DNA of 64,000 bases, taken from contig NZ_JAERSF010000001.1 of the NCBI RefSeq assembly GCF_016735615.1, positions 62,001 to 126,000 of the forward strand, read 5' to 3'. Below the pieces are notes generated by a model. That model saw only the letters and a program-made list of their open reading frames with translations. It was not told the origin of the DNA and ran no database searches. Source of the DNA: Flavobacterium tagetis. Lineage in GTDB: Bacteria; Bacteroidota; Bacteroidia; Flavobacteriales; Flavobacteriaceae. Every line of letters begins with the position of its first letter. Position 1 is the stretch's first letter. The position numbers and the translations under genes are program-made. This document shows positions 1 to 64,000 of this stretch, one piece after another.

Positions 1-97
1 ATCTCGCAATTTCAGTCTCGATATAAGCTTTCACTTTATTCTCTTGACCACTAACTGCTCTAACTACGTACCATTTTTTCACATTATTATCTGCCAT
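1..97 (-). CDS. nusG: NusG transcription elongation/termination factor (N-terminal part)
   Basis: Only the first 32 codons are inside the window; the gene runs off the left edge. Translation from the ATG whose complement lies at 95-97 gives MADNNVKKWYVVRAVSGQEN and continues in frame. The W-Y-V-V-R-A-V-S-G-Q-E-x-K pattern is the start of the NusG N-terminal (NGN) domain, which binds RNA polymerase and modulates pausing, Rho action and transcription-translation coupling. It lies 10 bp downstream of secE in the same direction, the classical secE-nusG order, so the two are almost certainly co-transcribed with the upstream tRNA-Trp and tuf. Confidence 0.93.
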   Translation of the reverse strand, partial: MADNNVKKWYVVRAVSGQENKVKAYIETEIAR

Positions 98-107
98 CAC
101 AAAAAAA

Positions 108-305
108 TTATCCTTTTAACCAGTTAAAAAATCCAGCCAAAGCTTTTGCAAAAAATTCGTCTACTCCCCATGTTGCCAAAGCGAATAAAATCGAAAATAC
201 AGCCACAACAATTGTCAATTTTTGAACTTCAGCCCAAGCTGGCCAAGTAACATTTGACTTTAACTCTTCGAAAGCCTCTGATAAATAATTAGTAACTTTT
301 GTCAT
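108..305 (-). CDS. secE: Preprotein translocase subunit SecE
   Basis: A 65-residue protein with the short single-membrane-segment form of SecE. An amphipathic N-terminal part (NYLSEAFEELKSNVTWPAW) contains the conserved E-L-x-x-V-x-W-P motif, followed by one transmembrane helix at about residues 30-50. SecE clamps SecY in the SecYEG translocon of the inner membrane. Position between tRNA-Trp and nusG matches the conserved bacterial tuf-secE-nusG block. The start ATG at 303-305 is the only plausible one. Confidence 0.95.
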   Translation of the reverse strand: MTKVTNYLSEAFEELKSNVTWPAWAEVQKLTIVVAVFSILFALATWGVDEFFAKALAGFFNWLKG

Positions 306-323
306 TTGATATATTTTTTATTG

Positions 324-394
324 CACGGGCGGAGGGATTCGAACCCCCATCAACGGTTTTGGAGACCGCTATTCTACCCTTGAACTACGCCCGT
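324..394 (-). tRNA. trnW: tRNA-Trp (anticodon CCA)
   Basis: On the minus strand the sequence folds as a cloverleaf: acceptor stem ACGGGCG paired with CGCCCGT, anticodon stem GCGGT/ACCGT closing the loop CTCCAAA (anticodon CCA), and a T arm with GGTTCGAATCC. The discriminator base is G and the CCA tail is not encoded. It sits between tuf and secE and is probably processed from their common transcript. Confidence 0.95.
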
Positions 395-398
395 AATT

Positions 399-434
399 AA
401 AGCCAGTGATTTCAAATAAGAAATCACTGGCTTT
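399..434 (-). terminator. Hairpin after tuf
   Basis: A perfect inverted repeat, AAAGCCAGTGATTTC (399-413) with GAAATCACTGGCTTT (420-434), sits 16 bp past the tuf stop. The downstream tract on the minus strand is only CTTTAATTA, so termination may be partial, or the hairpin may be a processing or stability element between tuf and tRNA-Trp. Confidence 0.6.
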
Positions 435-449
435 TATTTATTTATAGAA

Positions 450-1637
450 TTACTCTACGATTTCAGTAACCTGACCAGCACCAACTGTTCTACCACCTTC
501 ACGGATAGCAAAACGTAAACCTACGTTCATAGCGATTGGGCTTAATAAAGCAACCTCAATAGTTAAGTTATCACCTGGCATTACCATCTCTACACCTGCT
601 GGTAAAGAAATAACTCCTGTTACGTCAGTTGTACGTACGTAGAACTGTGGACGGTAGTTATTGTGGAATGGAGTATGACGTCCACCTTCTTCTTTTTTCA
701 AGATATAAACCTCAGCTTTAAATTTAGAGTGTGGTTTTACTGAACCTGGCTTAATAATAACCATACCTCTTTTGATATCAGCTTTATCAATACCTCTTAA
801 CAATAAACCTACGTTATCTCCAGCTTCACCTCTATCAAGGATTTTACGGAACATCTCAACTCCTGTAATAGTAGAAGTTAATTTTTCAGCTCCCATACCA
901 ATGATTTCAACAGGATCTCCAGTGTTAGCAACTCCAGTTTCGATACGACCTGTAGCAACAGTTCCACGACCTGTAATTGTAAATACGTCCTCAACTGGCA
1001 TCAAGAATGGTTTAGCAACGTCACGTACTGGCTCTTCGATCCAGTTGTCAACAGCTTCCATTAATTCGATAATTTTAGGTACCCAGTTTGGATCATTGTT
1101 TAATCCTCCTAAAGCAGAACCTTGAACTACAGGACCATTATCTCCATCATATTCGTAGAAAGATAATAAATCTCTAATTTCCATTTCAACAAGCTCTAAT
1201 AACTCAGCATCATCAACCATATCCACTTTGTTCATGAAAACAACGATTCTTGGAATACCAACCTGACGTCCTAAAAGGATGTGCTCACGAGTTTGTGGCA
1301 TTGGACCATCTGTAGCAGCAACTACTAAGATAGCTCCGTCCATTTGAGCAGCACCAGTAACCATGTTCTTTACGTAATCCGCGTGACCTGGACAGTCAAC
1401 GTGAGCGTAGTGACGGTTAGCAGTTTCGTACTCTACGTGTGATGTATTAATAGTAATACCTCTTTCTTTCTCCTCTGGAGCGTTATCGATTTGATCAAAC
1501 GATTTTGCTTGACAGTAACCAGCATCTGACAATACTTTTGTAATTGCAGCAGTTAATGTAGTTTTTCCGTGATCTACGTGTCCAATTGTACCTATGTTTA
1601 AGTGCGGTTTGGAACGATTAAAATTCTCCTTTGCCAT
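450..1637 (-). CDS. tuf: Translation elongation factor Tu
   Basis: A 395-residue full-length EF-Tu, which delivers aminoacyl-tRNA to the ribosomal A site as a GTP complex. The G motifs are intact: GHVDHGKT at residues 19-26, the switch region [14 protein letters not shown] near 60, DCPGH near 81 and NKVD near 136. The beta-barrel domains II and III follow ([19 protein letters not shown], then RTTDVTG and the C-terminal [10 protein letters not shown]). It lies directly downstream of three tRNA genes, the ancient tRNA-tuf arrangement also known from E. coli tufB. A ribosome-binding purine tract is not obvious upstream, as usual in Flavobacteria. Confidence 0.98.
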
Positions 1638-1692
1638 TTTACTTAATTTTTAATCTTAGTTATATATTAATTTTCAATTTCCTACTTACTTG

Positions 1693-1764
1693 AGCCAATG
1701 TCGGGATTTGAACCCGAGACCTCTTCCTTACCAAGGAAGCACTCTACCCCTGAGCTACACCGGC
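1693..1764 (-). tRNA. trnT: tRNA-Thr (anticodon GGT)
   Basis: Minus-strand cloverleaf: acceptor GCCGGTG paired with CATTGGC (two G-T pairs), anticodon stem CTTCC/GGAAG around loop TTGGTAA giving anticodon GGT, and T arm with GGGTTCAAATCCC. It lies 55 bp upstream of tuf and is the last tRNA before it. Confidence 0.95.
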
Positions 1765-1847
1765 AGAGAGTTCTTATTTTAGATTTCTGAATTTAGATTC
1801 CAGATTTTTAAAAACCTAAAACCCAAAACCTTAACCTCTTTTATTTG

Positions 1848-1928
1848 TGGGGAGAGCAGGATTCGAACCTGCGAAGTTCACACAGCAGATTTACAGTCTG
1901 CCCTCGTTGGCCGCTTGAGTATCTCCCC
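1848..1928 (-). tRNA. trnY: tRNA-Tyr (anticodon GTA)
   Basis: A class II tRNA of 81 nt with a long variable arm. Minus strand: acceptor GGGGAGA paired with TCTCCCC, anticodon stem GCAGA/TCTGC around loop CTGTAAA (anticodon GTA), T arm GCAGGTTCGAATCCTGC, discriminator A. It belongs to the Thr-Tyr-Thr-tuf cluster. Confidence 0.95.
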
Positions 1929-1987
1929 TAATTTTAAAATCTCATTATCTTAAAGAACCAATTTCAAATCGCATTTGAAATTTATTG

Positions 1988-2061
1988 AGCCGATAGAGGG
2001 ACTCGAACCCACGACCTGCTGATTACAAATCAGCTGCTCTAGCCAGCTGAGCTACATCGGC
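1988..2061 (-). tRNA. trnT: tRNA-Thr (anticodon TGT)
   Basis: Minus-strand cloverleaf: acceptor GCCGATG paired with TATCGGC, anticodon stem GCTGA/TCAGC around loop TTTGTAA (anticodon TGT), T arm GTGGGTTCGAGTCCC. It is the first of the three tRNAs leading into tuf, about 90 bp downstream of hpf. Confidence 0.95.
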
Positions 2062-2151
2062 GAATGCATTAAAAAAGTCCGCTATTTCTAACGGACTGCA
2101 AATGTAGCTATTTTATCTTTTAATCAAAACATTTTTTAAAAAAAATTTCAA

Positions 2152-2454
2152 TTAAATGTGCGCTCTTATTTTTTCCTTCCTTTTTACAAGCAAACGTTCT
2201 AACGACTCTGCAGAAAGCTCAACCGCTTCTTCAAATGTTTTACACTGTTTTTTTACCAAAAAATCATCACCAGGAACATTAATCTTTATCTCCACCACCT
2301 TATTCTCCTTATCACTTGTTCTTTCTACTTTTAAAAAAACATCTGATGAGACCACACGATCGTAGTATTTCTCTAGCTTACCCATTCTTTCTTGGATAAA
2401 ATCGACCAATTTTCTGTCGACAGTAAAATTAACTGCATGAACATCTACCTTCAT
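2152..2454 (-). CDS. hpf: Ribosome hibernation promoting factor (short HPF / RaiA type)
   Basis: A 100-residue protein with the sigma-54-modulation / S30Ae fold. Visible hallmarks are the N-terminal strand MKVDVHAVNFTVDRKLVDFI, the helix RMGKLEKYYDRV, and the C-terminal helix DDFLVKKQCKTFEEAVELSA followed by a basic tail (RKEKIRAHI). It binds the decoding region of 30S subunits in stationary phase and inactivates or dimerises ribosomes. The length is that of the short form, with no C-terminal dimerisation domain. It lies 32 bp after the xerC-like gene and upstream of the tRNA-tuf block, and is probably co-transcribed with the recombinase gene. Confidence 0.88.
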   Translation of the reverse strand: MKVDVHAVNFTVDRKLVDFIQERMGKLEKYYDRVVSSDVFLKVERTSDKENKVVEIKINVPGDDFLVKKQCKTFEEAVELSAESLERLLVKRKEKIRAHI

Positions 2455-2486
2455 AATAAAAAATTTAGGATTAACATTTAGAACTA

Positions 2487-3380
2487 CTATTTATTTCTAG
2501 GATGCGCATCTTTATACACTTTTTTAAGTTCCGCCAAACTATTATGAGTATAAACCTGCGTAGATGCCAAACTAGAATGCCCTAGCAACTCTTTAACTGA
2601 ATTCAAATCTGCCCCATTATTTAAAAGATGTGTTGCAAAAGTATGACGAAGCACATGCGGACTTTTTTTTACCTTTTCTGAGACCCTACTAAAGTATGAA
2701 TTTATTAAACGATAAACAAAAGATTCGCTCAATTTTAACCCTTTTTTCGAAACAAAAAAATAGTCCGAATCAATCAAACTTTCCAAACCATCGCGCTCCT
2801 TTATATATGAATCAATTTGACCTGCAATAATTGGCAAAATAGGAATAATACGCTCTTTATTTCTTTTCCCTAAAACTTTAATTGTATTACTTGAAAGATC
2901 AACATTTTTAACCATCAAATGAATCAATTCAGCCCGACGCATTCCTGTAACATAAAACATTTCAACGACAAGCCTATCCCGAACACCTTCAAAGTCAATA
3001 GAAACATCTATCACAGCAAGCAAATCTTTCAATTCTTTTTCCGAAAAAGGAACCTGAACAGTTTTCGGAGTCTTTAAAGATTTATGCTTCAGCATAGGAT
3101 TAACTTCTATACATTTAATCTTCAAAAGAAATCTATAAAAAGCTTTCAAAGAAGCCATCTTCCTATTAATGGAAACATTTGAAATATTCTGATCAACCAA
3201 AAAAACAATCCAGCTTCTAACCAGACTATAACTTACCAAATCAATACTTTCCTGATCAAAAGATTCCTTCACAAAAACCTCAAAAGAAGCCACATCACTC
3301 AAATAAGCTTCAACCGTATGTTGAGAATATTTTTTTTCCAATAAAAGATAATCCAAAAAAGCTTCTTTATTCGTTTTCAT
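2487..3380 (-). CDS. xerC: Tyrosine recombinase XerC-like
   Basis: A 297-residue two-domain recombinase. Residues 1-90 form the SAM-like core-binding domain (KYSQHTVEAYLSD). Residues about 108-290 form the catalytic domain with the full set of active-site residues: Arg148 in TGMRRAEL, Lys172 in LGKRNKER, His242 and Arg245 in PHVLRHTFATH, His268 in LLGHSS, and the nucleophile Tyr277 in TQVYTH. Length and spacing match the chromosome-dimer-resolving XerC/XerD family rather than phage integrases. The start codon is 90 bp after rpsU, separated from it by a terminator, so it likely has its own promoter. Whether it is the XerC or XerD partner cannot be settled from one sequence. Confidence 0.9.
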   Translation of the reverse strand: MKTNKEAFLDYLLLEKKYSQHTVEAYLSDVASFEVFVKESFDQESIDLVSYSLVRSWIVFLVDQNISNVSINRKMASLKAFYRFLLKIKCIEVNPMLKHKSLKTPKTVQVPFSEKELKDLLAVIDVSIDFEGVRDRLVVEMFYVTGMRRAELIHLMVKNVDLSSNTIKVLGKRNKERIIPILPIIAGQIDSYIKERDGLESLIDSDYFFVSKKGLKLSESFVYRLINSYFSRVSEKVKKSPHVLRHTFATHLLNNGADLNSVKELLGHSSLASTQVYTHNSLAELKKVYKDAHPRNK

Positions 3381-3399
3381 AAAATCTAAAAATTAAGCA

Positions 3400-3448
3400 C
3401 AAAAAAACCGTTAGTATCAAAATTAAAACATTTTGACCACTAACGGTA
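3400..3448 (-). terminator. Rho-independent terminator of rpsU
   Basis: ACCGTTAG (3407-3414) pairs with CTAACGGT (3440-3447) across an AT-rich loop. On the minus strand the stem is followed by a run of seven T. It lies 22 bp past the rpsU stop and separates it from xerC. Confidence 0.75.
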
Positions 3449-3469
3449 ATTATTTTCTAAAAGCTGATA

Positions 3470-3664
3470 TTAACTTTCTAAACTATCTTTCAAGCCTTGA
3501 ATGTAAGCCGCTTTTTGGATTTGAGCTCTTTTGATAACAGAAGGCTTAATAAAAGCAGTACGTGCTCTTAATTGACGAACAGTTCCTGTTTTATCAAATT
3601 TTCTTTTATAGCGCTTTAATGCTCTATCGATATTTTCTCCGTCTTTAATTGGTATAATTAACAT
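3470..3664 (-). CDS. rpsU: 30S ribosomal protein S21
   Basis: A 64-residue, very basic protein with the S21 signature: MLIIPIKDGENIDRALKRYKR at the start, then a helical part rich in Lys/Arg (KFDKTGTVRQLRARTAFIKP). S21 sits on the 30S platform near the 3' end of 16S rRNA. Bacteroidota S21 has attracted attention because in this phylum the anti-Shine-Dalgarno sequence is occluded in the ribosome. It is monocistronic here. Unusually for this genome, it has a strong purine-rich GGAGGTGTC upstream of the ATG (about 3672-3680), closer to a canonical Shine-Dalgarno than its neighbours show. Confidence 0.96.
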   Translation of the reverse strand: MLIIPIKDGENIDRALKRYKRKFDKTGTVRQLRARTAFIKPSVIKRAQIQKAAYIQGLKDSLES

Positions 3665-3672
3665 AATATAGA

Positions 3673-3682
3673 CACCTCCTCT
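3673..3682 (-). promoter_or_regulatory. rpsU: Strong Shine-Dalgarno-like sequence before rpsU
   Basis: The minus strand reads AGAGGAGGTGTCTATATTATG, placing GGAGGTG about 8-10 bases before the rpsU start. Most genes in the window show only A-rich leaders, so this canonical site is an exception. A link to autoregulation of S21 through the anti-Shine-Dalgarno is a known idea for Bacteroidota and is inference here. Confidence 0.7.
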
Positions 3683-3807
3683 CGTTAAGGCTGCAAATGT
3701 ATATATTAATTATGAATTATGAGTTATAAATTTTGAATTATTTTTCAATCAAGACTTGAAATCGGAAAGAAAAATCATTTCACCCCCTTCATTTGCCTTT
3801 TAAAACA

Positions 3808-4950
3808 CTATTCTTTCAACAAATTTCTGGAAATAACCAATTTTTGAATTTCAGTTGTCCCTTCGCCTATAGTACACAATTTAGAGTCTCTATAGAATTT
3901 TTCTACTGGAAAATCTTTAGTATAACCATAACCTCCATGAATCTGAACTGCATCATTTGCAATTTTCACACACGCTTCTGATGCATACATCTTAGCCATA
4001 GCCCCAGATGTAGTTACTGGTTTATGCTGTTGTTTTAAGTATGCCGCTTTATGAAGCAACAATTCCGAAGCTTCGATTTCTGTTGCCATATCTGCCAACT
4101 TAAAAGAAATTCCTTGGAAATTACTAATTGGCTGCCCAAATTGATGCCTTTCTTTTGAATACTTTAACGCAGCTTCATACGCACCTTTTGCAATACCCAA
4201 AGATAGAGCTCCGATAGAGATTCTTCCACCATCAAGAATTTTCATAGCCTGAACAAAACCTTCACCAACCTCCCCTAATCTATTTGCATCAGGAACACGA
4301 CAGCCATCAAAAACTAATTCAGCTGTTTCGCTTGCTCTCATTCCTAATTTATTTTCTTTTTTACCAGATGAAAAACCTTTCATGCCCTTTTCAAACACAA
4401 ATGCTGTCATTCCTCTAGAATCGCCTTTTTCTCCAGTACGAACAATTACAACAGCAACATCTCCAGATATACCATGCGTAATAAAGTTTTTTGCACCATT
4501 TACAATCCAATGATCGCCGTCTTTAACTGCAGTTGTATTCATTCCCCCTGCATCTGATCCTGTATTATGTTCTGTAAGTCCCCATGCACCTATATATTCG
4601 GCTGTAGCCAATTTTGGAAGCCATTTTTTCTTTTGCTCTTCATTTCCAAAAGTTAAAATATGATTCGTACATAAAGAATTATGCGCCGCAACTGACAACC
4701 CTATTGAAGGATCTACTTTTGAAATTTCTTCTATAACTGTAATGTATTCATGATAACCTAAACCTGAACCTCCATATTCTTCTGGAACCAAAACTCCCAT
4801 GAAGCCCATCTCTCCAAGTTGCTTAAATAATTGTATTGGGAAAATTTGCTTTTCGTCCCATTCCATTATATAAGGTCTAATATTTTTTTCTGCAAAGTCT
4901 TTTATAGACTGTGCAATCATTATTTGCGTTTCGTTGTAATCAAAGTTCAT
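3808..4950 (-). CDS. Acyl-CoA dehydrogenase
   Basis: A 380-residue FAD-dependent dehydrogenase of the short/medium-chain acyl-CoA dehydrogenase family, which oxidises acyl-CoA to trans-2-enoyl-CoA and passes electrons to ETF. The N-terminal helical domain ([13 protein letters not shown]) is followed by the middle beta domain with [15 protein letters not shown], the conserved FAD/substrate segment. The C-terminal helical domain has [13 protein letters not shown] and [21 protein letters not shown]. The expected catalytic Glu is E363 in IGEGTTEIQ. Substrate chain length cannot be read from sequence; butyryl- or isovaleryl-type substrates are possible. It is followed by the HHH protein gene with 13 bp between. 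Confidence 0.9.
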
Positions 4951-4963
4951 GAGTTAGTTTCTT

Positions 4964-5851
4964 TTAGAACTCCAAATATAAACTAATTATTTTTGCTTTT
5001 TCAACAGGAAAATCTTTAATTTTTGCTAAATCCTCAATATTATTAAAATTTCCATTCATACTTCTATACGTTACAATTTGTTTTGCGAGCCCATGTTTAA
5101 AGTACGAAAATTGAGCTAATTCTTTTAATGATGCTTCATTTACGTTTATTTTCTTCAAAGTTGAAGGAATTACAGCTTTAAAATGACTATTTAGCTCATT
5201 TATAACTTCTGGCGAAAGTCCCCAAATATCTTTCATCTGCTCCATTGACACAAATGATCCAACGATTTCTTTCTGCTTCAAGATTCTCGAGGACAACCCT
5301 TCTCCTATTCCGTAAATTTTCATCAAATCTTCTTGTGTTGCCTCATTAATATTTTTTATTTCTAACTTTTCTTTTTTCGGAAAGCTTTTTACAACGAATT
5401 CTTTTTTCTCCACATTATAGTTCTTTTTATTCTGCTTCCAATCTGGAAATTTAAACAAAGGAGAAATTTCCTTTAACAAAGAATCCGAGACTCCAGTAAC
5501 TGCCTGAAACTCTTCAGCCGAATTTACATATTTATTTTCTTTGCGAAATGCCATTAAGCGATCTATTTCTTCCACAGACATCCCGAGCTTGTATCCTTTA
5601 TAATCAGAAATAAAATTAGGGTTGAAAAGATAATTAATAGGGCTTGCCTTTTTATCATCTAGCTTTTTCTGATCGATTTCTGACTGTAGAGCAAGCCATT
5701 GCTCTTTTTCAGAACTTTTACTTTCTGAAATATTAAAATCGGATAAATAATAAAACAGTTGCAACCCTATCATAATAATGAAGAGCATAAAAACACCTAT
5801 CCGTTGCTGTTTAGTAAAATGAAAATACTTGTTTAAAGACTTAAAATTCAT
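4964..5851 (-). CDS. Membrane-anchored helix-hairpin-helix (ComEA-like) protein
   Basis: A 295-residue protein when started at the ATG complementary to 5849-5851. An in-frame upstream ATG at 5962 would add 37 residues without family resemblance, so the shorter start is preferred. Residues 15-35 form a membrane anchor (RIGVFMLFIIMIGLQLFYYL). Three helix-hairpin-helix units follow: one around 85-135 (GYKLGMSVEEIDRLMAFRKE), one around 165-225 (INEATQEDLMKIYGIGEGLS) and one at the end (NVNEASLKELAQF). This is the arrangement of ComEA-like DNA-binding proteins of Bacteroidota. DNA binding at the membrane, possibly in uptake, is inference; no other competence genes are nearby. Confidence 0.75.
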   Translation of the reverse strand: MNFKSLNKYFHFTKQQRIGVFMLFIIMIGLQLFYYLSDFNISESKSSEKEQWLALQSEIDQKKLDDKKASPINYLFNPNFISDYKGYKLGMSVEEIDRLMAFRKENKYVNSAEEFQAVTGVSDSLLKEISPLFKFPDWKQNKKNYNVEKKEFVVKSFPKKEKLEIKNINEATQEDLMKIYGIGEGLSSRILKQKEIVGSFVSMEQMKDIWGLSPEVINELNSHFKAVIPSTLKKINVNEASLKELAQFSYFKHGLAKQIVTYRSMNGNFNNIEDLAKIKDFPVEKAKIISLYLEF

Positions 5852-6048
5852 AAATAAAATTACTTTCGAAGAATAACTTAAGAAAAATCTTTCAAATTTA
5901 TTAAGAAAATTAGTAAGAAAAGTAACTTTTAAAAAATTATCGAATCTCTTATAAAAGTCCAATTAATTTAATGAATGTCAATACTTAGAGAATCTTTCTT
6001 ACGAGTACTGTAAAAAAAACAAAGATTTTATAACTTAAAACATGATAA

Positions 6049-6082
6049 TTGTTTTTATTTTTTACAAAAAACAATACATTTG
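6049..6082 (+). promoter_or_regulatory. Bacteroidota-type promoter for the amino acid permease
   Basis: TTG at 6049-6051 and TACATTTG at 6075-6082 match the -33/-7 consensus (TTG, 17-23 bp, TAnnTTTG) with a 23 bp spacer, 32 bp before the permease ATG. Confidence 0.6.
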
Positions 6083-6114
6083 GCACTTAATAACAAATAA
6101 ACCAATAAAATAAT

Positions 6115-7581
6115 ATGTCAATTTGGAGAGTTAAACCTATATCAGCCTTTGAGGCCGATATGAAAAAGAGTGATTTAAAGAGAGTCCTAGGAAAATGGAG
6201 TCTTACTGCCATTGGTGTTGGTGCCATTATCGGTGGGGGAATTTTTGTACTTACAGGTACTGGGGCTTATTATCATGCAGGTCCAGCATTAGCAATTTCG
6301 TTTATCATCGCAGGTATTGCGTGTGTATTTGCAGCTCTTTGCTATTCTGAATTTGCTTCTATTTTACCTGTTGAAGGATCTGCTTATGCATATGCTTACG
6401 GTACAATTGGAGAAGTCTTTGCTTGGATAATTGGATGGGGACTAATTCTCGAGTATGCAATGGGATCGATGACTGTAGCAGTTTCTTGGTCCGGATACTT
6501 TAATAAATTGCTCAAAATATTTCACATTCACCTTCCTGATTGGCTAACTACAGATCCTGCAAGCTACACAGGAGAAGGTTTTTCTATGAATCTTCCAGCT
6601 TTCTTGATCGTTATCTTAGTTATTTCATTACTTATTAAAGGAACAAAAAGTGCTGCTAAAGCAAATAACGCAATTGTTATTCTTAAAGTATCTGCTGTAA
6701 TCTTTGTAATTATTGCCGGTCTTTTCTTTATTAATACTGCAAACTGGAGCCCATTTATTCCTGAAGCAACTCAGATTGTTGAAAAAGAAACTACTCATAA
6801 TGCTTACGGAATTGGAGGTATTATCTCTGGAGCCGCAGCTATTTTCTTTGCTTATGTTGGTTTTGATGCCGTTTCTACACAAGCTGGAGAAGCTATCAAT
6901 CCTAAAAAAGATGTTCCTTTTGCAATTATCGCTTCTTTATTAATCTGTACTACCTTATACATTCTTGTTTCTTTAGTATTAACAGGAATGATGAATTACC
7001 AAGACTTTAATCCACTAGGAAAATATCCTGAAGCTATCAAAGCTCCTGTTGCTTATGCTTTTGATATTGCAGGACAAGGCTGGGCTGGTTCTATTATTAC
7101 TGTTGCCGCAACTATTGGTTTGATTTCTGTATTAATGGTAATGATCATGGGGCAATCCAGAATTTTCCTTGGAATGTCTAAAGATGGTTTAATTCCGCAA
7201 GTTTTCTCTAAAGTAAACCCTATTTCTGGAACGCCAAAAACAAACTTAATGATTCTTGGAGTTATTATCGCAACTGTTGCTGCTTTTACACCAATCAACA
7301 AATTGGCTGATATGACAAGTTTTGGCACTTTGTTTGCCTTTACAATGGTTTGTATCGCAGTTTGGATTTTAAGAGTAAAACAACCAGGATTAACCAGAAC
7401 ATTTAAAGTTCCTGCTTTACCAATTATTGCGGTATTAGGAATTGCAATCAATTCTTATTTAATTTTTAATTTAAGTAAAGATGCACAGTTATTATCTTTT
7501 GGATGGCTACTTCTTGGTATAATTGTATATTTTGGATATAGCAAGAAAAGATCTAGACTTAACAATACTACAGAAGAATAA
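6115..7581 (+). CDS. APC-superfamily amino acid permease (cationic amino acid transporter type)
   Basis: A 488-residue polytopic membrane protein with about 12 hydrophobic segments. Its family hallmark is GVGAIIGGGIFVLTG in the first helix, the substrate backbone-binding loop, plus SAYAYAYGTIGEVFAWIIGW and FFAYVGFDAVSTQAGEA. The N-terminal RVLGKWSLTAIGVGAIIG and overall length resemble the CAT/YfnA group, which imports amino acids by proton symport or exchange. Substrate specificity cannot be read from the sequence. It is monocistronic, with a promoter 32 bp upstream and a perfect terminator hairpin 20 bp downstream shared with the convergent pspC gene. Confidence 0.85.
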   Translation: MSIWRVKPISAFEADMKKSDLKRVLGKWSLTAIGVGAIIGGGIFVLTGTGAYYHAGPALAISFIIAGIACVFAALCYSEFASILPVEGSAYAYAYGTIGEVFAWIIGWGLILEYAMGSMTVAVSWSGYFNKLLKIFHIHLPDWLTTDPASYTGEGFSMNLPAFLIVILVISLLIKGTKSAAKANNAIVILKVSAVIFVIIAGLFFINTANWSPFIPEATQIVEKETTHNAYGIGGIISGAAAIFFAYVGFDAVSTQAGEAINPKKDVPFAIIASLLICTTLYILVSLVLTGMMNYQDFNPLGKYPEAIKAPVAYAFDIAGQGWAGSIITVAATIGLISVLMVMIMGQSRIFLGMSKDGLIPQVFSKVNPISGTPKTNLMILGVIIATVAAFTPINKLADMTSFGTLFAFTMVCIAVWILRVKQPGLTRTFKVPALPIIAVLGIAINSYLIFNLSKDAQLLSFGWLLLGIIVYFGYSKKRSRLNNTTEE

Positions 7582-7597
7582 CAAATACAACTTTATA

Positions 7598-7632
7598 AAA
7601 AAAAGCTCCAAATTTACATTTGGAGCTTTTTT
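7598..7632. terminator. Bidirectional terminator between permease and PspC gene
   Basis: AAAAAGCTCCAAAT (from 7601) pairs with ATTTGGAGCTTTTT across loop TTAC, with A-run on one side and T-run on the other, so it can stop transcripts from both strands. Confidence 0.85.
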
Positions 7633-7859
7633 TATAAATCAAATACTGACGTTCTTTTTGAGCGAATTAAATCTTTTAGCCTAATCCAGAAAGCGAGAGT
7701 TAAATAAACTCCAAATCCTAAACCGACTGTAACAAAAGAGATGTAGATAAAAAACAAACGCACACTCGTTACACGCATTCCGAGTTTATCTGCTAGTCTT
7801 GAAGAAACATGAAAACCATATTTTTCAAAAAAGAATTTAAGTTTTAAAATTGCTGACAT
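7632..7859 (-). CDS. PspC domain protein
   Basis: A 75-residue protein with the PspC fold. The N-terminal part contains FHVSSRLADKLGMRVTSVRL, followed by a long hydrophobic helix (FFIYISFVTVGLGFGVYLTLAFWI), then a basic tail. PspC family proteins sense or respond to envelope stress. Stand-alone short PspC genes are common in Flavobacteria and their partner is unknown. Here it is downstream of nothing obviously related (DUF2851 gene 64 bp upstream), and shares a terminator with the permease. Confidence 0.8.
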   Translation of the reverse strand: MSAILKLKFFFEKYGFHVSSRLADKLGMRVTSVRLFFIYISFVTVGLGFGVYLTLAFWIRLKDLIRSKRTSVFDL

Positions 7860-7922
7860 TTCTTTTTTTGATTTTAGATTTACAAAAATAACAATTATCT
7901 AATTATCAAATTTTCTAATTCG

Positions 7923-9194
7923 CTAATTATTTTTAAGCAACTCTAATCCGATAGCACATTTTAGGCAAGCCTTACGCTCACAATATTCATTTTTAAGCTC
8001 TAATAATGTCTGACTTTCAAATGCTGTTTTTGAATTGATTCCAAACGAATTAAACTTGTCTATAATGGCATTTTTTTCTGAAGCCACTTCATTTACAAAA
8101 TCAATTAAATTTTCTGAAATTGATTCTCCAATAATATTGGAATAAGTAAATTGAAGCGGAATAATCGTATTTATAATCAGGAGATCTATAAATGATTTAG
8201 AAAGCGTTTTAGACTTCTTCGGGCTCTCTTTGTCAAATTGATAATGATCTTGCCAATATGAGCTCGCAGACACACTCAGCAAACGATATACATCATCTAC
8301 TGATTTTAATTCGATAATCTTAGAAAACAAATTTTGATGTTTATGGTATAAAGCCCCTAACTGAGAGAGTCTAATTGTTGGAAAATTATCTGGGCGAAGT
8401 TTAAAAAACTGAAGAGGTTCTATATATGTTTTTTCTATTTGATATTTATGCAGTAGATAAAAATAACGAAACTTGAGATCTTTATAATAAACATCTTCTT
8501 TTTCTGCTTCTAACAATCCAGCAACACCAAAAAGCAGCGCTTCTAAATTTTCAGCTTCAAAACTTTCTTTTCTAATTATCGAAAACGGAATTGCCTTAGA
8601 AATTTGTAAAAAAGAATCTCCATTGGTGTTTAATCCAAAATTCTTTGCTAAAAGACAAAATAAGACTGCCTCCCAATCTTGACCAGTTTCTTCCAGTAAT
8701 TGATAAACAAACTTTGATTTTCGTTCTAACCGCTCAAAAAATAATCTTTCCTGCCAGTTTTTAAATATAAACCCATCAATTTCTTTTAATTGTCTTTCGC
8801 AAGAAATCCATGTTTTTGGAGCAAATAATGCATTATAATTTTCGATTATTTCTTTTGACACATAATCTTTGAGAACTAAAACCGGGATTTCAGTATTGTT
8901 TTCTCTAAAAATAGCTGTGTCATTCTCCCAAACTACATGAAGGATAACATTTTTATAAGCTGGATCTTTTTCGTGATTATGCAAATACCAATCTGAAGAT
9001 TTTAAATGAATCTCTATATTACCCGCCCATTTTTGATTTCCAATTTCGATATGTGCATTAAAAAAATCTGGTCCAGAAAGTTCTAGATAATCACCAGTTT
9101 TAAGAATAGTAATTAATTCACCTTGGACAGATTTTAAATTCAAGGCATCAAACTTCTTGAATTTCCAGAGATAATGCAGAAAGTCTTCTTTCAT
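7923..9194 (-). CDS. DUF2851 family protein
   Basis: A 423-residue protein recognised as DUF2851, found almost only in Bacteroidota. Visible features are an N-terminal beta-rich region (residues 20-105, with PDFFNAHIEIGNQKWAGNIE and SSDWYLHNHEKDPAYKNVIL), a helical middle part, and a C-terminal cysteine cluster in CERKACLKCAIGLELL that could bind metal. The N-terminal pattern of H, E, D and W residues has been compared with nuclease-like folds only loosely, so no function is assigned. No signal peptide, so cytoplasmic. Confidence 0.75.
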   Translation of the reverse strand: MKEDFLHYLWKFKKFDALNLKSVQGELITILKTGDYLELSGPDFFNAHIEIGNQKWAGNIEIHLKSSDWYLHNHEKDPAYKNVILHVVWENDTAIFRENNTEIPVLVLKDYVSKEIIENYNALFAPKTWISCERQLKEIDGFIFKNWQERLFFERLERKSKFVYQLLEETGQDWEAVLFCLLAKNFGLNTNGDSFLQISKAIPFSIIRKESFEAENLEALLFGVAGLLEAEKEDVYYKDLKFRYFYLLHKYQIEKTYIEPLQFFKLRPDNFPTIRLSQLGALYHKHQNLFSKIIELKSVDDVYRLLSVSASSYWQDHYQFDKESPKKSKTLSKSFIDLLIINTIIPLQFTYSNIIGESISENLIDFVNEVASEKNAIIDKFNSFGINSKTAFESQTLLELKNEYCERKACLKCAIGLELLKNN

Positions 9195-9268
9195 TTTAGA
9201 TTCTATAGTGTAATTACAAAATCTAAAAGTAATTAATTTTTAATACTATTCTTACAAAATAAAAATAT

Positions 9269-9751
9269 TTAACGAAGCATATATAGTTTAGCACAAGCTC
9301 TTGCATCTGATAACGCTTCATGGTGATTGAGCTGAATTTTCATTTTGCGACAACAATCGCTTAGTTTTGTTGGCTTAATGCCTTTTGCTTTGTAGATTTT
9401 AACTGTGCATTCCCATTTTGTAGCAATATTCAAATCGTCATAATTTAAGCCATGAAGCAGCATTGTTTTCATTAAAACATTCCGATCAAAACTTTCATTG
9501 TGCGCCACTACAACTCTATTTTTAAGCCTCTTTTCAATCTCGGGATATATCTGAAAAAAAGATTTTGCATTGATGGTATCTTTAGGATAAATTCCGTGAA
9601 CACGAATCGTAAAAGGATTATACTCGTTATTTGGCGGTTTAATTAAAGAAACATATTCGTCTATAATAATTCCGTTTTCGACTGTCACAATACCCACCGA
9701 ACACGGATGATATCCTGTTGCAGTTTCAAAATCGATAGCTGTAAAATTCAT
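9269..9751 (-). CDS. DEDDh 3'-5' exonuclease (DnaQ-like)
   Basis: A 160-residue exonuclease domain with all five catalytic residues of the DEDDh class: Asp7 and Glu9 in AIDFETA, Asp in AHNESFDRNVL (near residue 108), and His and Asp in HEALSDARACAKLY (near 144-149). The fold is that of the DNA polymerase III epsilon or ExoX type proofreading or trimming exonucleases. It is a stand-alone domain, so its role in DNA repair or RNA turnover is undetermined. It lies between DUF2851 and the cystathionine beta-synthase gene, on the same strand but with gaps of about 75 bp. Confidence 0.85.
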   Translation of the reverse strand: MNFTAIDFETATGYHPCSVGIVTVENGIIIDEYVSLIKPPNNEYNPFTIRVHGIYPKDTINAKSFFQIYPEIEKRLKNRVVVAHNESFDRNVLMKTMLLHGLNYDDLNIATKWECTVKIYKAKGIKPTKLSDCCRKMKIQLNHHEALSDARACAKLYMLR

Positions 9752-9829
9752 TTTAATTTTTTAAAAGACAAATCCATAAACCTAATTGCATTACAACAAG
9801 GTTTATGGATTGTTTTTGTTTATAAAGGC

Positions 9830-11191
9830 TTACTTAATTGAGCCTATAATATCATATTTAGTAATAATATGATGTTGTCCGTTTCCTAAATCGACCAAAA
9901 CAGCATCATTTTCTTTGCTGAAAAGTTTTGAAACTTCTTCAATTGGCGTTCCTAATTTTACAATCGGGAAAGGTTTACCCATTACTTCTTTAATTGGTTT
10001 TTCGGCAACATTTTTATCAGCAACATAGCTTCTAAATAAATCCGTTTCATCTACAGAACCCACAAATCCATTGATGTCAACAACCGGAATCTGCGAAATT
10101 TTATATTTACGCATACGCTCAATTGCATGAGAAACCAATTCTTCTGTACGTACCACAATCAGTTCCTTATCAATATGATCTTTTATAACGTCTTCTGCTT
10201 TTGTTACGTTTTCTTCTAAGAATCCGCGTTCACGCATCCAATCATCATTGAACATTTTACCTACATAACGGCTTCCAGAATCGTGAAATAATACCACAAC
10301 AACATCTTCTGGTTTAAAATGCTCTTTTAGCTGTAATAAACCTTTTATACAAGCTCCTGCAGAATTTCCAACAAAAATCCCTTCTTCAAGAGCAATCTTT
10401 CTAGTATAGACTGCAGCATCTTTATCGGTTACTTTTGTAAAACCATCAATTAGAGAAAAGTCAACATTCTTAGGCAGAATATCTTCTCCAATACCTTCTG
10501 TTATATAAGAGTAAATTTCGTTTTCGTCGAAGATTCCTGTTTCGTGATATTTCTTAAATACAGAACCATAAGTATCAATTCCCCAGATTTTAATATTCGG
10601 ATTTTGTTCTTTCAAGTATTTTCCAACTCCAGAAATAGTTCCTCCTGTTCCAACTCCCACAACAAAGTGTGTAATTTTTCCGTCTGTCTGTTTCCATATT
10701 TCTGGTCCAGTCTGCTCATAATGCGCCAACGAATTTGACATATTATCATACTGATTTACATACCAAGAATTTGGGGTCTCTTCTGCCAAACGCTTTGAAA
10801 CAGAATAGTAAGAACGTGGATCTGTGGGTTCAACATCTGTAGGGCAAACAACAACTTTTGCTCCAACAGCACGAAGAATATCCATTTTTTCTTTAGACTG
10901 TTTGTCTGAGATTACACAAATTAATTTATAGCCTTTTACGATTGCCACAAGTGCAAGTCCCATTCCTGTATTTCCAGAAGTTCCTTCAATAATAGTTCCT
11001 CCAGGTTTTAGTCGGCCATCTGCCTCTGCATCTTCAATCATTTTTACAGCCATTCTGTCTTTTACAGAATTACCTGGATTAAAGGTTTCGACTTTTGCCA
11101 ATACTAACGCATCAATTTCAGCAACAATTTTGTTGAGTTTTACCAATGGTGTATTACCAATTGTTTCTAAAATATTATTTGAAAAGTCCAT
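9830..11191 (-). CDS. Cystathionine beta-synthase / PLP-dependent cysteine synthase with CBS domains
   Basis: A 453-residue enzyme. Residues 1-325 form the fold-type II PLP domain: Lys44 in NPGNSVKDRMA is the Schiff-base lysine, EGTSGNTGMGLA (69-80) binds substrate carboxylate, and GTGGTISGVGKYLKE binds the PLP phosphate. Residues about 335-453 hold two CBS motifs (ELVSHAIERMRKYKISQIPVVD and VGSVDETDLFRSYV), which usually bind adenosyl compounds and regulate activity. The reaction is condensation of serine or O-acetylserine with homocysteine or sulfide. The domain order matches eukaryotic-type cystathionine beta-synthase. No haem-binding N-terminal extension is present. Confidence 0.87.
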   Translation of the reverse strand: MDFSNNILETIGNTPLVKLNKIVAEIDALVLAKVETFNPGNSVKDRMAVKMIEDAEADGRLKPGGTIIEGTSGNTGMGLALVAIVKGYKLICVISDKQSKEKMDILRAVGAKVVVCPTDVEPTDPRSYYSVSKRLAEETPNSWYVNQYDNMSNSLAHYEQTGPEIWKQTDGKITHFVVGVGTGGTISGVGKYLKEQNPNIKIWGIDTYGSVFKKYHETGIFDENEIYSYITEGIGEDILPKNVDFSLIDGFTKVTDKDAAVYTRKIALEEGIFVGNSAGACIKGLLQLKEHFKPEDVVVVLFHDSGSRYVGKMFNDDWMRERGFLEENVTKAEDVIKDHIDKELIVVRTEELVSHAIERMRKYKISQIPVVDINGFVGSVDETDLFRSYVADKNVAEKPIKEVMGKPFPIVKLGTPIEEVSKLFSKENDAVLVDLGNGQHHIITKYDIIGSIK

Positions 11192-11236
11192 TTTTATTTA
11201 AGTTTTATTAAGTGGTTCTAAATAATAAGCCAGTTT

Positions 11237-13222
11237 TTATTGGAAGAAATTCCAAACCAGACCAAAGCGCAGTACAAAATCACGATACGGATTATGTGGT
11301 GCAGCATAATAATTACTTTGTGAAAATAAAGCATTAAAATGCTCTGCTTTTAAATAAAAACGAGTCTGGCGTATTCTGGCATTTACAAAGAAATCGAATG
11401 TTGCAAAACCTCCAATTTTCTTATCCTGCTGTACAAAAAATTCTGCAATTACAGGGTTATAATCATCTCCGTAATATTTTGTCATATAATTAAATACAAG
11501 TCCGGCTTGCATAAACAATGCTTTTTTAAAGAAATGATTAGAATAATAGAATGTATTTCTAGTTACAAAATCAGGCACATTTAAAACTAAATCTGACTGA
11601 TCTACTTTTTGATACAAAAGTGTATTATCTAGTGCAAAAGGTCCAAATTTAAACTCTCGACTTGCTTTTATTTCTAAATAATTAATCACATTTCCGTACT
11701 GCATTGGTTTAACGATTTGTTCACTCACTGCTTTCTGAGCATCTGTAGCCATATCTGTGAAATACAAATGATCTTTTAATACCGTATATTGAACTTGTCC
11801 AGTCAACCAAGGAGTTGTAATTTCTGCACTTAGCGAATTAATTTTTTCATTTTTAAAATTATTTGACCAATTGTACGAAATCCAGCTACTTTGGTACAAA
11901 TTATAATTGTTATTAGGCAGTTTGTTGATATTGCGATATCTAAAATCAAATTTAATTTTTTCGCTCATATCATATCGCAACTTAGCATCTAAATCTGAAA
12001 GCGATTCCTTGGTGATTGACCTTGAATACAAAAATCTACCATTCCATTTGTTTTTCTGATATTCATATTGAGCACCAAAATTATTAAACTGTAAATACAA
12101 ATTGTCAGGAACAGCATTTCCATCTGCATCAACAATAATTCGGCCGTATTGGTAATTTGATCTGTAATCGTCTACAAAAAATATAAATTTCCCTAATAAT
12201 GAATTTTCGTAAGCTGCCCCTACCTTATTATACAGTCTTTCATATTTAGTTTGATCATTAATATTACTTGCTGCGTAAGACTCTCCAAATCGCTGTATAC
12301 GCGTAGTCGATCCATCATTGGCTGTTATAGTAGAAATTACAGTTGGCTGTTTATACTCATAATCTTTGTACTCATAATTAAACTGATGCGTTATATATAG
12401 GTTATTACTTCCATCAGTTGGGTTTACCCTAAAAGCATGATCAAAAAACAGTCTTCGTCCTTTTAAAAAGGATTCTGCATCAGTCAAATAAACCTGTAAT
12501 CTTTGTCGGTTTTTATAATCTTTATTATCACTTTCAAAATCAGCATCGTTCGTTATACCTCCATTTTCTTCATTCAATATATCCTGATTCGTAAAATGAG
12601 CGTTTATTGCGTAACGTTTATTGGTTGTTGCATAACTGGTTGTAATTCTTAAATTTCCAGCACTGACCAATTGATTGTTGTAATCTCCTTCAGATCTTAA
12701 TCCTTTATATGCAATTGAAAAATTAAGATTTTTAGAAGCATTTAATGTGATAAAAGAATCTACATTTTGTCCTTTTTTTATAGTCGTATTAAAAAATAAC
12801 TCTGTAAAAGGAGTTGCAACAGAATAATATCTAATTTGATCTGCTTGCATATAAAGCGAATGCTTCCCGTTAAAACCAATTTCAGGATATGGAGAAAAAC
12901 TGGTTAAGCTATATTGCAACGTGTTTAAAGGCTGGCCTATATTAGATAATTCCTGAAGTCCAAAAAGATCTTTTCTAAGATGATTTTGTCTGTAAGCACT
13001 TTTAATAGTCAGCGAGGTATCCGCATAAATGGTATCATGTTCTAATGTCACAATTTTATACTGATCTATCGTCGCTATTTTTTGTTTTTTCTTTTTTACG
13101 GTATCTGTTATACTAGAATATTCCGTATTCATATCTAAATTATTTTTAGAAGCAGTTTTTTTTTCTTGCGAAAACAATAAAGTTGGAACAACTAATAGAT
13201 ATAGAAAAATGAATATTCTCAT
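11237..13222 (-). CDS. Putative outer-membrane porin (PF14121-type)
   Basis: A 661-residue protein with a signal peptide (residues 1-18, FLYLLVVPTLLFSQ) and no other hydrophobic helices. The rest is a series of alternating aromatic/polar strands, such as NNLYITHQFNYEYKDYEYK, KIKFDFRYRNINKLPNNNYN and RIRQTRFYLKAEHFNALF, ending in FGLVWNFFQ, as in outer-membrane beta-barrels. It matches the putative-porin family of Flavobacteria. Substrate is unknown. It is just upstream of the cystathionine beta-synthase gene (45 bp) on the same strand and might be co-transcribed. Confidence 0.75.
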   Translation of the reverse strand: MRIFIFLYLLVVPTLLFSQEKKTASKNNLDMNTEYSSITDTVKKKKQKIATIDQYKIVTLEHDTIYADTSLTIKSAYRQNHLRKDLFGLQELSNIGQPLNTLQYSLTSFSPYPEIGFNGKHSLYMQADQIRYYSVATPFTELFFNTTIKKGQNVDSFITLNASKNLNFSIAYKGLRSEGDYNNQLVSAGNLRITTSYATTNKRYAINAHFTNQDILNEENGGITNDADFESDNKDYKNRQRLQVYLTDAESFLKGRRLFFDHAFRVNPTDGSNNLYITHQFNYEYKDYEYKQPTVISTITANDGSTTRIQRFGESYAASNINDQTKYERLYNKVGAAYENSLLGKFIFFVDDYRSNYQYGRIIVDADGNAVPDNLYLQFNNFGAQYEYQKNKWNGRFLYSRSITKESLSDLDAKLRYDMSEKIKFDFRYRNINKLPNNNYNLYQSSWISYNWSNNFKNEKINSLSAEITTPWLTGQVQYTVLKDHLYFTDMATDAQKAVSEQIVKPMQYGNVINYLEIKASREFKFGPFALDNTLLYQKVDQSDLVLNVPDFVTRNTFYYSNHFFKKALFMQAGLVFNYMTKYYGDDYNPVIAEFFVQQDKKIGGFATFDFFVNARIRQTRFYLKAEHFNALFSQSNYYAAPHNPYRDFVLRFGLVWNFFQ

Positions 13223-13346
13223 TTGATGGCTTTATATAAAATTATTTCGAAAAAATTTAGTGAAGCAAAGGTAAAAGATAAAAACGTATAAATAAAAAAA
13301 CATAATATATAATATGAAACTAGAATTGTTTCGGTCTTTAGGAAAC

Positions 13347-13377
13347 GAAAACCCCGTATACAAAAGTATACGGGGCT
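13347..13377 (-). terminator. Terminator of the SusC/SusD operon
   Basis: ACCCCGTATAC (13351-13361) pairs with GTATACGGGG (13366-13375) over loop AAAA. On the minus strand it is followed by TTTTCGTTT. It lies about 95 bp past the susD stop. Confidence 0.75.
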
Positions 13378-13472
13378 CTCAAAAAAAATCAAAATATTTA
13401 TTTTTCTTATTCCCAAATTGGGTATAAATCAATTTTAATCATCAACTTAATTGATATAGAACATTCTAAAGA

Positions 13473-14987
13473 TTAGAATTTATCCCAGAACAATTTAGTA
13501 TTTAATAAATCTCCACCAATATCAGCAGCAGCTTTAGTATAATTTGCCTTATTTATACTTGCTTCTACACCTGGATAAGTGTATCTAACTGGTACAGTGA
13601 AAATAAGCTTATTGATAGCTGCTTGTGGTGCTTTTAATACAGGGAAATCCAATCTTCTGTAAGATGTCCATGCTTCGTATCCTCTGTTATAAAGAGCAAA
13701 CCATGCTTGATTACCAATTTTTTCTTTATACGTAGCTCCACTTAACGGATTATTATAATCTACTTTTGGGCTCGCAATATAAGCATCAATAGCAGCAGTA
13801 TTAGTTACTCCCCAATCTGCCATAGAAGCTCTAATACCTGCATCATAGTATACTTTTGCTTGAGCAGAACCACCTGGAATTAAACTTTTCTCAGCAGCTT
13901 CTGCTAATAAGAAATTCAACTCAGCGAAATCAAAGATATTTCCTGGAAAAGCAGGATTATTTAATGTAGACGTTATTTGCGAGTAAGTCGTATAAACATT
14001 TCCTGCACCATAAGTTCCACCAACAAATGTTCTTCCTGCAGGAATAACAGGAGCTGGAGAAGTTAGATTAGTAAAATATTTAGGCATCCTTGGGTCACCG
14101 CCAGGAACAACAGCATCCATAGCAGAAACAAAAGGCTCAGCAGGAATAAAATCAAATCTCTGACTAGTTACTAAATCAGCATACAATGGATTTTGATTTC
14201 CTGATGTAGTCAAATAAGTCAATTTTGTATTATCAGCATTACTAGCCAAAGCACCAGAAGCTAGAGCTGCCTGAACTTGAGTAGTTGCGTATGCTGGATC
14301 AATATCAGACATATTAACTGCCATTCTAATTATCAACGAGTTAGCAAATTTCATCCATTTCGCATTACTTGCAGCATTACCTGAATAGATAATATCCGCA
14401 GCACCAAAGTTAGCTGCTGCACTATTCGTTTTTAAAACAGCAACATCTGCATTTAATCTTTTAATAAGATCTATGTAGATAGTTTTTGCATCATCATAAG
14501 CTGGTAAAGGATATTTCTGAATATCAATTGCCTGTGTGTAAGGAACGTTTCCAAAAGTATCTACCAATACACTATAAGCATAAGCTTCCAAAATATCAAT
14601 AAGCGCCAATTTATTTTGCTTAATTGCCTCATCTGCAGGAGTTGCAGTAGCTGTTGCTGCAATCATAACTCTTGAATCATGAAAATCAGCTAGAACATCT
14701 CTGTACAAAACCAAAAAGTGCGTATCAGGAATTTTTCTATTTGTAATGTTATACTGGCTTTCATCAGGATAAGTAGTTTCCGTCCATTGTTGTGCAAATA
14801 ATCTAAAAACATTATTATTTACACTAGTACTAACCATTTGATCGACTAATTTTTTCTCAGCATTTGTAAACAAATATTCAGCTTTGGTGGTTGTTGGTCT
14901 TTTCGGATCAACATTCATATCTGTAATGTCTTGGCTGCACGAAACCATCATACCTACCACAGACATTAATAAAAGTACTTTTTTCAT
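13473..14987 (-). CDS. SusD/RagB-family lipoprotein (SusD-like_2 type)
   Basis: A 504-residue surface lipoprotein with lipobox VGMMVSCSQ (Cys17). The mature protein begins DITDMNVDPKRPTTTKAEYL, the usual start of the SusD-like_2 group, followed by TPR-like helices. The conserved segment FAELNFLLAEAAE lies near residues 360-372, and GNQAWFALYNRGYEAWTSYRR near 430-450 matches the family's C-terminal substrate-facing region. SusD proteins cap the SusC transporter and capture oligosaccharides or peptides at the cell surface. The gene overlaps the susC stop region (3 bp gap), so the pair is one operon. Confidence 0.88.
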   Translation of the reverse strand: MKKVLLLMSVVGMMVSCSQDITDMNVDPKRPTTTKAEYLFTNAEKKLVDQMVSTSVNNNVFRLFAQQWTETTYPDESQYNITNRKIPDTHFLVLYRDVLADFHDSRVMIAATATATPADEAIKQNKLALIDILEAYAYSVLVDTFGNVPYTQAIDIQKYPLPAYDDAKTIYIDLIKRLNADVAVLKTNSAAANFGAADIIYSGNAASNAKWMKFANSLIIRMAVNMSDIDPAYATTQVQAALASGALASNADNTKLTYLTTSGNQNPLYADLVTSQRFDFIPAEPFVSAMDAVVPGGDPRMPKYFTNLTSPAPVIPAGRTFVGGTYGAGNVYTTYSQITSTLNNPAFPGNIFDFAELNFLLAEAAEKSLIPGGSAQAKVYYDAGIRASMADWGVTNTAAIDAYIASPKVDYNNPLSGATYKEKIGNQAWFALYNRGYEAWTSYRRLDFPVLKAPQAAINKLIFTVPVRYTYPGVEASINKANYTKAAADIGGDLLNTKLFWDKF

Positions 14988-14990
14988 GAT

Positions 14991-17900
14991 TTAAAATTTT
15001 AATGTTAGGTTACAACCAATGTTTCTTGTTGTAGGAAGTGAACCTCCTGAATAACCTGATGATAAGTTACCTGAACTTATACCACTTTCTGGATCTGCAT
15101 CTGGAAGATTTTTACTGATGATCCATAAGTTAGAACCTACTAAAGAAAGACGTAAATCATTCAAACCTGCTTTAGCTATAAATTGTTTAGGGAAGCTATA
15201 AGTAATACTTACCTCTCTTAATTTAACATAACTTGCATCGTAAACAAATGCTTTTTGCGGATTATTGTTGTATCCATAGATACTTCCAGCTACTTCAGGA
15301 CTTGGCGTTCTTGTAGTATTAGGAGTTCCATCTTCATTTACTCCTGGTAAAATAACACCTCCACCATTAGCAAGTGTATTTCTTACAGGGTTTCCAAGCT
15401 CATTGTTTCCTGCTGTAGAAGTATATAAACCAGAGCTTTGTCCATAATATTGGTCAAGAGAGAAAATATCTCCTCCTTTTTGAACATCAATTAAGAAACC
15501 TAGAGAAACTTGTTTGTAAGTAAATTTGTTACGAATACCTCCAATCCAATCTGGAGTAACATTACCAATTACATTATTAGTAGTTGCAGTTTGTAAATAC
15601 ACTCCATTTTTAGTTACTCTTTGACCGTCTGCACTGTAGATATAATCTTTTCCAAGAATATCTCCATAAGCATGTCCTTTTGTACCAACGATACTAACAC
15701 CTCCTTGGAATGTTCCAATTGTTAAAACATCAACACCTGGTGCTAAAGCTACAACTGTATTCTCATTTTTAGACCAGTTTAGGTTAATATCCCACTGGAA
15801 ATCTTTTGTTTTGAAAGGAGTTGCATTGAACACTACCTCAATACCTTTATTTTCTACAGATCCTGCGTTTACATATCTAGAAGAGTTACCAGTTGCAGTA
15901 GAATAATCTACTGGGAAAATTTGATCTTCACTTAAACTTTTATAAACACTTACATCAAAACCTAATCTTCTGTCAAGGAATTGCATCTCTAAACCAAGTT
16001 CTTTAGATGTAGTTTTTACAGGGTGCAAATCTGGATTGTTAGCAATGTTCGGTCTTGAATAAAGTTGGTTTGAACCAAATGGGTTAAATTTAGTAAATAC
16101 ATCTTGCAATGCATATGCGTCAATACTTCCTTGTGGATTCTCTGCATAACTTGCTCTAAGTTTACCGAAAGATAACCATGGTTGATTAATATGACTTGTG
16201 AAAACATAACTTCCAGAAACAGAGTACGTATTAACATCGTTGTCGTCTTGTGGCAACATAGAGAATGCATCATTACGTACAGTTCCTTCTAAATAAAGGA
16301 AATCTCTGAACCCTACCGAAGCAGATGCATAAATACTGTTTACAGCTGTGTTATCTTCAGCCTCAATTGGGAATGGAGAAGCATTTACTGAATTTGATAA
16401 TGCATAGATTCCTGGAATAATAAGTCCTCCATCTGTAGAAGCTAATGTAGAAGTACGTCTAGTTCTTAAAGCATTATAACCAACTAAACCTGTTAATGTG
16501 AAATCTTCAGTAATTTTTTTATTGAAGTTCAATGTAACCTGATAGTTTTGCTCAGAAAACATACCAGTATACTTTTGGTATCCTGAACCAACAGCTAAAC
16601 GGTTGATTCCAAATGTTCCTGCCAAAGATCCTACTGCTTTTCTCTCTTCACGTAATTCTGAATAAGTATCTGTACTTATTTTTCCTGTAGCGTTTAACCA
16701 ATCTGTAAATTTATAATCTAACTGACCATAACCGATGAAACGATTTCTTTCGTCTGTTTGGTAGTTTCTATATCTTGTAAAATATGGGTTATCCCAATAT
16801 TTAGGATTTGTATTTCCATTAGCAGGATCTGCCATGTTCCATGAAATATTTTGTCCGCCTGAATTTTGGAAAACTTCTTTTTGAGATTGAATATCTACGT
16901 TAGTTCCCCACCATTGACGGAATAAACCAGCAACGTTATCACCACCGTAACCAGTAGTGTTTCTACCCATTGTAGTTTGAGCTAAATAATTTGCAAAAAC
17001 ACTTGCAGATAATTTATCTGTTAATTTGTGGTTGAATTTAATACTTGCATTATTTTTCTTCAATTCACTATTTGGCAAAATACCATTCTCTTTATAGTTG
17101 TTGTAATTGATAACAAAGTTGCTTTTATCTGTACCCCCTTCAAAAGAGATTGAGTTATTGAATGTTTGTGCTGTTTGAAAAAATGTAATTGGACCATTTT
17201 TAGCAGCAACCCATGGAGATTTTTGTCCAAATTTTGAAGAATATGGAGAATAAGATTCCCAAGTATAAACAGAAAGATTTGGATCAAACGCAACACCGTA
17301 AGAAGCATCATCTGTTGTACTTACAACTTGGTTACCATTTTTATCTATAACAAAAAATGCACCTGTTGGTCCAACTGGAGTCCCTTTTGGATTACCATTG
17401 GCATCATAAGTTGGTCCATATCCTTGACCATATTTGTTTTGGTAAACAGGGAAAGTGTTTTTATCAACTGATCCAACACCAAACTCACTAGAAATAGTAA
17501 TTCCCATACCTTTTTGAGCTTTACCTTTTTTGGTAGTAATCATAATTACACCATTACCAGCTTGAAACCCGTATAAAGCAGATGCAGCAGCACCTTTCAA
17601 TATATTTAATGTTTCAATATCATCAGGATTAATATCCATACCAGCATTACCATAATCATAAGTATTACGTGCTCCTGCTGTTTGTGCTCCATTACTAGAG
17701 TTCACATTCGAGTTATTAATAGGCATACCATCAATAACAATAAGCATTTGGTTATTTCCAGTAAGGTTTTTAACACCTCTTGAAACTACGTTTGTAGATC
17801 CTCCAAAGTTTGTATTTCTTCTAATTTGTACCCCAGCAGATTTACCAGAAAGATCGTTAAGGAAGTTAGGACCGGCAGTACCACCAACTAAGTCTTCTCC

Positions 17901-18278
17901 TTTTATTTCCTGAGTAGTATACCCAAGAGCTTTTTTCTCTCTCTTAATACCTAATGCAGTTACTACTACACCTTCAAGTTCAACTGATGAACTTACTAAT
18001 TTTGCATTTACAGAAGTTGAGCTTGCTGCAATTTCTTGGGTTTTCATCCCAATGTAAGTAAATACCAAGATTTGATTTGGGGATGCTTTGATAGAATATT
18101 TTCCATCAAAATCTGTTTGTGTTCCAACTTTTGTTCCTTTAACTAAAACACTCACACCTGGCAAAGGCATTCCTGCGTTATCGGAAACAATTCCTGAAAC
18201 AGCTCTTTCTTGCGCAAAGGTAAGTTGCGCTATAAGTACTAATAATAGCACTAAGAATCCATTAAACTTTAGTTTCAT
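14991..18278 (-). CDS. SusC/RagA-family TonB-linked outer-membrane transporter
   Basis: A 1095-residue TonB-dependent transporter. Signal peptide 1-22; carboxypeptidase-D regulatory-like domain about 27-105 (VSGIVSDNAGMPLPGVSVLV, the classic SusC start); linker VVVTALGIKREKKALGY, the TonB box region; plug domain about 118-250 (VVSRGVKNLTGNNQMLIVID, IETLNILKGAAASALYG); then a 22-strand barrel ending in NIGCNLTLKF with terminal Phe. It imports bulky ligands across the outer membrane together with the adjacent SusD protein. No glycoside hydrolase, sigma/anti-sigma pair or hybrid sensor flanks it, so substrate is unknown; the pair is a RagAB-like orphan. Confidence 0.9.
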   Translation of the reverse strand: MKLKFNGFLVLLLVLIAQLTFAQERAVSGIVSDNAGMPLPGVSVLVKGTKVGTQTDFDGKYSIKASPNQILVFTYIGMKTQEIAASSTSVNAKLVSSSVELEGVVVTALGIKREKKALGYTTQEIKGEDLVGGTAGPNFLNDLSGKSAGVQIRRNTNFGGSTNVVSRGVKNLTGNNQMLIVIDGMPINNSNVNSSNGAQTAGARNTYDYGNAGMDINPDDIETLNILKGAAASALYGFQAGNGVIMITTKKGKAQKGMGITISSEFGVGSVDKNTFPVYQNKYGQGYGPTYDANGNPKGTPVGPTGAFFVIDKNGNQVVSTTDDASYGVAFDPNLSVYTWESYSPYSSKFGQKSPWVAAKNGPITFFQTAQTFNNSISFEGGTDKSNFVINYNNYKENGILPNSELKKNNASIKFNHKLTDKLSASVFANYLAQTTMGRNTTGYGGDNVAGLFRQWWGTNVDIQSQKEVFQNSGGQNISWNMADPANGNTNPKYWDNPYFTRYRNYQTDERNRFIGYGQLDYKFTDWLNATGKISTDTYSELREERKAVGSLAGTFGINRLAVGSGYQKYTGMFSEQNYQVTLNFNKKITEDFTLTGLVGYNALRTRRTSTLASTDGGLIIPGIYALSNSVNASPFPIEAEDNTAVNSIYASASVGFRDFLYLEGTVRNDAFSMLPQDDNDVNTYSVSGSYVFTSHINQPWLSFGKLRASYAENPQGSIDAYALQDVFTKFNPFGSNQLYSRPNIANNPDLHPVKTTSKELGLEMQFLDRRLGFDVSVYKSLSEDQIFPVDYSTATGNSSRYVNAGSVENKGIEVVFNATPFKTKDFQWDINLNWSKNENTVVALAPGVDVLTIGTFQGGVSIVGTKGHAYGDILGKDYIYSADGQRVTKNGVYLQTATTNNVIGNVTPDWIGGIRNKFTYKQVSLGFLIDVQKGGDIFSLDQYYGQSSGLYTSTAGNNELGNPVRNTLANGGGVILPGVNEDGTPNTTRTPSPEVAGSIYGYNNNPQKAFVYDASYVKLREVSITYSFPKQFIAKAGLNDLRLSLVGSNLWIISKNLPDADPESGISSGNLSSGYSGGSLPTTRNIGCNLTLKF

Positions 18279-18304
18279 TTTATAAATTTTGAATTAGTAA
18301 GTCG

Positions 18305-18332
18305 CAAACATCTTAATATTTTCTTAAAGCAA
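18305..18332 (-). promoter_or_regulatory. Candidate susC promoter
   Basis: On the minus strand, TTG (18330-18332), a 17 bp spacer, then GATGTTTG (18305-18312), one mismatch from TAnnTTTG. The start site would be about 20 bp before the susC ATG. The inverted repeat ACCCGA/TCGGGT at 18336-18350 lies just upstream and could be an operator; that is inference. Confidence 0.4.
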
Positions 18333-18563
18333 CAACCCGATTTTCGGGTAACTCATAACTATTTTTTAATATTTCTTTAACATCTGATTTTTTTAAAATA
18401 CTTAATTAGCATAAAAACAACACTATATGTAATTTTATACATAAAATACTGTAATTTGTTCAACATTAATATTAACATTTAATTAACATTTAAAGGAAGA
18501 ATAACCTCAAAAAAATGGATAAAATTCAAAAAAAAAGACAAGTATTATCTTATAAAAAAACTT

Positions 18564-18612
18564 AGGAAATAAAACATTTTCAACTGAGAATGTTTTATTC
18601 CGGCTTTTTTTC
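18564..18612 (+). terminator. Orphan terminator-like hairpin
   Basis: GGAAATAAAACATTTTC pairs with GAGAATGTTTTATTCC (one bulge, one G-T pair) across AACT, followed by GGC and seven T. On the minus strand the hairpin is also followed by a T-run after five bases. No gene ends here in either direction. Confidence 0.45.
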
Positions 18613-18937
18613 CATTTATACTTCTTTATTTTAACATAATAAATTGTAAATCAATTCTTCTAAGTTTTATAAATGTTAAATTTCAGCCTATTTTGCTCCT
18701 CTTTTTAAAAATTCATAATTAAACATTTTTCAAAAAAAATCATAAAAAGCAGATGTTTTTCCTTGTTTTTACTGGGATCACAGATTTAAACTCATTTTAA
18801 AAAATGGCCAAATTTGCATCAATTTGGAATTTTAAATATGACAATTCTAGAAGGACAAATTTCTCTCTGTTTTCACTTAAATTTTGTTAATGATTTTTAG
18901 AAAAAAAGCACCATATTTGCTTTTTAAAAACTAAAAA

Positions 18938-19600
18938 ATGCTCGAAAAAAATTTCTCTGGGTTTGTTTTAGAAACGGGAACTGATGAGGCTGGCAGAGGA
19001 TGTTTGGCTGGACCAGTTACTGCTGCAGCTATAATATTACCCGAACATTTTGAAAATCAAATTCTGAATGACAGTAAACAGTTGTCTGAAAAAACAAGAG
19101 CACTTTTAAGACCTATTATAGAAGAAGAAGCTTTATGTTTTGCTGTTACGCATTTATTTCCAGACGAAATTGATGAAATAAACATTCTAAATGCTTCGAT
19201 GAAAGGAATGCAGGAGTGTATTTTAAAACTAAAACATATTCCTGAATTTATTATTGTTGATGGAAATCGTTCTTTGAATGCCAAACTGGGACTTAAAAAC
19301 ACCTATGGAAAACAGTTTTCTAAAGATGAAATTGCGCTTTTAAAATCGATTCCGAATCAAAGCATTATAAAAGGCGATGGGAAATATTTAAGCATCGCTG
19401 CCGCGTCTGTTTTAGCAAAAACCTATCGTGATGAATACATGGATCAAATTCATGAAGAATTTCCAATGTACAACTGGAAACAAAATAAAGGATATCCAAC
19501 CAAAGAACATCGTGAAGCCATTAAAGAATTCGGAACTACAAAATACCATAGAATGAGTTTTAGGCTTCTACCTGAGCAGTTAGAACTCGATTTATTTTAA
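18938..19600 (+). CDS. rnhB: Ribonuclease HII
   Basis: A 220-residue type 2 RNase H that nicks the RNA strand of RNA-DNA hybrids and removes single ribonucleotides from DNA. Catalytic Asp16-Glu17 are in [14 protein letters not shown], the third Asp in FIIVDGNRS (near residue 107), and the fourth in [13 protein letters not shown]. The C-terminal region has the family's [11 protein letters not shown] and HRMSF elements. Length is typical. It is monocistronic and ends 5 bp before a convergent terminator shared with the NTF2-like gene. Confidence 0.94.
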
Positions 19601-19604
19601 TAAA

Positions 19605-19636
19605 AAAACGACCTAGATAATAGGTCGTTTTTTTAC
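19605..19636. terminator. Bidirectional terminator between rnhB and NTF2-like gene
   Basis: AAAACGACCTA pairs with TAGGTCGTTTT around GATAA, flanked by A-run and T-run. Confidence 0.85.
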
Positions 19637-19646
19637 TTTTTATTTT

Positions 19647-20504
19647 TTACTTTTTACTTTTTAAAAACTCAGCAAATGTTTTTGTATCATAATAGAAAGG
19701 TCTAACAGAAGTAATTTTTCCATCTTTCAAATCGAAATGTTCCGAAATTGGAACCGACATTGTTTTGCCCGACTTTTTAGATTTGCAGTTTATTGTAAAA
19801 TAAATGATTACTTCATTTTTAGAAGCATCGCTAAAATAAGTTGGTTCTTTCTCTATTTGAAGATCAAAAAACTCTGTTGATTTTGTAAACATTTTAGTCC
19901 ATTCACTAAAACCAATATAAGTTCCGCCGTAAGGTAATCCAGCTGCCTGATTGTAAATTGAACCATCTGCCACTACAGTCGCCAATGCATCAAGATCTTT
20001 TGTTTTAAAAAGGCTTTCGTAATATTTTGCTACTACTTTTAAATTATCAGTTTCTAAATTTTTCAAAATATCAGCTTCAGACAATGTTGCTCCTTTGTCC
20101 CAGAAACCAATAATTTTACTAACCTGACCCTTTCCATTTAAACGTGCAAAATCACGGCCAGCCATTATAAGGTTATTTTTAGAATCGAGAACCTTCCATT
20201 CCCACGTAACATAATTGTCTTTTACAATTTTTGGACCCGACGTTAATACAGCATCTGGGTTTTTCTTATAAAACTCGTTGATCACATTATTAAATGCGGC
20301 AATCCCTTTTATAGAAGCCGAAGGATCTTCAAAGGTGCTGTCTTCTAACCAGATTGATTTAATCATCTTTAATCTGGTATCGCTATTTTTTTCCTGCCAC
20401 ACTTTTTCATAAACTGCAACTGGATATAATTTATCTTTCTTTTGGGCAAAAAGACCATTAAGCACAAAAAGGAAACAGAATAAGTAGATTTTTCTCATAA
20501 GCAA
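19647..20504 (-). CDS. Secreted protein with two NTF2/SnoaL-like domains
   Basis: A 285-residue protein with a signal peptide (FCFLFVLNGLFAQ, cleaved near 20). Two regions have the cone-shaped NTF2-like pattern: residues about 30-135 (SIWLEDSTFEDPSASIKGIA, TSGPKIVKDNYVTWEWKV) and about 150-280 (YESLFKTKDLDALATVVADG, YIGFSEWTKMFTKSTEFFDL, EHFDLKDGKITSVRPFYYDT). SnoaL-like proteins bind small hydrophobic molecules or act as polyketide-type isomerases, but many in Flavobacteria are uncharacterised. No catalytic set is identified, so function is left open. It is monocistronic. Confidence 0.65.
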   Translation of the reverse strand: MLMRKIYLFCFLFVLNGLFAQKKDKLYPVAVYEKVWQEKNSDTRLKMIKSIWLEDSTFEDPSASIKGIAAFNNVINEFYKKNPDAVLTSGPKIVKDNYVTWEWKVLDSKNNLIMAGRDFARLNGKGQVSKIIGFWDKGATLSEADILKNLETDNLKVVAKYYESLFKTKDLDALATVVADGSIYNQAAGLPYGGTYIGFSEWTKMFTKSTEFFDLQIEKEPTYFSDASKNEVIIYFTINCKSKKSGKTMSVPISEHFDLKDGKITSVRPFYYDTKTFAEFLKSKK

Positions 20505-20714
20505 TCAGGAATAAAATGAAATTTAAATTTAATAGTATAAAACCAAATTTAGCATAAATAGCTAAGAGAATTACAAGAAGTCTAGAATTTGCCATCCCAT
20601 CAAAATCTTAACTTTTGCGAAATGGTTTTTCCGTTTTTTGAATATAAATTTAAGAAAAAAACTGCTTTCTATTAAAAAAACAAACCTAATTTGCTGTTCA
20701 ATTCACCACTTAAA

Positions 20715-20760
20715 ATAAAAAACCCGTTTCAAAATCGATACTTGAAACGGGTTACTTTTT
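20715..20760 (-). terminator. Terminator of the lipB transcript
   Basis: AACCCGTTTCAA (20721-20732) pairs with TTGAAACGGGTT (20742-20753). On the minus strand it is followed by TTTTATTTTA, about 23 bp past the lipB stop. Confidence 0.85.
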
Positions 20761-20775
20761 ATTAGGAATTATTTT

Positions 20776-21474
20776 TTAAACAAATTCGGCTTCGAACAGC
20801 TCAGTTAAATGTTTGATGATTTTAACTTTTACTTCTTCTTCGTCTACTTTTTCTACTCCAAGTTCAACGTTTAAAGAAGTAACGCCTTTTCCGCGAATAC
20901 CGCACGGAATAATATTATCAAAGTAACCTAAATCGACATTTGCGTTTAAAGCAAACCCATGCATGGTTACCCACCTTGAAGCACGAACGCCCATTGCACA
21001 GATTTTACGTGCAAACGGAGTTCCAGCACCAAGCCAAACACCTGTTTCTCCTTCGCTTCTACCCGACTCTAAACCATATTCTGCCAAAGTCAAAATAATA
21101 GATTCTTCAAGCAAACGAAGGTATTTATGAATATCTGTAAAGAAATTTTCTAAATCTAAAATCGGATAACCTACAATCTGTCCAGGTCCATGATACGTAA
21201 TATCGCCTCCACGGTTAATTTTATAGAAAGTCGCGCCTTTCGCTTCGAGCTGTTTTTCGTTTAATAATAAATTCTCAAGGTCACCACTTTTCCCTAAAGT
21301 ATAAACATGCGGATGCTCTACAAAAAGTAAATAGTTTGGCGTTGGGAGATCTAGTTCTTCTCTTCTGTTCTTGATTTTTAAATCGACTATATCTTTGAAA
21401 AGTTCTTCTTGATATTCCCAAGTCGACTTATAGTCTCTTTTGCCCAGATCCTGAAGTTGGATTTTTTTGTTCAT
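20776..21474 (-). CDS. lipB: Octanoyl-[acyl-carrier-protein]:protein N-octanoyltransferase
   Basis: A 232-residue LipB that transfers octanoate from acyl-ACP to lipoyl domains of 2-oxoacid dehydrogenases and the glycine cleavage H protein. The signature RGGDITYHGPGQIVGYPILD is present near residues 80-98, followed by MGVRASRWVTMHGFALNAN. The catalytic Cys and Lys lie in IPCGIRGKGVTSL near 192-204. Length is normal. The gene starts 5 bp after the stop of the upstream lipoprotein gene (same strand), suggesting a three-gene operon with the paralogous lipoproteins, though no functional link is evident. Confidence 0.94.
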   Translation of the reverse strand: MNKKIQLQDLGKRDYKSTWEYQEELFKDIVDLKIKNRREELDLPTPNYLLFVEHPHVYTLGKSGDLENLLLNEKQLEAKGATFYKINRGGDITYHGPGQIVGYPILDLENFFTDIHKYLRLLEESIILTLAEYGLESGRSEGETGVWLGAGTPFARKICAMGVRASRWVTMHGFALNANVDLGYFDNIIPCGIRGKGVTSLNVELGVEKVDEEEVKVKIIKHLTELFEAEFV

Positions 21475-21479
21475 TTTAA

Positions 21480-22223
21480 TTATTTTTCAAACTCAACATC
21501 AAAGTTAAGCTTGTCGGGATTCTCCATATAATCCGTAAAAGAGTATTGAATTGTAATTGATTTTCGATCGTCACTAAACAACGCAGTTGGATTAGAGACT
21601 TTCTTAATTTTTTTTGGAAAATGATAATTTACAACATAACTAGATGAAGCAAACATCATTTTTGACATATCTGCCGCAGAGTCTTTTGCTTTTGCAGCTT
21701 TTTTTTGCTGATCTACTACTGCTTTTCTTGTAAATTTCTTTCCGTCATAAGTATAACTTAGCTTACTGCCATTATCTCCAAAACCGCTTCCCATAGGATT
21801 TGCACCTCCTTCTAATTTTTGAAGCGTACCTAATGTTTGTAAAATATCTTGAAGTTCATTTACATTTTTAAAATCAGTTGCCATTATCATTTGAAACTGT
21901 TTTTTCTCCGAGCTCATTTTTGTTGACACAACAAAGTTTTCCAACTTTTTAAGCTCTTGTTGTGTTTCTGGTGACAACTTAGCAATACTGTCTTTTTTCT
22001 CTTCAAATACTTGCTTGAAAGTAAAAGTAGTATCAATATCTTTTTTAGCATCCCCCATTTGCCCAGCAATCTGATCGCCCGCCATTTCCATTAAAGCAGA
22101 ACCATCCATATCTACAGAGAATTTTCCAGTTCCGTTATCGTTTATATAAATATTTTCAGTGAAAGTACAGCTAGTTAAAGTCGCTATTAAAAAAGAAAAA
22201 CCAAGTAGTTTATATAATTTCAT
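21480..22223 (-). CDS. Lipoprotein, paralogue of its upstream neighbour
   Basis: A 247-residue lipoprotein starting at the ATG complementary to 22221-22223, chosen because it begins MKLYKLLGFSFLIATLTSC with a clear lipobox; the longer in-frame start has no signal peptide. The body has no recognised domain but is homologous along its length to the gene upstream: both carry a lipobox, an N/D-G-T/S-G motif, DTTFTFK, EKKQF, and HFPKKIKKVSNP-like C-terminal strands. Likely periplasmic-facing or outer-membrane lipid-anchored. Function unknown. Confidence 0.75.
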   Translation of the reverse strand: MKLYKLLGFSFLIATLTSCTFTENIYINDNGTGKFSVDMDGSALMEMAGDQIAGQMGDAKKDIDTTFTFKQVFEEKKDSIAKLSPETQQELKKLENFVVSTKMSSEKKQFQMIMATDFKNVNELQDILQTLGTLQKLEGGANPMGSGFGDNGSKLSYTYDGKKFTRKAVVDQQKKAAKAKDSAADMSKMMFASSSYVVNYHFPKKIKKVSNPTALFSDDRKSITIQYSFTDYMENPDKLNFDVEFEK

Positions 22224-22289
22224 CGTAGTTATATTTTTATCAAAGATACAAAGACTATTTTTAAAAATACATTTTATTGAAAGCTCCAA

Positions 22290-23093
22290 TTATTGTTCAA
22301 ATTCAACTTTAAAACCAAAATCTACATTACTTTCCTGCATGTTATCCAAAGGCACTTCTACAGTAAAGCCTTTTCTATCTTCTGTTATAACTGCTTTTTT
22401 GAGTGAGACGGTTTTGATTTTTTTAGGAAAATGATATTCGGCAATATACCTGCATTCCTTTAGCATTTCTTCCATTTTTTTAGAGAATGGATCATCGCTT
22501 TTTTCTTTCTTAGCTTCTTTTTTCTTTTTAGCTTTTTTATCGTCTTTAGCAGGCGTTACAGTCTTAATAAAAACCTTTCCATCATAAAAAATAGTCGTGG
22601 TTGCTTTTTCTTCAGGCTTGGGCGCGGCACTTAAAAGTCCTAAATTCTTTTTGTCTGTAGCAGCCAATCCTTCTAAACTTTCTGCCGGAGTTGCAATAGA
22701 TTTATAGCCTGTTCCACTAGGAAAATCAAATGCCATAGCATATTCAAATTGCTTTTTTTCGTCATTTATCTTTATGCTCACTTTAAAATTCTCTAAAACT
22801 TCAAGTTTCTCTTTTTCTTTCTCAAGTATCTCTAGTTTTTCTTTATCTCCATCTGGAAGTTTAGAAATACTGTCTTTTATTTTTGCTAGAACATCTTTGA
22901 AAGTAAAAGTGGTATCTAAAACTTTATTAACTTTTGTCGAATCTGATTTTTTCATCCCCATTTTATACATCGGAGACATATCAAAACCGTACGAAAAAGT
23001 TCCAGAACCATCTTCGTTCATAGTCATCTTTTCTTTAAGGATACAGCTAGTAAAACAAAATGCAATAAAAAAGCAAAGTAGAATTTTTTTCAT
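22290..23093 (-). CDS. Lipoprotein, paralogue of its downstream neighbour
   Basis: A 267-residue lipoprotein (ILLCFFIAFCFTSC lipobox at Cys17). It shares with the next gene the motifs MNEDGSGTFSYGFDMS, DTTFTFKDVLAKIKDSISKL, EKKQFEYAMAFDFP and YHFPKKIKTVSLKKAV. A lysine-rich stretch (KDDKKAKKKKEAKKEKSDD, about residues 180-200) is specific to this copy. The two genes form a tandem duplication 66 bp apart; both precede lipB. No domain was recognised. Confidence 0.75.
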   Translation of the reverse strand: MKKILLCFFIAFCFTSCILKEKMTMNEDGSGTFSYGFDMSPMYKMGMKKSDSTKVNKVLDTTFTFKDVLAKIKDSISKLPDGDKEKLEILEKEKEKLEVLENFKVSIKINDEKKQFEYAMAFDFPSGTGYKSIATPAESLEGLAATDKKNLGLLSAAPKPEEKATTTIFYDGKVFIKTVTPAKDDKKAKKKKEAKKEKSDDPFSKKMEEMLKECRYIAEYHFPKKIKTVSLKKAVITEDRKGFTVEVPLDNMQESNVDFGFKVEFEQ

Positions 23094-23354
23094 AATTGAG
23101 GTTTAAGTTATTCAAGCGAAGATACTTTCTTTTAAGAATTATTTTAGTTTCATTTTAAAACAACTTCAAATTTGTCATTTAAGGCTTTATCCAAACCCTG
23201 TAAATGAACAACTTGATATTAGAGCATATTTTACATTTGTTAGAAACACGTCTATTCCAACAGCTATCGATGCCGACTAAAGTTGATTGAAACCCAATAA
23301 TTTGATGTTGCAAAAAATCTAAAAACTGCATTAAAAAATCTACATTCTTTTCTT

Positions 23355-23362
23355 TATCTTTG
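23355..23362 (+). promoter_or_regulatory. -7 box of the lysS promoter
   Basis: TATCTTTG matches TAnnTTTG exactly, 24 bp before the lysS ATG. No good -33 TTG is at the usual distance. Confidence 0.5.
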
Positions 23363-23386
23363 CACACTTAAAAAAATAAAGCAAAA

Positions 23387-25090
23387 ATGGCATTATCAGA
23401 ACAAGAAATCATCAGAAGAGAAAAACTTCAAAACTTACGCAACTTAGGAATCAATCCTTATCCAGCTAATCTTTTTCCTGTAAATCATACATCTAAGCAG
23501 ATAAAGGAGTCATTTGAAGAGGGTAAGAAGGTTATCGTTGCGGGTCGTTTGATGAGTGTTCGTGATCAGGGTAAAGCTTGTTTTGCTGAGTTGCAAGATA
23601 GCGAAGGACGTATTCAATTGTACGTAAATCGTGATGTATTGTGTGAAGGTGACGATAAAACTTTATACAACCAAGTATTCAAAAAATTAACCGATTTAGG
23701 AGATTTTATTGGTATTGAAGGTGAATTGTTTACTACACAAGTTGGTGCAAAATGTATTCGTGTTTCTGGTTTTACTTTCTTGAGTAAAACTTTGCGTCCG
23801 CTTCCATTGCCAAAAGTTGACGAAGAAGGAAATGTTCACGACGCATTTAATGATGCTGAGTTACGTTACAGAATGCGTTATGTAGATTTAACTGTAAACC
23901 CACAAGTTAAAGAAACATTCATCAAACGTACTAAATTGTTCAGTGCAATGCGTGGTTATTTTAACGACGCTGGATATTTGGAAGTTGACACTCCGGTTTT
24001 ACAATCCATTCCTGGTGGAGCTTCGGCGAGACCATTTATTACGCACCATAACTCGCTTGATATTCCGCTTTACATGCGTATTGCAAATGAGTTGTATTTA
24101 AAAAGATTAATTGTTGGTGGATTTGAAGGTGTTTATGAGTTCTCTAGAAACTTCCGTAATGAAGGTATGGACAGAACACATAACCCTGAGTTTACTGCAA
24201 TGGAAATATATGTAGCTTACAAAGACTACAACTGGATGATGGAGTTTGCTGAAGGTTTATTGGAGCATTGTGCGATTGCTGTAAATGGTACAAGCGAAGT
24301 TACTTTTGGCGAGCACAAAATAAACTTTAAAGCGCCTTATGCACGTGTCACAATGACAGATTCTATCAAACACTTTACAGGTTTTGATATCTCTGGAAAA
24401 ACAGAACAGGAATTGTTTGAAGCAGCACGTGGAATGGGAATCGAGGTTGACGAAACAATGGGTAAAGGAAAATTAATTGATGAGATTTTTGGAGCTAAAT
24501 GTGAAGGAAATTATATTCAGCCAACTTTCATTACTGACTATCCAAAAGAAATGTCTCCGCTTTGTAAAGAGCACCGCGATAATCCAGATTTAACGGAGCG
24601 TTTTGAATTAATGGTTTGCGGAAAAGAAATCGCAAATGCATATTCTGAATTAAATGACCCTATTGATCAAAGAGAGCGTTTTGAAGATCAAATGCGTTTG
24701 GCTGCAAAAGGTGATGATGAAGCAAACGGAATTATCGACGAAGATTTCTTAAGAGCTCTTGAATACGGTATGCCTCCTACTTCTGGAATGGGAATTGGAA
24801 TGGATCGTTTGATTATGTATTTAACAAACAACGCTTCTATTCAAGAAGTTTTATTGTTCCCACAAATGCGTCCTGAGAAAAAACAAGCTCAGATCGAATT
24901 GACAGAAGAAGAAAAAGTGATCATTACTTTATTGAAAGGAAACGAAAATAAAATGGATTTATCTCAACTAAAAGTTTCTGCTAACTTAAGCGGTAAAAAA
25001 TGGGATGCTTCTATGAAAAACTTATCTAAACATGGTTTGACTAAAGTTGTCGTTGATGGCGAGTTTAAATTTGTGGAATTGGTGGGGTAA
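23387..25090 (+). CDS. lysS: Lysyl-tRNA synthetase (class II)
   Basis: A 567-residue class II LysRS. N-terminal OB-fold anticodon-binding domain about residues 55-150 (VIVAGRLMSVRDQGKACFAE), then the catalytic core with motif 1 (FFNDAGYLEVDTPVLQ region), motif 2 (FEGVYEFSRNFRNEGMDRTH) and motif 3 (GIGMDRLIMYLTN). It charges tRNA-Lys. The protein extends about 60 residues beyond the usual C-terminus (after LFPQMRPEKK) with ELTEEEKVIITLLKGNENKM, which looks like a small winged-helix module. Monocistronic, ending at a terminator carrying a dispersed repeat. Confidence 0.95.
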   Translation: MALSEQEIIRREKLQNLRNLGINPYPANLFPVNHTSKQIKESFEEGKKVIVAGRLMSVRDQGKACFAELQDSEGRIQLYVNRDVLCEGDDKTLYNQVFKKLTDLGDFIGIEGELFTTQVGAKCIRVSGFTFLSKTLRPLPLPKVDEEGNVHDAFNDAELRYRMRYVDLTVNPQVKETFIKRTKLFSAMRGYFNDAGYLEVDTPVLQSIPGGASARPFITHHNSLDIPLYMRIANELYLKRLIVGGFEGVYEFSRNFRNEGMDRTHNPEFTAMEIYVAYKDYNWMMEFAEGLLEHCAIAVNGTSEVTFGEHKINFKAPYARVTMTDSIKHFTGFDISGKTEQELFEAARGMGIEVDETMGKGKLIDEIFGAKCEGNYIQPTFITDYPKEMSPLCKEHRDNPDLTERFELMVCGKEIANAYSELNDPIDQRERFEDQMRLAAKGDDEANGIIDEDFLRALEYGMPPTSGMGIGMDRLIMYLTNNASIQEVLLFPQMRPEKKQAQIELTEEEKVIITLLKGNENKMDLSQLKVSANLSGKKWDASMKNLSKHGLTKVVVDGEFKFVELVG

Positions 25091-25145
25091 ATTTTAAAAA
25101 ATCCAATTTTGGAAATTCCAAATTCCAAATTGATTTACATACTTC

Positions 25146-25188
25146 AACCCCGACAGGTTTTAAAAACCTGTCGGGGTTTCTTTTTTTA
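25146..25188 (+). terminator. lysS terminator (dispersed CCCCGACAGG repeat)
   Basis: AACCCCGACAGGTTT pairs with AAACCTGTCGGGGTT, followed by C and T8. The same core recurs at 29537-29576. Confidence 0.9.
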
Positions 25189-25369
25189 AACGAATACTTC
25201 TTCTCATCAATACTTAAAACTGAAATCAAAACTCATTTTTAAAAAACTGAAAAACAATACTTTAATTCCACTAAATTGTTTTACAAGAAAATACTTTCAT
25301 AAGCCTTACTATAACATTAAAAAACAAAACAAATTACGACTCTAAGTTAATATACAATTGATATAGTTT

Positions 25370-25402
25370 TTGCTTTTTTTAGCAAACAAATTACTACATT
25401 TG
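25370..25402 (+). promoter_or_regulatory. Promoter of the trypsin-like protease gene
   Basis: TTG (25370-25372), 22 bp spacer, TACATTTG (25395-25402): an exact Bacteroidota -33/-7 pair. Confidence 0.65.
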
Positions 25403-25410
25403 AAAACAAA

Positions 25411-25441
25411 AATAGACTTTCAATCAAGTCTATTTTTTTTT
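25411..25441 (+). terminator. Terminator-like hairpin in the protease 5' leader
   Basis: AATAGACTT (25411-25419) pairs perfectly with AAGTCTATT (25426-25434) around TCAATC, followed by nine T. It starts about 9 bp after the -7 box and 44 bp before the ATG, so it would be the first thing transcribed. Confidence 0.6.
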
Positions 25442-25484
25442 AACCCAAACCCATTCAATTAACATTTTTCAACCAATAATCTAA

Positions 25485-26630
25485 ATGAAAATTAGAAAGA
25501 TCGCCCCAAACGAAGACTTAGAAACAACAATCAAGAAAAAAAGAAACCGTTACAAATTTGCAATCGTCGCTGTTGTTTTTGTCTCAGCAGCATCATTTTT
25601 AGGATTTAAATATTTTACACCTAAAAAGGAAGCCGTTTGTTTAGCCACAGATACCAAAATCTACGATGCTTACAAAGACGCAGTTGTACTTATAAAGCAT
25701 AAATATGGATACTTTGCTAAAATTAACGGAAAAGAATTTCAACTTAATGTTGAAGACGCTAAGGAAGAAACCATTTACGGAACTGGCTTTTTTGTAGATA
25801 CAGAAGGAGACATGATAACCAATAGACATGTTTTACAGCCATGGGATTCAACTGAAGAAGAGAGCGAGAAAGTAAATACTAATATTCGAAATCTACGAAT
25901 GAAGATTGCTTCTATTCTTACTACCGATGTTTCTGAAGATGACTATGAAAGCTTTATCAATAACAACTGGTCGCATGCTTCAATCTCATACGAAGAAGGT
26001 GAAGGAGAGGGAGAATACGAAGAGTCAGGTGAAGAAACTACTGAGTCAGCGGGTGAAGAATTTGTTAGCTCTAATGAAACAGAAACAGATACAACTCAAG
26101 CATCAACAGATATTGCCGCATCTATTCCAGTGAAAGAATATGTTTCTGCAGAAAATATTGAGGTATATGTAAAAACTGTAGGGATTGAAGTGGCTCTTCA
26201 TAATTCTGATGGTGAATGGATTAATTGTGAGATTAAAAAAGTTTCAGATGACAGCAATATTGATTTAGGCATTTTGCAAGTAGCCAATCATAAAACTCCT
26301 AAAACAGTTACCAACATCATTAGCCTTGATAATATTGTTGACAATGATACTTCTCTAGCTCCGGGGCAAAAAGCGATAATGGTGGGCTATCCAATGGGAA
26401 TCGATTTGGCTCAGACAAATTCTGGTATAAAAGTACAGCTTTACAATGGTCAGATAAGTAAAGAATCTGACGGCAATAAAATTCAATACAGTATAACTTC
26501 TACACATGGCGCTAGTGGTTCACCAGTTTTTAATGAATGTGGCCAACTAATTGCTGTTAATTTCAGTGGATTCGATCAGGTTCAGGGTTTCAATTTTGGA
26601 ATTGTAGCAAAGCATATTCAATCACTTTAG
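25485..26630 (+). CDS. Membrane-anchored trypsin-like serine protease
   Basis: A 381-residue protein. Residues 24-41 form one transmembrane anchor (FAIVAVVFVSAASFLGF). The rest is a chymotrypsin-fold protease with triad His115 (MITNRHVLQPW), Asp260 (DSNIDLGILQV) and Ser346 (HGASGSPVFN). An acidic, glycine/serine-rich insert at about 168-205 (EEGEGEGEYEESGEE) separates the two barrel halves. There is no PDZ domain, unlike DegP/DegQ. It is probably periplasmic and cleaves or regulates envelope proteins; the substrate is unknown. A VIT/VWA protein gene starts 74 bp downstream with no obvious terminator between, so the two are likely co-transcribed. Confidence 0.8.
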   Translation: MKIRKIAPNEDLETTIKKKRNRYKFAIVAVVFVSAASFLGFKYFTPKKEAVCLATDTKIYDAYKDAVVLIKHKYGYFAKINGKEFQLNVEDAKEETIYGTGFFVDTEGDMITNRHVLQPWDSTEEESEKVNTNIRNLRMKIASILTTDVSEDDYESFINNNWSHASISYEEGEGEGEYEESGEETTESAGEEFVSSNETETDTTQASTDIAASIPVKEYVSAENIEVYVKTVGIEVALHNSDGEWINCEIKKVSDDSNIDLGILQVANHKTPKTVTNIISLDNIVDNDTSLAPGQKAIMVGYPMGIDLAQTNSGIKVQLYNGQISKESDGNKIQYSITSTHGASGSPVFNECGQLIAVNFSGFDQVQGFNFGIVAKHIQSL

Positions 26631-26704
26631 TCAAAAAAAAAAGACTCTTAAATCTAAACGGATTTTGACATTTCAAATCAAATAAAAAATCACGCTTATT
26701 AATT

Positions 26705-29512
26705 ATGAATAAATTTTTCACTATCTGTACGCTACTGTTCTTTAGTGCCGCTTTTTCACAGATTCCAACTCTGGATGTCGAAAATCAGAAAAAAAATTCG
26801 GTAATCTTACAGGAAGTACAAATCGAAACCAAAATTTTAGGAAATCTTGCCTCAACTACGGCTACTTATACATTCTATAATCCTGGCGACAGAATTTTAG
26901 AAGGAAATTTTACACTTCCATTGCCAGAAGGAGTAAGTGTAAGTGGCTATGCATTAGATATTAACGGAAGCTTAAGAGACGCTGTTCCCGTTCCAAAAGA
27001 ACGAGCTAAAGAAGTATTTGAAAGTATTGAAAAAAGAAATGTAGATCCAGGTATTATTGAAAAAGTAGCTGGAAATAATTTCAGAACCAGAATTTACCCG
27101 ATTACAGCTAGAGGCACCAGATTTATAAGAATTACATACAATCAGGAATTAAAAAATTCGGCTACTGATTATCTGTATTTTTTAAGTTTTGCCAATGCTG
27201 TTAGGATTCCAAAATTCAATCTGAAAGTATTAGTTAATGAAAGTCTGACAACTCCAAAAATCACAGAAAATCCAGATGGAAGTTTTGCTTTTCAGAAACA
27301 AGGAAATCAATGGATTGCTGAAATTAAAAAAGCGAATTTCACGCCAAATGAAAGCCTAAAAATAAGCATTCCAAAAGTAAACGAGTCTTCTAGTGTGATG
27401 CTTCAAAAAGCTTCTGACGATAAATCTTATTTTGCGGCAAGTGTTTCGATGAATTTCCCTGTAAAAGAAAAAGCAAAATCTCAAAAAGTCGCTATTATTT
27501 GGGACAACTCATTCAGCGGATCAAAGAGAAACCATCAAAAAGAACTAGACTTTCTTACTGCTTATTTTTTAGAGAACAAGGATATTGCAGTCTCTTTTGT
27601 TCTTTTAAATAATACTCTAGAAAAAACAGAAGATTTTGCTGTTTCTGGAGGAAACTGGAATGCATTAAAAGACAGAATTCTGAATCTGAAATACGATGGT
27701 GGAACTGACTTTGGCGCTTTAAAAGAGATTTCATCAATAGACGAATATCTTTTGTTTTCTGACGGAATTTCAAATTTTGGTGATTTAACTTTAAAATTCA
27801 AAAAACCAGTCAACAGTATCGTGAGCACGCCAACTTCTGACTTTAATTTGCTAAAGCTTTTAGCATCACAATCAGGAGGGAATTTTATCAATCTTAACGA
27901 ATTAGACACTCAAACTGCTCTAAAAACCTTCAAAAGACTTCCTATTATATTTTTAGGCTTTAAAGAAACTAATACGCTTCAGGAACTGTTTCCAAATGTT
28001 GGAACTGCCGTAAATGAACCGGTAAACATATTTGGAATTTCATCTTCGAACGTAAGTAAACTTACTGCTGTTTTTTCAGTAGGAAATAAGAAATTTGAAG
28101 TACCTGTAGATTTTAGTAACGCTGTACAAGTAAACAATTGGCCTATTGCGCAATTTTGGGCGCAACGAAAAATTAATGATCTTGAACTTAATTCAACACA
28201 AAACAACGATGAAATAAGAAATCTGAGCGAACAGTTTGGAGTTGTAAGCAAGAACACTAGTCTTATCGTATTGGAAGATGTTAATGATTATGTACGTTTT
28301 GGCATTACTCCTCCAGAGGAATTATTATCAGAATACAATAAAATCGTTTCGCAAAACAAAAGAGAAGTTTTAGAAAAAAGAAGAAATCTTTTATCTAAAG
28401 CTTTTGATAAAACGCGAGAACTGACAACTTGGTGGAATAGCGAATTTAAGCCTACGGAAAAAAAACAGTATCCAAAAGTTTCTAAGCAATCACAAAAATT
28501 GTCGTCGGCAGAAGAAAGTGTTGTTAGCGATAATGCTGTATATTCTGCAGAAAGCAGAGCGGGTGATAAAAAAACATCCTCTGGAAAAATAACTTTGGTA
28601 GATGTTGAAAGCACTCAAGAATACATGAAAGATTTTCAATCTTTACAGTCTCCCGAATTGATTTACCAGAAATATCTTGAAAATCGTCCGAAATATGAGA
28701 AACAGGTAACGTATTATTTTGATGTTTCTAAACTGCTATTCAAAAAAGGAGACAAAGCACTTTCGCTAAAGGTTTTAAGCACATTAGCCGAACTTGATTT
28801 GGAAAATGAAGAATTGTACAAAACGATATCTTATTTATTGAAACAGAGAGGCAATTATGAAAAAGAATTGTGGATTACTCAAAAGATTCTAGAATGGAGA
28901 CCTTTTGATCCTCAAAGCCATAGAGATTATGCATTAGCTTTAGTTGACAATAAAAAACCTCAAGAAGCTCTTAACATCTATAAATCTATGCTTTATCAGG
29001 AATATACCGATGAGATTTCTGTACGAGACAATGGTATTGAAGAAATCTTGATTATGGAAATCAATAATATTTTGAGTCAAAACAAAAATGTTGATGCAAG
29101 CAAAGTAGATGATCGTCTAAAAGCCAATCTTCCTGTTGATATTCGTATTGTTATTAACTGGAATAAAGACAATACAGATATCGATCTTTGGGTTACAGAT
29201 CCAAGAGGAGAAGATTGCTCTTACTCGCATAGATCTACAGAAATTGGAGGAAGATTAAGCAACGATTTCACTCAAGGTTTTGGTCCTGAACAGTTCTTAT
29301 TAAAAAAAGCAATTAAGGGAAAATATAAAATCAAGACTAATTTCTTCGGCGAGAGACAGAATATTCTTTCTGGGCCAACGACTATAATGGCAGAAGTTTA
29401 CCTTTACTATTCTGATGGTAGACAAGAACGAAAAATTGCTGTTTTCCAAAGTCAAAAAGAAAACAAACGTGAAAGCGATAGCAAAATTCTAATTGGAGAA
29501 TTTGAATTTTAG
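26705..29512 (+). CDS. VIT and VWA-like domain protein with C-terminal DUF2135
   Basis: A 935-residue secreted or envelope protein: signal peptide 1-19 (LFFSAAFSQ), VIT domain about 30-160 (TFTLP-type segment near 75, ERAKEVFESIEKRNVDPGII), VWA-like domain about 255-400 with a DxSxS metal-site motif in IIWDNSFSGS, a long linker with a Lys/Ser-rich stretch (570-640), TPR-like helices about 640-800, and a DUF2135 domain in the last 110 residues (NWNKDNTDIDLWVTDPRGED, FFGERQNILSGPTTIMAEVY). VIT-VWA proteins of this kind occur widely in Bacteroidota, with no settled function; ligand binding or adhesion is inference. Confidence 0.8.
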   Translation: MNKFFTICTLLFFSAAFSQIPTLDVENQKKNSVILQEVQIETKILGNLASTTATYTFYNPGDRILEGNFTLPLPEGVSVSGYALDINGSLRDAVPVPKERAKEVFESIEKRNVDPGIIEKVAGNNFRTRIYPITARGTRFIRITYNQELKNSATDYLYFLSFANAVRIPKFNLKVLVNESLTTPKITENPDGSFAFQKQGNQWIAEIKKANFTPNESLKISIPKVNESSSVMLQKASDDKSYFAASVSMNFPVKEKAKSQKVAIIWDNSFSGSKRNHQKELDFLTAYFLENKDIAVSFVLLNNTLEKTEDFAVSGGNWNALKDRILNLKYDGGTDFGALKEISSIDEYLLFSDGISNFGDLTLKFKKPVNSIVSTPTSDFNLLKLLASQSGGNFINLNELDTQTALKTFKRLPIIFLGFKETNTLQELFPNVGTAVNEPVNIFGISSSNVSKLTAVFSVGNKKFEVPVDFSNAVQVNNWPIAQFWAQRKINDLELNSTQNNDEIRNLSEQFGVVSKNTSLIVLEDVNDYVRFGITPPEELLSEYNKIVSQNKREVLEKRRNLLSKAFDKTRELTTWWNSEFKPTEKKQYPKVSKQSQKLSSAEESVVSDNAVYSAESRAGDKKTSSGKITLVDVESTQEYMKDFQSLQSPELIYQKYLENRPKYEKQVTYYFDVSKLLFKKGDKALSLKVLSTLAELDLENEELYKTISYLLKQRGNYEKELWITQKILEWRPFDPQSHRDYALALVDNKKPQEALNIYKSMLYQEYTDEISVRDNGIEEILIMEINNILSQNKNVDASKVDDRLKANLPVDIRIVINWNKDNTDIDLWVTDPRGEDCSYSHRSTEIGGRLSNDFTQGFGPEQFLLKKAIKGKYKIKTNFFGERQNILSGPTTIMAEVYLYYSDGRQERKIAVFQSQKENKRESDSKILIGEFEF

Positions 29513-29536
29513 AAATTACAAACTTCACTAATATTT

Positions 29537-29576
29537 AAACCCGACAGATTCTTAAAACCTGTCGGGTTTATTTTTT
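29537..29576. terminator. Convergent terminator (dispersed CCCGACAG repeat)
   Basis: AAACCCGACAG (29537-29547) pairs with CTGTCGGGTTT (29559-29569), followed by ATTTTTTAT. The core is the same as in the lysS terminator. It lies between the VIT gene and the convergent lipoprotein gene. Confidence 0.85.
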
Positions 29577-29591
29577 ATCCTAAATCACAAT

Positions 29592-30188
29592 TTAAAACGA
29601 ATACTTCTCCAATTTTCCACTCTGAATATCCAAAACCTTTGTGCTTTCTTTTGGAACATCGCCTTTTATAACTTCTTGAACAGACGGATTAGATGGATAT
29701 TTACCACCTTTCATTTTTAAAAGATGAAATTTTCCTCCGCTTTCAAATATAAGATCATAAAATTTTTCTGTTGATGAAGTGGTTACATAAATTGGAAAAT
29801 CGGTTACAGTGAAACGATTGATTATACTTCCGTCATTCTTCAAGATATAACCTGAACAGCCTCCACTTCCACAGAAATAAGAATTTGAGAAACCAACAAA
29901 ATATTCGTTTTTCTTATCATTATTTAAATCAAAAGCATCATAATAAAAATAACGATCGTCTTTTGTCAGTGCAGAAATATCATTTTTTAATAAAACCAGC
30001 AATTGTTTACGGATTAATTCTACCGCCTTGTCTTCTTTTGGAGTAACTTCGCTCAAATCTGCCGTCCCGCCAAGTGTTTTAGACAATGTGTCTTGAACAA
30101 CTGTTTTTACTATATTTTTTGAATTGTCTTTATTCTGGCAAGAGCTCAATGCCAAAATTGAGATTAGAATTAAAATCTTATTTTTCAT
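29592..30188 (-). CDS. Predicted lipoprotein, unknown function
   Basis: A 198-residue lipoprotein (ILISILALSSCQNKDN, Cys at 17). The mature part has a FG-GAP-like or calcium-loop-like stretch, YYDAFDLNNDKKNEYFVGFS, near residues 85-105, followed by two close cysteines in YFCGSGGCSGYI that could form a disulfide. The acidic D-x-N-x-D motif suggests a metal-binding loop, but no family is recognised. It is 27 bp downstream of the dehydrogenase gene, which is on the same strand, so co-transcription is possible. Confidence 0.65.
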   Translation of the reverse strand: MKNKILILISILALSSCQNKDNSKNIVKTVVQDTLSKTLGGTADLSEVTPKEDKAVELIRKQLLVLLKNDISALTKDDRYFYYDAFDLNNDKKNEYFVGFSNSYFCGSGGCSGYILKNDGSIINRFTVTDFPIYVTTSSTEKFYDLIFESGGKFHLLKMKGGKYPSNPSVQEVIKGDVPKESTKVLDIQSGKLEKYSF

Positions 30189-30215
30189 AATCTGATATTT
30201 TAAATTCGTTATAAT

Positions 30216-31229
30216 TTACACTAGTAATGCGGCTTTATTTTCAATATCATTTTCCGTTAGCAATGATTTTATATTGTTAAAAGTCACCAAAGCAATCTGC
30301 GTTAAAGCTTCGTTGGTAAAAAATGCTTGATGCGCCGTTACCAAAACATTCGGAAAACTCATTAAACGCTGAATTGCATCATCCTGAATAATGTCTGCCG
30401 AGAGATCTCTAAAGAATAGTTTTTCTTCCTGTTCGTACACATCAATTCCTAAATAGCCAATTTTCCCTTCTTTTAAGCCTTCAATAACCGACGACGTTTC
30501 GATTAACCCGCCACGGCTTGTATTGATAATCATAACACTATCTTTCATAAAAGAAATAGAAGTGGTATTGATAACATGTTTGGTCTGTTCATTCAGCGGA
30601 CAATGGAGCGAAATAATATCACTCGATTTAAAGATTTCTTCCAATCCTACAAAAGAAACACCGTCTTTTTTCATCTCTTCATTTTCAACAATATCATAAG
30701 CCAAAACTTTACAGCCAAAACCTAATGCAATTTTAGAAAATGCTTTTCCTATATTTCCTGTTCCAATAATTCCGATTGTTTTTCCGAATAAATCAAAGCC
30801 TAATAATCCGTTTAAAGAGAAATTCTGTTCACGAACTCTATTATAAGCTTTGTGCGTTTTTCTATTTAAAGTCAAAATCATCGCCATGGCATGTTCGGCA
30901 ACCGCCTGAGGAGAATATGCAGGAACACGACAAACTTTTATGCCGTGATTTTTAGCAGCTTCCAAATCGACATTATTAAATCCAGCACACCGTAAAGCAA
31001 TTATTTTTACTTTTTTTTCTGCTAATTGTTTAATAACTGTTTCGTTTACAATATCATTTACAAAAACACAAACAATCTCGCACTCTTCAATTAAAGCTAC
31101 TGTCTGAGGATTTAACTGTGTTTCAAAAAAATCTAACTGAAAACCAAAGTCTTCGTTATATTTATTGAAAAACGTTTTATCGTAAGGCTGAGTAGAAAAA
31201 AAGGCAATTTTCTTGTTTGCTAAGGTCAT
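30216..31229 (-). CDS. D-lactate dehydrogenase-like 2-hydroxyacid dehydrogenase
   Basis: A 337-residue NAD-dependent D-isomer-specific 2-hydroxyacid dehydrogenase. The Rossmann motif GIIGTGNIGKAFSKIALGFG lies near residues 150-170. Catalytic residues expected from the family are visible: Arg in NTSRGGLIET, Glu in IDVYEQEEKLFF, and His in VTAHQAFFTNEAL. The FFxTQPYD start and YEQEEKLFF segment match fermentative D-lactate dehydrogenase (LdhA) rather than 3-phosphoglycerate dehydrogenase. The substrate is inferred as pyruvate/D-lactate. The window contains a second, different member of the superfamily at 42702-43676. Confidence 0.83.
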   Translation of the reverse strand: MTLANKKIAFFSTQPYDKTFFNKYNEDFGFQLDFFETQLNPQTVALIEECEIVCVFVNDIVNETVIKQLAEKKVKIIALRCAGFNNVDLEAAKNHGIKVCRVPAYSPQAVAEHAMAMILTLNRKTHKAYNRVREQNFSLNGLLGFDLFGKTIGIIGTGNIGKAFSKIALGFGCKVLAYDIVENEEMKKDGVSFVGLEEIFKSSDIISLHCPLNEQTKHVINTTSISFMKDSVMIINTSRGGLIETSSVIEGLKEGKIGYLGIDVYEQEEKLFFRDLSADIIQDDAIQRLMSFPNVLVTAHQAFFTNEALTQIALVTFNNIKSLLTENDIENKAALLV

Positions 31230-31292
31230 GGAATTTAATTTTTAATAGTTCCTTAAAATTACGGATTTTATTTTAAAGTCTATTTAAGACAT

Positions 31293-31316
31293 AAAAAAAG
31301 AGCTTGTTAAGCTCCT
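31293..31316 (-). terminator. Terminator of the DUF6985-like gene
   Basis: GAGCTT (31300-31305) pairs with AAGCTC (31309-31314), followed on the minus strand by a run of seven T. Confidence 0.7.
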
Positions 31317-31324
31317 CATTTATC

Positions 31325-31813
31325 TTAAGTCTCAGCTATTCCTGCAACTGCTACTATTTTATTATTTCTTAATTTAATTTCAATACCATGTTCGGTATCT
31401 AAATTATAACGAATTGGTATTTTTATCTCATTTCTTTTTAAAATCCTTATGTATAATATTTCTTTAATGTACTCAAAGTGTTTTTCTTTAGTATCAATAT
31501 TTAAAGGTTCCTCTCCTGATTGTCTTGGGTCTTCATAATATTTCGCATAAATCTTTTTATAGCGAAGAAACGTTTCTTCTTTTATTTGAAGTATAACATC
31601 TTCAATATTTTCTAAAAAACTACTATACGTTTTTTCAAAATCATCTAATTCTTCATTTGTTGGAAATTCTTCGATTTCTTCTCCATCTTCATCAAATTCT
31701 TCTCCTAAAAAAACTTGAATTTCGTCATCTTTAAAATGAGAATTTTTAAAAAGCTTATCTCCTGAAATTCCTGCCCAGTCTTCTTGAATCTCTCCCCAAA
31801 ATTTATGATTCAT
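31325..31813 (-). CDS. Acidic cytoplasmic protein, DUF6985-like
   Basis: A 162-residue protein with no signal peptide and a strongly acidic middle (GEEFDEDGEEIEEFPTNEEL, residues about 38-57). The aromatic N-terminus (HKFWGEIQEDWAG) and C-terminal beta strands (GIEIKLRNNKIVAVAGIAET) resemble DUF6985/DUF2004-type proteins, a group in which some members serve as immunity proteins for contact toxins. No toxin gene lies beside it, so the immunity role is only a possibility. The gene has its own terminator. Confidence 0.5.
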   Translation of the reverse strand: MNHKFWGEIQEDWAGISGDKLFKNSHFKDDEIQVFLGEEFDEDGEEIEEFPTNEELDDFEKTYSSFLENIEDVILQIKEETFLRYKKIYAKYYEDPRQSGEEPLNIDTKEKHFEYIKEILYIRILKRNEIKIPIRYNLDTEHGIEIKLRNNKIVAVAGIAET

Positions 31814-31891
31814 AATTTATACTTTTTTACAAACTTAAAGCTTAATCAAGTTTGTAACAAGTTATAAATATAATATTAAAAGCTTTATATA

Positions 31892-32137
31892 TTATTTTTT
31901 AAAATTCCCTTTTGGCAGATAATACAGCCATCCAAAACCAATTAAAAATAAAATAAGCGAACCTATAAATGCTGGAATTAAAATCTCTTTATTGTTATCT
32001 AATGCATTGTTTAACGCAGCATATAACAACCAAATCTGAATGCTTACATTTAAGATTAAAACAAATATTAAAGTAGACAGAATAACATTCAACTTATTAG
32101 GATTTGCCTGATTTTGACTTTTTCTAAATGTACTCAT
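31892..32137 (-). CDS. Small membrane protein of the nitrate operon
   Basis: An 81-residue protein with two transmembrane segments (about residues 17-40 and 53-72: LSTLIFVLILNVSIQIWLLY and IPAFIGSLILFLIGFGWLYY). It is 18 bp after the Rieske gene, the last in the operon. It resembles small membrane proteins placed next to nitrate reductase genes in Flavobacteria (DUF6755-like). It may stabilise or anchor the complex; that is inferred from position only. Confidence 0.6.
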   Translation of the reverse strand: MSTFRKSQNQANPNKLNVILSTLIFVLILNVSIQIWLLYAALNNALDNNKEILIPAFIGSLILFLIGFGWLYYLPKGNFKK

Positions 32138-32155
32138 AATCTTTATTTTAAACTA

Positions 32156-32665
32156 TTAACTTTCTTTATTTTCGAATGCTTTCACGAAAATCTTTTCTCC
32201 TTTTAAAACCACTTCTAACTGAGGCAAAGCTCTTGGCGGAGGTCCTGCAATTACATCTCCCGTCAAAGCATCAAAAGAACCTTCGTGGCACGGACAGTGA
32301 ATAATTCCGGTTCCTGGCTTGTAATAAACAGCACAAGAAAGATGCGTGCATTTTTGTTCGTAAGCTCTAAACATCCCGCTTTCTAAATGCACCAAAATAT
32401 ACGGAATGTTACTTCCTTCAATTACAAATCCTCTTGTTCCTCCTAATGGAATATCTTTTATTTCACACACAAAATGTTCTCCAACAACTTCTTCGCCAGG
32501 CAATAAATAAGCTTTTGCTGCAACCAGTCCGCTTCCAACCATTAAACCTCCTGAAACCAGCGTAAGGAATTTGGCAAAATCACGTCGGCTTACTTGTGTC
32601 GATTCTTGTTTTTTATATGGAAAATCTTTCTTCCAGTTTTCTTTTAAATTATCTTCTTTAGACAT
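32156..32665 (-). CDS. Rieske [2Fe-2S] protein with Tat-type signal anchor
   Basis: A 169-residue protein. The twin-arginine motif VSRRDFAKFLTL (Arg27-Arg28) precedes a hydrophobic segment (LVSGGLMVGSGLVAAKAYL), so it is likely exported or anchored via Tat. The C-terminal half is a Rieske domain with both cluster-binding motifs, CTHLSC and CPCHEGSF. It is an electron-transfer subunit. It lies between the 4Fe-4S subunit gene (11 bp) and a small membrane protein gene, in an operon with a molybdenum enzyme, cytochrome b and narK. The Rieske domain probably faces the periplasm, whereas the catalytic subunit lacks any signal; see the findings. Confidence 0.87.
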   Translation of the reverse strand: MSKEDNLKENWKKDFPYKKQESTQVSRRDFAKFLTLVSGGLMVGSGLVAAKAYLLPGEEVVGEHFVCEIKDIPLGGTRGFVIEGSNIPYILVHLESGMFRAYEQKCTHLSCAVYYKPGTGIIHCPCHEGSFDALTGDVIAGPPPRALPQLEVVLKGEKIFVKAFENKES

Positions 32666-32676
32666 GGATTTTAGAT

Positions 32677-33246
32677 TTAGAATATTCTTAATTCGCTGCT
32701 TCCTTTTGGCATCATGATATTCACTTTTGTGTTGACACGTTCTTTCCCAAAAACAAATGAATTTACAGGAGTGCTGTTAGGGCGCATTTCTTCGATCTGA
32801 GCACGAGTTCCATAAAACAGTGCGCCACTCGGGCAAACTGTAGCACACATTGGCTTTTTGCCAACGCTTGTTCTGTCATAACACATATTGCATTTCATCA
32901 TTAAATCGTATTCTTCCATTTTCTTCGGAACCCCAAACGGACAAGCCATTACACAATTGGAGCAGCCAATGCAACGCTCTGTATTTGCGGTATGAACTAC
33001 GCCAAATTCGTCTTGCGAAATCGCATCAGCAGGACAAACATTGGCACAAACCGGATCTTCGCAATGCATGCATACCTGAACCGTGGTTTGAATCGTTACG
33101 GCACGCTCGACATAATTAACATGAATCATCGATTCCTGACCATTTGTTTCACATTCCGAACACGCCATTTCGCAGGCTTTACAGCCTATGCATCTTTGTA
33201 AGTCTACAAAAAACTCTTCGTTTTTATTATAATTAGTCAAATTCAT
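32677..33246 (-). CDS. Four-cluster 4Fe-4S ferredoxin subunit (DmsB/NrfC-like)
   Basis: A 189-residue iron-sulfur protein with four cysteine groups: [41 protein letters not shown] and CNMCYDR...CATVCP, the pattern of the electron-transfer subunits of molybdopterin oxidoreductases. It passes electrons between the quinol- or Rieske-side donor and the molybdenum subunit. No signal peptide, so it is cytoplasmic. It is 18 bp after the molybdopterin subunit gene and 11 bp before the Rieske gene. Confidence 0.9.
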
Positions 33247-33264
33247 GATTCTTGTTTTTATAGA

Positions 33265-35481
33265 TTAAACACTTGCATAAGCATTTGATTTGTCTGATGA
33301 ATTTTCTATTTCTCCCAAAGGTTCCAACTTACAAGCACAAACTTTGAACTCTGGAATTTTTGAAATAGGATCTAATGTTCCAGGTGTTAACTGATTGGCT
33401 GATTTTTTCCCGGGCCAGTGATACGGAATAAAAACAGTATCTTTTCGAATGGTTTCTACAATATTGGCAGGAAAAATTCCTTCACCTCTTCGGGTTGAAA
33501 CTTTTACTAATTCTCTTTGCTTAATATTATATTTCTGTGCCATTTCAGGATGAATTTCTAACAAAGGTTCAGGAAACTGATCAACCAATTTCCCGATTCT
33601 TCTGGTTTGTGTTCCGCTTAAATATTGAGATACAACTCGTCCAGTCGTTAATATTATTGGATATTCATCATTTGTGATTTCGCCAGGCAATTTATAAGGA
33701 GCTGGATTAAAATGTGCTTTTCCGTCTGGAGTTGCAAACTTTTTATCTTCCCATAATCTTGGCGTTCCAGGATGATCTTCGGTTGGGCATGGCCAGAAAA
33801 CGCCCATATTATCTTCTACTTTTTTATAAGTAATTCCGTTGTAATCAGCTGTTCCCCCTTTTGATGCAACTCGAAGTTCATTAAAAATGGCCTCGCTGTC
33901 GGCGTAAGTAAATCTTTCTTCTTCGCCTAATCTCTTTGCTAATTCTAATAATATTGAAGTATCTGTTCTAGCATCTCCCGGAGGTGTAACAGCTTGTCTG
34001 ATTCGAATAACGCGGCCTTCAGCTGAAGTTGTCGTTCCTTCTTCTTCTTCTTGCAATGAACCTGCTAAAACAATATCGGCATGACGCGCTGTTTCATTCA
34101 AAAAGAAATCTATGGCAACGTAAAACTCTAATTTTTCAAGGGCAGAACGCACATAATTATTGTTTGGAAGAGATACTAACGGATTAAAACAAATCGAAAT
34201 CAATCCTTTTATTTCACCGCTGTGAATGGCTTCGATAATTTCATAAGCTGTAATGCCTTTGTGAGGCATATCTTCTTCTTTAATCTTCCAGACATCGGCA
34301 ATGTATTTTCGATGATCCATATTTTCTATATCACGATTTCCGGGCAGCTGATCACATTTGTGGCCGTGCTCTCTTCCTCCCTGACCATTTCCTTGTCCAG
34401 TAATGGTTCCGTAACCACAATATGGTCTTCCAATTCTTCCTGTTGCCAAAACCAAATTGATGCATCCTAATACATTATCAACACCTTTAGAATGATGTTC
34501 TATTCCTCTTGCGTGCAGTAAAAAGCTTGTTTTTGCTTTTCCCCATAATTCGGCCGCTTCTTTAATTTTTTCTTTTGAAATTCCTGTAATTTCTTCTGCC
34601 CATTCTAACGTATAATCCTTTACAGCATCTATGGTTTCTTGAAATCCTGAAGTATGATTATCTATAAAATCGTGGTCTAACAAATCATGATCTACGAGAT
34701 ATTTCAACATTGCTCCATATAAAGCCGAATCGGTTCCAGGTCTTACATCCAAGTGAACATCTGCCGTTCTTGCCAATGGAATAACTCGCGGATCAACAAC
34801 AATTAATTTGGCTCCTCTATCTCTCGCTTTCCAGATCCAATGGGTTAAAGTGGGAAACGTCTCGCTTATATTCGCTCCAGCAACTATAATAACTTCAGCA
34901 TATTCTAAATCGGAATAATTGTTTGAAGCGCGATCTAAACCAAATGCTTTCTTATTTCCTGCACCAGCACTTACCATACAAAGACGTCCGTTGTAATCTA
35001 AATTTCTTGTTTTTAAAGCCACTCTGGCAAATTTCCCAACCAAATAACTTTTTTCATTGGTCAACGAAACTCCAGATAACATTGAAAACGCATGTTTACC
35101 ATATTTCTCCTGAATTCTTTTGATTTCAGAAACGGTTTTATCCATAGCTTCATCCCAAGTGGTTTGTTCAAAACCTTTGCCTTCTACCCTTTTTATTGGA
35201 TGCAATAATCGATCTGGATGATTGTTCTGCATGTATCGCTGAACACCTTTTGGACAAAGACGACCTTCATTGAACGGGAATTCCATCCAAGGTTCAAAAC
35301 CAACCACTTTATTGTCTTTTACAGATAATTGAATTCCGCACTGCATCCCGCAGAAACAGCAATGTGTTTTAACCGTTTTGTCTGGTTCATCACGCCCTGA
35401 ATAACCTTCTTTTGGCGTATAATTCAAATGCGGACCAAATGCCTCAATTATTTTTTCAGTTGATACAGGTAGTTTTGCCAT
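33265..35481 (-). CDS. Molybdopterin oxidoreductase, NasA/NapA-like nitrate reductase catalytic subunit
   Basis: A 738-residue bis-MGD enzyme. An N-terminal [4Fe-4S] site is formed by Cys41, Cys44, Cys48 and Cys76 ([17 protein letters not shown]). The probable molybdenum ligand is Cys168 in [12 protein letters not shown], as in assimilatory and periplasmic nitrate reductases. Further cofactor motifs are [35 protein letters not shown] and the C-terminal domain ([19 protein letters not shown]). There is no Tat signal, so it acts in the cytoplasm. Nitrate is the inferred substrate from the adjacent narK; formate dehydrogenase activity is less likely because Sec/Cys context and operon differ. Confidence 0.85.
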
Positions 35482-35550
35482 GATTTTTTTGTTGTTTTTT
35501 GTTTCAGCTTCAAGTCATATTAAAGAGACCTGAAACCTGACACTATAATT

Positions 35551-36600
35551 TTATCCAAATAAATTTCCGCCTTCAATTCTTGCTTTTAAATGTGCTTTCG
35601 CCAAACGATCTCGTTTTCCTTCTGGACTTAAATCCAAGTGTGAATTACCTTGATCATCACTAAAGTCAAAACCTAATTGTTTGGTTACTATTTTTAAATC
35701 ATCAATATGAAGCTGAGTTGTAAAAGGTTTTCCAGTTTCTTTGCAGATGGCCATCCCTTTTTTCATTCCTTCCTTTTTGTAAATATGCGCACCAATTTGA
35801 GCCGGTCGCTGAATGATGTGGAAGAACTTTCCAAAGGGAATCCATATCAAAAACATTATAACCGTTACAGCATGAATTACGGCTAGAAAATCATACGCGA
35901 ATCCTTTCATAAACTGATACGAATACGTTAGGCATAATCCAGTGACCGAAATAGCAATTAATAAAAGAAGTGGCAGTAAATCGCCTTCAAAAGTCTGTGT
36001 GGCAATTAATCCTGGATTGGTTAAACGTCTTCTTAAATAATAAAGAGAACCGAAAATAACCAGATAAGAAGACCAGTTTAAAGCATGGAAAGTTAAAAAT
36101 GCCATAATAGAATCCAATCTGAAATCCATTACTTTAAAACCAAAAAAATGAGCTTCGTAAACGGAAATAGAATTGGGTGCCAAAGTAAAATGAATCCATC
36201 CAAATGTAAGCGGAAAAGTAATAGCAAAAGCCGAAAAACAGCCAATTGCAATACAAAAATGGGCCAGCCATCTGTATTTTCCTCTTGGATAAATGAATTT
36301 CTGAAAAGCGATATTCTGAACTGATTCTTTTCCTAAAAACCACAAATGCGAAAATACTTTTCCTGTAAAGAGAAAATGAATGCCGCGTTTGAAATACATC
36401 CAAGTTGGCGGGCGTTGCAACCAAACCGTATAGCGATACACTACTCCGAAAAATGCAAACAACGTTCCGAACAGATAGGTAACCAAAGCCGCATCAAAAT
36501 TTTGCAATTTTCTTGATCCATAGAAAACCAATACGACCATAAAAACCGAAGCGGCCGTTGCAATTAATAAAGCTTTTGTATTAAATGTTTTTTCTTTCAT
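35551..36600 (-). CDS. Membrane cytochrome b-like quinol dehydrogenase subunit
   Basis: A 349-residue protein with about six transmembrane segments (roughly 11-30, 38-58, 108-130, 163-187, 207-228, 238-258) and histidines placed in or near them (His114, His241, His256), as expected for b-haem ligation in NarI/DsrM-type subunits. The soluble C-terminus contains IHIDDLKIVTKQLGFDFSDD. It probably oxidises quinol and feeds electrons to the iron-sulfur and molybdenum subunits encoded downstream. It lies between narK (6 bp) and the catalytic subunit gene. Confidence 0.75.
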   Translation of the reverse strand: MKEKTFNTKALLIATAASVFMVVLVFYGSRKLQNFDAALVTYLFGTLFAFFGVVYRYTVWLQRPPTWMYFKRGIHFLFTGKVFSHLWFLGKESVQNIAFQKFIYPRGKYRWLAHFCIAIGCFSAFAITFPLTFGWIHFTLAPNSISVYEAHFFGFKVMDFRLDSIMAFLTFHALNWSSYLVIFGSLYYLRRRLTNPGLIATQTFEGDLLPLLLLIAISVTGLCLTYSYQFMKGFAYDFLAVIHAVTVIMFLIWIPFGKFFHIIQRPAQIGAHIYKKEGMKKGMAICKETGKPFTTQLHIDDLKIVTKQLGFDFSDDQGNSHLDLSPEGKRDRLAKAHLKARIEGGNLFG

Positions 36601-36606
36601 GACAGA

Positions 36607-38076
36607 TTATTTTCGATCAATATCTTTAGCCATTTCAGGCAGTTTTTCTTTTGTCATTTTCACAATTACACGATGCATCCATATTAAACAAGTTAGCGAC
36701 AATGCTAAAATAAAGAGCCACGAGCTCGTCCAGAATCCTGTAAATGATAATAAATACCCGAAAATAATAGGCCCGAAGAATCCGCCTAAACCGCCTAAGA
36801 GTCCGACCATTCCGCCAATTACTCCCACTTCATTAGGAAAATAATCTGGTATATGTTTGTAAACAGCAGCAGAACCAATTCCCCACGAAATTCCTATTAG
36901 AATAACCAAAACTAAATACACCCACATATTGGCTTCAAAATGAATTTGTGTAATTCCTTCTGCCAATAAATCTTTCTTTTGCACTTTTTGGTTTTGCTCT
37001 ACAACCACTTCCTGCCATGTTTTTTTGGATGGAAAAAATTTAGAATGCGGCTGACTTTCGTCTTTCTGGGCGATGTTATATTCTTTATCATCTATTACAA
37101 TTTTATCTGGTGCTACAGACGTAACTGTTCCTGCTTTGCTAGATAACAACCCACTTCCTGATGTTGTAATATCCATTTTCGGAAATAATAGTAAAAAGCT
37201 CAAAACGACTGAAGAACTCAAAACCCAATACATCACTTTTCTAGCCCCGAATTTATCCGATAAAAAACCTCCAAAAGCACGTACGACACCTGCAGGCAAA
37301 CTAAAACAGGAAGTAAAGATTCCGCCTAAAACTAAAGTTGTGTGATAGACATTCATAAAATTTGGCAGAAGCCATTGTGAGAAAGTAACAAACGACCCAA
37401 ATACTAAGAAATAATAAGTTCCGAAACGCCAAACACGCACACTCTTTAAAGGCTGTAATAATTGTTTTACCGTTTTGGACTGTGCTTCGATTTTTTTGTT
37501 TTTGGCAAAAATCAGAAATACAATTCCCATCAATAATAAAGCAGAACCGTACAGAATAGGCAGCCATTTCCAACCATTTTCAGGATCGCTTTCTGAAAAT
37601 GTACTTAATAATGAAGGTGCAAGAAATGGTGTAATTGAGGCTCCTGCAGTTCCCATTCCGAAAATTCCTAAAGCTCTTCCCTGCCATTCTTTTGGATACC
37701 AAACAGAAGTTGATGCTACGCCTACAGCAAAACTAGTTCCGACCATTCCGAATAAAAAACTTAAAATGGCAAAAACAGTAAAAGAAGTCGCAAAAGGTAA
37801 AAGAAACAATGGAATTGATGCCAAAATCAATAAAGCAGAATGCACAATTTTACCTCCAAATTTATCGGTTAAAATTCCCATTGGCAATCTCATAATCGAT
37901 CCTGTAAGAACAGGAATCCCTAAAAGCCAGCCGATCTGTACAACACTCCAGTTAAAAATTTCCTTATCAACTAAAAAAGTGACCAGTACTCCGTTGAGTG
38001 TCCAGCATGCAAAACAGATTGCAAATGCCAAAGTGTTTAAAAAAAGGATGCGGTGGGCTTGGGAAAGATCTGCCAT
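36607..38076 (-). CDS. narK: NarK-type nitrate/nitrite MFS transporter
   Basis: A 489-residue major facilitator using the start MADLSQAHRILF (38074-38076); the longer in-frame start adds 27 non-conserved residues. It has 12 transmembrane helices. Substrate-site arginines are visible at Arg63 (SIMRLPMG) and Arg266 (GVVRAFGGFLSD), and both nitrate signature regions, GIFGMGTAGASI and GGMVGLLGGLGGFFGP, are present. It imports nitrate or exports nitrite. Residues about 301-382 form a soluble insert between helices 8 and 9 (KAGTVTSVAPDKIVIDD then VVVEQNQKVQKKDLLAEG), absent from E. coli NarK. First gene of the operon. Confidence 0.88.
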   Translation of the reverse strand: MADLSQAHRILFLNTLAFAICFACWTLNGVLVTFLVDKEIFNWSVVQIGWLLGIPVLTGSIMRLPMGILTDKFGGKIVHSALLILASIPLFLLPFATSFTVFAILSFLFGMVGTSFAVGVASTSVWYPKEWQGRALGIFGMGTAGASITPFLAPSLLSTFSESDPENGWKWLPILYGSALLLMGIVFLIFAKNKKIEAQSKTVKQLLQPLKSVRVWRFGTYYFLVFGSFVTFSQWLLPNFMNVYHTTLVLGGIFTSCFSLPAGVVRAFGGFLSDKFGARKVMYWVLSSSVVLSFLLLFPKMDITTSGSGLLSSKAGTVTSVAPDKIVIDDKEYNIAQKDESQPHSKFFPSKKTWQEVVVEQNQKVQKKDLLAEGITQIHFEANMWVYLVLVILIGISWGIGSAAVYKHIPDYFPNEVGVIGGMVGLLGGLGGFFGPIIFGYLLSFTGFWTSSWLFILALSLTCLIWMHRVIVKMTKEKLPEMAKDIDRK

Positions 38077-38142
38077 AGAATAAAGTATTAAATTGTGTTT
38101 TTGAAAATCTATTACTGAAATATGGGAATCATGGAAATTGCT

Positions 38143-38177
38143 TTTACTAAACAACAAAAAAGCAATAGTTTACTAAA
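38143..38177. promoter_or_regulatory. Direct repeat upstream of the nitrate operon
   Basis: TTTACTAAA occurs twice (38143-38151 and 38169-38177), 26 bp apart, 67 and 93 bp upstream of the narK start. The spacing is two and a half helical turns. It is a candidate regulator site; no known FNR or NarL motif was recognised. Confidence 0.35.
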
Positions 38178-38360
38178 GTTAAAAAAAATATCCAAAGCAA
38201 AGCACTTACTGTCAAATATTTAGCGTTATAATAATCTTATTTAAATTCATTCTTAGAAAAACTGGTAATCAATCTGTTAAATAAAACACAATTTCAAAAG
38301 AGTGATTAAACCTGTTTTAATTAATAAAGTCTAATCTGTAAACAATTAAAAAACTTGAAT

Positions 38361-38801
38361 ATGAAAAAATTATTTATTGCAGCTATGTTATTTGTTGGAA
38401 TAGCAAGTTTTGCACAAGAAACGGATCAAAAACCGGCGCGTGAGCAAAGAGAGAGAATGACTCCGGAACAGCGTAATGAGAAACAGCTTCAAAAACTGAC
38501 TACAGAATTAAGTTTAGATGCTAGTCAGCAAGCACAGGTAAAGCAGCTTTTAGCAGATAGAAGTGCAAAAGCTGAAAAATTTAGAGAAGCTAGAAAAGAA
38601 AAAAAGGATAGCAACACAAAACCAACTGCTGAAGAAAAAGCGGAGTTCAAAAAACAAATGGAAGACGAAGTTGCAGCAAATGATGCTAAAATGAAATCGA
38701 TCTTAAAAGCTGATCAATACACAAAATGGAAAACCCTTCAAGAAGAGAAAAAAGACAAAATGAGGGATAAAATGAAAGAGCACAAAAAAGATAAAATCTA
38801 A
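38361..38801 (+). CDS. Small secreted Spy/DUF4890-like protein
   Basis: A 146-residue protein starting at the ATG at 38361 (an upstream TTG is less likely). Signal peptide 1-18 (FIAAMLFVGIASFAQ). The mature part is almost wholly charged helix: ERMTPEQRNEKQLQKLTTEL, DASQQAQVKQLL, then ILKADQYTKWKTLQEEKKDK. The T-P-E-Q-R and the repeated helical pattern with L-S-L-D/x-Q resemble Spy/CpxP-like periplasmic chaperones, called DUF4890 in Flavobacteria. Expected to be periplasmic and stress-related. It ends in a Lys-rich tail and at a terminator shared with hemL. Confidence 0.72.
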   Translation: MKKLFIAAMLFVGIASFAQETDQKPAREQRERMTPEQRNEKQLQKLTTELSLDASQQAQVKQLLADRSAKAEKFREARKEKKDSNTKPTAEEKAEFKKQMEDEVAANDAKMKSILKADQYTKWKTLQEEKKDKMRDKMKEHKKDKI

Positions 38802-38807
38802 TTTGAT

Positions 38808-38842
38808 GCAAAAAAAAGAGGCTTTGAAAGCCTCTTTTTTGT
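38808..38842. terminator. Bidirectional terminator between Spy-like gene and hemL
   Basis: AAAAAAGAGGCTTT pairs with AAAGCCTCTTTTTT around a GA loop, symmetric A and T runs, between convergent genes. Confidence 0.9.
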
Positions 38843-38845
38843 TAT

Positions 38846-40132
38846 TTAAAATGTTTTCGATACTTTATCAATCGCATTGATTGTAAAATCTAAATCTTCG
38901 TAAGTTAATGCATCTGTAATAAACCACGTTTCGTATGCAGATGGTGCGATGTAAATACCTTCTTGCAATAATCCGTGGAAGAATTTCTTGAATGTTTCAT
39001 TATCCCCTTTTGCAGCAGTTTGGAAATCGGTAACTGGATTGGCATCAAAGTGAACCGAGATCATAGAACCAACTCTATTAATGGTAAACGCAACATTATT
39101 TGCTTTTAAAACTCTATCAATTCCTGCTTCTAAATAAGCTGTTTTTTCTTCTAAACGTGTAAAAACTTCTCTGTCAGAATCAAGTGCTTTTAGCATCGCC
39201 AATCCCGCTGCCATTGCTAACGGATTTCCAGATAATGTTCCCGCTTGGTAAACTGGTCCAAGAGGAGCTAAATAATTCATGATTTCTTCTCGCGCCGCAA
39301 AAGCTCCAACTGGCAATCCGCCACCGATAACTTTTCCGAAAGTCACGATATCAGCATCTATACCATATAATTCCTGAACTCCTCCGCGAGCCAAACGGAA
39401 ACCTGTCATTACTTCATCAAAAATCAATAAAATTCCGTTTGCAGTACACAAATCTCTTAAACCTTGCAAAAATCCTTCTTGAGGAGGAATACATCCCATA
39501 TTTCCTGCAACTGCTTCAATGATAATCGCAGCTATTTCTCCTTTATTAGCTTCGATTAAAGTTTTTACATTCTCTAAATCATTGTATTTGGCTAACAAAG
39601 TATCTTTTGCAGTTCCTTCTGTAACTCCAGGGCTATTTGGCGAACCAAAAGTTACAGCTCCACTTCCTGCTTGAATCAAAAATGAATCTGAATGTCCGTG
39701 GTAACAACCTGCAAATTTTACAATTTTATCTCTTTTTGTAAATCCTCGAGCCAAACGAATTGCACTCATACAAGCTTCTGTACCTGAATTTACAAAACGA
39801 ATTTTATCAATATTTGGAACCATAGAAACAGCCAAAGCAGCGATTTCAGTTTCCAATTCAGTCGGCATACCAAATGAAGTTCCTAGTTTTGCTTTTTCAA
39901 TAACAGCATCAACAACTGGCTGATAGGCATGACCCAAAACCATTGGTCCCCAAGAGTTAATATAATCTATTAATTTGTTTCCATCTTCATCATATAAATA
40001 AGCACCTTTGGCACTTTTTACAAAAATCGGAGTTCCGCCAACGGCTTTAAATGCTCTTACTGGTGAATTTACTCCTCCCGGAATTACTTTTTCTGCTTCA
40101 GCAAAAAGCTGACTACTTCTTTTATATAACAT
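38846..40132 (-). CDS. hemL: Glutamate-1-semialdehyde 2,1-aminomutase
   Basis: A 428-residue PLP aminomutase producing 5-aminolevulinate from glutamate-1-semialdehyde in the C5 haem pathway. Hallmarks: [17 protein letters not shown] at 22-38, [18 protein letters not shown] near 113, [12 protein letters not shown] at 141-152, and the PLP lysine K267 in [18 protein letters not shown]. Normal length. Monocistronic, with its terminator shared with the Spy-like gene. Confidence 0.96.
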
Positions 40133-40262
40133 TCTTATTTTTGATTTTAGAATTCAGATTTTAGATTAAAACTGAAAACCTATTTTAATTTCTAGATTAA
40201 TTTCAACAGAACTAAAAACTGCCACTGAGACTGAATACTAAAAACTGAACCTGACCACTTAA

Positions 40263-41162
40263 TTACTTAACCTTAAGTCTCTGTCCAATTGAAATAGCAT
40301 TATCCGTTAGATTATTTTTTCTTTTTAAATCTTCAACCAATAAATTGAATTTCTTTGAAATGGAATACAATGTATCTCCTTTTTGAACTTCGTATGAATT
40401 TGGATCATATTGGTTCATATTGATCTTTGGATCAGAAGCGACATCATAAGATGATTTTTTAGGTGGAGCCGAAGTATTAATTGGCACATAGTTTCTTCCT
40501 GTAACCTGGCAATCGTATTGATGTAGATTATAACGTTCAATATAACTAATCAACTTATCTGGATATTTCGGATCTGTTGCATAACCAGCTGCTCTTAATC
40601 CTTTTGCCCAAGATTTATAATCGTCTTTTTCGTAAGTAAATAAAGTTGCATATCGCTTTTTCCCAACCAAAAACAAAGCATGATCTCTATAAGATTCTGA
40701 TGCCTGAGGATATTTTCTGAAACATTCCTGAGCCGAATCATCATCGTGGCGAACACTTTCTCCTAACCAATCATTATGACATTTTATACCAAAGTGATTA
40801 TTAGCATCTACAGCCAAATCTCCTCTTCCTGCGCCCGATTCTAAAATTCCTTGCGCTAGAATAATACTCGCTGGAATTCCGTACGTTTTCATGTTTCCCA
40901 TTGCAATATCTTTGTAAAGCAAGACATAATTATTAATCAAATCGCTGGTAACAACTGTTTTGGAAGTAGATTGAATAACCTCAGTTGTATTATTTGTAGA
41001 AGGGTAATTTTTACCGATAGGCTTAACAGGAGTACTTCTTTTTGTCGCTGCCGTTCGAGATTGAACTGCTGCCGCTTTTTTAGTCGTCGCGATAGCAGGC
41101 TTACTAGAAGAGCAGCTTGCTAAAGCTAATATTACGAGAAGTAATACAATTTTTTTAATCAT
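40263..41162 (-). CDS. LysM peptidoglycan hydrolase (glucosaminidase-family lipoprotein)
   Basis: A 299-residue lipoprotein (VILALASCSSS, Cys17). Residues about 90-235 are a glucosaminidase domain with catalytic Glu108 in QGILESGAGRGDLA and the conserved HFGIKCHNDWLG and YPDKLISYIERYNLH. Residues about 254-299 are a LysM peptidoglycan-binding motif (YEVQKGDTLYSISKKFNL). It cleaves N-acetylglucosaminyl linkages in peptidoglycan during growth or separation. Its start overlaps the upstream desulfhydrase gene by 8 bp, so the two are translationally linked. Confidence 0.9.
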   Translation of the reverse strand: MIKKIVLLLVILALASCSSSKPAIATTKKAAAVQSRTAATKRSTPVKPIGKNYPSTNNTTEVIQSTSKTVVTSDLINNYVLLYKDIAMGNMKTYGIPASIILAQGILESGAGRGDLAVDANNHFGIKCHNDWLGESVRHDDDSAQECFRKYPQASESYRDHALFLVGKKRYATLFTYEKDDYKSWAKGLRAAGYATDPKYPDKLISYIERYNLHQYDCQVTGRNYVPINTSAPPKKSSYDVASDPKINMNQYDPNSYEVQKGDTLYSISKKFNLLVEDLKRKNNLTDNAISIGQRLKVK

Positions 41163-42063
41163 TGGTTTTTAGTATTGGTAATTTCTTCTGCTTCAACTTT
41201 ATATTCATTCCATCAATTCCCTGCAATCCACCTGTGTGAATGAGTAAAATTTTTGAATGTGCAGGAAAATAATTTTTGCGGATTAAATCTATAACGCCAA
41301 AAACCATCTTTCCTGTATAAATTGGATCTAAGGGTACTTTATTTTCTTCAAAAAAAGCATTAATAAATTCGATTAATTCTAAATTTATCTTTCCATAACC
41401 TCCAAAATGATAGTCAGAAATTAAATTCCAGTTATCTTTTTTTGCAAAAATACGAATTTCATCGGTTAAAAAGTCACCTTTTAACGCTGGAAAGCCCAAA
41501 ATTTTCTGATTTTGCAGCGAACTATTAATTAATCCCGAAATCGTGCCGCCTGTTCCAACTGCGCAACATACGTAATTAAAAACCGAATCTTCTTCGGTTA
41601 AAATCTCCTCGCAGCCTTTTACTGCCAATTCGTTTGTACCTCCTTCTGGAACCAAATAAAAATCGCCAAATTGCTTTTTCAGCTTTTCTATAAATGAAGT
41701 TTCGCTTTTTAAACGATACTCTTCTCTTGAAACAAATTCAAATTGCATTCCGTTTTCTTGGGCAAATTTCAAGGTTGGATTTTCTTCTATTTTATCTAAA
41801 AGCTCATCGCCTCGAATTATTCCGATGGTTTTGAAACCTTGTTCTTTTCCCGCATAAGCAACTGCTGCAATATGATTGGAAAATGCTCCGCCAAAAGTCA
41901 GTAAAGTGGTTTTATTTTCGGCTTTCGCCTGAAGTAAATTGTATTTCAATTTTCTAAATTTATTCCCCGAAACAAAAGGATGAATGAGATCTTCACGCTT
42001 TATAGTCAACGAAATATCATTCGGAAATTGAATATTGATGGATTGATTGAAAACTGGATTCAT
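41155..42063 (-). CDS. D-cysteine desulfhydrase / ACC deaminase-like PLP enzyme
   Basis: A 302-residue fold-type II PLP protein of the ACC deaminase/D-cysteine desulfhydrase family. Lys35 in SGNKFRKLKYNL is the Schiff-base lysine; GGAFSNHIAAVAYAG carries the N-H pair that binds substrate; VGTGGTISGLI binds the PLP phosphate. Specificity (D-cysteine or 1-aminocyclopropane-1-carboxylate) cannot be decided from sequence, although D-cysteine desulfhydrase is the more common activity in bacteria. It overlaps the HExxH gene (4 bp) upstream and the hydrolase gene downstream, forming a tight three-gene operon. Confidence 0.85.
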   Translation of the reverse strand: MNPVFNQSINIQFPNDISLTIKREDLIHPFVSGNKFRKLKYNLLQAKAENKTTLLTFGGAFSNHIAAVAYAGKEQGFKTIGIIRGDELLDKIEENPTLKFAQENGMQFEFVSREEYRLKSETSFIEKLKKQFGDFYLVPEGGTNELAVKGCEEILTEEDSVFNYVCCAVGTGGTISGLINSSLQNQKILGFPALKGDFLTDEIRIFAKKDNWNLISDYHFGGYGKINLELIEFINAFFEENKVPLDPIYTGKMVFGVIDLIRKNYFPAHSKILLIHTGGLQGIDGMNIKLKQKKLPILKTND

Positions 42064-42395
42064 TTTAATTTAATATAATGTAGAAACTGGAAAAAAGATC
42101 TGTTTTTCAGATAATTTAAATCGGCTTCTTTTGTGTAAGCTTCTCTTTCAAAACTAATATTTCGATACGCTACATCTTTGTTTTTGTATTGAATTAAACG
42201 AATTAAAAATTCCAGAACATACCAAATAAAGAATGGCAGAACTAGCATTTCTAGCTGTTGCCTCAAATGTATTTTTTCATGATTTACAAAAGTCCCGTTT
42301 GCTTTATCAAAATCATATTTAACTAAAACGAAAGGAAATAAAGTCATTCCTCGATACCCTTTCGGAATTAAATATTTAGCAACAATCAGAAACAT
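42060..42395 (-). CDS. Small membrane protein with HExxH motif
   Basis: A 111-residue protein with a metalloprotease motif His39-Glu40-Lys41-Ile42-His43 (VNHEKIHLRQQ), then a hydrophobic helix (LEMLVLPFFIWYVLEFLI, about 48-65), and a possible third zinc ligand in SFEREAY (Glu83 or Glu85). This is the minimal layout of gluzincin-like peptidases. No larger family is recognised with certainty. It is the first gene of the operon containing the desulfhydrase and LysM hydrolase (4 bp overlap). Function unknown; zinc-dependent peptidase is inference. Confidence 0.6.
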   Translation of the reverse strand: MFLIVAKYLIPKGYRGMTLFPFVLVKYDFDKANGTFVNHEKIHLRQQLEMLVLPFFIWYVLEFLIRLIQYKNKDVAYRNISFEREAYTKEADLNYLKNRSFFQFLHYIKLK

Positions 42396-42465
42396 TGGCT
42401 GTAAAATTTATAAATTTGTAGCTATAAAATTGTTCGATTTCAATAAAATCATAATCAAATATTTA

Positions 42466-42473
42466 TATTTTTG
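42466..42473 (+). promoter_or_regulatory. -7 box before DUF5522 gene
   Basis: TATTTTTG matches TAnnTTTG exactly, 37 bp before the DUF5522 ATG. Confidence 0.4.
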
Positions 42474-42510
42474 ATTTTAGTTTATCCGAAAAAGAACCCG
42501 AAGCAGATTT

Positions 42511-42690
42511 ATGAAAGAGCAAAGTAATGAAAATAAATTAATCGAAGGCGAAGATTTTTACTATACGCCCGAAGGTTACAAATGCTTTACTGAAAAACAT
42601 CATTTAAAACGTGGTTATTGTTGCAAAAGCGGTTGTCGCCACTGTCCGTACGGATATGATAAAAAAACAGGAAGAATAAATAAAAATTAG
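42511..42690 (+). CDS. DUF5522 family Cys-rich small protein
   Basis: A 59-residue protein, read directly from the sequence: ATG at 42511, TAG at 42688-42690. The C-terminal half holds a cluster of Cys and His, YCCKSGCRHCPYGY, the DUF5522 pattern, likely binding zinc or iron. N-terminal part EGEDFYYTPEGYKCFTEKHH is also conserved in the family. It is 11 bp before the 2-hydroxyacid dehydrogenase start and probably shares its mRNA. Function unknown. Confidence 0.8.
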   Translation: MKEQSNENKLIEGEDFYYTPEGYKCFTEKHHLKRGYCCKSGCRHCPYGYDKKTGRINKN

Positions 42691-42701
42691 AATACCACAA
42701 G

Positions 42702-43676
42702 ATGAAGGTTTTTATCAATAAAATTATACCTGAAGATGGCATTAAATTGCTTCAAGACAAAGGCATTACCTTTACAATAAATCCAACAGAAAATGCATTG
42801 TCAAGAGAAGAGTTTATAAAAAACTGTCAAGAACATGATGCGTTGCTGAATGTTGGAACAAACAAATTTGACGAAGATTTTTTTCAGCAATGTCCCAATT
42901 TAAAAGGTATTGCTTTGTTTTCTGTCGGATTTGATTCTGTCAATATTCCATCGGCAAACAGCAGAAAAATTCCTGTTGGAAATACGCCCGATGTTTTAAG
43001 CAGAGCGACATCGGATGTTACTTTTTTATTGATGCAAAGTGTTGCGAGAAAGTCATTTTTCAATCATAAAAGAATTTTAAATAATGATTGGGGAAGTTTT
43101 GACCCTTTGGCCAATTTAGGACAGGAACTTTACGGTAAAACGCTGGGAATTTTCGGTTTGGGAAGAATTGGTTTTGAAATGGCTAAAAAATGTAAGGCCG
43201 CATTCGGAATGAACATAATTTACCACAATCGTTCGCATAATGAAATTGCCGAAAAAGAATTGGATGCGAAATATGTAGATTTTGAAACGTTACTCGCAGA
43301 AAGTGATGTTTTGAGTGTTCATTCGAATTATACAGAAGAAAATAACGAAATTTTCAATAAAAATGCTTTTGCTAAAATGAAATCTAATTCGATTTTCATC
43401 AACACGGCAAGAGGAAAATTTCATAATGAAAATGATTTATTTGAGGCGCTAACGAATAGTATAATCTGGGGCGCAGGATTGGATGTTACCAATCCTGAAC
43501 CAATGAAATCAGATAATCCGTTATTATCACTTCCTAATTGTTGCATTTTACCACATATTGGCTCTGCAACTTATGAAGCTAGAAATGCAATGGCGATTTG
43601 CGCGGCTCAAAATATTATTGCGCTTTTTGAAAATAAAAAAATGCCGTTTTGTGTTAATGAGGAAGTTTATATTTAA
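42702..43676 (+). CDS. D-2-hydroxyacid dehydrogenase (glyoxylate/hydroxypyruvate reductase-like)
   Basis: A 324-residue NAD(P)-dependent dehydrogenase. Cofactor motif GIFGLGRIGFEMAKKCKAAFG near residues 150-170, Arg in NTARGKFHNE, and His in LPHIGSATYEAR. The IVFI-type N-terminus (MKVFINKIIPEDGIKLLQD) and SATYEAR ending match glyoxylate/hydroxypyruvate reductases (GhrB) rather than lactate dehydrogenase. Likely reduces glyoxylate or hydroxypyruvate in the cytoplasm. Preceded by the DUF5522 gene in one operon. Confidence 0.85.
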   Translation: MKVFINKIIPEDGIKLLQDKGITFTINPTENALSREEFIKNCQEHDALLNVGTNKFDEDFFQQCPNLKGIALFSVGFDSVNIPSANSRKIPVGNTPDVLSRATSDVTFLLMQSVARKSFFNHKRILNNDWGSFDPLANLGQELYGKTLGIFGLGRIGFEMAKKCKAAFGMNIIYHNRSHNEIAEKELDAKYVDFETLLAESDVLSVHSNYTEENNEIFNKNAFAKMKSNSIFINTARGKFHNENDLFEALTNSIIWGAGLDVTNPEPMKSDNPLLSLPNCCILPHIGSATYEARNAMAICAAQNIIALFENKKMPFCVNEEVYI

Positions 43677-44152
43677 AATTCCAATTTTTTAAATTCCAAA
43701 TTCCAATTTAAAATCAACAATCTAAAATCTAAAATTATAAATGGATATTCGTTCAAGAAAGTTTAAGATTACGATTTACAAATCGTATCATAGGTCGGAT
43801 ATCCGTTATCCCTAGCTCTTTTTAATTAGAAAATGTGACAATTTGAAAATGAGTCAATTTGAAAATGAGGTAATTAAAATAAATTTTAAATTCCAATTTC
43901 GTCGGCTAATATTTCGCTCCTCTGGAGCTTTTATATTGGGGTTACTGTTTTTCTATATATATATTTCGCCTTTCCAAGGCTTTATTTTATCAGCTCCAGA
44001 GGAGCTAAATATTTATAGAAACAATTAACCGTCAGTCACATTTAAGCCCCTGCGGGGAGGCATAATTAAAAAAACAAAAATTAATCTGTTGTTAATCTAA
44101 CCGCAATATCTTAGCTTCTTAGAACCTTAGCAACTTAGCATCTCTAAAAAAA
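43677..44152. repeat. 476-bp repeat-rich intergenic region
   Basis: Contains, in order, a TTCCAAATTCC-type spacer (43676-43735), short palindromes (CGGATATCCG near 43795, ACGATTTACAAATCGT near 43772), a tandem CAATTTGAAAATGAG unit (about 43838-43868), the four-palindrome BIME-like cluster (43907-44061), and a terminal CTTAGCAACTTAGCATCT-type repeat (about 44105-44150). No gene is supported. Confidence 0.75.
43907..44061. repeat. BIME-like cluster of four short palindromes
   Basis: Four 12-13 nt palindromes: GCTCCTCTGGAGC (43916-43928), GCCTTTCCAAGGC (43968-43980), GCTCCAGAGGAGC (43993-44005) and GCCCCTGCGGGG (44046-44057). The first and third lie in longer inverted arms (43908-43929 with 43992-44013, one mismatch). 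No transposase gene was seen. Confidence 0.7.
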
Positions 44153-46129
44153 ATGACTTTCAAAGAACAAATACAACAAGGAATACCTTCTATATTACCA
44201 GCAAAGCAGGCTTACGATCCAGCAATTAATCATGCTCCGAAACGAAAAGAAATTCTTTCGGCAGAAGAAAAAAAGTTGGCGCTGAAAAATGCTTTACGCT
44301 ATTTCGATCCAAAACATCACGCCGAATTACTTCCTGAATTCTCAGAAGAATTAGAAAAATACGGCCGTATTTATATGTATCGTCTTCGTCCAGATTACAA
44401 AATGTATGCAAGACCAATTGACGAATATCCAGGGAAATCATTGCAGGCGAAAGCGATTATGCACATGATTCAGAACAACTTGGATTATGCAGTGGCACAA
44501 CACCCGCATGAATTGATTACGTATGGAGGAAATGGAGCCGTTTTCCAAAACTGGGCGCAGTATTTATTGACGATGCAATATTTGTCTGAAATGACAGATG
44601 AGCAGACTTTAACCATGTATTCAGGACATCCGATGGGATTGTTTCCTTCGCATAAAGAAGCGCCAAGAGTTGTGGTTACCAACGGAATGGTGATTCCTAA
44701 TTACTCGAAACCTGACGATTGGGAAAAAATGAATGCATTGGGAGTTTCGCAATACGGACAAATGACGGCTGGAAGTTATATGTACATTGGCCCTCAAGGA
44801 ATTGTACACGGAACGACAATTACGGTTTTAAATGGTTTTAGAAAAATAAAACAAAATCCTGAAGGAAGTTTATTTGTAACTTCTGGTCTTGGCGGAATGT
44901 CTGGGGCACAGCCAAAAGCAGGAAATATTGCAGGATGTATTACCGTTTGTGCTGAGGTAAATCCGAAAATTACTAAAATTCGTCATGAACAAGGTTGGAT
45001 TAATGAAGTAGTAACTTCTACAGACGAATTGGTTGCCAGAGTTGCTTTGGCGAAAGCCAATAAAGAAACCGTTTCGATTGCTTATTTAGGAAATGTAGTT
45101 GATGTCTGGGAACGTTTCAATCAGGAAAATATCAAAATTGATTTAGGTTCAGATCAGACTTCACTTCATAATCCATGGGCTGGAGGTTATTATCCAGTTG
45201 GAATTTCATTTGAAGAAGCAAATGATTTGATGGCAAATAATCCCGAATTATTCAAAGAAAAAGTTCAGGAAACTTTACGTCGTCATGCAGCAGCAATTAA
45301 TAAACATACTGCTAAAGGAACTTACTTTTTTGATTACGGAAATGCCTTTTTATTAGAAGCTTCTCGTGCAGGAGCAGATGTAATGGCCGAAAATAATATC
45401 GATTTTAGATATCCGAGTTACGTTCAGGATATTATGGGGCCAATGTGTTTTGATTACGGATTTGGCCCTTTCCGCTGGGTTTGTACTTCTGGAAAGCCTG
45501 AAGATTTACTAAAAACAGATGCGATTGCGTGCGAAGTTTTAGAAAAAATGGCTGAAACTGCTCCAAATGAAATTCAGCAGCAAATGCAGGATAACATCAA
45601 ATGGATTAAAGGTGCGCAAGAAAATAAATTGGTCGTAGGTTCTCAAGCTCGTATTTTGTATGCTGACGCTGAAGGTAGAATTAAAATTGCAGAAGCTTTT
45701 AATCAGGCGATTGCAAAAGGAGAAATTGGTGCAGTTGTTTTAGGACGCGATCATCATGACGTTTCTGGAACTGATTCGCCTTACAGAGAAACTTCAAACA
45801 TCTATGATGGCTCTCGTTTTACTGCCGATATGGCCATTCATAATGTGATTGGAGACAGCTTTAGAGGAGCAACTTGGGTTTCTATTCACAATGGTGGCGG
45901 AGTTGGCTGGGGAGAAGTTATAAATGGCGGATTTGGTATGGTTCTTGATGGTTCTACAGAGGCCTCAAAGCGTTTAGCTTCAATGCTTTTCTGGGATGTT
46001 AACAACGGAATTTCAAGAAGAAGCTGGGCACGAAATGAAGGTGCTGTTTTTGCTATAAAAAGAGCAATGGAAGTTGAGCCATTATTAAAAGTAACTTTAC
46101 CTAATCTAGTCGATGAAAGTTTGCTTTAA
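44153..46129 (+). CDS. hutU: Urocanate hydratase
   Basis: A 658-residue urocanase that converts urocanate to imidazolonepropionate in histidine catabolism, using tightly bound NAD as an electrophile. Hallmark segments: YGGNGAVFQNWAQYLLTM near 123-140, YSGHPMGLFPS near 163-173, GSYMYIGPQGIVHGTT near 208-223, and the NAD/C-terminal part GRDHHDVSGTDSPYRE near 527-543. The length is longer than the 560-residue E. coli-type enzyme but typical of Bacteroidota. The other hut genes are not in the window. A DUF4136 lipoprotein gene follows within 30 bp. Confidence 0.93.
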   Translation: MTFKEQIQQGIPSILPAKQAYDPAINHAPKRKEILSAEEKKLALKNALRYFDPKHHAELLPEFSEELEKYGRIYMYRLRPDYKMYARPIDEYPGKSLQAKAIMHMIQNNLDYAVAQHPHELITYGGNGAVFQNWAQYLLTMQYLSEMTDEQTLTMYSGHPMGLFPSHKEAPRVVVTNGMVIPNYSKPDDWEKMNALGVSQYGQMTAGSYMYIGPQGIVHGTTITVLNGFRKIKQNPEGSLFVTSGLGGMSGAQPKAGNIAGCITVCAEVNPKITKIRHEQGWINEVVTSTDELVARVALAKANKETVSIAYLGNVVDVWERFNQENIKIDLGSDQTSLHNPWAGGYYPVGISFEEANDLMANNPELFKEKVQETLRRHAAAINKHTAKGTYFFDYGNAFLLEASRAGADVMAENNIDFRYPSYVQDIMGPMCFDYGFGPFRWVCTSGKPEDLLKTDAIACEVLEKMAETAPNEIQQQMQDNIKWIKGAQENKLVVGSQARILYADAEGRIKIAEAFNQAIAKGEIGAVVLGRDHHDVSGTDSPYRETSNIYDGSRFTADMAIHNVIGDSFRGATWVSIHNGGGVGWGEVINGGFGMVLDGSTEASKRLASMLFWDVNNGISRRSWARNEGAVFAIKRAMEVEPLLKVTLPNLVDESLL

Positions 46130-46159
46130 TTAAAATTGAGAACATTAATTCTTAGATAT

Positions 46160-46696
46160 ATGAAAACACTTAAGTTAATTCCGTTTTTGCTACTGCTGAT
46201 ACTTACTTCTTGCAGCACTGTGACCGTTTATTCTGATTATGACAAAACTGTCGATTTTACGCCTTATAAAACGTACGCCTATTTTAAGCCCGGAATTGAC
46301 AAGGTTGAAATATCAGATTTAGATAAAAGAAGAATTCTTCGTGCAATTGATGATCAAATGCAAGCTAAAGGATTTACGAAAAGTGAAAATCCTGACTTGC
46401 TAGTAAACATTTTTACTAAATCAAGAGAGCAAGTCGATGTAAACCAATTTACAGCTGGTTGGGGTTATGGCTGGGGCTGGGGTTGGAATCCTTACATGAT
46501 GTATGGAGGACAGACAACAGTTTCTACTTCTACTGAAGGAACTTTATACATTGATTTAATCGATGCTAAAAAGAAAGAAATGATTTGGCAAGGTGAAGGA
46601 GTTGGAACTTTGACAAGAAACATCGATAAAAAAGATGAAAAAATTGCTGAATTCGTTGCTAAAATTTTAGCACAATATCCGCCAGTAAAAAAATAA
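46160..46696 (+). CDS. DUF4136 lipoprotein
   Basis: A 178-residue lipoprotein starting at the ATG at 46160, chosen because it gives a signal peptide with lipobox LLLLILTSCSTV; an upstream TTG is less likely. The DUF4136 body has VYSDYDKTVDFTPYKTYAYF at the N-terminus and a Gly/Trp-rich segment (GWGYGWGWGWNPYMMYGG, about 110-127). Membrane-associated, function unknown. It follows hutU by 30 bp and ends just before the ilvA leader promoter. Confidence 0.82.
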   Translation: MKTLKLIPFLLLLILTSCSTVTVYSDYDKTVDFTPYKTYAYFKPGIDKVEISDLDKRRILRAIDDQMQAKGFTKSENPDLLVNIFTKSREQVDVNQFTAGWGYGWGWGWNPYMMYGGQTTVSTSTEGTLYIDLIDAKKKEMIWQGEGVGTLTRNIDKKDEKIAEFVAKILAQYPPVKK

Positions 46697-46700
46697 TTTT

Positions 46701-46708
46701 TACATTTG
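46701..46708 (+). promoter_or_regulatory. -7 box of the ilvA leader
   Basis: TACATTTG matches TAnnTTTG exactly, 21 bp before the leader peptide ATG. It lies just after the upstream gene stop, so the leader has its own promoter; a good -33 TTG was not seen. Confidence 0.6.
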
Positions 46709-46728
46709 CTGTTCAATCAACAAGAAAA

Positions 46729-46788
46729 ATGACAAACTTTAACAACATTATTATCGCTATTATTAGCATTATTGCAATTCAGCAATAA
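46729..46788 (+). CDS. Isoleucine-rich attenuator leader peptide
   Basis: A 19-codon open frame (MTNFNNIIIAIISIIAIQQ) with 8 isoleucine codons out of 19 and no leucine or valine. It begins 21 bp after a -7 box and is followed by a strong terminator hairpin 41 bp past its stop, then by ilvA. This is the arrangement of transcription-attenuation leaders, in which ribosome stalling at starved Ile codons would favour antitermination. See the findings for structure. Confidence 0.85.
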   Translation: MTNFNNIIIAIISIIAIQQ

Positions 46789-46828
46789 TGGCGAGGTGCT
46801 ATATAAGTTTGTAAAATATAATTTATAG

Positions 46829-46855
46829 AAACCTCCCAATTGGGAGGTTTTTTAT
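46829..46855 (+). terminator. Attenuator terminator upstream of ilvA
   Basis: A fully palindromic AAACCTCCCAATTGGGAGGTTT (46829-46850) followed by six T. A GCGAGGT segment at 46791-46797 can pair with ACCTCCC (46831-46837, six of seven) as an antiterminator, giving the two-state switch expected of an attenuator. Confidence 0.85.
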
Positions 46856-46876
46856 TTTAAGAATAATTAAAAAGTC

Positions 46877-46958
46877 GCCACGAATTACACAAATTAACAC
46901 GAATTACTTTTACGCCGCTTCTACATAAAGATTAGTGAAAATTTGTGCAATTCGTGGC
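46877..46958. repeat. Inverted repeat, GCCACGAATT family (copy 1)
   Basis: GCCACGAATTACACAAAT (46877-46894) with its inverted counterpart ATTTGTGCAATTCGTGGC (46941-46958, one mismatch). A related element is at 54741-54871. It lies in the ilvA 5' leader between the attenuator and the ATG at 46976. Confidence 0.75.
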
Positions 46959-46975
46959 AAAAAAAACAAAACACC

Positions 46976-48220
46976 ATGAGTTTATTTGAAGAAGTACTTA
47001 ATGCCCAAAAGCATCTCGAAAATGTAGTTGCTGCAACGCCTTTAACGCAAAATTTGAATCTTTCAGACGAATTTGAATCGACTATTTTATTAAAAAGAGA
47101 AGATTTACAAATTGTTCGTTCTTATAAAATTAGAGGCGCTTATAACAAGATTTCTTCGCTAAACGAAAAAGAAAAAGCAAACGGAACTGTATGCGCCAGT
47201 GCAGGGAATCATGCTCAAGGCGTTGCCTATTCCTGTAATCTTTTAAAGATCCATGGTAAAATTTACATGCCAAAAACCACTCCAAAACAAAAAGTAAAAC
47301 AAGTTCAGCTATTCGGAAAATCATTTGTTGAAATTGTTTTAACCGGAGATACTTTTGATGATGCTTATGCATCGGCAACTGCAGACGCCATAAAAAACCA
47401 CAAAACATTTATACATCCTTTTGATGATGAAAAAGTAATTGCTGGGCAAGGAACTGTAGGATTGGAAATCTTAGAAAGCTATAAAGAACCTATCGATTAT
47501 GTTTTTGTGCCAATTGGCGGCGGCGGACTAGCATCTGGCTTATCAGAGGTTTTTAAACATTTGAGTCCGCACACCAAAATAATCGGCGTTGAACCAAAAG
47601 GCGCTCCTTCAATGAAAACTTCAATTGAAGAAAACAAAAATACACCATTAAAAACAATCGATAAATTTGTTGATGGTGCAGCAGTTAAACAAGTTGGTGA
47701 CAAAACATTTGAAATCTGCCGTTATAATTTAGAAGATATTATTTTGGTTCCAGAAGGGAAAGTCTGCACAACCATTTTAAGGTTGTATAATGAAGAGGCT
47801 ATGGTTGTAGAACCTGCAGGAGCTTTAACAATTGCCGCTTTGGATTTTTATAAAGAAAAAATTAAAGGCAAAAATGTGGTTTGCATTGTAAGCGGAAGCA
47901 ATAATGACATTGAAAGAACTGCCGAAATAAAAGAGCGTTCCTTGCTTTACGAAGGCTTAATGCATTATTTTATGATTCAGTTCCCGCAACGTCCTGGAGC
48001 ATTAAAAGAATTTGTCAACAATATTTTAGGTCCTGATGACGACATCACTTATTTCCAATTTGCCAAGAAAAACAGTCGTGAAGTAGGTTCTGTTGTCGTT
48101 GGTTTAGAATTGAAAAACAAGAATGACATTATGCCAATTAAATTAAAAATGACCGAAAATGGTTTTGAGTTTCAATATCTGAATGACAATCAGGATTTGT
48201 TTACGCAATTAATTGGATAA
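46976..48220 (+). CDS. ilvA: Threonine dehydratase, biosynthetic
   Basis: A 414-residue enzyme starting at the ATG at 46976; an in-frame TTG 33 bp earlier lies in the repeat arm and is rejected. It converts threonine to 2-oxobutyrate, the first committed step of isoleucine synthesis. The PLP lysine is K51 in RSYKIRGAYNKI; CASAGNHAQGVAYSC binds substrate, and IGGGGLASGLSEVF binds the PLP phosphate. The C-terminal 85 residues are an ACT-like regulatory domain (FPQRPGALKEFVNNILG). It is preceded by an isoleucine-only attenuator leader and is not clustered with other ilv genes in the window. Confidence 0.95.
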   Translation: MSLFEEVLNAQKHLENVVAATPLTQNLNLSDEFESTILLKREDLQIVRSYKIRGAYNKISSLNEKEKANGTVCASAGNHAQGVAYSCNLLKIHGKIYMPKTTPKQKVKQVQLFGKSFVEIVLTGDTFDDAYASATADAIKNHKTFIHPFDDEKVIAGQGTVGLEILESYKEPIDYVFVPIGGGGLASGLSEVFKHLSPHTKIIGVEPKGAPSMKTSIEENKNTPLKTIDKFVDGAAVKQVGDKTFEICRYNLEDIILVPEGKVCTTILRLYNEEAMVVEPAGALTIAALDFYKEKIKGKNVVCIVSGSNNDIERTAEIKERSLLYEGLMHYFMIQFPQRPGALKEFVNNILGPDDDITYFQFAKKNSREVGSVVVGLELKNKNDIMPIKLKMTENGFEFQYLNDNQDLFTQLIG

Positions 48221-48231
48221 AATAAAAAAAC

Positions 48232-48262
48232 AAAGGCTGTCAGATGGGATGACAGCCTTTTC
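48232..48262 (+). terminator. ilvA terminator
   Basis: AGGCTGTCA (48234-48242) pairs with TGACAGCCT (48250-48258), followed by TTTTCAAATTC. It lies 12 bp past the ilvA stop. Confidence 0.8.
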
Positions 48263-48300
48263 AAATTCAATACAAATTACTAATTGAATTGTGGATGTAA

Positions 48301-50718
48301 TTATTGCTTCAAGATTTTTTTCGAATAAGAACCTTTACTATCGTTAACTTTTACAACGTAAACGCCTTTTGGCAATCGAGATATTTCTATTTCAGCTTGA
48401 TTTCCTTTTACAAAATTCACATTTTTCTTTAAAACTGGCTGTCCAGTAATATTAAAAATCTGTACATCAGCATCTCCCTCATGATTGGTATCAATTTTCA
48501 AAGAATCATCTGCTTCATCAACAAAAATTGTCATATCATTTGAACTTGCATTTTCAACCGCAGCGGTTTGTACAGCTAAAGCACTTTTTGCTGCAGAAGA
48601 TTCAACCTGTACCAACTGCCACTGCTGATTTAAGCCTCCTGTATAAGCCCAAACCTGAATATTGGCACCATTTGCTGTAGAAACGTTTTCAACATCAAGC
48701 GATTTGCCACTGTTTACATTTATAATTTTGTAATATCCTGTGCCAAGACTTGTTACTGTCCACTTAAATTCATTTGAAGATGAGAACGTTTTTTGCTGAA
48801 CTTTTAATCCATCACCTGTACCGTTGTTTTCAACAGCCAAATACATTCCAGTCGATTTTACAATGATGTAATAATTCCCGCTTCCGTCAGAAACAAATTT
48901 CCATCGCTGGTTGCTTCCTCCCCCGTTTGTAATATCATATTGCTGGATTCTGCTTCCGCTTGTTGTAGCATTATCAGCAACGTCTAAACCTTTATTGCTG
49001 TTTCTAGATATAATATTATAGTATCCTGGAAAACCTGTTGAGCCAGCTGTTACGGTAATTGCACTCGTTGCTGTTTTTGCTCCATCAACAGTAGTTGCTG
49101 TGATAGTAGCATTTCCTGCTGCAATTGCCGAAACCAGTCCGCTTGAATTTACTGTTGCAACAGAAGTATTACTAGAGCTCCAGTTTACTGCAGTATTTGT
49201 AGCATTATTAGGAGAAACAGTTGCTGTCAATTGCTGTGACTGACCCGCTGTAAGTGTTGCAGAAGCCGGACTCACACTAACTCCCGTAACCGCAACTGGA
49301 TTTGATGCTCCCCAAGTAAAAGTAACCGCAGAAGATGCTGGAACTTCATAATTAAATGCAGATGACCCAGAAACTACTTTTATTGTATTTGATGATCCGC
49401 CAGAATTATAAATTACAAGTGCTGTTGAACCATCAGGATTTTTAAATGCAACTGAAGAAATACTTCCACTTGTGCTCGAAGAACCAATTCGTACTGCACC
49501 TGGTTTTACGTATTTGGAAATCTGGCCAATAATATAATACGCAACATTTTTAGTATAGCTTGTACTATTATTAACTGTAATCGCGCCTAAACAAGTAGTG
49601 CAACCTCCAGGAGTGCGGGGACCAAAACTTGGGTTATTAGCAGCATTCCATTCTAAAACTGTTTTAGACCAGTTATTTGTGCTTCCGATAACAACGTTTT
49701 GCATGTGCCAGCCAAAATCTCCACTAAAACTTCCGCCCGAACCAGTGTATTGTTCTGTAAAGTAAACGTTTTTATTAGTTTGAGTTTTTACCGTTGACAT
49801 TGCCGAGATGTTTCCTAAATACAAGTGAAACGCTGCTCCATCAACATACGAGCTGTTATTTAAAACATCAATCGGATAAGCTGTATTATCGCAATTGTGG
49901 TCAAAAGCAATAATTTTAATGTTTCCATAACCCGCTGCTGCCATCTGAGGACCAAGCTGTTGATTAATGAAGTTCTTTTGCTCTGTAGAATTCATCAGCA
50001 TACTTGGTTCGTTGTTTGGATTTTCTGGTTCGTTTTGTGGTGTAATTCCCCAAATATTAATACCTTGTGCTTTCATAGCATCAAAATATTTTACGAAGTA
50101 TTTTGCATACGCCGCATAATATTGCGTCTGCAAAGAACCTCCAACCCATGAACCATTAGATTTCATCCATCGCGGTGCAGACCATGGTGTAGCTAAGATT
50201 TTGATGTTTGGATTAATCAACAAGATCTTTTTAAGGATTGGAACCAAATAAGTTAAATCAGGTCCATTCAAACTGAAATTGTTCATGTTGGTGTCGCCCG
50301 AAGTTTCGTTATAACTGTAAGATGAGCTACTTAAATCTGAAGCTGCAATACTAATACGAACTACGCTTGCATTTAATCCCGTTGTCGGATTGTATAAATC
50401 ATTCAACAATTGGTTTTGCTGTGTGGCAGCCATTCCAGAAATGACTTCGCAGCTTCCTTCGGTAAGTGTGTAGCCGAATCCGTCCATAGTTTGGTAAGTT
50501 GTTCCTGCGTTTACTGTTACAGTTGAAGGATTGGTTCCTGAATTGGTTCCGAAACTTACAGTAGCTTGCTGCTGTAATAATTTAGTCTGATCTCCTGTAG
50601 TCATAAAAGGAGTTACCGTCTGAGCATTTAAGCTGTTCATGAATAAAAGCGTACCGCAACATAATAGTTTCAACGCTTTACTTACCCGAATTGTAGGTGT
50701 TTGAGTAGTTTTGTGCAT
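48301..50718 (-). CDS. Secreted GH30 glycosidase with Big2, ricin-B and T9SS sorting domains
   Basis: An 805-residue modular protein. Signal peptide 1-32; GH30 catalytic domain about 40-475 with acid/base Glu230 (GITPQNEPE) and nucleophile Glu322 (VYFTEQY); Big_2 domain about 475-560 (VTGVSVSPASATLTAGQSQQ); ricin-type lectin module about 568-708 (YYNIISRNSNKGLDVADNAT, YKIINVNSGKSLDVEN); and a C-terminal T9SS type A-like sorting domain about 725-805 (VQIFNITGQPVLK, GVYVVKVNDSKGSYSKKILK). GH30 members cleave glucosylceramide, beta-1,6-glucan or xylan, so the substrate is open. Its promoter is not clear. Confidence 0.9.
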   Translation of the reverse strand: MHKTTQTPTIRVSKALKLLCCGTLLFMNSLNAQTVTPFMTTGDQTKLLQQQATVSFGTNSGTNPSTVTVNAGTTYQTMDGFGYTLTEGSCEVISGMAATQQNQLLNDLYNPTTGLNASVVRISIAASDLSSSSYSYNETSGDTNMNNFSLNGPDLTYLVPILKKILLINPNIKILATPWSAPRWMKSNGSWVGGSLQTQYYAAYAKYFVKYFDAMKAQGINIWGITPQNEPENPNNEPSMLMNSTEQKNFINQQLGPQMAAAGYGNIKIIAFDHNCDNTAYPIDVLNNSSYVDGAAFHLYLGNISAMSTVKTQTNKNVYFTEQYTGSGGSFSGDFGWHMQNVVIGSTNNWSKTVLEWNAANNPSFGPRTPGGCTTCLGAITVNNSTSYTKNVAYYIIGQISKYVKPGAVRIGSSSTSGSISSVAFKNPDGSTALVIYNSGGSSNTIKVVSGSSAFNYEVPASSAVTFTWGASNPVAVTGVSVSPASATLTAGQSQQLTATVSPNNATNTAVNWSSSNTSVATVNSSGLVSAIAAGNATITATTVDGAKTATSAITVTAGSTGFPGYYNIISRNSNKGLDVADNATTSGSRIQQYDITNGGGSNQRWKFVSDGSGNYYIIVKSTGMYLAVENNGTGDGLKVQQKTFSSSNEFKWTVTSLGTGYYKIINVNSGKSLDVENVSTANGANIQVWAYTGGLNQQWQLVQVESSAAKSALAVQTAAVENASSNDMTIFVDEADDSLKIDTNHEGDADVQIFNITGQPVLKKNVNFVKGNQAEIEISRLPKGVYVVKVNDSKGSYSKKILKQ

Positions 50719-51094
50719 TCTTTTGTGGTTTTGGTTTGATAATTAGTTTTTTCTTATTTATTCAGTTTTATTTTACTAAAACATCACAATATTATGAGTA
50801 TTTTTACAACATTCTTAATTTTTTAACTTTACAAATACACATCAAATTAAAAAAATCGATATAACAAAAACTAATCTTATTGTTTTTCAAGGCACTGAAA
50901 AACAATATTTTAAAAAAATAAAAATCATAAAAAACTTACCTGTTAAAATCGAAATAACTTATCATAAAATAAAAAATCTATACAAATCCTTACAAAATGT
51001 GATTTTGCCTAGTAATTAAAGGGCATATGACAATTATCAGGGAAGTAAAAGAAAGATATATTGTATTTTTGCAGCTTACTTAAAATACAATAAA
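50719..51094. other. 376-bp AT-rich intergenic region
   Basis: No gene or repeat seen. It should hold the divergent promoters for the GH30 gene and the truncated haemoglobin gene; a -7 box TATTTTTG at 51064-51071 serves the latter. Most of the region is poly(A/T)-rich. Confidence 0.55.
51064..51071 (+). promoter_or_regulatory. -7 box of the truncated haemoglobin gene
   Basis: TATTTTTG matches TAnnTTTG exactly, 23 bp before the ATG. Confidence 0.5.
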
Positions 51095-51505
51095 ATGACG
51101 GCTTTAAAAGATATTTCGACAATAGAAGACATTCAGCAAATGGTTAATAGCTTTTATGCAAATGTTAGAAAGGACGATTTAATTGGGCCGATATTTAATG
51201 ATAAATTACAAGACCGTTGGGAACCTCATCTTCAAAAAATGTACAATTTCTGGCAAACCATTTTATTTGATGTTCGCGCTTATTCTGGAACGCCTTTTCC
51301 TCCGCATAAACAATTACCTGTAGACAAAACCCACTTTGACCGCTGGATTGCTATTTTTAATTCAACAATCGATTCTCAATTTGCTGGGCCAATAACCGAA
51401 GAAGCTAAAATGCGCGCTACCAATATGGCATTTATGTTCAGCCATAAAATTGAATATTTTAGAAATGCAGAAAATGAAATGAGAGATGCAATAAAAAAAT
51501 CTTAA
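51095..51505 (+). CDS. Group III truncated haemoglobin
   Basis: A 136-residue haem protein. The distal region carries the family B10 tyrosine in SFYANVRKDDLIGPIF (Tyr21), and the proximal haem ligand is His71 in TPFPPHKQLPVDKTHF, the placement of group III proteins such as Campylobacter Ctb. The family binds O2 and NO, and is thought to protect against nitric oxide or aid respiration under low oxygen. It stands alone, upstream of an unrelated secreted protein gene (76 bp). Confidence 0.88.
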   Translation: MTALKDISTIEDIQQMVNSFYANVRKDDLIGPIFNDKLQDRWEPHLQKMYNFWQTILFDVRAYSGTPFPPHKQLPVDKTHFDRWIAIFNSTIDSQFAGPITEEAKMRATNMAFMFSHKIEYFRNAENEMRDAIKKS

Positions 51506-51581
51506 AAGATTTCTTTCAAATAAAAAGCAGAATTTTATATTTGATAAAACGAATTAAACCCAAATCTATATTCTTTTATTT

Positions 51582-52025
51582 ATGAAAAAAGTAATTTTAT
51601 TTATTGCAATCTGCTTCTCATTTTTTAATCAATTATCAGCACAATCTCAAACGTCAGCTTCTAATTTATACAAAGGAACATTCGATGGAAAAACTCCTGT
51701 AACGTTTTATATTAAAACCCAAGAAAATCAATGCACTGCCGACTTAGACTACATTGCAATTTATCGCTATAAATCGAACAAATGGATTTATCTGAATGTT
51801 ACGCAGAATAGAAAAGTTGAAAATGAATTTATCATGGTGGAACATGGTTTTAGTGGTGTTTTGATGTTAAAGAAGATAGGAAATACTTTTTCTGGTTTAT
51901 GGATTAGCCCTGATACTAAAAAGCAGCTAAAAATAGAAATCAAAGAAACGTCAATGACCAAAAAAGAAATTGAAAACTATGAACAAACGTTGGAAAGGGT
52001 AAGTTTCGAAAATAATGACTGTTAA
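51582..52025 (+). CDS. Small secreted protein, unknown function
   Basis: A 147-residue protein with signal peptide 1-20 (FIAICFSFFNQLSAQ). The mature part is beta-rich (KGTFDGKTPVTFYIKTQENQ, IYRYKSNKWIYLNVTQNRKV). Two cysteines (in NQCTADLD and at NNDC) may form a disulfide. No domain recognised. Confidence 0.6.
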   Translation: MKKVILFIAICFSFFNQLSAQSQTSASNLYKGTFDGKTPVTFYIKTQENQCTADLDYIAIYRYKSNKWIYLNVTQNRKVENEFIMVEHGFSGVLMLKKIGNTFSGLWISPDTKKQLKIEIKETSMTKKEIENYEQTLERVSFENNDC

Positions 52026-52162
52026 AATCCTATTTCTTTCAGCTCTTTAAAAATCTATAAAAATGCAATAAAAGTTAATTTCGAATAAAAATTTTGTGAT
52101 GGATGGTAAAAAATCGAGCCGTAAATTCGTAATTTTACATTTTAATCTACAACGTTTTCGAA

Positions 52163-53926
52163 ATGAATCCAAACATTGAAACCAATCCGTTATTAGAGCG
52201 ATTGCCTAAACATTTACAGCAATTCATTAAACCTCAAGATTATAGCGATTACACTCCTATTAATCAAGCAGTTTGGCGATATGTTATGCGTAAAAATGTA
52301 GATTATCTTTCTAAAGTTGCGCATCATTCTTATCTGGAAGGTTTGCGTAAAACGGGAATCGAAGTTGATTCTATTCCGAGCATGTATGGAATGAACCGAA
52401 TCCTTAGCGAAATTGGCTGGGCAGCGGTTGCCGTTGACGGATTTATTCCGCCAAATGCTTTTATGGAATTTCAGGCTTATAATGTTCTTGTTATTGCATC
52501 TGATATCAGACAATTGGAACATATTGAATATACTCCTGCTCCAGATATCATTCACGAAGGCGCCGGCCACGCTCCTATTATTGCTAATCCTGAATATGCT
52601 GAATATTTAAGACGTTTTGGTGAAATTGGCTGTAAAGCAATTTCTTCTCACAAAGATTATCAAATGTATGAAGCGATTCGTCTGCTTTCTATTTTAAAAG
52701 AAGCTGAAGATACTCCGCAGGAAAAAATCGACGAAGCTGAAAAAGCGGTTGCTGATTTACAAAATGATATGGGAGAATTGTCTGAAATGGCACAAATTAG
52801 AAACCTACATTGGTGGACAGTTGAATACGGTTTGATTGGAACCGTTGAAAATCCAAAAATATATGGTGCTGGATTGCTTTCTTCTATTGGAGAAAGTGCA
52901 CACTGTATGACAGATAATGTGAAGAAAATCCCTTATGATATTTCGGCTGCGAATCAGAATTTCGATATTACGCAGTTACAGCCACAGCTTTATGTAACTC
53001 CAAATTTTTCTTATTTAAGTTTAATTCTGGAAGAGTTTGCCAATAAAATGGCTTTGCGAACTGGAGGTCTTTCTGGAATTCAAAAACTGATTCAATCGAA
53101 TGCTTTAGGAACTATTGAATTGAGCACTGGACTGCAAATTTCAGGAGTTTTTACGAATGTTATTGAAGAGGAAGGAAAACCTGTTTACATTCAAACAACA
53201 GGAAAAACAGCCTTGGCTTACCGCGAAAAAGAATTAGTGGGTCACGGAACTTTAACGCATCCGCACGGATTTGGAAGTCCGATTGGGAAATTGAAAGGTT
53301 TTAATCTTGCAATTGAAGATATGAGTCCGAAGGATTTACAGGCTTATAGTATAGTGGAAAACGAAACTGTAAAACTGGAATTCGAAGGCAATATTATTGT
53401 GGAAGGTGAAATTATAACAGGTTCGCGAAATCTTCACGGAGAAATTATTTTAATCAGTTTTAGAAATTGCACCGTAACTCATGGAGAAACTGTTTTGTTT
53501 CAACCTGAATGGGGCAATTACGATATGGCAATTGGCAAAAAAGTGATTTCAGCATTCTCAGGTCCAGCCGATGTCAATAGTTTTGACTTAATTAATATTG
53601 TTCCTTCAACAAAAACTATCAAAGCAAAACATACTGAAGAGCGCGATGAATTAGAAATTTTATACGCCACAGTTCGAAACATTCGAAATAATAAAGACTC
53701 TAAATCGGAATTAAAATCTGTTTTTGAGAAACTAAAAAGCAACCACCCTAATGACTGGTTATTATCTGTTGAAATTGCAGAACTTTTGAAAGATTCTGAT
53801 GAAAAACAACTTCTACAGGAAGTTTTGGTTTATTTGGATCAATTGAAAGAAAGACGTCCTGAAATTGCGCATTTAATTTCTGGCGGATTGGATTTGATTT
53901 TTGATAATTTGCCACAAAGGCACTAA
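52163..53926 (+). CDS. Phenylalanine 4-monooxygenase with C-terminal extension
   Basis: A 587-residue aromatic amino acid hydroxylase. The iron ligands are His131 and His136 in PDIIHEGAGHAP and Glu221 in WWTVEYGL, the facial triad of the family, and the pterin pocket runs through GLLSSIGESAHC near 237-248. Function: tetrahydropterin-dependent oxidation of Phe to Tyr, for tyrosine synthesis or catabolism. The usual bacterial enzyme is about 300 residues; here about 250 more follow (330-587), including an acidic-helical end (EERDELEILYATVRNIRNN). The stop lies inside a dispersed repeat. Monocistronic. Confidence 0.85.
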   Translation: MNPNIETNPLLERLPKHLQQFIKPQDYSDYTPINQAVWRYVMRKNVDYLSKVAHHSYLEGLRKTGIEVDSIPSMYGMNRILSEIGWAAVAVDGFIPPNAFMEFQAYNVLVIASDIRQLEHIEYTPAPDIIHEGAGHAPIIANPEYAEYLRRFGEIGCKAISSHKDYQMYEAIRLLSILKEAEDTPQEKIDEAEKAVADLQNDMGELSEMAQIRNLHWWTVEYGLIGTVENPKIYGAGLLSSIGESAHCMTDNVKKIPYDISAANQNFDITQLQPQLYVTPNFSYLSLILEEFANKMALRTGGLSGIQKLIQSNALGTIELSTGLQISGVFTNVIEEEGKPVYIQTTGKTALAYREKELVGHGTLTHPHGFGSPIGKLKGFNLAIEDMSPKDLQAYSIVENETVKLEFEGNIIVEGEIITGSRNLHGEIILISFRNCTVTHGETVLFQPEWGNYDMAIGKKVISAFSGPADVNSFDLINIVPSTKTIKAKHTEERDELEILYATVRNIRNNKDSKSELKSVFEKLKSNHPNDWLLSVEIAELLKDSDEKQLLQEVLVYLDQLKERRPEIAHLISGGLDLIFDNLPQRH

Positions 53927-53935
53927 GACGCGAAG
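53910..53935. repeat. TGCCACAAAGGCACTAAGACG repeat
   Basis: A 26-bp unit that spans the phenylalanine hydroxylase stop codon. A close copy (TGCCACAAAGACACTAAGACT) is at 62423-62449. It is contiguous with the longer inverted repeat below. Confidence 0.7.
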
Positions 53936-53952
53936 TTTTTTTACGTTTTTTT

Positions 53953-54030
53953 AATCTCGCAAAGATGCAGAGTCGCAAAGTTTTTTACTTTTTAAAGTTT
54001 ACTTTGCGACTCTGCGTCTTTTGCGAGATT
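53953..54030. repeat. Long REP-like inverted repeat
   Basis: A 29-30 bp inverted repeat: 53953-53981 (AATCTCGCAAAGATGCAGAG...) with 54001-54030, differing by one indel and one substitution. It separates the convergent phenylalanine hydroxylase and DUF4230 genes and is followed by T8, so it can also act as a terminator for the former. Confidence 0.8.
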
Positions 54031-54035
54031 TTTTT

Positions 54036-54671
54036 TTATAGCTTTGAATTCAAATCCTGAGTTAACTCTTTTTCAGATTCAATAGTTTTTCCATTATACT
54101 GCAATTTCCAGCCCATTGAATTTGTCATGATTAAAATCTTAGACAATTCGCTTATCAGTCTATTTTGGGCATTGGTCTTAAGAGTAGAATTTTCGATTTT
54201 CTTAGCCAGATTGGCTTTTATCGATTTATTGATTTTATTGTAATCATCTCCCGTAAACGGATTTAGTTTGCTCTGTTCAACATCATAAAACTGAATATCT
54301 GGGTTTATGGTGATTTCTTCTTTCGGAATATTTAAAATCGTAATGGTTTTATTTTTTTCATCAATATCATATTTCATCTGATGAAGATCATAAGCCACCG
54401 TTACGTTAGCATTGACCACAATAAGTGCTTTCTTCTCAAAAGAAATCATGTCCATCAAATATTTCTGCTGATTTTTATAGGTAATGACTTCTGAAAAATG
54501 CCCTTCTGTAACAACCAATTTCCCAACATTAAGAATCTGCTGCTGAATTAAATTAGTATTATACTGAATGTCAGAATCGTCTTCTTTTTTGAACTGGCAA
54601 TATTTAAACCCCAGAACAATTATTAAAACAATAACTCCAACACCTATAATTCTTTTAATCAAGTTTTGCAT
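54036..54671 (-). CDS. DUF4230 protein
   Basis: A 211-residue protein with an N-terminal membrane anchor (VGVIVLIIVLGFKYC, residues 11-25). The body is the DUF4230 pattern: NVGKLVVTEGHFSEVITYKN, KALIVVNANVTVAYDLHQMK and INPDIQFYDVEQSKLNPFTG. Members occur in Bacteroidota and Firmicutes with no known function. Its stop is 6 bp from the REP-like repeat, which may define its 3' end. Confidence 0.8.
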   Translation of the reverse strand: MQNLIKRIIGVGVIVLIIVLGFKYCQFKKEDDSDIQYNTNLIQQQILNVGKLVVTEGHFSEVITYKNQQKYLMDMISFEKKALIVVNANVTVAYDLHQMKYDIDEKNKTITILNIPKEEITINPDIQFYDVEQSKLNPFTGDDYNKINKSIKANLAKKIENSTLKTNAQNRLISELSKILIMTNSMGWKLQYNGKTIESEKELTQDLNSKL

Positions 54672-54740
54672 TCCTCTAAAATATTTTAGACCAATTTACT
54701 TCTTTTTTTAGTTTTTTTCGCCACGAAATTGTTTCTTTTT

Positions 54741-54871
54741 CTGCCACGAATTCACAAATTTTCTCCAATCAATACGGATACTTACAATTGAATTTCACAA
54801 AATTTGATTTGTGAAATTAGGAAAAATCTATAGACAAAGAAATTAGTGAAAATTCGTGAAATTCGTGGCAG
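54741..54871. repeat. Inverted repeat, GCCACGAATT family (copy 2)
   Basis: CTGCCACGAATTCACAAATTTTC (54741-54763) with its inverted counterpart (54848-54871). It lies between DUF4230 and tamL in a 208-bp gap and resembles the element at 46877-46958. Confidence 0.75.
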
Positions 54872-54879
54872 AAAAAACT

Positions 54880-57207
54880 TTAGAAAGGATATCCGATAGC
54901 GATATTCAAAATCAGATTGTCTTTTCTCCAAGTACTGCTTCCAAAATTAATGTCATCAATAATCCAGCGCTGACCATCTGGCAATGCTGGATTTCTAAGC
55001 GGAATAGCCAAATCTGTTCTTAAAACAAAAAACGACACATCAAAACGTAAACCTACTCCAGCGCCAACAGCAATTTCTTTCATAAAATCTTTTGAAATTT
55101 CTGCTCCAGGTTTGTCCGGATCGGCATGCAAAAGCCAAATATTTCCTGCATCCAAAAACACCGCTCCTTTCACAATACTAAATAATTTTGCTCGGTATTC
55201 AGTATTAAATTCTAATTTCAAATCAGCTGATTGATCAGGAGTATAATTATTATTTGTTGTTGGCGGAATAACATAACTACCCGGTCCTAAAGTTCGTGCT
55301 CTAAACGCTCGAATACTATTTGTTCCTCCTACTACAAACTGTTTAGATGCTGGAAGTGTTCTCGAATTTCCGTAGGCAAACCCAGCACCGACAATCAATC
55401 TACTGGCTAATTCGCTTTCTTTTCCGAGTTTTAAATAATGCCTGAAATCGGATCTTATTTTTACATATTGGCTAAACGGAACATCAAAGATTTTTATGGT
55501 ATCATTTTTCTTAATGTTGGCTCCAGTAACCGCCCCTGTTAAATTTCCAGCCAAATCTAATTCTCCATTAAAATAGATTGTATGTTTTTTGCGCTTCTGC
55601 ATCGTGTTGGTATACGTATAATTGTATGTTGGGCCAAAAATCAACTGCTTCTCTATTACTTTTCCTAATGCTGGATCATCATTTATATCTTCTAAATATT
55701 CTGGCGTTACATGATTTGGACTTACATAAGTCACATCAATCACATTTAACTGATGTTCTTTTCGCATATTTTCTTTCCATAAATAACCAAAAGAGGTATT
55801 GAAAGAATTCAACGCATATAATTGTGTACGTTTTTGGTATTCATAACGAATTGTTGCTTTGGTTCTTGGCACATATTCGCTATTTCCTTCAATATGAAAA
55901 GGCGTTATAAATCTCGGCCAAGTTAAACTAACTTCTCCTCCAAGTTTATAAATATTTTTACCTTTATTAACGCCACCTAACTGAAAATCGGCTCCGCCAA
56001 AAATCGAGGCAGTAAACAATTCTGCACCACCCAAAAAGTTTCTATTATTCCAATTCAAATTCAATTCTGTACCAGTATAGCTTGCTGAATTGGTTTTTCC
56101 AATAACTTCAACACGAATAAACTTTTTAGGCAGAAGCGTTAAGTAATAATAAGAGTCCAAAGCATTGTCAATACTATCTGAAGGCTTAAATTCGTTTTTA
56201 ACAAAACTGAAAGTTCCTAGATTTACAAAACGGTTTAAAGTCAAATTATGATCAGTTCTATTGTATAAATCGCCTTTTTTAAAATAGATTGTTCTGTCAT
56301 AAACTCTTGGTTTAAAAGTTTCTGCAGTATCAATAATCGTAAAATCTTTGTACTGTGTGATATTCTTTTTTCTATAAACCATACTATCGTTGGCCAGAGA
56401 ATAATTCGGATACACAAAAATGTTATTTATGGTATAAGCTCTTAAAGCTTTTGCAGGAGTTTCGTCTTTAATAACCAATCTGATTTTTACTTCATGATCG
56501 CCTTTGCTGCTGTCTACTTTTGCCAGAAGATAATCAGGACTGAAATAGTAATATCCTTTTTCTTTCAATCTGGCATCGATACGTTCTCGCTCTGCTTTTA
56601 TAACATCTAAATCATAAGGTTTTCCGACTTTCAATAAACTGCGTCGGCTTGATCTGGCAATTATTTTTGACATTTTTAAAGAATCATCAGGAAAAGTCAC
56701 GCTTTTAATAACATATTGTTTTTTGGGAACAACAGTATATTCTGCTGTAGCTCTTTTATTGTTTACGGTAGAATCGGCGCTAACGCGAGTTTTAAAATAA
56801 CCTCTGTTTTCTGTAAAGTTTCGCAAAACTGAAGCATTATAATCTAAATCTACTTTGCTGAAAAGAACTGGTTCTTCTCCGACTTTAGTTCGAAGCCAAT
56901 ATCTAAATCCTTTTTGTTTTTTAGGTTCTCCGGCAATATTATAAAACCATAATTTCGGGCGTAATCCTAAAAAAATTTTATTCGGTTTTGGGCGCAAAAG
57001 TCCTTCCAACTCCGTTTCGAGTGCTTTTCTATCTTTCTTTTTCATAATAGAATCTTTCACTTTTACCGAACCGCCTGTATACAACAAATCGCCTTCCGGA
57101 AGATATTTTGTATTACTGCATCCAAAAACAAAAAACAGGGATATCAGCACAAAACACTTTGCAAAATGGTTATTTATATGATTACGTTTTTTGTTCATTT
57201 CCTTCAA
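54880..57207 (-). CDS. tamL: Outer-membrane BamA/TamA-family protein (TamL-like)
   Basis: A 775-residue lipoprotein (VLISLFFVFGCSN lipobox) with a C-terminal 16-strand BamA-type barrel ending in NLILNIAIGYPF. The N-terminal part has POTRA-like segments (ITNIF-type strands near 260, then YVIPPTTNNN and RIIVDALDAGNIW-like loops in the barrel). The lipid-anchored form with this domain order is TamL, the Bacteroidota partner of TamB in outer-membrane lipid or protein insertion. The start overlaps tamB by 26 bp; the alternative ATG 9 bp later would overlap by 17. Function by family and context. Confidence 0.83.
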   Translation of the reverse strand: MKEMNKKRNHINNHFAKCFVLISLFFVFGCSNTKYLPEGDLLYTGGSVKVKDSIMKKKDRKALETELEGLLRPKPNKIFLGLRPKLWFYNIAGEPKKQKGFRYWLRTKVGEEPVLFSKVDLDYNASVLRNFTENRGYFKTRVSADSTVNNKRATAEYTVVPKKQYVIKSVTFPDDSLKMSKIIARSSRRSLLKVGKPYDLDVIKAERERIDARLKEKGYYYFSPDYLLAKVDSSKGDHEVKIRLVIKDETPAKALRAYTINNIFVYPNYSLANDSMVYRKKNITQYKDFTIIDTAETFKPRVYDRTIYFKKGDLYNRTDHNLTLNRFVNLGTFSFVKNEFKPSDSIDNALDSYYYLTLLPKKFIRVEVIGKTNSASYTGTELNLNWNNRNFLGGAELFTASIFGGADFQLGGVNKGKNIYKLGGEVSLTWPRFITPFHIEGNSEYVPRTKATIRYEYQKRTQLYALNSFNTSFGYLWKENMRKEHQLNVIDVTYVSPNHVTPEYLEDINDDPALGKVIEKQLIFGPTYNYTYTNTMQKRKKHTIYFNGELDLAGNLTGAVTGANIKKNDTIKIFDVPFSQYVKIRSDFRHYLKLGKESELASRLIVGAGFAYGNSRTLPASKQFVVGGTNSIRAFRARTLGPGSYVIPPTTNNNYTPDQSADLKLEFNTEYRAKLFSIVKGAVFLDAGNIWLLHADPDKPGAEISKDFMKEIAVGAGVGLRFDVSFFVLRTDLAIPLRNPALPDGQRWIIDDINFGSSTWRKDNLILNIAIGYPF

Positions 57208-60200
57208 TTTGATTTTCCTGCAATTCCTCCTTCTCTTTATCTTCCTTCTTTTTCTGTTTTTCTTTTTCTTTTCGAAGCTTTTCTTCCCTTATCAATTCTT
57301 TTTCTTTTTCTGTGCGATGGAAAAGTTCCCTGAATTTATTGTAACTCATCGTAATAATAAAAGCAACACCCGTTTCTATCACCTGTCCTTCAACTGCCAC
57401 TTGATATTGATTTTTTCTGTAAGCACGAACCATATAACGGCCGTCTTTAGTCAATTGATAATCCAGAGCAACGTCGCCAGCAATATTGGTACTTTCTTCA
57501 TTGGCGCGCTCCGCTCCTTCCACTCCAAAACTGCTTCCAACAGTTACTTTCAATCTGTCATCCAACAGTTTTTTAGAAACTTCTACATTCAGATCGGTTC
57601 TGTTTTGCATCGTTCCAGAAGTATAATCTTCAGACGATTCTAAATCGAAATTGACTTCAAAACCTGTAATTAATTCTCCAGCCAGATTATTCAATTGTTG
57701 CGAAAGAATCTTACTCACACTTTGTCTTGCCATTGTTTCAGCACTGATTCCTCCACTTTGACTCGCAAACGGATTTTCACCCACAAAACGATTTAATAAC
57801 AAAAGGGCAAAAACCTGTTTGTTTAATTCTGCGGGATCTTGCTCTAATTGTTTCAACTTGGTTTGCGTCATTTTAACTACATCTGTAGAAACATTATAAT
57901 TTCCATCCGGCAATACAATTCCAAAAGAAATTTCAGGCTTCATTAATTCGCCGTTCATTTTCAATAAAGTCTGAAACGGAAGTTTTTGTTTGTAAGTGTT
58001 TTGTACCGCCTGAGTCTCACTTTGTAATTGTTTTCCAAGTAAATCAATTGGTGCGGCATCAACCTTGTAAATAGCCGTAATATTGACATTTGCCATCGTA
58101 GGTTCGCCATTCCAGGTTATAAAACTTCCTTTTTGAATATCAAATTTTCTTTTAATTCCGTTAAAATTCATTTGATAAGCACCATCCGAAAACTCATATT
58201 TTCCTGTCAGAGTTGTTTTCCCGGATTTATCGATTCCTCCAACCAATTCAGCTTCTCCTTTTAAGTTCAAATAATCTCCGTTTGATTTATCAATCAGTAA
58301 AGTCAATTCTGCTTCCTTATCAATTGTAATGGCAACGTTAACATCCATTCCTTTTAATTCCGATTGATCTAATTTATTCTGAAGATCAACTGTTTGTTTA
58401 AGATACATATTATCTTCATCGACAAACTCCACAATTCCTTCACGATCCGCAATTGAAGGATCTGACTGTGGCATAACCACCGTAAACTTAGTTTCTTTAT
58501 TTATTTTTAAAGTTCCGTCAACAACCGGACTTTCTAAACTTCCTTTGATATTTAATTTAGTATCCAAAAATAAATCTCCGTAGAACAAATCATTGTCGGC
58601 AGCTTTAGAATGAATTGCTCTAAAATCGTCAGCTTCAACCAGCAGATTAAAATTATACTTTATAAAATCAGCCGATTGAATAGTTCCATTCACGAACAGT
58701 TCATTATCATTTTCATCTAAAAGAGAAAATTTATCAAATGAAATTATTCCCTCATTGAAAGTGATTTTTTCTTGTCCGGTTTTAAAATAAGAATTAAGCT
58801 GTGTCACTCTGAAACCGGCATCATTAAAGTTCAATTCCCCATTCACTTTTGGAGCCGAAGTATTTCCTGTAACTTTAAAATTCCCTGATAAGAATCCTGT
58901 TCCTTCGGAAATATTTCCCATGCTGAAACCTTGAATACTTTTGATGTACAGCTTATTGATTGCCATATCTAAATCAAAACTGCCTTCCGCAATTTTATAT
59001 TCTCCGGTAAGTTTTACATCATTTCCTTCATCGCTCAAAACGACATTAGCTGAAAGAGTATCTTCGGTTTTATTATCAACTTTTATTTCTAAATCGCCAA
59101 CTTTCGAACCTTTAAAAGTAAAATCATCTATTTTTAAATCAGAGGTAAAAGTCGGTTTGGTCATTATATTTTCGACTAAAGCATTTCCGTTTATCAAACC
59201 TTGAATCATCGATTCATCTTTAGAAACCATATTCATAATGGTTCCCATTTTAAAATTCACAAAATCAACTTGCAACGGCGCATTATTTTGTGTTCCCTGA
59301 GACTGAATCTTCAATTGGTCTCCTTCCTTATTCAAATAAAACTTATTGATATAAAGTCTCTTATCTCCAAATTCAATTGCGTTTTCGGGATCGACTGTCC
59401 ATTTATCATAATTTAAAACAAAACTGTCGGCATCAATTTTAAAAATGTTTTTAGAGTCTTCATGTTTTAGGTTTCCGGCAATAAAATATTGCTTTTTTTC
59501 TTTGGCATCTTTTACTTCTAACGCATACGTCAGTTCATTATTTTCTACTTTTCCTGATAAGCTCGTAAACGGAATTTTAAGAGATCCGCTTTCTATAGTC
59601 GCCACAGAAACCAAATATTCTAAGGCATTTTCTTTGGTTTCGATATTTATTTTTCCGTCCGAAATAGTGTTTCCGCCATACACAATACGCGGAATTGTTC
59701 CTTTTACTTCTAATGAATCGACCTGACTGTTATATTTTCCGTTTATTGTAAAAGGCTCTAAAGCAGTCAGTTTTGGTAATAATTTCAAAAGCACAGGATC
59801 ATTATCTACTTTCAAAGTAAAAGCTAATCTTTGTTCATCTGATTCGGCGTTTACTTTTGGATTTTGAAGGTTAACATATTTAGACAATGATTTTTGAATT
59901 GAATTGGCCAAAGTCGTCAATTTGTATTTTCCCGTAACTTCTGCTTTTAGAAATTGAGACGAAATTTTAATTGAATTACTGTCTTTATCTGCAAAAGCAA
60001 ACACTCGAATGGAATCTAAAACAATTGGCTCTTTGTCTTGCAAAATCTGAATGTTGGACAAAAACACTTTTCCGTTCAGAAAATCCGGATTACTGTTGGC
60101 AATATCGGCATCTACATTTCCGCGCAGTTTCATTGGGGCGGCATGAAGATTTAGTTTTTCTAAATCGGCTATATCGAGATTTAATTTCAGTTTTACGGTC

Positions 60201-62281
60201 GGATATTTATCTTTTGTATCTCCGCTTGCTGTTAAGTTAAAATTCAGATTTGGATCTTCCATTCCTGATTTTACTGCGAACGATCCATTTTCTATATTTC
60301 CTTTTAAGGTTAAATCTTTATAAGTATATCGATTAAAGACTGCTTTTTTTACAATTCCGTCAACCACAGCCTTTGCCGTTTTTGGATCTAATCCGTTTCC
60401 TTTTACTTTCGCGTTAAGCGTAATTTTCCCGATTGAATCGTTTTTGATTAATCTGCCTAAATCGAACTCATTTAAGGAAACTGTCGCATCGTATTTTTCT
60501 CTTTTCTTAACACGCTGATCAAATAAAGCATCAACTTTTGCATTTCCGAAACTGCTTTTTAAAGCCAGATTGGTTTTGAAATTCTGAACCGAACCTTTAA
60601 ATTTTCCTTGTAAACTCAACTGCGACGGAAGCTGAATGTTTTTTGGAATTGTTCCTGGCGGCACAAACATATTAATGTCTTTTGCGGTGCTCGACATTTT
60701 TTTAATATTCAGATCGTAATAGGCTTTTTCTGCATCTGGCAATCCAGCGATTTTCCCCGAAAGGGAAACTTTTGTCATTCCGATACCGCTCATTTCGAAT
60801 TTGGAAATATTCAAATCTTTTACTTTTCCGCTAACACGGCTGTCCACATACAAAATCGCATTTGGATTGCTCTTAAACGGATTGATGTTTTGAAGCGTTG
60901 GCACAAACAATAAAATGTCTTTGAAACCGATTTTGGATTCTTTCAAGTTGGCATCAATAGACAGATTTCCTAAATCCTTTTGAAGCGATGCTAATGATTT
61001 GTATTCGGCTTTGATTTTATCCTGAACAAGCGTTTGAGGCGTTTTTAAATACAAATTTTCTAAAGACGCATTTTTCGGTCCGTAAAAGAAATTGGTTTTT
61101 AAGGATTGAATCTGCAAACCGCTTTTTTCATTAACAGTAAGCTTATTTATATTTCCCGAAATCGTATCGTTTCCGTAATACAATTTCTCTGCTTCAAAAT
61201 TAAATTTACTCAAATCCAAATGACTGTAATCTAAACCTTTTGCAACAGGTTTTGACTGCATATCATCAAATTTGAAAGCAACATTTTCGATATTAACTTT
61301 GTTTAATTTTGTTTTCCAGCCCGCTTGTTTTATGGCAGTTGTATCTAAATCTGGGGTTTTAATTTGTTTGTCTTGAACCCCTAATCGTAGGTTTCCGCTT
61401 AAATCTTTAACTTCGAAAGTATCGAAATCTAAAAGCTGTTTGTTCAGATCGATTTCATTTACAGCTAAATTTAGGTTTCCTAAACGAATGCCCGAATTTA
61501 GTTTTGAATCTTTATTATCGTATAAAATATCAATCTTAGACAAAGCAATTTTATCTAACGCTAATTTAAAATCTGGACGTTTTGAAATTGTATCGACGGT
61601 TTTAACCGAAACCTCTGCAATTTTCTCCACTACATCCTGATCTAAAACTACTTTTAATCCGTTTAAATTAATCGTCGGAATATTAAAATCCATTTGATCG
61701 AGATCAAATTTCTTGAATTTGGTATCAAAATGGGTCAGATTTACTCGAATATCATTTTTGGCGAAATCGTCTTTAAAATTGAATTTAACCTGATCGAGAT
61801 TTACTTTGACAACCGAGATTTTAAAAGTTTTTGCATTTGGATCTTCTACTTTCGGTTCTTTGGATTCGAAAGCCTTTATGATGTAATCAAAATTGAAAAC
61901 GCCGTCTTTATTTCTTGATATATTCGCTTTTACATTTTCAAGCGAAACCGAATTGATTTCGAGTTCACTATTAACGAGTTTAAAAAGATCAACATCAACC
62001 TCTAATCGTTTACCTGCCAGTAAAGTATCTTTTTTTTGATCTTCAAAATAAAAACCTTCCAGCACTACATCTTTAGGAAATTTGATTAGAATTTTATCTA
62101 GAGATACTTTGGTTTTTATCTTCCCTTGAAGATACGTTATAGCTTTATCCTTAACAAAATTTTGAACTGATGGAACCTGAATTAAAATAATGAGAAGTAA
62201 TAATAATGTAATCAGAGAACCCACACACCAAAGCAGTATACGAAGTGTTTTCTTTAAATAGTGAATGGATTTCTTATTCAT
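57182..62281 (-). CDS. tamB: TamB-family translocation/assembly protein
   Basis: A 1699-residue protein with one N-terminal membrane anchor (about 10-33: LRILLWCVGSLITLLLLLIIL) and then an immense run of beta strands, alternating hydrophobic and polar residues, as in the AsmA/TamB bridge proteins that span the periplasm. The C-terminal TamB domain is visible about 1350-1640 (GGIDKSGKTTLTGKYEFSDG, LLLNRFVGENPFASQSGG). The extreme C-terminus is a Lys/Glu-rich tail (about 1650-1699). It is paired with tamL downstream; together they move phospholipid or membrane proteins to the outer membrane. Confidence 0.85.
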   Translation of the reverse strand: MNKKSIHYLKKTLRILLWCVGSLITLLLLLIILIQVPSVQNFVKDKAITYLQGKIKTKVSLDKILIKFPKDVVLEGFYFEDQKKDTLLAGKRLEVDVDLFKLVNSELEINSVSLENVKANISRNKDGVFNFDYIIKAFESKEPKVEDPNAKTFKISVVKVNLDQVKFNFKDDFAKNDIRVNLTHFDTKFKKFDLDQMDFNIPTINLNGLKVVLDQDVVEKIAEVSVKTVDTISKRPDFKLALDKIALSKIDILYDNKDSKLNSGIRLGNLNLAVNEIDLNKQLLDFDTFEVKDLSGNLRLGVQDKQIKTPDLDTTAIKQAGWKTKLNKVNIENVAFKFDDMQSKPVAKGLDYSHLDLSKFNFEAEKLYYGNDTISGNINKLTVNEKSGLQIQSLKTNFFYGPKNASLENLYLKTPQTLVQDKIKAEYKSLASLQKDLGNLSIDANLKESKIGFKDILLFVPTLQNINPFKSNPNAILYVDSRVSGKVKDLNISKFEMSGIGMTKVSLSGKIAGLPDAEKAYYDLNIKKMSSTAKDINMFVPPGTIPKNIQLPSQLSLQGKFKGSVQNFKTNLALKSSFGNAKVDALFDQRVKKREKYDATVSLNEFDLGRLIKNDSIGKITLNAKVKGNGLDPKTAKAVVDGIVKKAVFNRYTYKDLTLKGNIENGSFAVKSGMEDPNLNFNLTASGDTKDKYPTVKLKLNLDIADLEKLNLHAAPMKLRGNVDADIANSNPDFLNGKVFLSNIQILQDKEPIVLDSIRVFAFADKDSNSIKISSQFLKAEVTGKYKLTTLANSIQKSLSKYVNLQNPKVNAESDEQRLAFTLKVDNDPVLLKLLPKLTALEPFTINGKYNSQVDSLEVKGTIPRIVYGGNTISDGKINIETKENALEYLVSVATIESGSLKIPFTSLSGKVENNELTYALEVKDAKEKKQYFIAGNLKHEDSKNIFKIDADSFVLNYDKWTVDPENAIEFGDKRLYINKFYLNKEGDQLKIQSQGTQNNAPLQVDFVNFKMGTIMNMVSKDESMIQGLINGNALVENIMTKPTFTSDLKIDDFTFKGSKVGDLEIKVDNKTEDTLSANVVLSDEGNDVKLTGEYKIAEGSFDLDMAINKLYIKSIQGFSMGNISEGTGFLSGNFKVTGNTSAPKVNGELNFNDAGFRVTQLNSYFKTGQEKITFNEGIISFDKFSLLDENDNELFVNGTIQSADFIKYNFNLLVEADDFRAIHSKAADNDLFYGDLFLDTKLNIKGSLESPVVDGTLKINKETKFTVVMPQSDPSIADREGIVEFVDEDNMYLKQTVDLQNKLDQSELKGMDVNVAITIDKEAELTLLIDKSNGDYLNLKGEAELVGGIDKSGKTTLTGKYEFSDGAYQMNFNGIKRKFDIQKGSFITWNGEPTMANVNITAIYKVDAAPIDLLGKQLQSETQAVQNTYKQKLPFQTLLKMNGELMKPEISFGIVLPDGNYNVSTDVVKMTQTKLKQLEQDPAELNKQVFALLLLNRFVGENPFASQSGGISAETMARQSVSKILSQQLNNLAGELITGFEVNFDLESSEDYTSGTMQNRTDLNVEVSKKLLDDRLKVTVGSSFGVEGAERANEESTNIAGDVALDYQLTKDGRYMVRAYRKNQYQVAVEGQVIETGVAFIITMSYNKFRELFHRTEKEKELIREEKLRKEKEKQKKKEDKEKEELQENQIEGNEQKT

Positions 62282-62422
62282 ACGTCAATAAAATCGTTAA
62301 GATTAAAATTGCTTCTGAAAAAAGCAGGATTAGACATCTTACAAAAATGTAAAATTTAAACCTTAACAATTTACATAATTATGAGGAATTATTCTAAAAT
62401 TTTATGGCTAAATAATTTTTTA

Positions 62423-62449
62423 TGCCACAAAGACACTAAGACTCTAAAG
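62423..62449. repeat. TGCCACAAAGACACTAAGACT repeat (second copy)
   Basis: A near copy of the unit at 53910-53935. Here it sits in the tamB-GSCFA gap, 7 bp before the GSCFA stop. The sequence after it (CTAAAG) resembles the end of the first copy. Confidence 0.65.
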
Positions 62450-62455
62450 TTTTGT

Positions 62456-63412
62456 TTAGAATTTTATATGAGGTAGTTTTTCACCTAAAGCTTCTATTTT
62501 TTGCTGTAGTTTTGCCAGAAACTTTTGGTGCTGTTCTGATTCTGGATTAAAGCTTCGATGACGAAGGCTTTTTTGGATTTCGTCTATTTCTTTCATCATA
62601 GGGGCACTTTCTTCTGAAACATAATTTTCACTGAAAAGCTTCCAGATATAATCTATCGCAATCTGATTTGGATGTAACATATCTTCGTTGTAGAAACGAT
62701 AATCACGAAGTTCGTCCATCATGATTTCGTATGAGGGAAAGTATGCAGTGTTCAGTTTTGAGTGTTCAGTTTTTAAAACTTGATGCAAAGCTGTAAATAA
62801 ATGCGATTTGCTTAATTGGTTTTCTACAAATCCATCCTTAATATGACGTACTGGAGAAATGGTGAAAATGAAGTTTATATTGGAATTTAAAACTTGAATG
62901 GCTTCAATTGTATTTTGAATACTTTTTTGAATTGCTTCTGCTGACAATAATTCTTTCGAAAATTGTTTTTGAGGCACTTTATGGCAATTGGCTACAATTT
63001 GGTCTTTTTCAAGATTTCTGTAAATCCAAGAAGTACCAAAAGTGATGATAATATGGGTCGCTTCTTTAATTTGCTTATGGGTTTCTGTAATTGCTTTATT
63101 TAATGATTCCAACAATTCTTGTCGATCGAAATTGCTTAAATCGGAATGCACTTCGTAACTGTGCCAGCGTTCGTTATGAAAAAAAACATCTTTTTCTTCA
63201 AACAATTCTTGTTTAGAAATTCTGCTAAATAATTTCTCAATTGAAATGGGATTAAAAATTATTCCAAACGGATTAGTTTCGTTCTGAAATTTAAAATAAT
63301 CGAATTTCTCTGCCATATTTTCTGCAAAACAAGATCCAATAGAAAGTATTTTCGAATCGTAATTGATTGAATTATTACTTTTTGAAATTGGGATTTGGGT
63401 TCTGAATTGCAT
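62456..63412 (-). CDS. GSCFA domain protein
   Basis: A 318-residue protein of the GSCFA family, an SGNH-hydrolase-like group. The eponymous GSCFAENM is at residues 26-33, with the candidate nucleophile Ser in SIGSCFA; further conserved segments are FGTSWIYRNLEKDQIVANCH near 125-145, TISPVRHIKDGFVENQLSKS near 185-205, and DELRDYRFYNEDMLHPN near 230-247. Some relatives act on carbohydrate esters or surface polysaccharides, but no function is established. No signal peptide, so cytoplasmic. Confidence 0.8.
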   Translation of the reverse strand: MQFRTQIPISKSNNSINYDSKILSIGSCFAENMAEKFDYFKFQNETNPFGIIFNPISIEKLFSRISKQELFEEKDVFFHNERWHSYEVHSDLSNFDRQELLESLNKAITETHKQIKEATHIIITFGTSWIYRNLEKDQIVANCHKVPQKQFSKELLSAEAIQKSIQNTIEAIQVLNSNINFIFTISPVRHIKDGFVENQLSKSHLFTALHQVLKTEHSKLNTAYFPSYEIMMDELRDYRFYNEDMLHPNQIAIDYIWKLFSENYVSEESAPMMKEIDEIQKSLRHRSFNPESEQHQKFLAKLQQKIEALGEKLPHIKF

Positions 63413-63459
63413 GATTTCTAAATTTAAACACGAATTTCACCAATTTTAATCAATAAAAA

Positions 63460-63487
63460 AACCAAATACAAAAAGTATTTGGTTTGT
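63460..63487 (-). terminator. Terminator of the edge-truncated gene
   Basis: AAACCAAATAC (63460-63470) pairs with GTATTTGGTTT (63476-63486) around AAAAA. On the minus strand it is followed by TTTTTATTG. It lies 26 bp past the stop. Confidence 0.8.
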
Positions 63488-63512
63488 AAATTTAAAATAT
63501 TAAAACTATACT

Positions 63513-64000
63513 CTATTGATAAGTAAATGTTACATCATCTTGAGCATCATCAGTAGATGTTTTATTTAAAGGAAACCCGTTTACATTATAAACATAGTTT
63601 AAATATTCCTTGTAAACAGATATATCATTAGGTGCAGATGCAATTGTTGTAATTTTTTCTACAACATTATTGCTTCCAAAATCAGTAATACCAAAATCTC
63701 CGTGAGCCATATCATGTCCAAAAAGCAAAGTTCCTTCTAAAGCGATCAAACTAAGTCCCAAAATATTTTTTAACGGATTATTTTTATTATCATATTTATA
63801 TTCATAAGTGTAATTATAAAATGGAGCAACAGTATATTCTGTATATTTTTTTACAAGGTTTCCATTTTTAAAACTTAAAACTACTATTCCGTCTTCCGCT
63901 TCTTGAGAACCTCCTCGAAATGTTTTATAACTAATGGTTCCATCTGTATTATGTGCATATACTAACTTAAAAACAGGATCTGCTAATCCATTATGTATCG
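63513..64000 (-). CDS. Uncharacterised protein, C-terminal part only
   Basis: An open frame continuing off the right edge: about 162 residues are readable in the window, and the internal Met at 63761 is not the start. Visible segments: KLVYAHNTDGTISYKTFRGG, FYNYTYEYKYDNKNNPLKNI, ISVYKEYLNYVYNVNGFPLN and DDVTFTYQ at the end. The Y-x-Y-x-Y/N-G patterns resemble RHS/YD-like or DUF4595-type lipoproteins of Flavobacteria, but the evidence is weak. The N-terminus, signal peptide and full length lie outside the window. Confidence 0.6.
   Translation of the reverse strand, partial: IHNGLADPVFKLVYAHNTDGTISYKTFRGGSQEAEDGIVVLSFKNGNLVKKYTEYTVAPFYNYTYEYKYDNKNNPLKNILGLSLIALEGTLLFGHDMAHGDFGITDFGSNNVVEKITTIASAPNDISVYKEYLNYVYNVNGFPLNKTSTDDAQDDVTFTYQ

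Follow-up and report, generated by a model that had tools for sequence, protein, structure and literature searches.

A candidate isoleucine-specific leader-peptide attenuator upstream of ilvA in Flavobacterium

The region upstream of ilvA in the stretch of DNA analysed here (64,000 nt in full, hereafter the window) very probably acts as a ribosome-mediated, leader-peptide attenuator of transcription, through which ilvA would be tuned to the supply of isoleucine. From the sequence, it appears that ilvA, which encodes the first isoleucine-specific enzyme, would be made only when isoleucine runs short. An isoleucine-specific attenuator of ilvA had been proposed in a sequence-only reading of the window, and the proposal is now backed by conservation, by paired base changes, by a test of ribosome position and by the Ile plus Val content of ilvD leaders. 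The analysis shows the sequence, its conservation, the alternative folds and, in silico, their dependence on ribosome position.

The presumed target of this regulation is located at 46976-48220 on the plus strand and encodes a threonine ammonia-lyase of 414 aa, with scores above the cut-offs of both NF006390 (629.8 bits, cut-off 421) and TIGR02079 (616.6, cut-off 440.55). The gene stands alone; its upstream neighbour (46154-46696) is co-oriented with it, and the first large ORF beyond its 3′ end lies on the opposite strand. A second full-length ilvA was considered as a candidate in this genome and dropped, as no full-length IlvA match was found there besides the gene at 46976-48220.

All elements of the putative switch lie on the plus strand between the upstream gene and ilvA. 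A -7 promoter box, TACATTTG (46701-46708), matches TAnnTTTG, which the available text of PMC9723704 gives as the consensus for Bacteroidota sigma-A. It is followed by a leader ORF, MTNFNNIIIAIISIIAIQQ (46729-46788), that runs from the ATG at 46729 to the TAA at 46786-46788, with 8 Ile among its 19 residues and neither Leu nor Val. In the whole-leader fold the antiterminator arm is covered by a long 1:2 hairpin (46746-46798; 46746-46767 with 46782-46798), and the inner 11 pairs of this hairpin join Ile codons at 46754-46764 to 46784-46794, reaching into the arm. A short hairpin, ATTATTGC/GCAATAAT (46768-46789; 46768-46775 with 46782-46789), spans the last Ile codons and the stop codon, is an alternative to the long 1:2 hairpin and possibly serves as a pause hairpin. 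The antiterminator (46790-46837) is composed of 46790-46797 paired with 46831-46837 and of an inner helix, 46802-46809 with 46820-46827; its arm GCGAGGT (46791-46797) forms six of seven pairs with ACCTCCC of the terminator. Finally, sequence and folding identify an intrinsic terminator with a T-run (46828-46855), whose stem (46829-46850) has nine Watson-Crick pairs plus an outer G-U. Since 46831-46837 is common to the antiterminator and the terminator stem, the two folds are mutually exclusive. The box, the 19-codon ORF with 8 Ile, the short hairpin, the pairing of GCGAGGT with ACCTCCC and the terminator with its T-run had all been placed at these coordinates by the sequence-only reading. The short hairpin does lie over the Ile codons and the stop, as that reading had it, but it does not overlap the antiterminator arm, whereas the longer hairpin does.

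From this arrangement we infer where transcription starts, that the leader is translated, and how pausing, termination and the isoleucine response come about. RNA polymerase would start just past the -7 box, with a ribosome trailing it along the 19-codon leader ORF. When charged tRNA-Ile is ample, the ribosome would reach the stop codon at 46786-46788 and its front would cover the arm at 46790-46797; with the arm covered, the terminator at 46828-46855 would form and transcription would end before ilvA. Under isoleucine shortage, by contrast, one of the eight Ile codons, the last of which is at 46777-46779, would stall the ribosome. The stalled ribosome would break the 1:2 hairpin and leave the arm free to pair with ACCTCCC, so that no terminator would form and ilvA would be transcribed.

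Conservation of the element was assessed among relatives found in named genomes, using the best 80 of 148, all of which are Flavobacterium or labelled as close to it and are 90-100% identical. A leader and a terminator were present upstream of ilvA in 78 of the 79 readable loci in this set. The 78 comprise 77 detected by script and one (L032) in which the leader is present and which failed the strict terminator filter; one locus (L085), in which a contig end cuts the upstream stretch, was left out of the 79. The sole exception is L056, with no leader within 1 kb of ilvA. An apparent absence in L096 was rejected, as the leader there sits farther upstream, behind what appear by eye to be stacked dispersed repeats. 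The leader was also present in another Flavobacterium locus (L129), and it extends to IlvA relatives of greater divergence, with identities as low as about 81%. In F. johnsoniae strain CI04 (L047) the leader peptide is identical to that of the window. A repeat also lies in the window, where a dispersed inverted repeat with 28-nt arms that are 86% complementary (46877-46958, plus strand) separates the terminator from ilvA; it lies in the ilvA mRNA leader and probably outside the switch. Most of 46 matches in the genome fall in this repeat, which has many partial copies, and in L159 several copies appear by eye to be stacked ahead of ilvA.

The full set of ilvA leaders comprised 92 rows, or 82 distinct sequences, as some genomes occur twice; more divergent genomes are included. 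The 82 distinct ORFs are 16-20 codons long with 6-10 Ile. Val is absent from 72 of them and occurs once in the other 10; Leu is absent from 44 and occurs at least once in 38. The description 'Ile-only' in the sequence-only reading is thus exact for the leader in the window and does not extend to all of its relatives. The comparison of leaders across Flavobacteria that was suggested at that time found the Ile codons kept in all 82 sequences, and hairpins with paired base changes. A TAnnTTTG box occurred 16-22 nt 5′ of the leader ATG in 92/92 rows; as background, some 4% of the 60-nt stretches in the window contain one. Synonymous changes in the leader ORF numbered 54 against 34.5 expected (binomial P about 1e-4), a count in which near-neighbour pairs may share events. 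On the other side, 71 of the 125 single changes between near neighbours were non-synonymous, which counts against the attenuator.

The predicted hairpins were evaluated in 50 aligned leaders, of which 38 to 39 came from before ilvA and the rest were tandem first leaders, described below, or variants. In the short hairpin 95.0% of cells were paired and five of the eight pairs had changes on both sides, with GC to AU in 13 sequences and CG to UA in 18, these being counts of sequences and not of events. Covariation was 0.373 compared with 0.230 in shuffles (0/500), and the pair types showed no excess over shuffles (227/500 as high). The inner 11 pairs of the long 1:2 hairpin were paired in 84.4% of cells, with changes on both sides in 8 of the 11 and a covariation of 0.320 versus 0.276 when shuffled (0/500). 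The antiterminator folds at -14.3 kcal/mol (z -4.3) and was paired in 84.9% of cells; its covariation was weak (0.128 versus 0.112 shuffled, 4/500), and double changes occurred in 3 pairs compared with 3.3 in shuffles, or in 4 after a one-column slide. By eye, the antiterminator arm shifts in register (GAGGT, GGAGT, GGGAT, GGGGT) while its complementarity to the CCTCCC tract is kept, and because of this variation a count in fixed columns under-rates its conservation. The terminator was nearly fixed, with 96.2% of cells paired. For the leader RNA of the window as a whole, the fold had a z of -5.6 and none of 200 shuffles was equally stable.

Folding in the absence of a ribosome placed the arm in the upstream 1:2 hairpin at 0.91 when the RNA extended to 46815, and placed it there again in the full leader. 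For RNA ending at 46837, equilibrium instead favoured the antiterminator (0.82 versus 0.03 for the 1:2 hairpin), which implies that an untranslated leader would terminate only if the first-formed 1:2 hairpin persists. Segment 3 was paired at 0.5 or more without a ribosome in 61/82 ilvA leaders and in 2/12 tandem first leaders.

The attenuator should depend on where the ribosome stands, and this dependence was seen in silico. The front of the ribosome was set 10, 13 or 16 nt beyond the first base of the A-site codon and all RNA behind it was masked. The exposed RNA, ending with the first half of the terminator, was then folded, and the C/G positions of that half were scored for pairing with any exposed base. 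At offset 13, the first half of the terminator was paired upstream at a mean of 0.85 with the ribosome at Ile codons and at 0.04 with the ribosome at the stop codon. The difference was at least 0.3 in 93/94 distinct leaders at this offset, in 83/94 at offset 10 and in 94/94 at offset 16; shuffled-spacer controls reached it in 8% of 470 cases. The leader of the window alone gave 0.64-0.97 at Ile positions and 0.04 at the stop. Among tandem second leaders, 11, 10 and 10 of 11 passed at the three offsets, and 20% of 55 controls did so.

A different explanation is that the terminator merely ends transcription of the upstream gene and that the Ile-rich ORF arose by chance in AT-rich sequence. The upstream gene is indeed on the same strand, and among 37 loci from a genus search it is the closest neighbour recognised in 15, as it is in L129; AT-rich DNA also yields many ATT codons, and short Ile-rich ORFs, counted regardless of a terminator, number five in the window compared with 1.25 per simulated window. 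We nevertheless consider this explanation quite unlikely. When ORFs of 10-40 codons were required to be at least 35% Ile and to be followed by a terminator no more than 110 nt away, the ilvA leader was the only one in the window, and 40 first-order Markov windows had none. The promoter box separates the upstream gene from the ORF in all 92 rows, the spacer is tuned to ribosome position, and a related element precedes ilvD and an orphan ilvN-like gene, where the upstream neighbours are different. A chance ORF with an unrelated terminator was accordingly rejected on the simulated windows, the promoter box and the model matches elsewhere in the genome.

It is very improbable that the region is a riboswitch or T-box that senses isoleucine directly, by binding metabolite or tRNA, with the ORF incidental to it. 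A structured, conserved 5′ region ahead of a biosynthetic gene would suit such a device, yet an Rfam covariance-model scan of the window at gathering thresholds matched no family, T-box included, in the leader region, its four matches all being tRNAs. Furthermore, the conserved parts are the Ile codons, the stop-codon hairpin, the arm and the terminator, with no larger conserved core seen, and the related ilvD leader has Val codons too. Just as improbable is an ORF that works through coupled translation or through a function of its small peptide: the C-terminal IIAIQQ of the leader peptide is nearly constant in many relatives, but the hairpins account for this, ilvD and the orphan gene have different leader peptides, and the distance from leader start to ilvA (143-350 nt among relatives, about 680 nt in L159) makes coupling unlikely.

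The attenuator reading is extended by the leaders of other genes in the pathway. In this genome the ilvDBNC operon has its own leader, MMQISIIITSFVVVNVIHTSASGML, and terminator. In Flavobacteria with ilvA elsewhere, ilvD leaders carried at least three Val in 26/26 cases (mean 4.8 Val and 5.4 Ile), whereas ilvA leaders average 0.1 Val; the 26 genomes belong to 33 of the 69 with IlvA in the genus search. A further 18 ilvD leaders, from 17 loci of which one (L257) is a Flavobacterium, were mostly mixed (mean 2.8 Val and 5.6 Ile); one lacked Val, and some of the loci look tandem. The ilvD leaders were chosen by eye from ORFs, L239 being kept though no terminator was found there; of the 60 ilvD loci (L198-L257), 17 showed no clear leader within 500 nt and are excluded from the counts. 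In these sequences the codon content of the leader tracks gene content. The genus search also gave no IlvA match at E 1e-60 in 81 of 150 Flavobacterium genomes, a possible loss of isoleucine synthesis from threonine; the 20 of these 81 that were listed are 2.0-4.2 Mb in size.

A covariance model of the element had three clear sites in this genome, the next match being at E 0.19. Two of these, at ilvA (E 3e-17) and at the orphan ilvN-like gene (3e-15), were in its training set; the ilvD leader, found by model R1 at E 5e-5, was absent from it. A site at E 0.01 or better was present in 39/61 Flavobacterium genomes, the weakest being partly chance. Of 20 loci with model matches that we inspected (17 from other genomes and 3 from this one), three have ilvD leaders (L278, L279 and L292), one (L297) has the His-rich leader described below, and in 13 no leader was recognised. 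Tandem branched-chain leaders precede a branched-chain transaminase gene in L281, L283 and L293 (the family was checked for L281 and L283), which are Flavobacteria with ilvA in the operon. The tandem arrangement of attenuators may thus be old.

The orphan ilvN-like gene lies apart from the window (L014, 5155-5979, minus strand, G000:C6). It is preceded by two Ile-rich leaders in series, each with one terminator and with no Val or Leu. In 7 of the 37 genus loci (L164-L169 and L193), tandem leaders are followed by an ilvN-like gene of 142-174 aa and then by ilvA, in what is apparently one operon; the script recognised the second leader in five of the seven, and in L168 and L169 it was identified by eye. 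Among the remaining 30 loci, 14 have a single leader, one (L176) has a degenerate leader and 15 have ilvA in an operon, with ilvC recognised in 11 of the latter; in L184, L186, L187 and L190, ilvN and ilvA are separated by an ORF of some 348 aa. Val occurs in 5/12 first and 3/11 second tandem leaders of relatives.

For acetolactate synthase, this genome encodes a single large subunit that scores above the curated cut-off and two small subunits, and the orphan IlvN-like protein falls below curated cut-offs (61.2 versus 119; 47.9 versus 56.9). We compared small subunits at the positions of N11, G14 and N29 of E. coli IlvH, which we take to be the valine pocket. Canonical small subunits from the fetched loci kept N, G and N in 22/22 cases. 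All 13 orphan proteins differ at one or more of the positions, with N11 lost in 12, G14 in 7 and N29 in 9. According to the available text of PMC13158618, valine inhibition is affected most strongly by G14. The proteins of L103-L105, located in ilvB operons, kept N and G, one of them having S at the third position. In a tree, a long branch split canonical from other small subunits, the inner order being unsure because the branches are long. The differences at the valine-pocket positions suggest that the orphan is a valine-insensitive subunit, and we speculate that it would be made under isoleucine starvation. More broadly, and only tentatively, the sequences may describe a dedicated isoleucine-starvation circuit, in which the attenuator controls ilvA and the tandem pair controls a small subunit that makes acetolactate synthase valine-insensitive. 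With such a circuit, isoleucine could still be made through the shared pathway under conditions in which valine by itself would close it; in some genomes the tandem pair would drive the divergent small subunit together with ilvA, and tandem leaders would act as a sharper, lower-leak switch. The combination of tandem leaders with an altered ilvN-like subunit offers a testable idea for how valine-induced isoleucine starvation could be avoided.

The leaders of E. coli ilvGMEDA and ilvBN mix Ile, Val and Leu codons and drive shared steps. The Flavobacterium element shares with them a leader ORF rich in regulatory codons, predicted 1:2, 2:3 and 3:4 hairpins and a terminator before a biosynthetic gene, but among these amino acids its leader contains only Ile, and ilvA is the one gene that it precedes. 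Within the genus, leader-peptide attenuation upstream of amino-acid biosynthesis operons has been proposed for F. psychrophilum, the same mechanism in general terms (PMC9723704, available text); the sequence-only reading, which knew of no described Bacteroidota case, is refined on this point. The main text of PMC9723704 contains neither 'ilv' nor 'isoleucine', and overlap with its supplement is possible. In Listeria, the available text of PMC5864092 describes Rli60, before ilvD, as a ribosome-mediated attenuator with a 13-codon leader and mutational support. Rli60 likewise has a 2:3 antiterminator, a 3:4 terminator and a leader with branched-chain codons, but it belongs to another phylum and controls a branched-chain operon that responds to the branched-chain amino acids together (PMC5864092). 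The tandem leaders of the orphan gene resemble Salmonella mgtCBR in having two short ORFs in series ahead of one operon; mgtCBR senses two different signals according to the available text of PMC3641672, whereas the orphan has two Ile-rich leaders with separate terminators. The texts available to our literature search describe no Bacteroidota attenuator that controls ilvA or relies on Ile alone. Bacteroidetes may be covered in the comparative attenuation survey of Lopatovskaya et al. (2010).

The mechanism proposed here is classical; what the sequences suggest is that it has been tied to isoleucine alone, within a small set of related switches. The value of the system lies in this dedicated wiring to a single amino acid, in its conservation and in its tandem relatives. 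The series from Ile (ilvA) through Ile plus Val (ilvDBNC) to mixed leaders (ilvA in an operon) provides an evolutionary test of codons against gene content. Attenuation needs a ribosome close behind RNA polymerase, and a conserved, codon-tuned attenuator is thus indirect evidence of transcription-translation coupling. Such coupling would be indicated for Flavobacteria, which are bacteria without Shine-Dalgarno sequences according to the available text of PMC9723704. Finally, a His-rich leader, MISIQLHHHHLHYCSQAMC, with a terminator precedes hisG in the same genome as the window (L297, 85-144; G000:C2), the hisG product scoring over the cut-off of TIGR00070. This leader is likely a histidine attenuator, and its presence suggests that the attenuation mechanism is general here.
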